A DNA stretch of 34,008 bases from Candidatus Polarisedimenticolaceae bacterium (GTDB taxonomy: Bacteria; Acidobacteriota; Polarisedimenticolia; Polarisedimenticolales; DASRJG01). A program made the position numbers and the translations under genes. Within the stretch, counting starts at the first letter, position 1. Each line of letters opens with the position of its first letter. The DNA lies in assembly GCA_036376135.1 (NCBI GenBank), contig DASVAW010000157.1:1-34008 (forward strand), in the 5' to 3' direction. Below are positions 1 to 34,008 of the stretch, in pieces. The notes under the pieces are model-generated. The model had not been told where the DNA came from, did no database searches, and worked only from the letters and a program-made list of their open reading frames with translations.

Positions 1-2568
1 ACGTCGTCCGACGGAGGCTCCACGTGGAGCTCGCCGATCCCGTTCGGCGCGGAGGCGGGGCTGCAACCCGGGGCGCGACCGCTGGTGGCCCCGCTCGGAA
101 CCGCCGGCCTGCTCGGCGCGCGACAGGCCGTCGAGGTCGGGGGCGATCCGCGTCTCGTCGGCATCCGTACGGCCGTGGCGCAGCCCCCCGAAGGGTTCGG
201 CGACTGGTCCCTCGCGGCCAACGACCTGCCTCCGGTGGGTTCGACCGCGACGTCCGCGCCGGTCCTGGTCTCCGACGGCGTGTCGCGGGTCGTGGCGCTC
301 GTCCCGGCGGCCGATCGCGCAGGAACCTCGATCTGGGCGCGGGCCAGCGACGATCGGGGGATCACCTTCGGCGCCCCGGTCCGCGTCAGCTCCTTCGGGT
401 CCACGTCGTTCTACCGCAGCGGCTCCCTCCAGGCCGCCGCGACCTCCGACGGGTGGGTGTGGGCGGCGTATTTCGCCCAGCGCCAGACCGGATGGGAGCT
501 GCGGGTCAACGTGTCCCGCGACGGGGGGAGGACCTGGCTTCCCGAGGATGCGATCCCCTTCACCACGACCGGCCCGTTCCTTACGTCGAACACGCTTCGA
601 TTGGCCGCGGCCCCGGGAGGGCGCGCCTGGATCGCATGGACGAGCTCGAACGACCTGAAGCTCGCCTCGACGCTCGACGGCGGGGCGAGCTTCCAGACGG
701 TGGACGCCGACCAGTCGACGATCCTCGCGAGCAACTCCCCTCACCTCTGCGTGTCCGGAAACCGCTTGTACCTGGCGTGGCGCGGGCGACTGCTCTCCTC
801 TCTGCCGACGCAGAGCCTGCTCGCGTGGAGTGACGACGGGGCGACCTTCTCCCCCGCCGCGGTCGCCGCCTGGCCGGGGACCGGAAACGTCGACCTGTCC
901 TGCGGCGATTCCGGGGAGATCGACTTCGCCTGGGCCCGGAGCGGGTATGCCGACCCCTACCGCGTTCGCCTGGTCGTGCAGCGTCGTGACGGGGCGGGAG
1001 TCGGGCCGGTGGTGGAGACGAACGTCCCGTCCCAGTCCGGCTCCTCCCTGCGACTGGACCTGCACCGAGACGCGGGGGGCGCGCTCATGCTCGCCTCCGA
1101 GGCCCAACCGACCGCTCCGACGCTGCGATACGAGTTGTTCGTCGGCACGTCGAGCGACGGCGGCGCGACGTGGAGCACTCCCTTGCGTCTGGACGAGGGC
1201 GACCTCGAGGGGCTGCGTCTGCACCTGGGGATCGCGGCCATCACGGATACGGCGGGACGTTCCTGGGTCACCTGGACCGACAGCCCCGGGAACGGCGGCC
1301 AGGCGGTATTCTCGCGGCGGAGCGACGACGGCGGCATGACGTGGAATGCGACGGCGCGCCTCGACCGCGACCCCGCGCCCTGGTCGAGAAGCCCGACGAC
1401 AGGGGGTCCCGCCTCCACGGCCGCGGTGGACGGCGCGATCGTCGTGGGATTCAGCCGGCTGCGCGCGGGGAACGCCAACCAACAGGCCCTCCTCAACGCC
1501 GACGACGTCCTCGACCGCGACCGCGACGGATCTCCCGCGACCGAGGACTGCGACGACGCGAACCCCGATCTCTACCCGGGGCATTGCGGAAACGAGCCCC
1601 CCGTCGCCCGCGCGGGCGACGACCAGGTCCTCGAGTGCACCGGGGACCTCGCCGCGACGGCGACCCTCGACGGCTCGGCGTCGAGCGATCCCGACGGCGA
1701 GGAGGACCTCGCGTCGTGGATCTGGAGCGAGGGGGGCTCGACGATCGCCGAAGGGAAGGTCGCGACGGCGGGGTTCGCGCTGGGCGCGCACGACGTCGTG
1801 CTGACCGTGACCGACCGCGCGGGCGGGAGCGGCGCCGACGACTTGAAGGTCACCGTGCGGGACACGATCGCGCCGACGGGGACGATCACGGCTCCGACCG
1901 CGGGACTGTGCTCCGCCGCACCGGTCGCGGTCGAGGCGTCGTTCGGCGACGCGTGCGACCCGTCGCTCGACCTCGCCTACGAGCCCGCGCCCGGGCCGAC
2001 GTACGCGGAGCACGGGGACCTTACGGTCACCGTGACCGCGACCGACGCCGGCGGGAACGCGGGGAGCGCGAGCGTCGCGTTCACGATCGACACGATCGCC
2101 CCCGAGGTCGCCTGGCTCGTCGAGCCCGGTGCCTCGGTCGCCCTTCCCGCGACGGTCCCGATGGCCCTCGTCTTCTCGACGTCGGACGACGACGGCGCGA
2201 CGGGCGGCGTCGTGCACGAGAAGATCGAGCTCGACGGGTGCTCGATCTTCGACGGATCGACGTACGGCGACGCGGACGGGTTGCTCTCGGACGAAACGAT
2301 CGCGCTCGACCTCGGCGCGTTGTGCCGGGTCGCGAACGCGTGCTCCAGGAGCGCGCTGAGCGCGCCCGTGCTGGAGCTCAAGGCGACGGACTGCGGGGGG
2401 AACGTGGGCTCGGCGGCGCTGTCGCTGAGCGGGCGCGTGGCTCTGAAACCCGGGGTGTGCGGGCGGGACGGACGGCCGGCGACCGCGGTCCGGCCGGAGC
2501 GCAAGCCGAGGATCGACGCCCCGACGCCGGCGACCGCCGCGCCTCGGCCGTCGATCCGGCGACGGTAG
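1..2568 (+). CDS. Secreted BNR/Asp-box repeat protein with MopE-like metal-binding motif and PKD domain (5' end outside window)
   Basis: The reading frame is open from base 1, and its first residues already form a BNR Asp-box (SSDGGSTW). The true start therefore lies upstream and the GTG at 85 is only internal. About 855 residues are visible. Further Asp-box-like repeats follow (VSRDGGRTW, SSDGGATW, SDDGGMTW and weaker ones), the signature of sialidase-like beta-propellers. At about nt 1513-1581 there is an Asp-rich motif (DRDRDG...EDCDD...PG) of the MopE/thrombospondin-3 calcium-binding type. A PKD-like Ig domain (about 1600-1860) and one or two HYR/Ig-like domains rich in Cys follow. No sorting signal is recognisable at the Arg-rich C-terminus. 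It is probably an extracellular or surface protein. BNR repeats alone do not establish sialidase activity, and I see no catalytic sialidase residues. Confidence 0.85.
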   Translation, partial: TSSDGGSTWSSPIPFGAEAGLQPGARPLVAPLGTAGLLGARQAVEVGGDPRLVGIRTAVAQPPEGFGDWSLAANDLPPVGSTATSAPVLVSDGVSRVVALVPAADRAGTSIWARASDDRGITFGAPVRVSSFGSTSFYRSGSLQAAATSDGWVWAAYFAQRQTGWELRVNVSRDGGRTWLPEDAIPFTTTGPFLTSNTLRLAAAPGGRAWIAWTSSNDLKLASTLDGGASFQTVDADQSTILASNSPHLCVSGNRLYLAWRGRLLSSLPTQSLLAWSDDGATFSPAAVAAWPGTGNVDLSCGDSGEIDFAWARSGYADPYRVRLVVQRRDGAGVGPVVETNVPSQSGSSLRLDLHRDAGGALMLASEAQPTAPTLRYELFVGTSSDGGATWSTPLRLDEGDLEGLRLHLGIAAITDTAGRSWVTWTDSPGNGGQAVFSRRSDDGGMTWNATARLDRDPAPWSRSPTTGGPASTAAVDGAIVVGFSRLRAGNANQQALLNADDVLDRDRDGSPATEDCDDANPDLYPGHCGNEPPVARAGDDQVLECTGDLAATATLDGSASSDPDGEEDLASWIWSEGGSTIAEGKVATAGFALGAHDVVLTVTDRAGGSGADDLKVTVRDTIAPTGTITAPTAGLCSAAPVAVEASFGDACDPSLDLAYEPAPGPTYAEHGDLTVTVTATDAGGNAGSASVAFTIDTIAPEVAWLVEPGASVALPATVPMALVFSTSDDDGATGGVVHEKIELDGCSIFDGSTYGDADGLLSDETIALDLGALCRVANACSRSALSAPVLELKATDCGGNVGSAALSLSGRVALKPGVCGRDGRPATAVRPERKPRIDAPTPATAAPRPSIRRR

Positions 2569-2588
2569 GGCCGGGTTCTCCCCGGCCC
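2568..2588. terminator. GC-rich hairpin between convergent genes, possible bidirectional terminator
   Basis: An 8-bp perfect stem (GGGCCGGG / CCCGGCCC) with a 5-base loop starts on the last base of the BNR gene stop codon. It lies 8 bases from the stop of the opposing small basic protein gene. There is no clear T-run, so termination is inferred from position and stem strength only. Confidence 0.4.
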
Positions 2589-2595
2589 CTTCCGT

Positions 2596-2733
2596 CTACT
2601 TCTTGGCGGCGGCCTTCGGCTTGGCGGCCGCGGCCTTCTGGCGCACGGCCTTCGCCTCGCGGATGCGCTTCTTCACGGCTTCCTTGCGGCGCTTGCGCCG
2701 GCGGCGCAGCTCCTTCTTCCGTTCGAGACCCAT
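2596..2733 (-). CDS. Small highly basic protein (45 aa)
   Basis: This predicts a 45-residue protein made almost entirely of Arg, Lys and Ala. An N-terminal Arg/Lys helix (MGLERKKELRRRRKRRKE) is followed by a histone-H1-like tail of AAKPKAAAKK type. The start at 2733 is chosen because a perfect AAGGAG lies five bases upstream; an in-frame ATG at 2778 has no such site and would add an unrelated N-terminus. Short proteins beginning with a similar Arg-rich helix are annotated as hypothetical in several high-GC phyla, and nucleic-acid or ribosome binding is plausible from charge alone. It is monocistronic, convergent with the BNR gene and divergent from the glycosyltransferase at 2823. Function is unknown. 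Confidence 0.6.
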   Translation of the reverse strand: MGLERKKELRRRRKRRKEAVKKRIREAKAVRQKAAAAKPKAAAKK

Positions 2734-2822
2734 CGTGACTCCTTCGTCGCGACCCCGAGGGGCGCGTCTCGCCGACATGGGCGGGGGATTATAGACACGC
2801 TTGCCGTGGTAACGTCGCGCCC

Positions 2823-3773
2823 GTGGACTCCCCCCGGGTCAGCGTCGTCATTCCGACCTACAACCGCGAGGACTTCGTCGTCGCCGCGGTCGACAGCGTC
2901 CTCGCGCAGACCTGGCCCTCGGTCGAGGTGGTCGTCGTCGACGACGGGTCGAAGGACCGGACCCCCGAGGTCCTGGCTCCGTATGCCGATCGGATCCGCT
3001 TCATCCGCCAGCAGAACACCGGGCTCGCGGGAGCGAGGAACGCCGGCTGGCGGGCCTCGAGCGGGGAGATCGTCGGGTTCCTCGACTCGGACGACCTGTG
3101 GGACAGGCGCCTGGTCGAGGAGGTCGTCCGGGTCTTCCGCGAGCGCCCGGAGGCCGACGCCGTCGCCCTGGCCGAGCGGGAGATCGATCCCGGCGGGAAC
3201 GTGGTCGGGGGGATCCACACGAAGCGGACCCCCGGCCCTTGGTTCACCCCCGAGGGGCTGATCGGGCGCGACACCGGGGTCGGCAGCGGCCGTCCCCCCG
3301 TCGTGAAGCGGACCGTTCTCGACCGCTTCGGGGGGTTCGACCCGAGCTTCCGGAACTACGCCGTCGACTCGGAGATGTGGATCCGCCTCGCCTTCTCGAT
3401 CCGCATGACGATCCTCGAGGAGCCGCTGGTCCTGCGCCGGATCCATCCGGGAAACGTCAGCGGCGACCTCGCGCTCGACGCCGAGTACTGGCTCCGGATC
3501 CTCGACCGCGTCGAGACCGAGCATCCCGAGTTCACGGCGGCGAACGACGCCCTGATGCGGCGCACGCGCGGAAAGCAGCACCTGAGGATCGGCCGCGAGC
3601 TGCTCGCGAGGTCGCGGCACGACGCGGAGCTTCTCGCCCCCGCACGCGCCAATCTCAGAAACGCGATCGCGGAGTGGCCGCGGTTCCACCGCGCGTGGCT
3701 CTACTACGTGTGGAGCTGGGTGGCGCCGGATCTCTACGGGAAGTTCCGGGAAGCGGAGGTCCGTAGACGGTAA
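2823..3773 (+). CDS. Family 2 glycosyltransferase
   Basis: This is a 316-residue GT-A fold enzyme that should transfer a sugar from a nucleotide-sugar donor to a growing glycan at the cytoplasmic membrane face. The N-terminus VSVVIPTYNR and the VVVDDGS motif (residues 36-43) bind the nucleotide. The DSDD motif (88-91) is the metal-binding DxD. The region around residue 170-190 (FGGFDPSF...DSEMWIRLA) matches the acceptor/base motif (ED-type) of the family. There are no membrane helices. The start is a GTG, the first start in frame before the domain. The stop TAA (3771-3773) lies inside the left arm of a palindromic element. Donor and acceptor cannot be predicted, but its glycan-locus neighbours suggest surface polysaccharide or protein glycosylation. 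Confidence 0.85.
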   Translation: MDSPRVSVVIPTYNREDFVVAAVDSVLAQTWPSVEVVVVDDGSKDRTPEVLAPYADRIRFIRQQNTGLAGARNAGWRASSGEIVGFLDSDDLWDRRLVEEVVRVFRERPEADAVALAEREIDPGGNVVGGIHTKRTPGPWFTPEGLIGRDTGVGSGRPPVVKRTVLDRFGGFDPSFRNYAVDSEMWIRLAFSIRMTILEEPLVLRRIHPGNVSGDLALDAEYWLRILDRVETEHPEFTAANDALMRRTRGKQHLRIGRELLARSRHDAELLAPARANLRNAIAEWPRFHRAWLYYVWSWVAPDLYGKFREAEVRRR

Positions 3774-3854
3774 ATAGGGACAGCAACCTATTTCCCGGAC
3801 CCGTGCGGCGTGTCTCCGAGTCCGGGGAAATAGGTTGCTGTCCCTATTTACCGT
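3767..3854. repeat. REP-like palindromic element, copy 1
   Basis: This inverted repeat has arms of about 34 bp, identical except for one inserted base. The arms contain AAATAGGGACAGCAACC and its complement, and they close on a GGAC/GTCC stem and a short GC-rich loop. It separates two convergent glycosyltransferase genes. The TAA of the plus-strand gene and the TAG of the minus-strand gene both lie in its arms. The same core recurs at 16.2, 19.2 and 33.9 kb. Non-autonomous palindromes of this kind are often mobilised by Y1 (RAYT/IS200-like) transposases; none is encoded here, so that link is inference. Confidence 0.85.
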
Positions 3855-4869
3855 ACGCCGCGAGGATCTCGTCGATCGAGCGCGTCTTGAACCCGCTCGA
3901 CTTCCGGCGCTTGTACCCCGACTGCAGGCGCGCCCACGCCGAGAGCGACCGGAAGCGCCAGCCGCCGTGCCGCCCGAAGGCGATCTTGCGCGCGCGCCGC
4001 GCGTCGAGATCCCCTCGCCGCTCGAGGTAGTCGGCCGCGGCGAGGAAGCGCTCGAAGTCCCCCGCTTCCGCGGCGTCCCGCAGCCAACCGTGCGCGACGA
4101 GCTTCAGCTTGCGGTCCGCGATCGCCGCGACCTCGCGCCGGTCCCCCTCGCCGAGGTTCGGAAGCGACGCGACCCAGTCGGCGAGAACCGTCGCCGAACG
4201 GCGAAGCTCCCCGACCGGAAGCGTCTGCGACGCGTTCATCCCCGTCTCGGAGAAGAGAGCTCCCGGACGCGGGTCGACGAAGAAGGGAAAACGCGCGGCC
4301 GCCGAGCCGAGGAAGAGGATGTCCCCCATCGGGATCGTCACGAACGCCCCGATCGCGTCGCGGACCTCGCGCCGGAAGACCACCCCGGTCCACACGAAGT
4401 GCTCCTCGGTCATGAGGCGCACGCTCTCCCCCGCCTCGTGGCGCCCCGCCCGCCATCCTCCGGGAGGGAACAACCCGTGCGTCCCCCGTCGCACGTCGTA
4501 CATCACGACCGGCGTCGCGTAGAAGCCGAGGTCGCGATCGCGCTCGAGGACCTCGACGGCGCGGCGGTAGAAGTCCGGGAGCAGCAGGTCGTCGTCCGAG
4601 AGGATCGAGAAATACGGCGTGTCCACCCCGTCGACGGCGAACTGGAAGTTCGCGTACGCCCCGAGGTTGTCGGCGTGGCGGTGGAAGCGCACGCGCGGGT
4701 CCCGGTCGGCCAGATCGCGGAGCACGGCGGCGGTTGCGTCGTCGGAAGCGTTGTCGCAGACGAAGACCCTCGAGTCGGGCCAGCTCTGCGCGAGGACGCT
4801 GCGCACCGCGCGTTCCAGAAGGCGCACCCGGCGGTACGTCGGGATCGCGGCGGTGACGGCGGGCGGCAC
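3844..4869 (-). CDS. Family 2 glycosyltransferase
   Basis: This GT-A glycosyltransferase has 341 residues if started at the GTG at 4869, directly before the conserved TAAIPTYRR strand. In-frame upstream starts run into the divergent methyltransferase gene and are not needed. The nucleotide-binding motif is VFVCDNASDD and the metal-binding motif is SDDD about 60 residues later, followed by a typical GT2 C-terminal half. It is unrelated in detail to the GT2 at 2823, so this is not a recent duplication. Its stop TAG is in the right arm of palindrome copy 1. It is divergent from the CmcI-like gene with only 46 bases between them, which must hold both promoters. Substrate is unknown; a surface glycan role is inferred from neighbours. 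Confidence 0.82.
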   Translation of the reverse strand: MPPAVTAAIPTYRRVRLLERAVRSVLAQSWPDSRVFVCDNASDDATAAVLRDLADRDPRVRFHRHADNLGAYANFQFAVDGVDTPYFSILSDDDLLLPDFYRRAVEVLERDRDLGFYATPVVMYDVRRGTHGLFPPGGWRAGRHEAGESVRLMTEEHFVWTGVVFRREVRDAIGAFVTIPMGDILFLGSAAARFPFFVDPRPGALFSETGMNASQTLPVGELRRSATVLADWVASLPNLGEGDRREVAAIADRKLKLVAHGWLRDAAEAGDFERFLAAADYLERRGDLDARRARKIAFGRHGGWRFRSLSAWARLQSGYKRRKSSGFKTRSIDEILAAYGK

Positions 4870-4915
4870 GGCCGGAAGACTACCACCCGGCCGCGAGCCG
4901 TGGCAGACTCGCGCC

Positions 4916-5650
4916 ATGTCGGACATCGAACGCTTCGAGCGCGAGTGCGAGGAGAACGCCCGGCGCATGGCCGCCGACGGGCGGCTGCGCGAGCAGACGC
5001 TCGAGTGGATCCTCGCGACGTCGCGTCACAAGTACACCTACAACTTCCGCTGGCTCGGGCTGCCGGTGATCCAGTTCCCGCAGGACATGTTCGCGCTGCA
5101 GGAGCTGACGTGGAAGGTGAGGCCCGAGGCGATCGTGGAGACCGGGGTGGCCCGCGGAGGCTCGCTCGTGTTCCACGCCTCGGTCCTCCAGATGATCGGC
5201 GGGGACGGCCTCGTGGTGGGGGTGGACATCGACATCCGCCCGCACAACCGCGAGGCGATCGAAGCGCATCCCCTCGCCCCGCGCATCCGCCTGGTGCAGG
5301 GCTCCTCCACGGACGCGACCACGCTCGAGCAGGTGCGGGCGCACCTCGGCGCGCGAACGCGGGTCCTGGTCGTGCTCGACTCCAACCACACCCACGAACA
5401 CGTCGCGCGGGAGCTTCGCGCCTACGCGCCGCTCGTCGCCCCGGGGAGTTATCTCGTCGTCATGGACACGATCGTGGACGACATGCCGAAGTCGTTCTTC
5501 CCGGACCGGCCCTGGGGGCCCGGCGACAATCCCAAGACCGCGGTGCGCGAGTTCCTGAAGGAGCATCCGGAGTTCGAGCTCGACCGCGACATCGAGGCGA
5601 AGCTCCTGCTGACCGTCGCCCCGGACGGCTTCCTGCGCCGGGTGCGGTGA
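4916..5650 (+). CDS. CmcI/rhamnosyl O-methyltransferase family SAM-dependent methyltransferase
   Basis: The 244-residue protein matches the CmcI / rhamnosyl O-methyltransferase family over its length. The SAM-binding start is IVETGVARGGSLVFHASVLQ, followed by VVGVDIDIRPHN (acidic ribose-binding loop), VLVVLDSNHTHEHV and the conserved PGSYLVVMDT. Members methylate sugar hydroxyls or natural products; some annotations call them cephalosporin hydroxylase after CmcI. In a glycan locus, O-methylation of a sugar is the likely role. The ATG at 4916 is preferred because the family N-terminus begins near it; longer in-frame extensions overlap the divergent glycosyltransferase. It is followed after 10 bases by the NeuD-like gene, so the two form an operon. 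Confidence 0.8.
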   Translation: MSDIERFERECEENARRMAADGRLREQTLEWILATSRHKYTYNFRWLGLPVIQFPQDMFALQELTWKVRPEAIVETGVARGGSLVFHASVLQMIGGDGLVVGVDIDIRPHNREAIEAHPLAPRIRLVQGSSTDATTLEQVRAHLGARTRVLVVLDSNHTHEHVARELRAYAPLVAPGSYLVVMDTIVDDMPKSFFPDRPWGPGDNPKTAVREFLKEHPEFELDRDIEAKLLLTVAPDGFLRRVR

Positions 5651-5660
5651 AGGGGCCGCC

Positions 5661-6326
5661 ATGGAGATCGTTTTCCTCGGCGCCAAGAATCCCGAGACGC
5701 TGCGCATGATCCGCGCGATCGGGCGGACCGACCCCGACTTCCGCGTCCGGGGGTTCCTCGACAACGATCCCGCGCGTCACGGGACGTTCGAGGGGTACCC
5801 CGTGTTCGGGGGAATCGACGCCCTCACCGACGAGATGATCGCGAGCTGCCGCTTCGTCAACCTGATCACCGGCTCGACGCGGGCGCGGTACGAGACGTCG
5901 CGCGAGATGGCGCGGCGCGGCTGCCGATTCGCCAACTTCGTCCACCCGTCCGTGGACCTGGACCTCACCGAGATCGGGACCGGGAACTACCTCCAGGAGC
6001 AGGTCATCGTCCAGGCCGGGGCGAAGATCGGGAACAACAGCAGCGTGCACATCGCGGCGCTCGTCGCCCACGAGGTGACGATCGGGCACTCCGTCTTCGT
6101 CGCCCACGCGGTGAGCCTGTCGGGGGAGGTCGTCGTGGAGGACGGCGTCTTCATCGGCACCAACGCGACCGTCGTCCCGCGCGTGAGGATCGGCAGGTGG
6201 TCCACGATCGGAGCCGGCTCGGTGGTGCTGAAGGACGTCCCGCCCTACTCCGTCGCCGTCGGGAACCCCGCGAAGATCCTCAGGACCGTGGAGCCGATCC
6301 ACGACTCCGGGGACCCGCTGCGCTGA
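5661..6326 (+). CDS. NeuD/PglD-like sugar acyltransferase (left-handed beta-helix)
   Basis: This 221-residue protein belongs to the sialic-acid O-acetyltransferase NeuD / PglD family, which acetylates amino sugars or sialic acids using acetyl-CoA. The N-terminal half is a Rossmann-like nucleotide-sugar binding domain (IVFLGAKNPET, GFLDNDP). From about residue 95 hexapeptide repeats form the left-handed beta-helix. The conserved His in the VAHEVTIG region corresponds to the catalytic base of PglD, and the C-terminus has the family's VAVGNPAKIL. An AAGGGG ribosome site precedes the ATG. Its last 47 bases overlap the convergent DegT aminotransferase gene. Aminotransferase plus PglD/PerB-type acetyltransferase is a common pair, so N-acetylation of that enzyme's product is the best guess. 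Confidence 0.83.
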   Translation: MEIVFLGAKNPETLRMIRAIGRTDPDFRVRGFLDNDPARHGTFEGYPVFGGIDALTDEMIASCRFVNLITGSTRARYETSREMARRGCRFANFVHPSVDLDLTEIGTGNYLQEQVIVQAGAKIGNNSSVHIAALVAHEVTIGHSVFVAHAVSLSGEVVVEDGVFIGTNATVVPRVRIGRWSTIGAGSVVLKDVPPYSVAVGNPAKILRTVEPIHDSGDPLR

Positions 6327-7440
6327 GCGTCTCGCGGAAGGCCGCGCAGGCGCGCGCCACCTGCTCGCGCGTCAGCGACAGCGCGCTCGGGAGGTTGATC
6401 GCGCGGGGGGACAGGTCGTAGGCGACCCGGTTCCTCGCGCGCGCCTGAGCCACGCCCGGCGTCGCGGCGTACGCCGGGAGCGAGCTCAACGGATGGAAGA
6501 ACGGCCGCGTGTCCACCCCGCGCGCGGCGAGCGCCTTTCCGACCTCGGCCTTGTCGAGGCCGAACCCGTAGTCCCAGACGGCGGTCACCATCCAGTACGC
6601 GTTGCGCGTCCCCTCCGGCTCGGCGTTGAGCGTCACGCCGTCGACCCCCTCGAGCTCCTCGCGGTACCAGCCGAAGATCTCGCGCTTGCGCGCGATCAGC
6701 TCCTCGAGGCGTTCGAGCTGGGCGAGCCCCAGCGCCGCCTGCAGGCTCGTCATCTTGTATTTGTACGCGACCTCGGTGTTCCAGAAGAGGCTGTCGCCGG
6801 GACGTCGCCCGTGGTCCCGGAGGAACAACACCCGCTCGCGGATCGCGTCGTCGTCGGTGAGGAGCATCCCCCCCTCGCCCGTCGTCAACGTCTTGGAGCC
6901 GTGGAAGCTGAAGACGCTCGTGGCGCCGAAGCTCCCCGCGGGGCGGCCCCGGTAGGTGGCCCCGGCGGCCTCGGCGGCGTCCTCGACCACCGCGAACCCG
7001 CGCTCGGCGGCGAGGGCGAGGATCGGGTCGAGATCGGGCATCCCCCCGTACAGGTCGACGACGAGGAGCCCCTTCGTGCGGGGGGTCACGCAGGCCGCGA
7101 CCGTCTCCCGGGTGACGCACCAGGTCCCGGGATCGACGTCGGCGAAGACGGGGGTCGCGCCGACGTACGAGATCGGCGCGGCGGTCGCGATCCACGTCGC
7201 GTCCGGCACGATCACCTCGTCCCCCGGTCCCACGCCCAGGGCGAGCAGGGAAAGGTGGATCGCCGAGGTGCACGACGGCAGGGCGATCGCGTGCCGCCTC
7301 CTCGCGTGCGTGGCGAACGCCCGCTCGAACCGCTCGTGCCAGACGTTGTGATTGCCGTACCAGGCGTGCGTGACGGCGTCGGTCACGTAGTCGATCTCGC
7401 GCTGGGTGATCCACGGACCGGCGACGGGGATGCGCTCCAT
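6280..7440 (-). CDS. DegT/DnrJ/EryC1/StrS family PLP-dependent sugar aminotransferase
   Basis: This 386-residue enzyme adds an amino group to a keto-sugar nucleotide using PLP and usually glutamate. The N-terminus (IPVAGPWITQRE...GNHNVWHERFERAFA) resembles the perosamine synthase-like branch. The PLP Lys is K183 in FSFHGSKTLTTGEGG, with the cofactor Asp D154 in VVEDAAEAAG. Length is normal for the family. A GAGGAG four bases before the ATG overlaps the stop of the upstream cupin gene, which is 8 bases away, so translation is coupled. It is the last gene of the CDP-sugar operon. Likely substrate is a CDP-keto-deoxyhexose made by RfbG, possibly after C-methylation or isomerisation; the attacked carbon (3 or 4) cannot be told from sequence. 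Confidence 0.88.
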   Translation of the reverse strand: MERIPVAGPWITQREIDYVTDAVTHAWYGNHNVWHERFERAFATHARRRHAIALPSCTSAIHLSLLALGVGPGDEVIVPDATWIATAAPISYVGATPVFADVDPGTWCVTRETVAACVTPRTKGLLVVDLYGGMPDLDPILALAAERGFAVVEDAAEAAGATYRGRPAGSFGATSVFSFHGSKTLTTGEGGMLLTDDDAIRERVLFLRDHGRRPGDSLFWNTEVAYKYKMTSLQAALGLAQLERLEELIARKREIFGWYREELEGVDGVTLNAEPEGTRNAYWMVTAVWDYGFGLDKAEVGKALAARGVDTRPFFHPLSSLPAYAATPGVAQARARNRVAYDLSPRAINLPSALSLTREQVARACAAFRETLSAAGPRSRGSAPRS

Positions 7441-7448
7441 CGGGCTCC

Positions 7449-7898
7449 TCAGTGGTGGCGCACGCCCCACGCGTAGGGGATCGGATTGTCGAACGGGTCG
7501 AGGCGCTCCGATCGGGACGGGTCGTGCGGGTGGGTGCAGCAGTTCGCGACGATGGCGTACGGGTCGCTCATCCCCTTGAACCCGTTCCAGAGTCCCGGGG
7601 GAATGACGACGAGGGAGTAGTCGTCGGGACCGAGGAAGAACTCCTCCGTCCGCCCCGACGTCGCGGAGCCCTCGCGGTCGTCGTGCACGACGAGCTTGAT
7701 CCGGCCGTGGACGCACGCGTAGTGGAGGGTCATCTCGCGGTGCCTGTGCCACCCCTTCACGACGTCCTTGTAGATCGTCGAGAAGTAGATCTCGCCGAAC
7801 CCGAGGAAGTGCGGGTCGGTCGCCCGCAGCATGTGCAGGATCGTCCCCCGCTCGTCGGGGATGCGGCGCAGCGGGATCACCTTCACGCCCTCGATCAC
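7449..7898 (-). CDS. RmlC-like cupin, dTDP-4-dehydrorhamnose 3,5-epimerase-related
   Basis: This 149-residue single cupin domain is related to dTDP-4-dehydrorhamnose 3,5-epimerases and sugar 3,4-ketoisomerases. The motif KGWHRHREMTLH corresponds to the RGxHxH region holding the catalytic His. The strand IKLVVHDD and VVIPPGLWNGFKG match the second half of the cupin barrel. A very strong ribosome site (AAAGGAGGT) sits inside the end of the methyltransferase gene. The GTG start overlaps that gene's TGA by four bases. It should epimerise or isomerise the keto-sugar nucleotide before or after C-methylation. Being shorter than RmlC proper (about 180 aa), it may be an isomerase rather than a 3,5-epimerase. 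Confidence 0.8.
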   Translation of the reverse strand: MIEGVKVIPLRRIPDERGTILHMLRATDPHFLGFGEIYFSTIYKDVVKGWHRHREMTLHYACVHGRIKLVVHDDREGSATSGRTEEFFLGPDDYSLVVIPPGLWNGFKGMSDPYAIVANCCTHPHDPSRSERLDPFDNPIPYAWGVRHH

Positions 7899-9142
7899 GC
7901 CAGGACCTCCTTTCCGACCACGCGCACCTCGGGGACGGGGACGACGAAGACCCCGCCCGCCTCGAGATAGGCGCGTTGCTGCCGGAAGATCTCGTCGGCG
8001 AAGTTCCAGGTGAGAAGCAAGGTCGCGTCGGGACGTCGCTCGACCAGCGCCTCGGCCGGGACGATGGGGAGCCGGTTTCCCGGCGTGAGCCGGCCCTGCT
8101 TCACCGTGGAGCGGTCGGCGACGAAGTCGAGCAGGTCGCCCCCGATCCCGAAGGCGCTCATGAGGGTCGAGCCCTTCGCGGAGGCGCCGTAGGCGGCGAG
8201 TCGCTGCCCCGCGGACTTGCGCCGCCTCAGCTCCCCCGTGAGCGCCTCTCCGAGGGCGCGCACCCGGCGGGCGAAGTCGGCGTAGTACGCGAGGGTCGTC
8301 ATCCCGCGGCGGCGCTCTTCGTCGAGGAGCGCGCCGACCGACGGCCGGGGGCGGGCCGCTCCCCCGGGGCGGAGGTACACGCGCAGGGAGCCGCCGTGGA
8401 TCGCATGCCGCTCGACGTCCTCCACCACGAGCCCGTGCCGGTCGAACAGGGCGGTGATCGCGTGCAGCGAGAAGTAGCAGAGGTGCTCGTGATAGATCGT
8501 GTCGAACTCGAGGGCCTCGATCATCGTCCCGAGCCACGGGAACTCGATCGCGGCGACCCCTCCCGGCTTCAGGACGGTCGCGATCCCCTCCGCGACCCCG
8601 TGGAGATCCGCCACGTGGGCGAGGACGTTGTTCGCGATCACGACGTCGGCGTGTCGTCCCTCCGCGGCCAGACGGCGCGCGACCGCGGCGCCGAAGAACT
8701 CGGCGAGGGTCGCGACCCCCCTCCCCTCGGCGACCGCCGCGATGTTGCGCGCGGGCTCGACGCCGAGAACCGGGATCCCCCGTTCGACGAAGTTGCGCAG
8801 GAGGTATCCGTCGTTGCTCGCGATCTCGACGACGAGGCTTCGCGCCCCGAGGGATTCCCGGGCCGCGAGGGTCTCGGCCTCCTCGCGGGCGTGGCGGAGC
8901 ATCGTCTCGGAGAACGACGAGAAATAGAGGTAGTGCCGGAACAGCTCCTCGGGGTCGACCGTCTCGAGGATCTGCACGAGGGAGCACGACGGGCAGAAGG
9001 CCAGGGTAAGCGGGAATCGCGGCTCGGGAAGGTCGGCGTCCCCCGGGGCGAGGAGGGCGTTCGCGAGCGGCACCTCCCCGAGCGCGAGGACGGTCGCGAG
9101 CTCCCCTCCGCCGCAGACGCGGCACGCGGTGATGCGGCGCAT
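7895..9142 (-). CDS. Nucleotide-sugar C-methyltransferase (TylC3/NovU-type, zinc-binding N-terminus)
   Basis: The 415-residue protein has the three-part layout of deoxysugar C-methyltransferases. An N-terminal zinc site is formed by C7, C10, C50 and C53. A central SAM domain contains VVEIASNDGYLL followed by VLGVEPARNIA. A C-terminal domain contains the conserved YGASAKGSTLM and a Rossmann-like half. Family members such as TylC3 put a methyl on C3 of a keto-deoxyhexose, giving branched sugars. The conserved central stretch EFPWLGTMIEALEFDTIYHEHLCY, which includes the Tyr-His-Glu-His catalytic signature, is present. Start ATG shares one base with the rfbG TGA (TGATG), and the end overlaps the cupin gene by four bases. 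In this operon the substrate should be a CDP-4-keto-6-deoxyhexose derivative. Confidence 0.88.
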   Translation of the reverse strand: MRRITACRVCGGGELATVLALGEVPLANALLAPGDADLPEPRFPLTLAFCPSCSLVQILETVDPEELFRHYLYFSSFSETMLRHAREEAETLAARESLGARSLVVEIASNDGYLLRNFVERGIPVLGVEPARNIAAVAEGRGVATLAEFFGAAVARRLAAEGRHADVVIANNVLAHVADLHGVAEGIATVLKPGGVAAIEFPWLGTMIEALEFDTIYHEHLCYFSLHAITALFDRHGLVVEDVERHAIHGGSLRVYLRPGGAARPRPSVGALLDEERRRGMTTLAYYADFARRVRALGEALTGELRRRKSAGQRLAAYGASAKGSTLMSAFGIGGDLLDFVADRSTVKQGRLTPGNRLPIVPAEALVERRPDATLLLTWNFADEIFRQQRAYLEAGGVFVVPVPEVRVVGKEVLA

Positions 9143-10212
9143 CACGCGCGCATCCCCCCGTGCTGCGCGATCTGCCGCGAGGTGAAGGCGGCGAGGTCGG
9201 CGCCGTCGCGCGCGGCGGCGTACCACGCGACCGTCGCGTCGACCGCCTCGGCGGCGCGCCACCGCGGCCGCCACGCCAGGCGCGTCCTCGCCTTCGTCGC
9301 GTCCAGGGCGAGGAAGGGAGCCTCGCGCGGCTCGGGCGCGTCGGGGGCGAGCTCCCAGGCGCCCGTCCCCCAGCGCGCGAGCACGCGCTCGGTCAGGTCG
9401 CGGACGTTCACGCGGTCGTCGGCTTCCGGGCCGAAGTTCCATCCCTCCCCGAAGCTCGCGCCGTCGGGGCCGAGGAGGGCCAGGGCGAGCGCGCGGTAAC
9501 CGGCGAGGGCGTCGAGGACGTGTTGCCACGGGCGCACGGCGAGCGGGTTCCGGAGGGCGACCGGTTTTCCCGCGAACAGCGCCCGGACGATGTCGGGGAC
9601 GATCCGGTCGCGGGCCCAGTCCCCGCCGCCGATCACGTTTCCCGCGCGGGCGGTCGCGAGGGCGACCCCGTGCTCGCCGAATCCCTCCGGGGGGAAAAAC
9701 GACCGGCGCCACGCCGCGGCCACGAGCTCGGCGGCCCCCTTGCTCGCCGCGTAGGGGTCGTGCCCGCCCATCGCATCGTCCTCGCGATGCGGACGGAAGG
9801 TCGCGTGCTCCTCGTAACACTTGTCGGAGGTGACGACGACCACCGCGCAGGGCTTCCCGCGGCGGCGCACGGCGTCGAGGACGTGGACCGTCCCCATCAC
9901 GTTCGCGTCGAAGGTCTCGACCGGCTCGGCGTACGAGACGCGGACGATCGCCTGCGCGGCCAGGTGGAACACGACGTCGGGATCGGCGGCGGCGCAGGCG
10001 GATGCCACCGCCTCGCGGTCGCGCACGTCGCCGTGGACGTGGCGCAGGCGTCGCCTCAGATCGAGCGCGTCGAACAACGCGGGCTCGGTGGGGGGCTCGA
10101 GGGCGTAGCCGTGGACCTCGGCCCCTTCGTCGAGAAGGCACGCCGCCAGCCACGAACCCTTGAACCCCGTATGGCCGGTGAGCCACACGCGGCGGCCGCT
10201 CAGGCCCGCCAC
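9142..10212 (-). CDS. rfbG: CDP-glucose 4,6-dehydratase
   Basis: RfbG converts CDP-D-glucose to CDP-4-keto-6-deoxy-D-glucose using tightly bound NAD. The 356 residues match the usual length of about 357. The N-terminus has the family form WLTGHTGFKGSWLA (NAD-binding TGxxGxxG). The catalytic SDKCYE and YAASKGAAE (YxxxK) follow, and RPWQHVLDALAGY is typical of this branch rather than of dTDP-glucose dehydratase. The GTG at 10212 is used because it gives the normal N-terminus and overlaps the rfbF end by 13 bases; the next gene starts on its own stop. With RfbF it commits glucose-1-phosphate to CDP-deoxysugar synthesis in the cytoplasm. Confidence 0.93.
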   Translation of the reverse strand: MAGLSGRRVWLTGHTGFKGSWLAACLLDEGAEVHGYALEPPTEPALFDALDLRRRLRHVHGDVRDREAVASACAAADPDVVFHLAAQAIVRVSYAEPVETFDANVMGTVHVLDAVRRRGKPCAVVVVTSDKCYEEHATFRPHREDDAMGGHDPYAASKGAAELVAAAWRRSFFPPEGFGEHGVALATARAGNVIGGGDWARDRIVPDIVRALFAGKPVALRNPLAVRPWQHVLDALAGYRALALALLGPDGASFGEGWNFGPEADDRVNVRDLTERVLARWGTGAWELAPDAPEPREAPFLALDATKARTRLAWRPRWRAAEAVDATVAWYAAARDGADLAAFTSRQIAQHGGMRA

Positions 10213-10973
10213 GGCGCCTCCCCGCTCGCCCAGAGATCGCGCAGGATCGTGAGCTCGCGGACCGTGTCCATGCACTGCCAGAAGCCGCGGTGCTCGAAGG
10301 CCACGAGCTCGCCGTCGCGCGTCAGGCGGACCATCGGGTCGTGCTCGAGGGCGCAGCGCGGGTCGGCGGACAGGTACTCGAAGATCGCCGGCTCGAAGAC
10401 GAAGAAGCCGCCGTTGATGAGGCCGGTCCCGACCTGGGGCTTTTCGGAGAACTGCTCGACGCGCCCCCCGTCGAGGATCAGCTCGCCGAACCGCGCCGGC
10501 GGATGCACCGCGGTGACCGTGGCGATCCGGCCGTGCCCGCGGTGGAACCGCACGAGCGCGTCGACGTCCACGTCGCACACGCCGTCGCCGTAGGTGAGCA
10601 GGAACGTCTCGTCGCGCACGTACCTGCGGACGCGGTGCACGCGGGCCCCGGTGAGGGTCTCCGGGCCGGTCTCGGCGAGGGTGACCGTCCACCCCTGCTC
10701 GTCGTGCTCGCCGTGAACGGTCACCGAGCCCGCCCGCCCGAGCTCGACGGTGACGTCGTTGTTCCTCGACTCGTAGCTCAGGAAGTAGTCGCGGATGACG
10801 TCGCCCTTGTACCCGAGGCACAACACGAACTCGCGGTGCCCGAAGGCCGCGTAGCGCTTCATGATGTGCCAGAGGATCGGGCGCTCCCCGATCGGCACCA
10901 TCGGCTTGGGGAGCACCTCGGACTCGGCGCCCATGCGCGTGCCGCGCCCGCCGCACAGGATCACGACTTGCAC
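10200..10973 (-). CDS. rfbF: Glucose-1-phosphate cytidylyltransferase
   Basis: RfbF makes CDP-glucose from CTP and glucose-1-phosphate. The 257 residues match the family length. The nucleotidyltransferase signature is LCGGRGTRMG with LPKPMVPIGERPILWHIMKRY shortly after it. YGDGVCDVD supplies the metal-binding Asp, and INGGFFVFEP and GFWQCMDT are characteristic of this cytidylyltransferase family. The GTG at 10973 begins the VQVVILCGG strand and lies inside the last 13 bases of the upstream gene, so the two are translationally linked. Presence of rfbF and rfbG shows that the locus works with CDP- rather than dTDP- or GDP-sugars. No RfbH/ddhC (3-deoxygenating E1) is seen, so a 3,6-dideoxyhexose is not the obvious product. 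Confidence 0.94.
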   Translation of the reverse strand: MQVVILCGGRGTRMGAESEVLPKPMVPIGERPILWHIMKRYAAFGHREFVLCLGYKGDVIRDYFLSYESRNNDVTVELGRAGSVTVHGEHDEQGWTVTLAETGPETLTGARVHRVRRYVRDETFLLTYGDGVCDVDVDALVRFHRGHGRIATVTAVHPPARFGELILDGGRVEQFSEKPQVGTGLINGGFFVFEPAIFEYLSADPRCALEHDPMVRLTRDGELVAFEHRGFWQCMDTVRELTILRDLWASGEAPWRA

Positions 10974-12127
10974 GCCGCCTCCTCCGTGGCGCCGGATGGT
11001 AGCACCGCGCGGATGCGCTTCAGCAGGGTCTCCGCCTCCTCCGCCGGCGCCGGCCGCCAGAACCCGAGCTTCCGTTTCCGGTCGAGCGCGTCCCCCGAAT
11101 ACCGCACGCTCGACACGAGTCTCCCCTCCGCGGTGAAGAAGTGGGTCCGGCCGCGCTCGCCGGGCACGACGAACGTCCCGTGTTTCTCGTCGAAGAGCAC
11201 CGACCCGGCGTCCGCGCGCCGGGCGTCCTCGAGGGCCATGCGCGTGGGGCGCTCTCCGGACAGGTGGCGCGATTCCGCGTGGCGGGTGCGACGGCCACGG
11301 GCCCGCGCGTCGCGCTCGAGACGCCGGGCGAGCCCCTGCAGGATCCCCTCCACGCGCCCCTCCGAACGATCGGCGCGCCGCAGCCCCGCCAGCGCCGCCT
11401 GGGCCCATCGGACGGCCCCCCGCCACGGGATGTCGTCCTGGCGCTCCCAGAGGCTCTCGAGGGCGCCTCCCTGCGGCGTGCGGCCGAGGAGATTCAGGCC
11501 GAAGCGAGGGGCGCCGTCCCGCGGACGGGACACGCCGACCTGGAAGGTGAGCGCGAGCACCCCGCGTCCCTCCCCGACGCGCACCGGCGTGCGCCAGAAC
11601 CCCGCCGCCACCTGGCCGACGAGGTCGTACGCGGCCCCGGTGTGGAAGGCGTCGACGAACCGTCCGTGCAACGCATCGCGCCCCAGTACGATCGCGACGA
11701 ACGCGGGGGGGTCCTCGAAGAGGCGATCGACCTCGGGGTGGCGGCGCTCGAGACAGACCTGGGCGAAGTCCTCCCAGCGGGGCACCCCCGTGGGGGTGTA
11801 CCCCGCGACGACGTGGCGGGCGGAGGGGGGCTCGCTGTGCTCGCACCCGGGGCCGCCGCAGCGGTGGCAGAAGGCTCTCCCCGGCCGGAAGGCCGCGGCA
11901 TGTTCGATCGCCTCGTCGAGGTGGCGATCGATCGCGGCCGCCACCGTCCTCGCGAACGACTCCGCTCCGTCCCCCTCGTCGCGCACAGGGATCGGCAGGC
12001 GCAGCACCATCCGGTCGAGTTGCGCCTCCACGAGGTGCCCGCCGGCCTTCCGCGCGAGCCGCTCCCGGGCCAGGCGCCGCAGGGCGTCCCAGGCGATCTC
12101 CCCGAGGGCGAGCGTGCGGTCGTCCAC
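10961..12127 (-). CDS. Protein of unknown function with CxxCx4CxH motif
   Basis: I do not recognise this 388-residue protein. It has no signal peptide or membrane helix. A possible metal site is C87, C90, C95 and H97 (CHRCGGPGCEH). It is followed by SARHVVAGYTPTGVPRWEDF and a mixed alpha/beta stretch. The last third is rich in Arg, with FFTAEGRLVSSVRYSGDALDRKRKLGFWRP near the end. The GTG at 12127 directly follows the stop of the upstream gene, and its own end overlaps rfbF by 13 bases, so it is cotranscribed with the CDP-sugar genes. A housekeeping gene that merely shares the transcript is as possible as a role in glycan synthesis. The coding frame is well supported by operon packing. Confidence 0.72.
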   Translation of the reverse strand: MDDRTLALGEIAWDALRRLARERLARKAGGHLVEAQLDRMVLRLPIPVRDEGDGAESFARTVAAAIDRHLDEAIEHAAAFRPGRAFCHRCGGPGCEHSEPPSARHVVAGYTPTGVPRWEDFAQVCLERRHPEVDRLFEDPPAFVAIVLGRDALHGRFVDAFHTGAAYDLVGQVAAGFWRTPVRVGEGRGVLALTFQVGVSRPRDGAPRFGLNLLGRTPQGGALESLWERQDDIPWRGAVRWAQAALAGLRRADRSEGRVEGILQGLARRLERDARARGRRTRHAESRHLSGERPTRMALEDARRADAGSVLFDEKHGTFVVPGERGRTHFFTAEGRLVSSVRYSGDALDRKRKLGFWRPAPAEEAETLLKRIRAVLPSGATEEAACKS

Positions 12128-12643
12128 CTAGCGCCTCGTCATCCTCACGACGGCCTCCCGCTCGACCCCCGCCTCGAGGGTCACCGCGGCGGGATCGGCC
12201 GGGTCGAACCCCTCCGCCTCGGCCGTGATCCGGACCGCCCCCGGGGGCAGAGACGGGGTGCGCATCCCGGCCCGGTTGAACGGAAGCGGACCGATCTTGC
12301 GCCCCGAGGCATACACCACGGTGACCGTTCCCTTCTCGACCGGGTTCCCCGCCCCGTCCACCACCCGGACGAGGAGGGTCGCCGCCCGATCCAGGACGAT
12401 CGGCGCGGCCTGGGTGACCGCCGCCGACTCGCCGGGGAGGTACCCGGTCTTGACGACACGGACCGCCTCCGCGGCGGAGTCGGGGAGGCGCCAGAAGCCG
12501 TTCGCGTCGGTCACGACGCACAGCAGCGCCCTGCCCTGCGTCGTCAGGCACGCCTCCGCTCCCTCGATCGGGACCCCCTGCCGATCGACGACCGTGCCGG
12601 TCATCGCGAGGATCCCGGCCCCGACCCACATCGATGCGATCAT
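12128..12643 (-). CDS. Carboxypeptidase-regulatory-like (Ig-fold) exported protein
   Basis: This 171-residue protein carries two beta-sandwich repeats of the carboxypeptidase regulatory-like type. The first is TGTVVDRQGVPIEGAEACL...TDANGFWRLP. The second starts at VRVVDGAGNPVEKGTVTV and ends in VTLEAGVEREAVVRM. The hydrophobic N-terminus (MIASMWVGAGILAMTG) could be a short signal or anchor, but lacks the usual positive n-region, so export is uncertain. A GGAGG lies four bases before the ATG at 12643. It is the first gene of the minus-strand CDP-sugar operon and is divergent from the lipoprotein gene, so the 175-base gap to 12819 must contain this operon's promoter. The domain usually binds or scaffolds; no enzyme motif is seen. 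Confidence 0.72.
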   Translation of the reverse strand: MIASMWVGAGILAMTGTVVDRQGVPIEGAEACLTTQGRALLCVVTDANGFWRLPDSAAEAVRVVKTGYLPGESAAVTQAAPIVLDRAATLLVRVVDGAGNPVEKGTVTVVYASGRKIGPLPFNRAGMRTPSLPPGAVRITAEAEGFDPADPAAVTLEAGVEREAVVRMTRR

Positions 12644-12818
12644 GCGGCCTCCGGCCCCCGTAATCCCTACTAGATCAGAGGGCTTTCATTTTTCGATGGA
12701 AGTAGTACCATGCGGCGCGTTTGGGCGGGCGAGGTCTCGCGCCGTCCGGTTTTTCGGGATACGCAAGGCCGCCCCGCCTGTTGCGAAGGGCGCCGAAGGG
12801 AAAAGGAGAACGTCGGAT

Positions 12819-13418
12819 ATGCGCAAGATGTTGGCCGTGGTTCCCGCTGTGCTGGTGCTCGCGATGATGGTCGGCTGCGCCAAGCCGCCGCAGCCCGCGA
12901 TCGACGCCGCCAATGCCGCGCTGGCGTCTGCCAAGACGGCCGAGGCCGCGGACTACGCTGCGGACTCGCTCAAGGGTGCGGAAGACGCCGTCGCCGCCCT
13001 GCAGACCGAGCTGAAGACGCAGGAAGAGAAGTTCGCCCTGTTCCGCTCCTACAAGAAGGCCGAGGAGCTCGCCGCGTCCGCCAAGGCCGCCGGTGAGAAG
13101 GCTGCCTCGGACGCCGCCGCCGCGAAGGAGGCCGCGAAGAACGCCGCCACCCAGGGTCTCGCCGAGCTGAAGACCGCGCTCGACGAGGCGAAGATGGCTC
13201 TCGACAAGGCGCCGAAGGGCAAGGGGACCCAGGCCGACCTCGAGATGATGAAGAACGACCTCACGGGCGTGGAGTCGGCCGTGGCCGAGGCCGAGAACGC
13301 CCTCAATGCCGGCAAGTACAAGGACGCCCAGGCGAAGATCGACGCCGCCAAGCAGACCGTGGCCAACACCAAGTCGGCCATCGATCAGGCGATCGCCGCC
13401 AAGATGGGCAAGAAGTAA
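12819..13418 (+). CDS. Alpha-helical outer-membrane lipoprotein ending in Lys-Lys (candidate Braun-type lipoprotein)
   Basis: This 199-residue lipoprotein has a signal MRKMLAVVPAVLVLAMMVGC with lipobox VGC and acylated Cys at residue 20; the +2 residue is Ala, consistent with outer-membrane sorting. The mature 180 residues are almost all Ala, Lys, Glu, Asp and Leu, in long amphipathic helices resembling DUF4398-type and Lpp-like coiled coils, with no further Cys. The C-terminus is AAKMGKK. Braun's lipoprotein also ends in Lys, which YkuD L,D-transpeptidases join to peptidoglycan, and two YkuD genes follow here. The ATG at 12819 has AAGGAG nine bases upstream; longer in-frame extensions lack a signal peptide. 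A strong terminator ends the gene. Upstream CTTTCA-17-TACCAT (about 12683-12711) is a weak promoter candidate. Attachment is inferred. Confidence 0.85.
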   Translation: MRKMLAVVPAVLVLAMMVGCAKPPQPAIDAANAALASAKTAEAADYAADSLKGAEDAVAALQTELKTQEEKFALFRSYKKAEELAASAKAAGEKAASDAAAAKEAAKNAATQGLAELKTALDEAKMALDKAPKGKGTQADLEMMKNDLTGVESAVAEAENALNAGKYKDAQAKIDAAKQTVANTKSAIDQAIAAKMGKK

Positions 13419-13439
13419 CCTCGATCGCTCGAACCACGG

Positions 13440-13476
13440 AGGGGCATGGCGCACGGGCGTCATGCCCCTTTGTTTT
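13440..13476 (+). terminator. Rho-independent terminator after the lipoprotein gene
   Basis: A stem of about 13 bp starts with AGGGGCATG and ends with CATGCCCCT; it includes one G-T pair and a four-base loop. It is followed by TTTGTTTT. It lies 22 bases after the lipoprotein stop and 49 bases before the first YkuD gene, suggesting a separate, probably abundant lipoprotein transcript. Confidence 0.88.
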
Positions 13477-13524
13477 GTGCGGCCGCTGGCCCCCTCCCTC
13501 GATCGCCGCTAACTTAAAATCGCG

Positions 13525-14727
13525 ATGATGACCGAGTCCTTCCTCTCGTCGGCCGAACCCGAGCCGCGGCATCGCCGCCGCTGGCTCTGGGTGTCCCTGG
13601 CCATCGCCACCCTCATGCTCGTCACCGCGGCCGTGTGGCCGATCGCCGCGGGACGCACCGATCCGCCGGTCTACGCGCGGGCGGTCGCGGAGAACGCGCT
13701 TCGCGAGGCCCGCCGCCTGGGTGCCCAGCGATGGGCGAACGACGTGCTCGTCGCCGCCGAAGCGCAGTGGCGCGCGGCCTCCGCCGAGTTCCGTCGACAG
13801 GAATCGAAGTGGTTCCCGCCGCTGCGGGACTACCGCGGCGCCCGCGCCGCGCTCGCCGAGGCGGAGAAGAAGTCGATCGCCGCGCGCGACGCCGCCCAGG
13901 TCAACCGCGCCGCCGCGCGCGACGCCGCCCAGGCCGAGCTCGCCCGCGCCGGGGAGATCGTGGAGCTCTCCGCGCGCACCGGCGACGCGGTGCACCTCGT
14001 CCCCTACCACCGCCGGCTGCTGCAGAAGTCGAAGATCCAGATGGCCGAGGCGCGGATCCTCTTCGAGCGCGAGGAGTACGCGACCTCCTCCGAGCGCGCG
14101 CGCGCCGCGGCGGTCACCGCCGACCAGGTGGCGAGCGGCGCGAAGTCGGTGCTCGGCCGCTTCACCGATCCCGGCCTCATCCGCAACTGGCGCAACGACA
14201 TCGAGGAGACGATCGCGGCGTCGCGGCGGTCCGGCTCCCCGGCGATCGTCGTGCTGAAGGAGAACCGCCGCCTCGACCTCTACGACAACGGCCGGCTCGT
14301 GAAGAGCTACCTCGCGGACATGGGGTACCGGTCGTTCAACGACAAGCTCCGCGCCGGGGACGCGGCGACGCCCGAAGGGCGCTACCGCATCACCTCGAAG
14401 CGCGGGACCGGGTCGGCGGCGTATTACAAGGCGTTCGACCTCGATTACCCGAACGCCGCCGACCGCGCGCAATTCGACCGCCTGAAGCGCCAGGGGAAGC
14501 TCCCCCGCGGCGCGAAGCTCGGCGGATCGATCCAGGTGCACGGCGAGGGGGGACGAGGGAAGGACTGGACCCGCGGCTGCGTCGCGGTCTCCAACCGGGA
14601 CATGGACGATCTCTTCCGCCGCGTCGGGATCGGCACTCCCGTGACGATCGTCGGCGGCGACGGGCAGGGGGTCTACGCGAAGCTCGCCCGCCAGGCGGCC
14701 TCGACGACGACCTCGGGGACACGTTGA
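13525..14727 (+). CDS. Membrane-anchored YkuD L,D-transpeptidase with helical N-terminal region
   Basis: In this 400-residue protein one membrane helix (residues about 20-42) follows an Arg-rich cytoplasmic start, giving a type II anchor. Residues about 50-215 are Ala/Arg/Glu-rich helices resembling the neighbouring lipoprotein. Residues about 235-378 form a YkuD domain: IVVLKENRRLDLYDNG is the first strand pair, and the catalytic pair is H339 (VHGEGG) and C352 (TRGCVAV). YkuD enzymes form a thioester on this Cys and make 3-3 peptidoglycan crosslinks or attach lipoproteins. TRGC replaces the commoner SHGC, as in many active homologues. No ribosome site precedes the ATG, and a TAAAAT lies five bases before it, so a leaderless message is possible. 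Its TGA overlaps the next ATG. Confidence 0.88.
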   Translation: MMTESFLSSAEPEPRHRRRWLWVSLAIATLMLVTAAVWPIAAGRTDPPVYARAVAENALREARRLGAQRWANDVLVAAEAQWRAASAEFRRQESKWFPPLRDYRGARAALAEAEKKSIAARDAAQVNRAAARDAAQAELARAGEIVELSARTGDAVHLVPYHRRLLQKSKIQMAEARILFEREEYATSSERARAAAVTADQVASGAKSVLGRFTDPGLIRNWRNDIEETIAASRRSGSPAIVVLKENRRLDLYDNGRLVKSYLADMGYRSFNDKLRAGDAATPEGRYRITSKRGTGSAAYYKAFDLDYPNAADRAQFDRLKRQGKLPRGAKLGGSIQVHGEGGRGKDWTRGCVAVSNRDMDDLFRRVGIGTPVTIVGGDGQGVYAKLARQAASTTTSGTR

Positions 14728-15467
14728 TGGGCGAGCGCAGCGACTACGACCTGCTCCGCTCCCGGCTCCGCGCCGAGACGGACGACACCACGCCCCGAGG
14801 GGACCGTCGCCGGCTCTGGCCCGCGATCGGCGTCGTCCTGACCCTCGTGGCGATCCTCGGGATCGCCTTCGGCCCGGGGACCGGGTACGCCTTCGCGCCG
14901 GTGACCGAGTTCGAGGTGCCGGTGGCGGCGAGCCTCCCCGGCGACGGGGCGGAGCTGCGTCGTCTGCAGGCCAAGCTCGCCAAGGAGAACCGGCAGCTCG
15001 CGGCGACGCTCGCGAAGCTCGAGCCCAAGGGGAACTACCTCGTCATCGACCAGACGCAGAACCGCATCTACCTGATGAACGACGGGAAGGTCGTCCACCA
15101 GGCGGTCTGCTCCGCGGGCTCCGGGATCGTGCTGAAGGACTCCACGCGCGGGCGGAAGTGGGTCTTCGACACCCCGCGCGGCGTCTTCAAGGTCCGCAAC
15201 CGGATCGAGGACCCCGTGTGGCGCAAGCCCGACTGGGCGTTCGTCGAGGAAGGGAAACCGATCCCGCGCAATCCCGCGGACCGCATCGAGGCGGGAACGC
15301 TGGGCGAATACGCCCTCTACCTCGAGGACGGCTACATGATCCACGGGACGCTTTACGAGCGCCTGCTCGGGCGCAGCGTCTCGCACGGCTGCGTGCGCGT
15401 CGGTCGCGACGACCTTCGCGTCTTCTGGAAGGGCACGCAGATCGGAACGCCGGTGTACATCTTCTGA
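14727..15467 (+). CDS. Membrane-anchored YkuD L,D-transpeptidase
   Basis: In this 246-residue protein a short basic N-terminus is followed by one membrane helix (about residues 30-50, IGVVLTLVAILGIAFG). A coiled coil (ELRRLQAKLAKENRQLAATLAK) then leads into a YkuD domain from about residue 92. The catalytic residues are clear: H206 in IHGTLYE and H220-G-C222 in SVSHGCVRV, the canonical SxGC form. It should act in the periplasm on peptidoglycan tetrapeptide stems, as a crosslinker or as the enzyme that attaches the upstream lipoprotein's C-terminal Lys. The ATG shares one base with the stop of the first YkuD gene, and its own stop is shared with the next start, so the three genes are translationally coupled. 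Confidence 0.92.
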   Translation: MGERSDYDLLRSRLRAETDDTTPRGDRRRLWPAIGVVLTLVAILGIAFGPGTGYAFAPVTEFEVPVAASLPGDGAELRRLQAKLAKENRQLAATLAKLEPKGNYLVIDQTQNRIYLMNDGKVVHQAVCSAGSGIVLKDSTRGRKWVFDTPRGVFKVRNRIEDPVWRKPDWAFVEEGKPIPRNPADRIEAGTLGEYALYLEDGYMIHGTLYERLLGRSVSHGCVRVGRDDLRVFWKGTQIGTPVYIF

Positions 15468-16156
15468 TGCGTCCCGCGCTCGCGGCCGTCGCCCTCGCCG
15501 TGGCGCTCCCGGCGCTCGCGCAGAAGCCCGCCGTCCCCTCCAAGGACGACGTCGCGAAGCTGCAGCGGGAGACGCTCCTGCTCCGTCAGCAGGCGGAGCT
15601 CGCGAAGGGGAAGGAGTTCTACCTCCTGCTCGACCCCGCGGCGCAGACGCTCTCGCTCAACCTGCGCGGCGCGACCCTCCAGACCTGGACCGTCGTCGGC
15701 ATCGAGGCCGGCGCCCCGCGCGTCGCGTTCGTGTCGCGCGGGCTTCCGGACGAATGGGAGGGGCGGGTCTGGCAGGAGGGCACGCTCGACCCCGAGCGGC
15801 CTCTCGACCGGTTCGAGCTCGAGGCGCCGCCGGTGACCGCGGAAGGGACCGAGGTGGCGGTGCCGATCCCGCCGACTCCCGAGGAGAAGTACCCGGTCCC
15901 TCCCCGTTACCACATCCGATTCGCCGGCGGCCTGTCGATCGAGGTGATCCCCCCCGGTCGTGCCGAGGAGGCCGGATTCTGGAAGCGGCTGAGTACGGGT
16001 TTCTCGACCTGGTGGCACGACTTCCGGCAGGCCGTGTCGAGCGAGCCCGAGGACAAGCTCCGCCTTCGCCTCACCCTCGGGGCGAAGGAGGCCGACTCCC
16101 TCTACCGCGCGCTTCCCCCGAACACGAAGCTGATGGTGGTGCCCCCGGCCAGCTAG
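15467..16156 (+). CDS. Secreted cysteine-free YkuD-like protein (probable non-catalytic partner)
   Basis: This 229-residue protein has a cleavable signal peptide (MRPALAAVALAVALPALAQ). A short coiled coil (DVAKLQRETLLLRQQAELAK) is followed by YLLLDPAAQTLSLNLRG, which resembles the coiled coil plus first YkuD strands of the preceding gene (YLVIDQTQNRIYLMNDG). The protein has no Cys at all and no HG...GC motif, so it cannot be an L,D-transpeptidase. It may be a degenerate paralogue serving as scaffold, inhibitor or substrate guide. A Pro-rich linker (about residues 135-147) and an amphipathic Trp-rich segment (GFSTWWHDF) precede a second beta unit. Its TAG is part of the CTAG at the edge of palindrome copy 2. 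Confidence 0.78.
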   Translation: MRPALAAVALAVALPALAQKPAVPSKDDVAKLQRETLLLRQQAELAKGKEFYLLLDPAAQTLSLNLRGATLQTWTVVGIEAGAPRVAFVSRGLPDEWEGRVWQEGTLDPERPLDRFELEAPPVTAEGTEVAVPIPPTPEEKYPVPPRYHIRFAGGLSIEVIPPGRAEEAGFWKRLSTGFSTWWHDFRQAVSSEPEDKLRLRLTLGAKEADSLYRALPPNTKLMVVPPAS

Positions 16157-16293
16157 AAAAATAGGGACAGTCCCTCTTTACGAAAATGGGGACAGCAACC
16201 TATTTCCCCGGACCCGAAGACACCGGCTACGGCTCCAGGGAAATAGGTTGCTGTCCCCATTTTCGTAAAGAGGGACTGTCGCTATTTTTCTAG
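16153..16293. repeat. REP-like palindromic element, copy 2 (composite, longest)
   Basis: This 141-bp inverted repeat has arms of about 57 bp, beginning and ending with CTAG. Each arm contains two related units: an outer one (AAATAGGGACAGTCCCTC) and an inner one carrying the common core (GGGGACAGCAACCTATTT). Only one mismatch is visible in the outer unit (GGGACTGTCGC on the right side). The apex is a GC-rich loop with GGACCCG, also found in copies 1 and 4 in related form. It lies between convergent genes, and the terminal CTAG provides the TAG stop of both the secreted YkuD-like gene and nuoI. It could also act as a bidirectional terminator. Confidence 0.88.
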
Positions 16294-16874
16294 TGTCCCT
16301 CCGCGGCGGCGGGGCCTCCGGTGACGAGCTCCTCGCCCGCGACGTGCGACCGGCCCGGATCGCCCTTCGACTCCTTCGACCACTTCTTGATCGGGTCGGG
16401 ACGGACGCCGCCGATCTCGTAGAGCTTGGCCTTGTCGAAGATCATCAGCTCGCGGGAGTGGCCCACGACGACGTAGGTCTTCGACATGAAGATGGCCTCC
16501 TCGGGGCAGGCCTCCTCGCACAGGCCGCAGTAGATGCACCGCAGCATGTTGATGTCGAACTTCTTCGGGAACTTCTCGATCTGGTGGAGCGCGTGCCCCG
16601 GAGGGTATTCCCCCGCCTCGATCGTGATCGCGAGCGGCGGGCAGACCCACTGGCACATGTAGCAGGCGACGCACTTCTCGCGCCCCTCCTCGTCCTTCAC
16701 GAGGGCGGGAACGCCGCGATATCGGTCGCCGAAGACGTGCTGCTGCTCGGGGTACTGGATCGTGTCCTTCTTGCGGAACATGTGCTTGAAGGTGACGACC
16801 ATCCCCGAGAGGATGCTCGGGATGTAGAACTTGTCGAACAGCCCGTTACGGACGCGCTTCACCTGCAACGGCAT
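16290..16874 (-). CDS. nuoI: NuoI-type 2x[4Fe-4S] ferredoxin subunit
   Basis: The 194-residue protein matches NADH-quinone oxidoreductase chain I. The first [4Fe-4S] site has C68, C71, C74 and C78 (CVACYMCQWVCP). The second has C113, C116, C119 and C123 (CIYCGLCEEACPEEAI). N-terminal LSGMVVTFKHMFRKKDTIQYPEQ is the membrane-associated helix typical of NuoI. In complex I it passes electrons toward the NuoB cluster at the quinone site. Here it is last in an operon with a Rieske protein (29-base overlap) and a NarI/HdrD-like oxidoreductase, away from other nuo genes; nuoB is about 10 kb off. It could serve complex I or a private electron-transfer complex. Confidence 0.85.
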   Translation of the reverse strand: MPLQVKRVRNGLFDKFYIPSILSGMVVTFKHMFRKKDTIQYPEQQHVFGDRYRGVPALVKDEEGREKCVACYMCQWVCPPLAITIEAGEYPPGHALHQIEKFPKKFDINMLRCIYCGLCEEACPEEAIFMSKTYVVVGHSRELMIFDKAKLYEIGGVRPDPIKKWSKESKGDPGRSHVAGEELVTGGPAAAEGH

Positions 16875-17190
16875 CGGTTTCTCCGATCTCGATCTCGACC
16901 GCGTCGCCCGCGACGCGCGCGGGGTAGACCCGGACCGAGATCCCCGGGACACGAAAACACGCCCCGCTCGTGACGTCGAACATCCAGCCGTGCCAGGGGC
17001 AGATGACACGGCCGTCGTGGAGCGTCCCCTCCCCGAGCGACGCCCCCTGGTGGGGGCAGGTGTCGTCGAGGGCGGCATATTGACCGTCCTTCCGGAAGAT
17101 CGCCACCTCGAATCCGTCCTCGAGGACGAACCGGCGACCCTCCCCTTCCGCCAGCGATTCCGCCCCCGGGACCCGGACCCAACGTCCCAC
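16846..17190 (-). CDS. Rieske-type [2Fe-2S] ferredoxin (NirD-like)
   Basis: This 114-residue soluble Rieske protein has cluster ligands C45 and H47 (CPHQGA) and C64 and H67 (CPWHGW). The pattern and size resemble the small Rieske ferredoxins of dioxygenases or NirD, not the membrane-anchored cytochrome bc Rieske protein. VYPARVAGDAVEIEI at the end is the typical C-terminal strand. The GTG at 17190 starts four bases after the upstream gene's stop, and the 3' end overlaps nuoI by 29 bases. It would carry single electrons in the cytoplasm, probably with the products on either side. Confidence 0.9.
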   Translation of the reverse strand: MGRWVRVPGAESLAEGEGRRFVLEDGFEVAIFRKDGQYAALDDTCPHQGASLGEGTLHDGRVICPWHGWMFDVTSGACFRVPGISVRVYPARVAGDAVEIEIGETDAVAGEARP

Positions 17191-17194
17191 GCGG

Positions 17195-19150
17195 TCAGGT
17201 CCCTTCGGGGCGGACCAGGTGCCGCTCGACGATCTGGGCGACGTCGAGCACCTGGAGACGCTCCTGCCGGCCGGTCTCGTTCGCGCCGTCGGCGAGCATC
17301 GTCATGCAGAACGGACACCCGGAGGCCACGACGCCCGCCCCGGTCGCGGCCGCCTCGCCGATCCGCTCGTGGTTGACCTTCGTGCCGAGTTTCTCCTCCA
17401 TCCACATCCGCGCTCCCCCGGCGCCGCAGCAGAACCCGCGCTCGCGGGAGCGGGGCATCTCGACGAGCGCGAGCCCGGGGACCGCCGCCAGCGCCTCCCG
17501 CGGGGCGTCGTATTCGCCGTTGTGCCGGCCGAGGTAACACGAGTCGTGGTAGGTGACCGCGCCCAGGGCCGCCCCGTCCTGCAGGCGGATCCTCCCCGCT
17601 TCGATCAGCTCCGCGATCACCTGCGTGTGGTGGACGACCTCGTAGCGGCCGCCCAGCTGCGGGTACTCGTTGAGGATCGTGTTGAAGCAGTGCGGGCACT
17701 GCGTGACGATCTTGCGGAAGCGCGACTTGTACCCGTCGAGCGTGGCGATGTTCCCCTGCGCGAGGATCTGGTAGAGGTACTCGTGCCCGGAGCGCCGGGC
17801 GGGATCCCCCGTGCATTGCTCCTCGGGGCCGAGCGCCGCGAACGACACCCCGGCGGCCTTGAGGATCGTCGCCGTCGCGCGGGCGACCTTCTGGCCGCGG
17901 GCGTCGAACGCCCCGGCGCACCCGACCCACAGGAGATACTCGACCTCGCCGTCGATCTCCCCGAGCATCGGGATCCCGAGCCCGTCCGCCCAGTCGCCGC
18001 GCGCCGTCGCCGGCTGGCCCCAGGGATTCCCCGACTTCTCGAGGTTGCGGAAGGCGGTGCCGAGCTCGGTGGGGAACGCGCTGTCCTCGAGGACGAGCTT
18101 GCGGCGCATCCCGACGATGCGGTCGACGAACTCGATGAAGAGAGGGCACGCCTGCTCGCAGGCGCGGCAGGTCGTGCACGACCACAACACGTCCTCGTGG
18201 ATCACCCCGCCCGGGAGCACCGGGAGCTCGACTCCCTGCTTCGGCCGCATCCCCGCGAGGACGGGGAGGATCGGCAGGAGCGCCTCGCGCATGTCCTCGT
18301 TGATCTTCTTCGGGTTCAGGGGCTTGCCGGTGGCGAACGCCGGGCAGGCCTCCTGGCAGCGGCCGCATTCGGTGCAGGAGTAGACGTCGAGGTAGTCCTT
18401 CCAGCGCAGGTCCTCGAAGCCGCGGACGCCGAACTTCTCCGCCTCCGCGGCCTTCTCGATGTCCATCGCCGGGAGCGAACCGGTGTCGAGCCGGCGGAAG
18501 ATCACCGACGGAAGCGACGTCACGACGTGGAAGTGCTTCGAGACCGGCAGATAACACAGGAACCCGAGGAGCGTGACGAGGTGCAGCCACCACATCGAGC
18601 CGAAGAGGATCCCGTCCGGGGGCGAAGGGAGCCAGGCCATGCCGAGATCGGTCAGCATCAGCGTGCCGATCAGCGAGAGGATCAGCGCCGCGTCCCACGA
18701 GGGGGTCAGTCGCTTCGGGCGGATCGCGACGCGGCGGAAGGCCGCGCTCGCGACCATCGCCAGCACCGCCACCTCGAAGAGGTCCCGGACGACGGCGTAG
18801 CCGGAGCCGAGCGGGTCGTCCGGCCCGAAGAACGGGAGGAAGACCGGGCGGCGGAACAGGCCCGACAACACGAAGTGCAGCGTGTTCAGGGCGACCGCGA
18901 GGAACCCCCAGAAGATCAGCGCGTGCATGATCCCCGCGAGGCGGTACCCCGGCGCGAGGATCCGGCGCTGGCCGACGAAGTGGGTCGCGACCCCGAGGAG
19001 CCGCTCGCCCCAGCGGTCGAGCCGGTCGATCGGCTGCGCGTTCAGGAGCAGGCGGACCCTGGCGATCATCAGCCAGGCGAAGGTGCCGACGGCCCCCAGC
19101 ACCAGCACGAGGAACGCGGCATATCCGGCGGTCGACGCAGTCGGAAACAC
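17195..19150 (-). CDS. Membrane Fe-S oxidoreductase: NarI-like cytochrome b domain fused to HdrD/GlpC-like CCG domains
   Basis: This 651-residue protein has five or six N-terminal membrane helices with paired His residues (MHALIFWGF, WWLHLVTLLGF, KHFHVV), typical of heme-b NarI/DUF3483-type anchors. Two 4Fe-4S motifs follow (CTECGRCQEACP and CTTCRACEQACP). Two CCG-type domains come next, with CVGCAG...QCPHCFNT and FCCGAGGARMW. HdrD, GlpC and ETF-linked Fe-S oxidoreductases share this plan and pass electrons between a soluble donor and membrane quinone. The GTG at 19150 is chosen because it lies just before the first helix and has GAGGG upstream; a longer TTG start at 19207 would be inside palindrome copy 3. 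It leads a three-gene operon with Rieske and NuoI proteins. Confidence 0.85.
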   Translation of the reverse strand: MFPTASTAGYAAFLVLVLGAVGTFAWLMIARVRLLLNAQPIDRLDRWGERLLGVATHFVGQRRILAPGYRLAGIMHALIFWGFLAVALNTLHFVLSGLFRRPVFLPFFGPDDPLGSGYAVVRDLFEVAVLAMVASAAFRRVAIRPKRLTPSWDAALILSLIGTLMLTDLGMAWLPSPPDGILFGSMWWLHLVTLLGFLCYLPVSKHFHVVTSLPSVIFRRLDTGSLPAMDIEKAAEAEKFGVRGFEDLRWKDYLDVYSCTECGRCQEACPAFATGKPLNPKKINEDMREALLPILPVLAGMRPKQGVELPVLPGGVIHEDVLWSCTTCRACEQACPLFIEFVDRIVGMRRKLVLEDSAFPTELGTAFRNLEKSGNPWGQPATARGDWADGLGIPMLGEIDGEVEYLLWVGCAGAFDARGQKVARATATILKAAGVSFAALGPEEQCTGDPARRSGHEYLYQILAQGNIATLDGYKSRFRKIVTQCPHCFNTILNEYPQLGGRYEVVHHTQVIAELIEAGRIRLQDGAALGAVTYHDSCYLGRHNGEYDAPREALAAVPGLALVEMPRSRERGFCCGAGGARMWMEEKLGTKVNHERIGEAAATGAGVVASGCPFCMTMLADGANETGRQERLQVLDVAQIVERHLVRPEGT

Positions 19151-19187
19151 GGGGGTGCCCTCAACAAGCAGCGGATGATAGCCGGGA

Positions 19188-19310
19188 TGAGAAAATGGGG
19201 ACAGCAACCTATTTCCGGGAAGGGTTCACACCCCTGCGCAACGTGAGACTACGGAGCATCGGGACACCGGCCTAACCCCTTCCCGGAAATAGGTTGCTGT
19301 CCCCATTTCA
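19188..19310. repeat. REP-like palindromic element, copy 3
   Basis: This inverted repeat of about 120 bp has arms containing AAATGGGGACAGCAACC and continuing through CTATTTCCGGGAAGGG. The arms are nearly identical apart from small gaps, and an apical region of about 45 bp is poorly paired. It lies between two minus-strand genes. The RNB gene's TGA (19308-19310) marks its right edge, and the start of the Fe-S oxidoreductase lies 38 bases beyond its left edge, so the element sits in that operon's leader or promoter region. Confidence 0.85.
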
Positions 19311-21338
19311 CCGCAGGACGAGCAGATCGGCCCTCGGGTTGGCCCGGATCACGCGCACCTCCACCCGTTCGCCGGCCGCCGCGGCGAGCCCCGGCACGAC
19401 CTCCTCGGTGCACGTCGCGTCGAGCAGGACGACGGGGCGCGGCTGCGTCTCCACGACGATCCCCTCGAGGATCGACCCGGTGCGCTCGGCGAACCAGCGG
19501 AGCATCCAGTAGCGGTCCCGCGAGCGTTCCGCGCGGCGGGCCTCGGCCTCGGCCCGCTCGGTCGTCGCCGCCACGCGCTGGAGCGCCGGAGCGTCGTACG
19601 GAGGACGCTCCCCGCGCAGCGCCGCGCCGATCTGCCGGTGCGCCACGAGGTCCTGGTAGCGGCGCAGCGGGGAGGTCGCCTGGGCGTACGCCTCGAGTCC
19701 GAGGGCGTAGTGGCGCCCGGGGGTCAGCCCCGCCTCGCCTCGCCGGAGCAGCCGTCGCACCGAACGGACGACGCGCGGGTCGACCACGGGCTCCGAGAGC
19801 TGCGGCAGCCGCCCCTCGGGCGGGGCCTGGCGCCGGTAGATCGCGGGGATCCCGCGCTCCGACGCGAAGCGCGCCGCGAGCTCCCCCGCCAGGACCATCG
19901 CCTCGCTGACGAGTCGGTGCGCGGGGGTCCCCGTGTCGCGGCGCTCGAGGACGAGGGTTCCGTCCTCGGCGACGACGATCTCCGTCTCGACCGCGCGCAG
20001 GCGCACCGCCCCCGCTCTCGCGCGGAACCCCTCGCGAAGGTCCGCCGCCGCGAGGAGCGCGCGCAGGTCGGCCGCGGCTCGCCCCGAGCCGTCGACGATC
20101 GACGCGTCGGCCGCCTCGTAGTCCAGGCGCGCCGCCACCTTCACGATCGACCGGACGACGCGCCAGTTCCCGATCGAGCCGTCGCCGCCGACCTCGGCGA
20201 GGAAGCTCAGCGCCGGGCGTTCCTCGCCGGGGACGAGGCTCGCGGCCCGCTCGGAGATCGCCGGGGGGAGCATCGGCAGCCGCGCGTCGGGGAAATAGAA
20301 GGTCGTCCCGCGCGCGATCGCCTCCAGATCCACCGGATCGCCCGGCGCGACGAACGCCGCCGGGTCGGCGATGTGGACCCCCACGCGGAACCCGCCGTCG
20401 TCGAGGCGCTCGACCGAGAGCGCGTCGTCGACCTCGCGGGTGCGCGGGCCGTCGATCGTCCAGACGACGAGCGACACGAGATCCTCCCGCCCGGCGCGCG
20501 GGAAGCCGCGCTGCGCCGCCTCGTCGGCGGCGCGGAGCACCTCGTCCGGGAACCCCAGCCGCAGCCCGTACCGCCGGACGTCGAGGTTCTCGTCGTCGTC
20601 CTCGAAGACGCCCACCCGTCGCAGGAGGCGGAACGCCGCCTCGTGCGCCCGGTCGTAGGCGATCCCAGAGGCCTCGATCGCCTCGCGGGCGACGTCGCGC
20701 TCCTTCTCGTCGGCCTCGTCGCCGTCGAGGGCGACCGCCTCGAGGGCGGAGAGGTAGCGGCGCTCGACCTCGGAGCCCTGCGCGACGTACGGCTCCCCCG
20801 CTCCGGCGCGACGCAGCGCCTCGAGGGCGGCGCGTTTCTCCTCCCCGCGACGGGCGGAGCGACGGTTCTGGTCGAGGATCTCCTCGACCGCCTCGGGCTC
20901 GCGCGCCTGCCACCCTTCGGGGCGCCGGATGAAGTGGACGCCGTCGCCGACGAGGGCGACGACGAGTGCCGCGCGCGCCTCCCCCGTCCTCCGCCCGACC
21001 GCGAGGTCGGCAAGGTCGCTCTCCGACCACGCGACCCCCGAGCCGCGCGCGAGATCCCACACCGTCGCGACGTCGATCGCCGCCGCCTCGGCGCGCGCGC
21101 GCGCCTCGACGAGCGCGACGCGCTCGGCGGCCGCCCGGCGATCCTCGAGGGACTTCCCCGGAGCGCGCCCCGACGGCTCGACGGCGAAGGCCAGGCGCGC
21201 CTCCGGCACGCGGTCCTCCCGGCCCGAGGATCCGATGAGCGAGACGCGCTGCTTCTCGTCCCCCGCGTAGACGGCGAAGGCGATCTCGCCGCCGCGCCAC
21301 CAGGCGACGATCGCGCCGGGGGCGATCCCCTCCCTCAC
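19308..21338 (-). CDS. RNB-domain exoribonuclease (RNase II/R family)
   Basis: The 676-residue enzyme should degrade RNA from 3' to 5'. The catalytic motif IDGPRTREVDDALS keeps three acidic ligands, with Glu at the position that is Asp in E. coli RNase II; this variant is usual in the cyanobacterial/plastid-type branch. GVHIADPAAFV, YFPDARLPMLPP and RRYQDLVAHRQI (the Arg motif near the active site) are conserved. The N-terminal 150 residues look like a divergent RNA-binding or winged-helix region, and the last 60 residues form a short S1-like strand set. The GTG overlaps the upstream gene's TGA by four bases, making it the last gene of the nuoB-led operon. I would not assign rnr or rnb specifically. 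Confidence 0.9.
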   Translation of the reverse strand: MREGIAPGAIVAWWRGGEIAFAVYAGDEKQRVSLIGSSGREDRVPEARLAFAVEPSGRAPGKSLEDRRAAAERVALVEARARAEAAAIDVATVWDLARGSGVAWSESDLADLAVGRRTGEARAALVVALVGDGVHFIRRPEGWQAREPEAVEEILDQNRRSARRGEEKRAALEALRRAGAGEPYVAQGSEVERRYLSALEAVALDGDEADEKERDVAREAIEASGIAYDRAHEAAFRLLRRVGVFEDDDENLDVRRYGLRLGFPDEVLRAADEAAQRGFPRAGREDLVSLVVWTIDGPRTREVDDALSVERLDDGGFRVGVHIADPAAFVAPGDPVDLEAIARGTTFYFPDARLPMLPPAISERAASLVPGEERPALSFLAEVGGDGSIGNWRVVRSIVKVAARLDYEAADASIVDGSGRAAADLRALLAAADLREGFRARAGAVRLRAVETEIVVAEDGTLVLERRDTGTPAHRLVSEAMVLAGELAARFASERGIPAIYRRQAPPEGRLPQLSEPVVDPRVVRSVRRLLRRGEAGLTPGRHYALGLEAYAQATSPLRRYQDLVAHRQIGAALRGERPPYDAPALQRVAATTERAEAEARRAERSRDRYWMLRWFAERTGSILEGIVVETQPRPVVLLDATCTEEVVPGLAAAAGERVEVRVIRANPRADLLVLR

Positions 21339-22525
21339 AGGCGCCTCAGCACCGACTCGACCCCGCGGGCGAGCCCGGCGAGATCGGTGGCTTCCGCGAC
21401 GGCGTCGACGTGGGGGAGGTAGGCGGCGAGCGCCGAGTCCGCGGTCCCCCAGCGCGATTCGGGCTCGGGGACGAGCCAGAGGACCGCGCGGCAGCGACGG
21501 GCGAGATCCCCGAGCGCCCAGTCGAGCGGGTCGTACCGGTTCGTGCGGGCGTCCCCCAGGACGACGAGGATCGTGTCCCGTCCCGCGGGGCGCAGCTTCG
21601 AGGACGCCAGGGCGTGAAGCGCCCGACCGTAGTCGCTCGCCGCGTCGAGGTTGAGCCCGGACAGCCCCTGGAGCACCTGCGCGAACGTCGCGCGCGACGA
21701 GCGTTTCCAGCGCGCGACCGCCTCGGTCGCGTCGACCGGCCGGTCGACGAAGGCGACGATCCGCGCGCGCCTTCCGGGCTCGAGGAACTCCGAGGCGATC
21801 CACAGGAAATACCCGGCCGCGCGCGCGACCGACCACGAGACGTCCACGAGCAGGACGACGCGCGTGGGCCGGGGCCGCGGCCGGCGCCACGGGAGCTCGA
21901 ACGGGATCCCCTGGTGGCGGAGATTGCGGCGAAAGACCAGGCGCACGTCGAGCCGACCGCGCCGCGCCTCGCGTGTCCTGCGCGAGGCGCGCAGGCGGAT
22001 TGCCTCCACGATCCGCGGGAGCATCCGCGCGAGCTCGCGATCCTCCTGCTCGGAGGCGCGAGGGGAGAGGGCGCGGTGCAGCGGGTCCGTCGCATCCCCG
22101 CGCTCGCGACGGCGGACGGGGGCGCGGGAGCGGCGCCGCTCGCGCAGCGCCTCGAGGGTCCGGCGCACCTTCTCGCGCGGGTCCTCGCGGCGCTCGGCCG
22201 CCGGTTTGCGCCCGCCGCGCCGGTCGGGATCGGGGGGCCGGCGTCGCGTCGTGCGCGGATCGGGCCGTCCCGTCCCGCGGCGCTCCCCCTTGCGGTCTCC
22301 CACGGCGCCCTCGGGGGGGACGAAGAACGCGTCGAACACGCGGTCGAGGATCGCGACGGCGCGCCGGTCCTTCGCGAGGGTGGCGCGCAGCACGGCGCGC
22401 ACGCGCGCGCGGTCCTCGATCCCGACGGCGTCGATCGCGCGGGCCGCGTCGAGCAGCTCGGACGGCGAGGCGGACAGTCCTTCGGCGCGCAGGGTCTCCG
22501 CGAACCGCGCGAGGGCGGGATTCAC
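21335..22525 (-). CDS. CoxE-like von Willebrand factor A domain protein
   Basis: This 396-residue protein has an N-terminal helical region (SASPSELLDAARAID...), a long Arg-rich low-complexity linker (about residues 115-185) and a C-terminal VWA domain. The MIDAS metal site is DVSWS (DxSxS) in VVLLVDVSWSVA. ILVVLGDARTNRYDP follows later, as in CoxE proteins. CoxE works with MoxR/CoxD ATPases in inserting metal or maturing enzymes such as CO dehydrogenase. Here the MoxR gene is immediately upstream with a GTGA overlap, a standard MoxR-VWA pair. The client is unknown; no molybdenum hydroxylase is visible. The GTG at 22525 gives the normal family N-terminus. Confidence 0.87.
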   Translation of the reverse strand: MNPALARFAETLRAEGLSASPSELLDAARAIDAVGIEDRARVRAVLRATLAKDRRAVAILDRVFDAFFVPPEGAVGDRKGERRGTGRPDPRTTRRRPPDPDRRGGRKPAAERREDPREKVRRTLEALRERRRSRAPVRRRERGDATDPLHRALSPRASEQEDRELARMLPRIVEAIRLRASRRTREARRGRLDVRLVFRRNLRHQGIPFELPWRRPRPRPTRVVLLVDVSWSVARAAGYFLWIASEFLEPGRRARIVAFVDRPVDATEAVARWKRSSRATFAQVLQGLSGLNLDAASDYGRALHALASSKLRPAGRDTILVVLGDARTNRYDPLDWALGDLARRCRAVLWLVPEPESRWGTADSALAAYLPHVDAVAEATDLAGLARGVESVLRRL

Positions 22526-23421
22526 CGGAAGCGCTGCGGATCGGCGAGGACGCGCTCGAGGTCCTCGCGGTTCTTGAGGAGGGCGCCGAGCGTCTTGCGG
22601 AGAGCGGCGGAGGACAACGAATCGGCCCCGACCGCGGCGAGCGCGAGCGCCCAGTCGACGACCTCCGCGATCCCCGGCGCCTTGCGCAGCTCCGCCTTCC
22701 GGAGCGCCTGCGCGAACCTGACGATCCGGTCGGCGAAGGCGACCGACAGGCCGGGGACGCGGGACTCGAGGATCCGCGTCTCGTCCTCGAGCGACGGGTA
22801 GTCGACGTAGTGGAACAGGCACCGGCGGCGCAGCGCGTCGGAGAGCTCGCGCGTGTCGTTGCTCGTGAGGATCGCGCGCGGCCGCCGCTTCGCCCGGAGC
22901 GTGCCGAGCTCGGGGATCGACACCTGCCAGTCCGACAGCACCTCGAGCAGGAACGCCTCGAACTCCTCGTCGGAACGGTCGACCTCGTCGAGCAGGAGCA
23001 CGACCGGCTTCTCGGCGAGGACCGCCGCGAGCAGGGGCCGCGGGAGCAGGAAATCGCGGGAGAAGAAGGCGTCCGTCTCGCGCCGGAGCAGCACCACCGC
23101 GTCCTCGAGGCTCCGGGCGCCCTCGAGGAGCTGCGAGGTCTTGTCGCGCAGGAGCTGGGCGTAGAGCATCTGCTTGCCGTACGACCACTCGTAGAGGGCC
23201 TTGGCCTCGTCGAGCCCCTCGTAACACTGCAGCCGCACGAGCTCGGCGTCGTGGTACGCGGCCCACAGTTTCGCGATCTCGGTTTTCCCCACGCCGGGGG
23301 GGCCCTCGAGGAGCAGCGGCTTCCCGAGCGTCTCCGCGAGGTGCAGGGCCACCGCGGTCTCCTCGGCGCACACGAACCCGTGCTCGAGGAACGCGGCGCG
23401 GATCGCCTCGGGGGAGGTCAC
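22522..23421 (-). CDS. MoxR-family AAA+ ATPase
   Basis: The 299-residue AAA+ ATPase has Walker A LLLEGPPGVGKTE (about residues 36-48) and Walker B VVLLLDEVDRSDEEF. Sensor 1 is ILTSNDTRELSDALRRRCLFHYVDYP and includes the arginine finger region. The DUF-type lid follows. MoxR proteins act as chaperones with VWA partners to activate or load metal into enzymes; the CoxE-like gene directly downstream fits this. The GTG overlaps the upstream lipoprotein gene's TGA by four bases, and its end overlaps the VWA gene in the same way. The CoxD-like subfamily is likely because of the pairing. Confidence 0.93.
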   Translation of the reverse strand: MTSPEAIRAAFLEHGFVCAEETAVALHLAETLGKPLLLEGPPGVGKTEIAKLWAAYHDAELVRLQCYEGLDEAKALYEWSYGKQMLYAQLLRDKTSQLLEGARSLEDAVVLLRRETDAFFSRDFLLPRPLLAAVLAEKPVVLLLDEVDRSDEEFEAFLLEVLSDWQVSIPELGTLRAKRRPRAILTSNDTRELSDALRRRCLFHYVDYPSLEDETRILESRVPGLSVAFADRIVRFAQALRKAELRKAPGIAEVVDWALALAAVGADSLSSAALRKTLGALLKNREDLERVLADPQRFR

Positions 23422-25019
23422 GGCGCGGCCCGGCGGGCGGCCGCCGCGGCCAGGCGGCGGAAGGCCGGGTTGTCCGGGTTGAGCATCGTCGCCAGGCGCG
23501 CGTGTTCGGCGGCCTCGGCGAAGCGCTTCTCGTGCATCAGCGCCGCCGCCAGCGTGCCCCGCGCGAGGGCCCAGGTCGGACGCCGCGCGACCGCCGTCTC
23601 GAGCTCGGCGATCCCCTCCCGGGTCTTCCCCATCTGCAGGTAGGTCGTGCCGAGCGCCATCGCGTAGGTTCCGAGGTCGGGGAGGATCTCGCGCGCCGTC
23701 CGGAGCTCGGCGACCGCCTCGTCGAGCTTCCCGCGCTCGCGCAGCAACACGCCGAGGTCCAGACGCGTGTCGCCGTGCCGGGGCGCGACGCTCAACACGC
23801 GCCGCAGCGTCTCGATCGCCTCGTCGTCCCGCCCGAGACGCATCAGGCAGGTCGCGATCCGCCGTTGCGTGTAGGGGGCGAACGGGCTCGCGGGGTTCGA
23901 TCCCGCGTAGGCCCGATAGAACGCCAGCGCCGCCTCCCAATTCTGGTTGAGCCAGTGCCGGTCCCCTTCGAAGAGGTCCGCGGCGGCGAGCGTGGGGTCG
24001 CGCCGGACCGCTTCGGCGAACGCCTCGACCGATCCGCGCTCGTCCCCCCGCCCGCGCAGCACCCGCGCGAGGGCGTACCAGGCGCTGCCGTCCTCGGGAT
24101 CCGCCGCGGTCCGCTCGCGCCAGGCGGACTCCGCCGCCGCCGCGTCCCCCGCGGCGACGAGCGCCCCCGCCGCCCCGCGTCGCGCCATCGCCTCGAGGCC
24201 GCCGCTTCCGGGCTCGCGAAGCGCGCGGTAGACGGCGGGACCGATCCAACGATTCTCCGGCGGGAAATACCCTCCGATCGTCGACAGCGAGATGGTCGCG
24301 ACGTCGGCGCGCACACCCTTCGCGGCGAGGGTCTTCAGGATCGCCTGCGGCGCGGCCCACGGCCGCTCCGTGACCTCCTGCGAGGTCGCCGAGCGGGTCG
24401 TGAAGTAGTCGAGGTCGAGGTCGAGGAGCACCGGCTCGTCGATCCTCGGGAGGTCGGCGAGCTCGCAGACGGTCACCGGAACGCCGAGCAGCGTCCCGCG
24501 CAGCGTGCGCCCCTCGAACCGGAACTCCTGGGCCTCCTCCACCGACGTGCCGTGCATCTTGCCGAACAGGACCTCCCGCGCGAACTCGACTCCGGCCTGC
24601 CGGTCGGCGAGCGTCCCGTCGGGGACGACCCAGTAGTACTCGCGGACGAGGCCGAGACGCACCGCGGGGTAGATGAAGTTCCAGATGCCGAAGCGGCTGA
24701 GCGTCGTGCCGTCGACGGCGTACGGATGCAGCTCGAGCCCCGGGAGGTCCTGCGGACGCGCCGCCGCGAGGCGCGCGATCGTGTCGTCGGGGAGCCAGTC
24801 GAAATCGGCGTGCCCGTCGAGGTGCACGAGGATGCGGTCCCGGACCTCCGCGGCGCGCCATTTCACGAGCGACGAGGAGTGGTTCTCGAAGAGGTGGACG
24901 AGCGGGACGGCGGACTCGCCGGGAACTCCCGAGGCGCTCGAGCCGACGGGCGTGCTCCCGCCGCCGCATCCCGCCGCGAGGAGGAGCGAGGGCAGGACGA
25001 GCCGGGGGGAAGGTCGCAT
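23418..25019 (-). CDS. Lipoprotein with UPF0489 (peptide-arginase-like) domain and TPR repeats
   Basis: This 533-residue protein has a lipobox signal (LLLAAGC, Cys 18), so it is exported and lipid-anchored. Residues about 36-260 match UPF0489. N-H47 stands in ENHSS, D68-G-H70-A-D72 in VHLDGHADF, and D200, D202 and D204 in LDLDLDYF; these are the positions of the dimanganese ligands of ureohydrolases. The stretch WNFIYPAVRLGLVREYYWVVP also matches the family. UPF0489 includes peptide arginases such as OspR, which turn peptide Arg into ornithine. From about residue 270 at least five TPR-like repeats follow, including DGSAWYALARVLRGRGD and LGVLLRERGKLDEAVAEL. The start shares a base with the midA stop. 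Enzymatic activity and substrate are inferred; a periplasmic location would be unusual. Confidence 0.8.
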   Translation of the reverse strand: MRPSPRLVLPSLLLAAGCGGGSTPVGSSASGVPGESAVPLVHLFENHSSSLVKWRAAEVRDRILVHLDGHADFDWLPDDTIARLAAARPQDLPGLELHPYAVDGTTLSRFGIWNFIYPAVRLGLVREYYWVVPDGTLADRQAGVEFAREVLFGKMHGTSVEEAQEFRFEGRTLRGTLLGVPVTVCELADLPRIDEPVLLDLDLDYFTTRSATSQEVTERPWAAPQAILKTLAAKGVRADVATISLSTIGGYFPPENRWIGPAVYRALREPGSGGLEAMARRGAAGALVAAGDAAAAESAWRERTAADPEDGSAWYALARVLRGRGDERGSVEAFAEAVRRDPTLAAADLFEGDRHWLNQNWEAALAFYRAYAGSNPASPFAPYTQRRIATCLMRLGRDDEAIETLRRVLSVAPRHGDTRLDLGVLLRERGKLDEAVAELRTAREILPDLGTYAMALGTTYLQMGKTREGIAELETAVARRPTWALARGTLAAALMHEKRFAEAAEHARLATMLNPDNPAFRRLAAAAARRAAP

Positions 25020-26146
25020 CACGGCCGCCGAATATACGGGGCCGCGAACGGATCCGCGAGGCCGTTCCAGGGACCGTCCTCGACCCCCTTCGTGAGGAAC
25101 ACGACCTTGAACCTCCGCCCCATGCCGTCGGGGTGGATGAGCTCCATGGCGCGGCGGCGCGCGCGGACGCGGTCGACACGGCCGTGATCCCGGGGATCGG
25201 CGTCCTCGAACGCCTCGAGGATCCCGTTCGCGATCAGAAAACGGTCCTGCGTCGTCGTCCCCGCCCAGCCGAGCCCGAGCGCCTCCGCCGCGGCGCGAAG
25301 GGCGGAGAGGTTCACGTGCGCGGTGAGGTCCTGCTCTCCGACCGCCTCGAGGAACGACTCGTTCGTACGGTGGCGGGAGTACGCCAGGAGCGTCCCCCGC
25401 GCGTGCGAGCGGTCGTAGAGCTCCTCCGCCTCGTACCCGTAGTCCACGAGGACGAGGAGGGCCCGCAAGAACGGCCGCTGCATGGCGTCGAGAACGGAGA
25501 ACAGGGCCGGGCAACACTCCGCCTCGTCCCCCTCTTCGGGGGCGGCGCCCCACCGCTCGGCGAACGCGCGTGCCTGCGGGGTCGGCTCCCCCTCGATCTC
25601 GACGAACGCGTCCTCCCCGAGGCCGACGAAGACCTCGACGAGCCTCCCCTCCCGGCGGCGGACGCGGTGGACGGGAAGGGCGTCGAACAGCTCGACGGCG
25701 ACGCCGAGCCCCTCGAGGCCCGAGCCGAGATCCTCGGGTCGCGCGACGGCGCGCGCCTGCGGGAGCAGGGCGCGCGCGGCCTCGCGCATCCCCGCGCTCG
25801 AGTCGACGAGGCCGGGGCGCAACCGCGCTCCGAGCCCGGCGGCCTCGACGACGTCCCGCGCGAGCGTGCCGCGCCCGGCCCCGAACTCGACGTAGGCGAT
25901 CGGATCCGGCGCGCCCAGCCTCGCGTCGACCTCGGCGAGTTGGCGCGCCACGCAGCGCCCGAAGAGGTCGCCCAGATCGCTCGAAGTGTAGAAATCGCCG
26001 CCGGGGCCCAGGCGTTTCGCCCCCGCCGCGTAGTAGCCGTGCTCGGGATGGTGGAGCGCGAGTTCCATGAACCGCGCGAAGGTCATGGGACCCGCCGCCC
26101 GGATCTCCTCCGCGATCGCGAGGGCGAGCTCGCGGTTCCCGGTCAG
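25019..26146 (-). CDS. MidA/NDUFAF7-like SAM-dependent methyltransferase, probable CTG start
   Basis: This is the MidA / DUF185 (NDUFAF7) methyltransferase family. Motifs are [40 protein letters not shown], the SAM site [36 protein letters not shown], and [20 protein letters not shown]. In mitochondria NDUFAF7 dimethylates an Arg of NDUFS2 during complex I assembly. Here the gene directly follows nuoB and overlaps it. The first canonical start (ATG at 26086) would remove about 20 residues ([20 protein letters not shown]) that align with the conserved N-terminal helix of bacterial homologues. A CTG at 26146 overlaps the nuoB TGA as CTGA, the same geometry as other junctions here. With CTG the length is 375 aa, normal for the family. 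If CTG is not used, the gene is 25019-26086. Confidence 0.85.
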
Positions 26147-26736
26147 GCGGCCCCCGCCGCCTTGTCGCGGGCGGCGCGCGAGGCGAGCTGCGACGCGCTG
26201 GGGAGCCCCTTGACGATCTTGCGCTGGATCTCGAGGACCGCCTCGATCAACGCCTCGGGGCGCGGCGGGCAGCCGCTGATGTAGACGTCCACCGGGAGGA
26301 TCTCGTCGACCCCCTGGACCACGGAGTACGACCGGTACATCCCCCCCGAGGAGGCGCACGCCCCCATCGCGATGACCCATCGGGGCTCGGGCATCTGGAC
26401 GTAGATCTTGCGGACGGCGGTCGCCATCTTCTTCGTGACGGTGCCGGAGACGACCATGAGGTCGGCCTGGCGCGGGGAGAACCGGAGCGCCTCGGCGCCG
26501 AAGCGGGCGAGGTCGTAACGCGGCCCGACCGTCGCCATCAACTCGATCGCGCAGCAGGCGAGCCCCATCGGCATCGGCCAGAGCGAGTGCTTGCGCCCCC
26601 AGTTCACGAAGTCCTGGACGCTGGTCAGGTAGGCGGTGTCCTTGATGTCCTGCCAGCCCTCCGGGCGCTGCCTCAGGATCTTGAGCGGATCTTCGAGCAT
26701 CCCGACGGTCCTCCGGTGCGGGTCGAGGGGCGACAT
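26143..26736 (-). CDS. nuoB: NADH-quinone oxidoreductase subunit B
   Basis: NuoB carries the terminal N2 [4Fe-4S] cluster of complex I. The ligands are C61 and C62 ([10 protein letters not shown]), C127 ([10 protein letters not shown]) and C156 ([10 protein letters not shown]). [26 protein letters not shown] is the family core. At 197 residues it is normal or slightly long. An internal ATG at 26700 has GGAGG nine bases before it, so a 185-residue form starting MLEDPLKIL is a good alternative; the ATG at 26736 has only an adjacent AGG. No other nuo gene adjoins it. It leads a six-gene operon (midA, lipoprotein, moxR, coxE-like, RNB) and is divergent from lpdA. Confidence 0.92.
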
Positions 26737-26744
26737 CCTATCAG

Positions 26745-26774
26745 TTGACGCCTTTCGAGGGGGTCCGCTACAGT
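26745..26774 (+). promoter_or_regulatory. Predicted sigma-70-type promoter for the lpdA operon
   Basis: TTGACG (26745-26750) and TACAGT (26769-26774) are separated by 18 bases, matching five and four positions of the consensus hexamers. It lies in the 91-base gap between divergent nuoB and lpdA, about 54 bases before the lpdA GTG. The strand is assigned to lpdA. Confidence 0.5.
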
Positions 26775-26827
26775 GCCGCCTTCGTCCGACCCCCCCTCGT
26801 TATCAGGGTTTTTGGAGGATTTAGCTC

Positions 26828-28234
26828 GTGGCGCAGTCCGGACCCGCGTTCGACGTCACGATCATCGGCACCGGCCCGGGCGGCTACGTCGCCGCGGTGC
26901 GCGCCGCCCAGCTCGGCCTCAAGACGGCGGTCGTGGAGATGGCCGCGCTCCCGGGAGGGACGTGCCTCCACTGGGGGTGCATCCCGACCAAGGCGATGCT
27001 CAAGACCGCCGAGGTCATCGAGTCGGCCCGGCACGCGTCGGCCTTCGGCGTGAAGGTCGCCCCCCCCGAGCTCGACCTGGCGGGGATGCACAAGTACAAG
27101 GACAAGGTCGTCCTCTCGAACGCCAAGGGGGTCGAGTACCTCTTCAAGAAACACGGCGTCACCGTCCTCGCGGGCCGCGGCACCCTCGCGGGGAAGGGGA
27201 AGGTGAAGGTCACGGCCAAGGACGGCTCGACGCAGACGGTCGAAACGAAACACGTGATCGTCGCGACCGGCTCGGCGATTCGCGGCCTTCCGGGGGTCGA
27301 GTTCGACGGCAAGCGCATCCTCAACAGCGATCACGCGCTGACCCTCGGCCAGGTGCCGAAGTCGATGATCGTCCTGGGCGCCGGAGCGGTGGGCGTCGAG
27401 TTCGCATCGATCTACGCGACCTTCGGGGCGAAGGTCACCGTCGTCGAGCTGCTCCCGAGCCTCATCCCCCTCGAGGACGCGGCCCTGGGGAAAGAGCTCG
27501 AGCGGGCGTTCCGGAAACGCGGCCTCGAGATCCACACCGGGACGAAGGTCGAGACGGTCGTCTCCGGCAAGGACGGGGTGAAGGTCCACGCGACCAAGGA
27601 CGGCAAGGCCGTCGACCTCGAGGCCGAGGTCCTGCTGGTCGCGATCGGCCGTCGCCCCCTCACCGAGAACCTCGGCCTCGAAGGGACCGGCGTGAAGGTG
27701 GACCGCGGCTTCCTCGAGGTCGACGGGATGATGCGCACCGGCGAACCCGGCGTGTACGCCATCGGCGACATCGTGAAGACGCAGGCGCTCGCCCACGTCG
27801 CCTCCCACGAGGGGATCGTCGCGGTCGAGCACATCGCGGGGAAGACCCCCCACGCCGTGGACTACGACAAGATCCCGTCGTGCACCTACTGCAACCCCGA
27901 GGTCGCCTCGGTCGGCCTCTCGGAAGCGGAGGCGCGCAAGCGTGGGTACGACGTGGTCGTCGGGACCTTCCCGTTCTCCGCGATCGGGAAGGCGAAGATC
28001 CTGCAGGAGACCGGCGGCTTCGTGAAGATCGTCGCCGAGAAGAAATACGACGAGGTCCTGGGCGTCCACATCATCGGCCCTCACGCCACGGAGCTGATCT
28101 CCGAGGCGACCGCCGCCCTCAGCCTCGAGGCCACCGCCGAGTCGCTCTTCCACGCGGTCCACGCCCACCCCACGCTCGCCGAGGCGCTGGGCGAGGCCGC
28201 GCTCGCGACCCACGGACGGCCGATCCACATCTGA
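26828..28234 (+). CDS. lpdA: Dihydrolipoyl dehydrogenase (E3)
   Basis: E3 reoxidises dihydrolipoyl groups of 2-oxoacid dehydrogenase or glycine cleavage complexes, passing electrons through FAD to NAD. The 468 residues match the family. FAD-binding IIGTGPGGYVAAVRAAQLG and redox-active C46/C51 in GGTCLHWGCIPTK come first. NAD-binding LGAGAVGVEFASIY, the second FAD motif VYAIGDIVKT and C-terminal HAHPTLAE (catalytic His and Glu) follow. A GGAGGA precedes the GTG by eight bases. It is first in an operon with an E2 acyltransferase, lipB and lipA. TPR or lipoyl domains are absent. Confidence 0.95.
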   Translation: MAQSGPAFDVTIIGTGPGGYVAAVRAAQLGLKTAVVEMAALPGGTCLHWGCIPTKAMLKTAEVIESARHASAFGVKVAPPELDLAGMHKYKDKVVLSNAKGVEYLFKKHGVTVLAGRGTLAGKGKVKVTAKDGSTQTVETKHVIVATGSAIRGLPGVEFDGKRILNSDHALTLGQVPKSMIVLGAGAVGVEFASIYATFGAKVTVVELLPSLIPLEDAALGKELERAFRKRGLEIHTGTKVETVVSGKDGVKVHATKDGKAVDLEAEVLLVAIGRRPLTENLGLEGTGVKVDRGFLEVDGMMRTGEPGVYAIGDIVKTQALAHVASHEGIVAVEHIAGKTPHAVDYDKIPSCTYCNPEVASVGLSEAEARKRGYDVVVGTFPFSAIGKAKILQETGGFVKIVAEKKYDEVLGVHIIGPHATELISEATAALSLEATAESLFHAVHAHPTLAEALGEAALATHGRPIHI

Positions 28235-28258
28235 TCCGCATTCCACCGAGGAGAAGCG

Positions 28259-29533
28259 ATGCGCGTCGACGTCGTGATGCCCCAGATGGGCGAGTCCATC
28301 GCCGAGGGCACGATCACCCGCTGGATCAAGAAGGTCGGCGACTCCGTCCAGAGGGACGAGCCGCTGTTCGAGATCTCGACCGACAAGGTCGACGCGGAGA
28401 TCCCCTCCCCCGCGGCCGGCGTGCTCGTCGAGATCAAGAACCAGGAAGGGGAGACGGTCCCCGTGAACCAGGCCGTCGCCGTTCTCGAGACCGACGCGAC
28501 GGCGGCGGCGAGCGCTCCCGCGCCGGCCGCGGTCGCGGCCGCGGCCGCCCCCGCACCGAAGGAAGAGCCGAAGCCGGCCCCCGCGGCGGCTCCCGCACCG
28601 GTCGCCGCCTCGACGCCGGCCGCCCCGGCGGGCGAGGGATCGTTCGTCTCACCCGTCGTCCGCAAGATCGCCGCCGAGGCGGGGATCGACCCGTCGATCG
28701 TCCCGGGAACGGGCGCCGGCGGCCGCGTCACCAAGAAGGACATCCTCGACTACCTCGCGAAGGGCGGGCCGAAGGCGGCCCCCGCGGCGAAGCCCGCTCC
28801 GGCGGCGTCTGCCGCTCCTGCGGTGAGCTTCGCCCCCGGCGCGCGCGTCGAGCGCCAGCCGATGTCGGCGATGCGCAAGAAGATCGCCGAGCACATGATC
28901 GAGTCGCGCCGGACCTCGGCCCACGTGCACTCCGTGTACGAGGTCGACATGACGCGCGTGGTGAAGCTGCGCGAGAAGTTCCGGGGGATCTACGAGTCCC
29001 AGCACGGCACGCGCCTGACCATGACCCCGTTCTTCGTGAAGGCGGTCTGCCACGCCCTTCGCGCGTGGCCGGTGATCAACGCCTCGATCGAAGGGGACGA
29101 GATCGTCTACAAGAAGGACCTGAACATCGGGATCGCCGTCGCGCTGGACTGGGGGCTGATCGTCCCGGTCATCCGCAACGCCGACGACCTGTCGATGGCG
29201 GGGCTGTGCAAGCGGGTCAACGATCTCGCCGAGCGCGCCCGCACGAAGAAGCTCAACCCCGACGAGGTCCAGGGGGGGACGTTCACGATCACGAACCCCG
29301 GACCGTACGGGAACCTCTTCGGCCTTCCCATCATCAGCCAGCCGCAGGTCGCGATCCTCGGCACGGGCGGGATCGAGAAGCGCCCGGTCGTGATCGACGA
29401 CGCCATCGCCATCCGCTCGATGATGTACATGGCGATGAGCTACGACCACCGCCTCGTCGATGGCGCCGTCGCCGACCAGTTCCTCGCGATGGTCAAGAAG
29501 TACCTGCAGGAGTTCGACGAAGCCCAGCTGTGA
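28259..29533 (+). CDS. 2-oxoacid dehydrogenase E2, dihydrolipoamide acyltransferase
   Basis: This 424-residue E2 has one lipoyl domain with acceptor K43 (STDKVDAEIPS). An Ala/Pro linker (about residues 80-125) leads to a peripheral subunit-binding domain (about 130-165, VVRKIAAEAGIDPSIVPGTGAGGRVTKKDI). The catalytic domain begins near residue 200 (MSAMRKKIAEHMIESRRTS) and ends in SYDHRLVDGA with H397 and the DG pair. The single lipoyl domain and EGTITRWIKKVGD resemble succinyl- or branched-chain-type E2, but substrate cannot be fixed without E1, which is not in this window. GAGGAG precedes the ATG. It overlaps lipB by four bases, so acceptor and lipoylation enzymes are made together. Confidence 0.92.
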   Translation: MRVDVVMPQMGESIAEGTITRWIKKVGDSVQRDEPLFEISTDKVDAEIPSPAAGVLVEIKNQEGETVPVNQAVAVLETDATAAASAPAPAAVAAAAAPAPKEEPKPAPAAAPAPVAASTPAAPAGEGSFVSPVVRKIAAEAGIDPSIVPGTGAGGRVTKKDILDYLAKGGPKAAPAAKPAPAASAAPAVSFAPGARVERQPMSAMRKKIAEHMIESRRTSAHVHSVYEVDMTRVVKLREKFRGIYESQHGTRLTMTPFFVKAVCHALRAWPVINASIEGDEIVYKKDLNIGIAVALDWGLIVPVIRNADDLSMAGLCKRVNDLAERARTKKLNPDEVQGGTFTITNPGPYGNLFGLPIISQPQVAILGTGGIEKRPVVIDDAIAIRSMMYMAMSYDHRLVDGAVADQFLAMVKKYLQEFDEAQL

Positions 29534-30258
29534 GGCTTCCCCCGCTGATCGTGCGATGGCTCGGCCGCGTCCCCTACCGGGACGCGGCCGGCCTTCAGGA
29601 GCGCCTCGTCGAGGCGATCCGCGCCGGAAGGTCCCCCGATCACCTGCTGCTCCTCGAGCACGAGCCGGTCGTCACCCTCGGCCGGTCGTCCCACGCCGGG
29701 AACCTCCTCCTCTCCCCCACCGAGCTCGCCGCGCGCGGCATCGAGGTCCACGAGTCCGGTCGCGGCGGCGATGTCACCTTCCACGGCCCGGGCCAGCTCG
29801 TCGGGTATCCCGTGATCGGGATCCGGGAGGACCGTCGCGATCTCCACCGCTACCTTCGCGACCTCGAGGAGGCGCTGATCCGAACCGCCGCCTCCTTCGG
29901 GATCGAGGCGACGCGTTCGCCCGGCCGGACGGGGATCTGGGTGGGGGACGAGAAACTCGCCGCGATCGGTGTGCGGGTCTCGACGGGATGGATCGCCTGG
30001 CACGGGTTCGCCCTGAACGTCGGCTCCGACCTCGCGGGATTCGAGACGATCGTGCCGTGCGGGATCGCGGACAAGGGGGTCACCTCGATCGCGCGCCTGA
30101 CCGGGAGTTCTCCCGACCTTCGCGAGGTCGCCGCGAGCGCCGCCCGGCACGTTGCGGACGTGCTGGGGTTCGAGCCGTTCGCCTCGGGGGTCACGGGGGA
30201 GGGATTGGCGATTCCCCCGCCCTCCCCGTTATCCTCCCCGCCCCGGAGGGCCCCGTGA
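29530..30258 (+). CDS. lipB: Octanoyl-ACP:protein transferase
   Basis: LipB moves the octanoyl group from acyl carrier protein to the lipoyl-domain Lys of E2 or GcvH. The protein has 242 residues. The signature RGGDVTFHGPGQLVGYP is complete, with catalytic K142 in GDEKLAAIG and C177 in VPCGIADKGVTS. The C-terminal tail (about 25 residues, Pro/Ser rich) is slightly longer than usual. The GTG overlaps the E2 stop by four bases (GTGA) and its own stop overlaps the lipA start in the same way. Together with lipA downstream this gives the full endogenous lipoylation route. Confidence 0.95.
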   Translation: MRLPPLIVRWLGRVPYRDAAGLQERLVEAIRAGRSPDHLLLLEHEPVVTLGRSSHAGNLLLSPTELAARGIEVHESGRGGDVTFHGPGQLVGYPVIGIREDRRDLHRYLRDLEEALIRTAASFGIEATRSPGRTGIWVGDEKLAAIGVRVSTGWIAWHGFALNVGSDLAGFETIVPCGIADKGVTSIARLTGSSPDLREVAASAARHVADVLGFEPFASGVTGEGLAIPPPSPLSSPPRRAP

Positions 30259-31160
30259 GCGAGCCGCGACCCAAGCGCCCGGAGTGGCTGAAGATCCAGC
30301 TCCGCACCGACGAGAAGTTCCGCGAGCTGCGCGGGATGGTCGACGAGCTGCGCCTCAACACCGTCTGCGTCGAGGCGCGTTGCCCGAACATCTACGAGTG
30401 CTGGAACGCCGGCACGGCGACCTTCATGATCCTCGGCGACACCTGCACGCGCTTTTGCGGCTTCTGCAACGTGAACAGCGGGAAACCGGTCGCGGGGACC
30501 GATCGCGGGGAGCCGGTGCGCGTCGCCCATGCGGTCGCCCGCCTGAAGCTCAAGCACGCCGTGATCACGAGCGTCGACCGCGACGACCTTCCCGACGGCG
30601 GCGCCGACCACTTCCGGCAGGTGATCGAGGCGATCCGCGCGAAGCTCCCCACCTGCGCCGTCGAGGTCCTCACTCCCGACTTCAAGAACAAGGACGGCGC
30701 GCTCGACGTCGTCCTCTCCGCCCGCCCCGAGGTCTTCGCCCACAACGTCGAGACCGTCCCGCGCCTGTACAAGACCGCGCGCAAGGGATCGAGCTACCGC
30801 GGCTCGCTCGGTGTGCTCGAGGCGGCCGCGAAACGCCGCGACGCCGACCTCGCGGGGATGCGGGTGAAGTCGTCGATCATGGTGGGGCTCGGCGAGCGCG
30901 ACGAGGAGGTCCTCGAGACGCTGCGCGACCTGCGCGCCGCGGGGGTGGACGTCGCGACGATCGGGCAGTACCTCCGCCCGACGCACAAACACCTCCCCGT
31001 CGACCGCTTCGTCACCCCCGAGCAGTTCGCGGCCTTTCGCGACGCGGGGATGGGGATGGGATTCCTGCACGTGGAGTCGGGACCGCTCGTGCGCTCGTCC
31101 TACCACGCCGAGCGGCACCGCCCCGATCCGTCGCCGTCAGGGCTTCGCGTCCTGGCCTGA
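30255..31160 (+). CDS. lipA: Lipoyl synthase
   Basis: LipA is a radical-SAM enzyme that inserts two sulfurs into protein-bound octanoate. The 301-residue protein has the auxiliary cluster ligands C38, C43 and C49 (CVEARCPNIYEC). The radical-SAM ligands are C64, C68 and C71 (CTRFCGFC). The conserved C-terminal RSSYHAE contains the Ser that ligates the auxiliary cluster. ITSVDRDDLPDGGADHF and VKSSIMVGLGE are typical. GGAGGG precedes the GTG, which overlaps the lipB stop. Its 3' end overlaps the convergent thioredoxin gene by 24 bases. Confidence 0.96.
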   Translation: MSEPRPKRPEWLKIQLRTDEKFRELRGMVDELRLNTVCVEARCPNIYECWNAGTATFMILGDTCTRFCGFCNVNSGKPVAGTDRGEPVRVAHAVARLKLKHAVITSVDRDDLPDGGADHFRQVIEAIRAKLPTCAVEVLTPDFKNKDGALDVVLSARPEVFAHNVETVPRLYKTARKGSSYRGSLGVLEAAAKRRDADLAGMRVKSSIMVGLGERDEEVLETLRDLRAAGVDVATIGQYLRPTHKHLPVDRFVTPEQFAAFRDAGMGMGFLHVESGPLVRSSYHAERHRPDPSPSGLRVLA

Positions 31161-31690
31161 CTCCGGCCCCGGCATCACCTGAGGCGGCATCGGTTTCCCC
31201 TCGAGCACCGCGACGACGTCGGCTCTCATCCCCTCGACCGTGACGGGGTCGGCGCCGACGTAGCGACGGAGGACGCGGCCGTCCTTCCCCACGAGAAACG
31301 TCGTCGGGAGGAGCGTGACTTCCTTCCACGCGCGCAGGGTCGCGGTCGTGGGGTACAGCACCGGGTAGTCGGCGCCGAGCTCTTTCAGGAACGCCGCGAC
31401 GGGGTCTTGCCGGGACTGCTCGAAGACGACGCCGACGACGCGGAACCCGTCCTTGCGGCGCTCGCGCCAGAGGGTCTGGATCGCCGGGATGTCGATCCTG
31501 CACGGGACGCACCCGGTCGACCAGAAGTGGACCAGGGTGAGCTTCGCCCCGCTCCACGCGACGGTGTGGAGCGGCGCGTCGTTCATCGCTCCCTGAAGCT
31601 CGGGGACCGGATCTCCGGGGGCGAGGGCGAGCCCCTGCGCGCGCGCGGGGAGCGCGAGGAGAACGACCGCGACGTTGAGGAGGATGAGGA

Positions 31691-31691
<1 letters not shown>
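31137..31691 (-). CDS. TlpA/ResA-like periplasmic thioredoxin, start codon unclear
   Basis: This secreted thioredoxin-fold protein should act as a periplasmic thiol-disulfide reductant. A signal-like segment ILILLNVAVVLLALPARAQ is followed by LAPGDPVPELQG, LTLVHFWSTGCVPC (CxxC active site) and LPTTFLVGKDGRVLRRYVG. The frame has no ATG, GTG or TTG between the tRNA-Gly gene and the thioredoxin domain. The boundary given starts at an ATC at 31691 that touches the tRNA CCA end; the frame also stays open through the tRNA to a TTG at 31751 and an ATG at 31784. Either initiation is unusual, or the reading runs over the tRNA, or a base is wrong. Its stop overlaps lipA tail to tail. Confidence 0.72.
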
Positions 31692-31766
<75 letters not shown>

Positions 31767-31825
31767 ATTCCAGGTGCGATTCATGCCGAACGAAGCCGAG
31801 ACTCTAGCGAAACCCGCGGGGATCG

Positions 31826-32221
31826 TCAACAGGACCTCCTCCGGCCCCGGTCGTCCCAACCGGGGCGGAAGGCGTCCGGAAGGTGACGGATCTCGGCCCC
31901 GGAACCATGCGCCACGACCTCGACGACGTCGAATCGGCAGGGGCGGTCCTGCGCGTCCCGCTCGACGAGGTACCACGTCGCCAGGGTCGCGAGACGGCGT
32001 CGCTTTCCGGCGGTGACCGCTTCGGCCGGGGTCCCGAATCCGTCTCCTCCCCGTGCCTTCACCTCGACGAAGACGAGGACCTCGCCGTCCTCCGCGACGA
32101 GGTCGATCTCCCCCGCCCGGCAGCGCCAGCGGCGCTCGATCACGCGCATCCCCGTCGCCTCGAGGTGTCGGGCGGCCGCCTCCTCCCCCTCGAGACCCAG
32201 CGCGTGCCGGGGATCGATCAA
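31826..32221 (-). CDS. YraN family (UPF0102) nuclease-fold protein
   Basis: This 131-residue protein is the YraN / UPF0102 family with a restriction-endonuclease-like fold. LGLEGEEAAARHLEATGMRVIERRWRC precedes the core GEIDLVAEDGEVLVFVEVKAR, which carries the Asp and the ExK of the nuclease motif. KRRRLATLATWYL then follows and is conserved too. The family is widespread and its cellular role is unsettled, though DNA uptake or repair links are proposed. The TTG at 32221 overlaps the TGA of the upstream gene (TTGA), so it is the fourth gene of the sigma-factor operon rather than a partner of rsmI or rnhB as in many bacteria. Confidence 0.9.
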   Translation of the reverse strand: MIDPRHALGLEGEEAAARHLEATGMRVIERRWRCRAGEIDLVAEDGEVLVFVEVKARGGDGFGTPAEAVTAGKRRRLATLATWYLVERDAQDRPCRFDVVEVVAHGSGAEIRHLPDAFRPGWDDRGRRRSC

Positions 32222-32739
32222 GGCGCCTCGGGGGCCGGGGCGACCGGCCGGCGCATCGGCATCCGTTCGCGCTGGCGCATCGGGCCCGCCTCGCCGCGAA
32301 TCCGCCGGTCGACCTCGCGCCGGAACTTCGCGACGAAGAATCGGAGCTCCGCACGCTGGCGCGAGGAGAGGGCGGCGTCGACTTCCTTCATCCTCGCCCT
32401 CACCTCCGACTCGCGCTCGACCTCGGAGGCGTCCACCCGCGCGAGGATCTTGTCGATCTCCGCGTCGGGGGCTCCGACGCGCAGGGCGGTGCGCAGCTCG
32501 CGCGCCGAGACGGCCTTCTCCCGACGCCCTTCCCTGCGGATCCGCTCGATCGCCTCGATCTTCGGCACGACCTCGGCGGCCTGCGCGTCGGTGAGTTGGA
32601 GCTCCTGGCGGAGCCGCTCGGCGAAGACCTTGCGCAGGCGTTCCCCGGGGCGCGGAGTCTCCGCGGGAGGGGCCTGGTCCTGGGCGAGCGCCGGGGCGGC
32701 GAGGAGCAGCATCACGAGAAGGCGAACGATCGTGTTCAT
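32218..32739 (-). CDS. CpxP/Spy-like periplasmic helical protein
   Basis: This 173-residue protein has a clear signal peptide (MNTIVRLLVMLLLAAPALAQ). The mature part is mostly charged helix: LRQELQLTDAQAAEVVPKIEAIERIRRE, later LSSRQRAELRFFVAKFRREVDRRI. The pattern of LTxxQ with Arg/Glu helices resembles Spy/CpxP-type periplasmic sensors or chaperones, though the exact LTxxQ repeats are only partly present. It lies between an anti-sigma gene and yraN, overlapping each by four bases. Periplasmic stress sensing together with the sigma/anti-sigma pair is a reasonable inference from this position, as CpxP-like zinc or envelope sensors often neighbour ECF genes. Confidence 0.75.
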   Translation of the reverse strand: MNTIVRLLVMLLLAAPALAQDQAPPAETPRPGERLRKVFAERLRQELQLTDAQAAEVVPKIEAIERIRREGRREKAVSARELRTALRVGAPDAEIDKILARVDASEVERESEVRARMKEVDAALSSRQRAELRFFVAKFRREVDRRIRGEAGPMRQRERMPMRRPVAPAPEAP

Positions 32740-33350
32740 GCATCACCTCGGGGCGAAAGGCGGGCCTCTTCCTCGTCGAGCCAGCGTTCGAGACGCTCGA
32801 GCGCCTTCTCGTCGAGCTTGTCGAGATCCGGGAACGGGCCGTCCACCGGTTCGACCTCGTCGTCGTCCCCCAGCGCGAGCGCCGACCAGGCGTCCCGTGC
32901 GAAGGAGTCGAGCGAGGGCTCGTCGGCCGGTCGTTTCTCGGGGGGCTTGACCGGCGGGTTCGCGACCTCCGGATCCGACGCCGCGGGCTTCGGCCCTTCC
33001 GCGATCAGGGGGACCTCCGGCGCGCGCAGGAGCCAGGCGCCCAGCAGCGCTCCGGCGACGGTCGCGGCGACCGCGGCACCCGCCCAGGTCCATCCGCGCG
33101 AGGTCTCGGCGTCCAGACGGGATCTCAGGCGGCGGTCGAAGCGTTCCCAGTCGCGCTCGGTGGGCTCGGGGAGCGGATCCCGGTCGGCCGCCGGGAGCGC
33201 CGCCATCGCGACGAGCGGGAGCGACGGGCGGCAGGCCTCGCACCCGCCCGCGTGCGCCCGCAGGTCGGCCAGGACGGAGGGGGCGGCGCCCGGACCTTCC
33301 GCCAGCGCCTCGGCGAGCACGGATTCGAACGAAGCACAGTCCCGGATCAT
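32736..33350 (-). CDS. Putative anti-sigma factor with single membrane helix
   Basis: The 204-residue protein has a short N-terminal cytoplasmic domain with H33-x3-C-x2-C (HAGGCEAC), the zinc-binding anti-sigma (ZAS-like) motif. One membrane helix follows (about residues 90-108, AGAAVAATVAGALLGAWLL), then a periplasmic Pro/Glu/Asp-rich tail. The ATG overlaps the sigma gene's TGA by four bases (ATGA), the standard arrangement of ECF sigma and cognate anti-sigma. It should hold the sigma factor inactive at the membrane until an envelope signal releases it. The acidic tail (DDDEVEPVDGPFPDLDKLDE) is unlike typical regulated-proteolysis sites. Confidence 0.82.
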   Translation of the reverse strand: MIRDCASFESVLAEALAEGPGAAPSVLADLRAHAGGCEACRPSLPLVAMAALPAADRDPLPEPTERDWERFDRRLRSRLDAETSRGWTWAGAAVAATVAGALLGAWLLRAPEVPLIAEGPKPAASDPEVANPPVKPPEKRPADEPSLDSFARDAWSALALGDDDEVEPVDGPFPDLDKLDEKALERLERWLDEEEARLSPRGDA

Positions 33351-33901
33351 CGGGAGCCTCCTTTCGAGGTCGTCAGGCGACGGCGCAGGTTTGCGACGGC
33401 CTGGTGAAGATGGGCCTTCACGGCCCCGACGGTGAGCCCCATGGCGCCGGCCACGTCCTCGTGCGTCATGCCGGAGAAGACCTTGAGCAGGACCACTTCG
33501 CGCTGCCGGGGCGGAAGGGCCGCGACGGCGAGGCGGACGACGCGCCGGGCTTCGCCCTCCTCGAGCGCACCGTCCGCCCGCGGACGGGGGTCCACGGGCT
33601 CGGGGGCCCCGTCGACGGGTTCGTCAGGACGCAGGCGCGCCCCCCGGGTCCGGCAGGCGTTCACCGCGATCGTGAGCAGCCACGCCCGAAGGGGAGCGTC
33701 CCGCCTCCAGCTCCTGAGCGATCGCCACGCCCGCACGAAAGTCTCCTGCGCCGCATCCTCGGCGTCCGCGGGGGATCTCAGCAGGCGACGTGCCACGGCC
33801 ATCACGGCTCCTCGGTGCTGCAGAACGAGGACGTCGAAGGCCGCCCGGTCACCCTCGAGGCATCGGTCCACGAGACGGGCGTCGTTGGCGTCCACGTTCA
33901 T
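33347..33901 (-). CDS. ECF-family RNA polymerase sigma factor
   Basis: This 184-residue sigma-70 family protein of ECF type has region 2 at residues about 9-78 (DAEDAAQETFVRAWRSL is region 2.2-2.3). A linker follows, and then region 4 from about residue 120 (LPPRQREVVLLKVFSGMTHEDVAGAMGLTVGAVKAHLHQAVANLRR), the helix-turn-helix for the -35 box. No clear ribosome site precedes the ATG at 33901. It leads a four-gene operon with anti-sigma, CpxP/Spy-like and YraN genes; each downstream start overlaps the previous stop. Autoregulation from the region 33902-33932 is likely by analogy but no matching promoter is identified here. Confidence 0.92.
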   Translation of the reverse strand: MNVDANDARLVDRCLEGDRAAFDVLVLQHRGAVMAVARRLLRSPADAEDAAQETFVRAWRSLRSWRRDAPLRAWLLTIAVNACRTRGARLRPDEPVDGAPEPVDPRPRADGALEEGEARRVVRLAVAALPPRQREVVLLKVFSGMTHEDVAGAMGLTVGAVKAHLHQAVANLRRRLTTSKGGSR

Positions 33902-33932
33902 CAGGGAGGACCCGCGCCGGGCCGCGGAGGTT

Positions 33933-34008
33933 TATGGGGGCAGCAACCTATTTCGCAACTGGGGACAGTCACCGTATTCCCCGGACCCGTAACGTGCGAT
34001 TCGGGTCC
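33933..34008. repeat. REP-like palindromic element, copy 4 (truncated by window end)
   Basis: The left arm carries the core GGGGGCAGCAACCTATTT. A second unit (GGGGACAGTCACCGTATT) follows, then a closing GGACCCG...CGGGTCC hairpin at the window edge. The right arm should lie beyond 34008. It sits upstream of the ECF sigma operon. Confidence 0.7.

Follow-up and report, generated by a model that had tools for sequence, protein, structure and literature searches.

A conserved Acidobacteriota cassette encoding a candidate Lpp-unrelated peptidoglycan tether, a transpeptidase-type YkuD enzyme, and a DpaA-type YkuD enzyme

In Escherichia coli, the outer membrane lipoprotein Lpp (Braun's lipoprotein), a trimer of 58-residue helices, is linked through its C-terminal Lys to peptidoglycan by YkuD enzymes and is detached by DpaA. 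To our knowledge, essentially all covalent tethers of the outer membrane described so far are from Proteobacteria. The analyzed stretch of DNA (34,008 nt, contig DASVAW010000157.1 of assembly GCA_036376135.1, Candidatus Polarisedimenticolaceae bacterium, Acidobacteriota; hereinafter, the window) contains a gene for a helical lipoprotein (LP), followed by genes for two YkuD enzymes (YkuD1 and YkuD2) and a secreted protein, ORF4 (Table 1). Hence, the question is whether this locus encodes a tether built independently of Lpp, and, if so, which role each enzyme plays.

Table 1. Features of the cassette (positions in the window)
Feature	Position	Strand	Description
LP, proposed outer-membrane-to-peptidoglycan tether	12819..13418	+	199 aa; signal peptide, lipobox MVGC, Cys20, Ala at +2, CAKPPQ motif
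Basic C-terminal tail of LP, proposed peptidoglycan attachment point	13389..13415	+	residues 191-199, AIAAKMGKK
Intrinsic terminator in the LP/YkuD1 gap	13436..13479	+	hairpin and U-run, z -5.4 vs shuffles
YkuD1	13525..14727	+	TM anchor, LP-homologous helical stalk, DpaA-type YkuD domain; catalytic Cys352 at 14578-14580, Ala at +2
YkuD1 helical stalk, homologous to mature LP	13669..14157	+	residues 49-211
YkuD2, proposed attaching enzyme	14727..15467	+	membrane-anchored, transpeptidase-type; SHGCVR, catalytic Cys222 at 15390-15392
ORF4, secreted conserved cassette protein, not in Pfam	15467..16156	+	signal peptide

Organization and distribution of the cassette

In 32/32 loci (Acidobacteriota and one Bacteroidota MAG), LP immediately precedes YkuD1; YkuD2 was detected downstream of YkuD1 in 30/32, and ORF4 follows YkuD2 in 39/45 loci, those with enough downstream sequence; further LP families beyond the 32 loci again show linkage of LP to YkuD. 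The order LP–YkuD1–YkuD2–ORF4 is kept across the phylum Acidobacteriota, and LP–YkuD1–YkuD2 is present in the Bacteroidota MAG (39% GC). The four genes form a genuine conserved cassette, shared by many members of Acidobacteriota and by at least one member of Bacteroidota.

Among 41 genomes of the window's class, 24 contain both LP and YkuD, none LP only, two YkuD only, and 15 neither; one family of this class has members with both and members with neither side by side. Exactly two YkuD genes are found in 15/24 LP-bearing genomes, YkuD1 and YkuD2 are the only YkuD genes of the window genome, and the cassette enzymes are the sole YkuD enzymes in much of the class. An initial reading of the window from its sequence alone (the sequence-only reading) had proposed linkage and co-occurrence in homologues as a check of a separately built analogue of the Lpp system, with a lipoprotein and dedicated YkuD enzymes, and both bear this out. 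Adjacent genes may persist together without direct interaction, and LP might then be an unrelated envelope lipoprotein sharing the locus with peptidoglycan-editing enzymes by inherited neighborhood; however, the gene order kept across the phylum and in the Bacteroidota MAG, the joint loss of LP and YkuD within the window's class, and the common ancestry of LP and the stalk of YkuD1 (see below) make this highly improbable.

The terminator noted after LP in the sequence-only reading stands out against shuffled sequences (Table 1) and has counterparts elsewhere: a strict terminator within 130 nt after LP is seen in 23/39 relatives' loci, compared with 8% of dinucleotide shuffles and 0/39 control stretches inside the LP gene. 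Since the terminator separates LP from the enzyme genes, we propose that LP is made in excess; the pattern suggests, at the sequence level, an excess over the enzymes. Codon usage of LP gives no clear sign of high expression, with elongation factors taken as the reference because the draft window genome yielded no ribosomal protein L14. A sigma-70 promoter scan found nothing.

The fourth gene had been read as encoding a secreted YkuD-like protein. The signal peptide agrees with secretion; as for the likeness to YkuD, ORF4 has no match in Pfam, and its profile match has just 20% probability over 38 columns, leaving the interpretation of ORF4 as an inactive YkuD unsupported.

Predicted fold and C-terminal tail of LP

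As described before, LP carries Cys20 and no other Cys, has 180 mature residues ending in MGKK, is almost entirely helical (AlphaFold2 model, pLDDT 90), and lacks similarity to Lpp: a search for PF04728 gave no match for LP and none in the 41 genomes of the window's class, the E. coli control being positive. A lipobox with no Asp at position +2 (MVGC-A in the window) indicates an outer-membrane lipoprotein by the rule of E. coli, which may not hold in Acidobacteriota, and LP is probably located in the outer membrane. Position +2 is occupied by Ala, Gly, or Gln in 39 aligned members (two misplaced lipoboxes corrected), the exception being family f29 with Asp.

Modeled by AlphaFold2 as a monomer, the single LP chain forms an antiparallel three-helix bundle, a predicted rod of about 8–9 nm, similar in length to the Lpp trimer. 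This model departs from the sequence-only reading, in which the helix was about three times as long as Lpp, and disfavors both a triple-length helix and a wider periplasm. Designed three-helix bundles are the only matches in a fold search with the model, and the LP profile yields chance-like matches only among sequences of solved structures; the NCBIfam alanine-zipper model weakly matches 3/39 LP relatives.

The LP family comprises 60 distinct cassette members, whose last residue is Lys (31/60), Arg (20/60), or other (9/60). All 60 have Lys or Arg among the last three residues, and 56/60 have Lys among the last six; Lys makes up 31% of the last eight residues and 12% of the body. Lys and Arg are switched even inside one genus (KVKK/KVKR). 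Family f29, the one with Asp at +2, has the tail QQRRRR and retains LP and one transpeptidase-type YkuD, and in two other LPs the nearest Lys is 9–10 residues from the end. Thus, the check on homologues proposed in the sequence-only reading shows that the C-terminal Lys is not conserved, which by the terms of that reading counts against its strict claim, and an invariant terminal Lys as the link site is ruled out.

LimB of Coxiella burnetii and Lpg1810 of Legionella pneumophila, both unrelated to Lpp, are linked to peptidoglycan via Lys other than the last residue (PMC11841132, PMC12729407), hence the unconserved terminal Lys does not refute an LP tether; which enzyme attaches LimB or Lpg1810 is not known (PMC12729407). 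LP is similarly unrelated to Lpp and may be linked through a non-terminal Lys, whereas LimB and Lpg1810 have other folds and occur in Gammaproteobacteria or wider Proteobacteria. Covalent attachment of LP is proposed on the basis of its tail, with two Lys-less tails counting against it.

Alternatively, LP could bind peptidoglycan non-covalently by the charge of its tail and serve as an outer-membrane scaffold or activator for two peptidoglycan-editing YkuD enzymes (3-3 cross-links, trimming), with the YkuD1 stalk as a docking surface, much as LpoA and LpoB act as outer-membrane activators of PBPs. Such a role agrees with a tail that is always basic, with Lys and Arg interchangeable within a genus, with the all-Arg tail of f29, where YkuD is still kept, and with hetero-oligomers, which are plausible given that LP and the stalk of YkuD1 are homologous. 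However, Lys is enriched at the tail, the terminator after LP in many genomes suggests an excess, unlike a stoichiometric activator, and one of the enzymes is of a type known to cut protein–peptidoglycan bonds; we consider non-covalent binding unlikely, although a serious competitor to covalent attachment.

Two YkuD enzymes of different type

Both membrane-anchored YkuD enzymes match PF03734 well above the cut-off and have an intact catalytic Cys, in line with the sequence-only reading; its further claim that both are ligases is not supported for YkuD1. DpaA is distinguished from transpeptidases by Ala or Asn in place of Arg at Cys+2 (PMC8263019), and YkuD1 has Ala here in 36/38 cases (Ser and Gly in one case each). 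Among E. coli YkuD proteins, YkuD1 scores highest with DpaA (YafK, LdtF) and forms one clade with it (support 100/99); DpaA is also both the best fold match (8IKR) and the best profile match. In DpaA, Lys83 is an essential mDAP-binding residue, while carboxypeptidases have Trp in the D-Ala pocket (PMC10653827). The Lys83 position corresponds to K274 in YkuD1, kept in 38/38; the Tyr109 position, to Y300 (Tyr in 32, Phe in 5, Trp in 1); and where carboxypeptidases have Trp, 36/38 have Glu. Other cleft residues of DpaA, Gln86, Arg108, Lys130, and Tyr131, are mostly replaced among the 38 YkuD1 proteins, with Arg or Lys at the Arg108 position in 20/38 and Ala in the window. Judging from these residues and the tree, YkuD1 belongs to the DpaA, detaching, type, with predicted amidase activity, and we reject a ligase role on the basis of the Cys+2 Ala, the active-site residues, and the DpaA clade. 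Unlike DpaA, it is membrane-anchored (by a TM helix or lipid) and has a stalk that resembles LP and is about 160 residues long.

YkuD1 could also be an L,D-carboxypeptidase similar to Csd6 or Pgp2 and produce tripeptide stems, with YkuD2 cross-linking or attaching, LP being a structural partner, and no detachment. DpaA, Csd6, and Pgp2 constitute one structural group, the latter two are among the PDB sequence matches of YkuD1, and Winkle et al. suggested this role for homologues of DpaA in species that lack Lpp (PMC8263019); however, the aromatic D-Ala pocket is missing, with Glu at the Trp position (PMC10653827), and DpaA itself ranks first in both the fold and the profile comparison, hence we regard a carboxypeptidase as improbable.

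The stalk of YkuD1 aligns with LP over 172 columns (hhalign, E 3e-21). The LP HMM scores true stalks at a median of 43 bits, reversed ones at 1.9 or less, and shuffled ones at 5.9 or less, ruling out alanine-rich composition as the source of the match; the modeled helix pattern is also the same, with an offset of 24–25 residues up to the third helix. By these comparisons, the stalk is homologous to LP, i.e., a paralogue, a relationship unremarked in the sequence-only reading.

YkuD2 matches PF03734 at 8e-19, has Arg at Cys+2 in 31/31 cases, and scores highest, among E. coli YkuD proteins, with LdtB and LdtA, which identifies it by sequence as a transpeptidase-type enzyme. It has no supported grouping with LdtA–C in the tree, hence protein attachment and 3-3 cross-linking cannot be distinguished from its sequence.

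The proposed tether and known systems

With moderate confidence, we interpret the cassette as a self-contained Lpp-like system of tether, attacher, and detacher, made from an unrelated lipoprotein. The N-terminal lipid would anchor LP in what is probably the outer membrane, and the three-helix rod of LP would bring the basic tail to peptidoglycan, where YkuD2 may link a tail Lys to meso-diaminopimelate of the stem. YkuD1, via its LP-paralogous stalk, would reach the same layer and hydrolyze the LP–peptidoglycan bond, rendering the tether reversible, while the terminator between LP and the enzymes would provide a surplus of LP.

Like the system of Lpp, LdtA/LdtB/LdtC, and DpaA, the cassette combines a small helical lipoprotein, whose C-terminus is basic and contains Lys, with transpeptidase-type and DpaA-type YkuD enzymes, whose action on LP is proposed by analogy. 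Unlike Lpp, LP has no meaningful sequence similarity to it, its mature part is modeled as one antiparallel chain, and its terminal Lys is not conserved; the lipoprotein and enzyme genes all lie in one cassette, and a paralogue of the lipoprotein forms part of the DpaA-type enzyme. This suggests that reversible covalent tethering may have more than one evolutionary origin, the Lpp trimer being replaced here by a three-helix rod made of one chain and of about equal length.

DpaA-like enzymes are present in Lpp-less Acidobacteria and Bacteroidetes, for which only "a different purpose" could be proposed (PMC8263019). The cassette offers a specific candidate substrate, the product of the adjacent gene, and thus makes the question of their purpose testable. 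The fuller reading, in which a covalent, reversible, Lpp-unrelated tether occurs widely in Acidobacteriota and also in Bacteroidota, is detached by a paralogue that uses the same rod as a ruler, and serves DpaA-like enzymes as substrate in phyla without Lpp, is plausible, and we advance it tentatively.

The domain DUF4398 (PF14346), for which we found no functional study in the literature, matches 14/39 LPs (E<=0.01; best 4e-10) and 5/38 YkuD1 stalks (best 2.5e-6), with no match for LP and YkuD1 of the window. DUF4398 helical lipoproteins differ from the LPs of the cassette, in which three long helices are combined with a basic tail. One distant relative, L120, matches DUF4398 over the gathering cut-off.

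Gene order and co-occurrence

The gene order LP-YkuD1-YkuD2-ORF4 (see table), i.e., a proposed outer-membrane-to-peptidoglycan tether of 199 residues, two anchored YkuD enzymes and a fourth gene, is a conserved cassette. Across the order, class and phylum, 67 of the 297 genomes searched have a relative of YkuD1. LP lies directly upstream of YkuD1 in all 32 loci read, and YkuD2 is detected directly downstream in 30; of the remaining two, L046 meets a contig end and L057 has a second YkuD gene about 2.4 kb downstream. ORF4 relatives, a secreted family with conserved R/W/P positions and no Pfam entry, come next at 39 of the 45 loci with enough downstream sequence. The order LP-YkuD1-YkuD2 is seen in additional families. 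One cassette locus, at which ORF4 was not found, belongs to a Prolixibacteraceae (Bacteroidota) MAG; its GC content (39% vs. 72% in the window) makes it no obvious contamination from a window-like organism.

Features in the window and related loci
Feature	Position	Strand	Description
Divergent upstream gene	12128-12643	-	secreted carboxypeptidase-regulatory-like (PF13620) protein
LP	12819-13418		signal peptide, lipobox to Cys20, Ala at +2, tail end MGKK
YkuD1	13525-14727		TM helix, helical stalk, YkuD domain
YkuD2	14727-15467		N-terminal membrane anchor, YkuD domain
ORF4	15467-16156		secreted, without Pfam match
Inverted repeat	16153-16293		near-perfect; 67-nt arms, 94% complementary, 7-nt gap
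Second LP paralogue	L073:1866-2459		window genome, other contig (G000:C167); ~38% identical, tail end RRVS
TonB fusion	L118:1205-1864		genome G245; TonB C-terminal domain on LP-like helical lipoprotein stretch

Among the 41 genomes of the class, LP and YkuD genes occur together in 24, LP never without YkuD, YkuD without LP in two (one weak, one a fragment), and neither in 15 (Fisher p 2e-9, phylogeny ignored; both states occur within family f6). Genome G011 is scored LP-positive on the strength of its YkuD pair, its recovered LP being only an unlinked paralogue. The co-occurrence and linkage expected from the sequence-only reading are thus observed. Many Acidobacteriota outside the class carry YkuD genes without this cassette, so the exclusivity is valid for the class, not the phylum. 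Lpp (Braun's lipoprotein) was found in none of the class genomes.

The window genome (4.4 Mb, 97.6% complete) has no YkuD genes other than YkuD1 and YkuD2, hence its second LP paralogue is unlinked to any; similar paralogues occur in genomes G001 and G003. Among named relatives, the nearest one found (L064) is an Acidobacteriota MAG, which points to this phylum for the window genome. The inverted repeat, directly 3' of ORF4 and before a convergent Fe-S gene, resembles either a mobile palindromic repeat or a strong terminator acting in both directions.

Enzyme types of YkuD1 and YkuD2

Two residues after the catalytic Cys, proteins like DpaA, the E. coli enzyme detaching Lpp, have Ala or Asn, while transpeptidases have Arg (Winkle et al., PMC8263019). 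This residue is Ala in 36 of 38 YkuD1 and Arg in 31 of 31 YkuD2 sequences. Against E. coli proteins, the YkuD1 profile matches DpaA best (1.4e-11; next, the transpeptidase LdtA, 2e-5), and that of YkuD2 matches the transpeptidases LdtB (3e-16) and LdtA (6e-15), with no DpaA match. Of the two ligases initially proposed, YkuD2 is of transpeptidase type and YkuD1 of DpaA type. YkuD1 and DpaA form a clade (support 100/99) in a tree with references from E. coli only, DpaA being a long branch, and a fold search with the YkuD1 model ranks the DpaA crystal structure first. Lys83 of DpaA is essential for mDAP binding (PMC10653827, also for Tyr109 and the carboxypeptidase D-Ala pocket Trp); in YkuD1 the Lys83 position is invariant, Tyr109 is kept, and Glu replaces the Trp. 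Several DpaA-specific cleft residues are not retained, hence "DpaA-type" is the best name.

Shape of LP and its relation to the YkuD1 stalk

Mature LP has 180 residues, Cys20 as its sole Cys and a terminal Lys-Lys, as previously read. The high-confidence model predicts helices 25-69, 79-130 and 138-198 with short breaks between, and good matches among PDB folds are confined to designed antiparallel bundles of three helices in a single chain. With this up-down-up topology, the lipid would sit at one end of the bundle and the tail at the other. The modeled middle helix (52 residues) would span about 8 nm, and the spacing between wall and outer membrane set by Lpp is about 8.5 nm (PMC12729407); LP has 180 residues, three Lpp chains 174. 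The model thus speaks against a tether much longer than Lpp, as had been suggested, and we infer that LP corresponds, as a single chain, to the Lpp trimer.

LP and the stalk of YkuD1 belong to one family: their profiles align over 172 columns (E 3e-21), and no signal remains when the stalks are reversed or shuffled. Both models have the same helices; those of YkuD1 are shifted by 24-25 residues as far as the third, beyond which its last two helices are shorter. Roughly a dozen of the 38 aligned YkuD1 sequences, as well as YkuD1 of several other families, are lipoproteins themselves, their Cys aligning with that of LP. Given these similarities, YkuD1 looks like an LP copy with a DpaA-type domain at the position of the tail. 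The YkuD1 anchor varies by lineage between TM and lipoprotein at the LP Cys position (e.g., L019, L024, L028, L031; L102, L105, L112). The TonB fusion is another protein on such a stalk.

The LP tail and possible attachment

In the best-supported reading, which we hold to be somewhat more probable than its alternatives together, YkuD2 would attach LP to the wall and YkuD1 would release it. The cassette would then work like the Lpp system, yet LP lies outside the Lpp family. A strictly conserved terminal Lys is not observed: among 60 distinct LPs, the last residue is Lys in 31, Arg in 20, Ala in four, Ser in three, and His and Asp in one each. Lys is found within the last six residues in 56 of 60; internal Lys links two known attached proteins, LimB (Lys21) and Lpg1810 (in KTPAPPEKDIT), to peptidoglycan (PMC12729407, PMC11841132), and substitutions in the Lpp box are tolerated (PMC12274547). 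Lys or Arg occurs within the last three residues in all 60, and acidic residues are almost absent from the tails (2.7% vs. 17%).

The main rival, that LP is bound to the wall by charge and organizes the enzymes, seems rather unlikely. Family f29 (L074, L075; genomes G062, G086) is a natural test of the Lys requirement: its LP, with Asp at +2 and the all-Arg tail QQRRRR, precedes a single transpeptidase-type YkuD, its only one, and YkuD1 is absent. At least for this lineage, this tail, with no nearby Lys, is the finding that speaks most strongly against a Lys bond. A strong hairpin with a U-run directly 3' of LP agrees with the separate terminator read earlier; being conserved, it favors an excess of LP and hence a structural or substrate role.

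No paper describing the cassette was found in the open-access literature, nor any functional study of DUF4398, which the LP family borders. OmpA-type domains are present in the window genome, and non-covalent tethers probably coexist there, as in E. coli.
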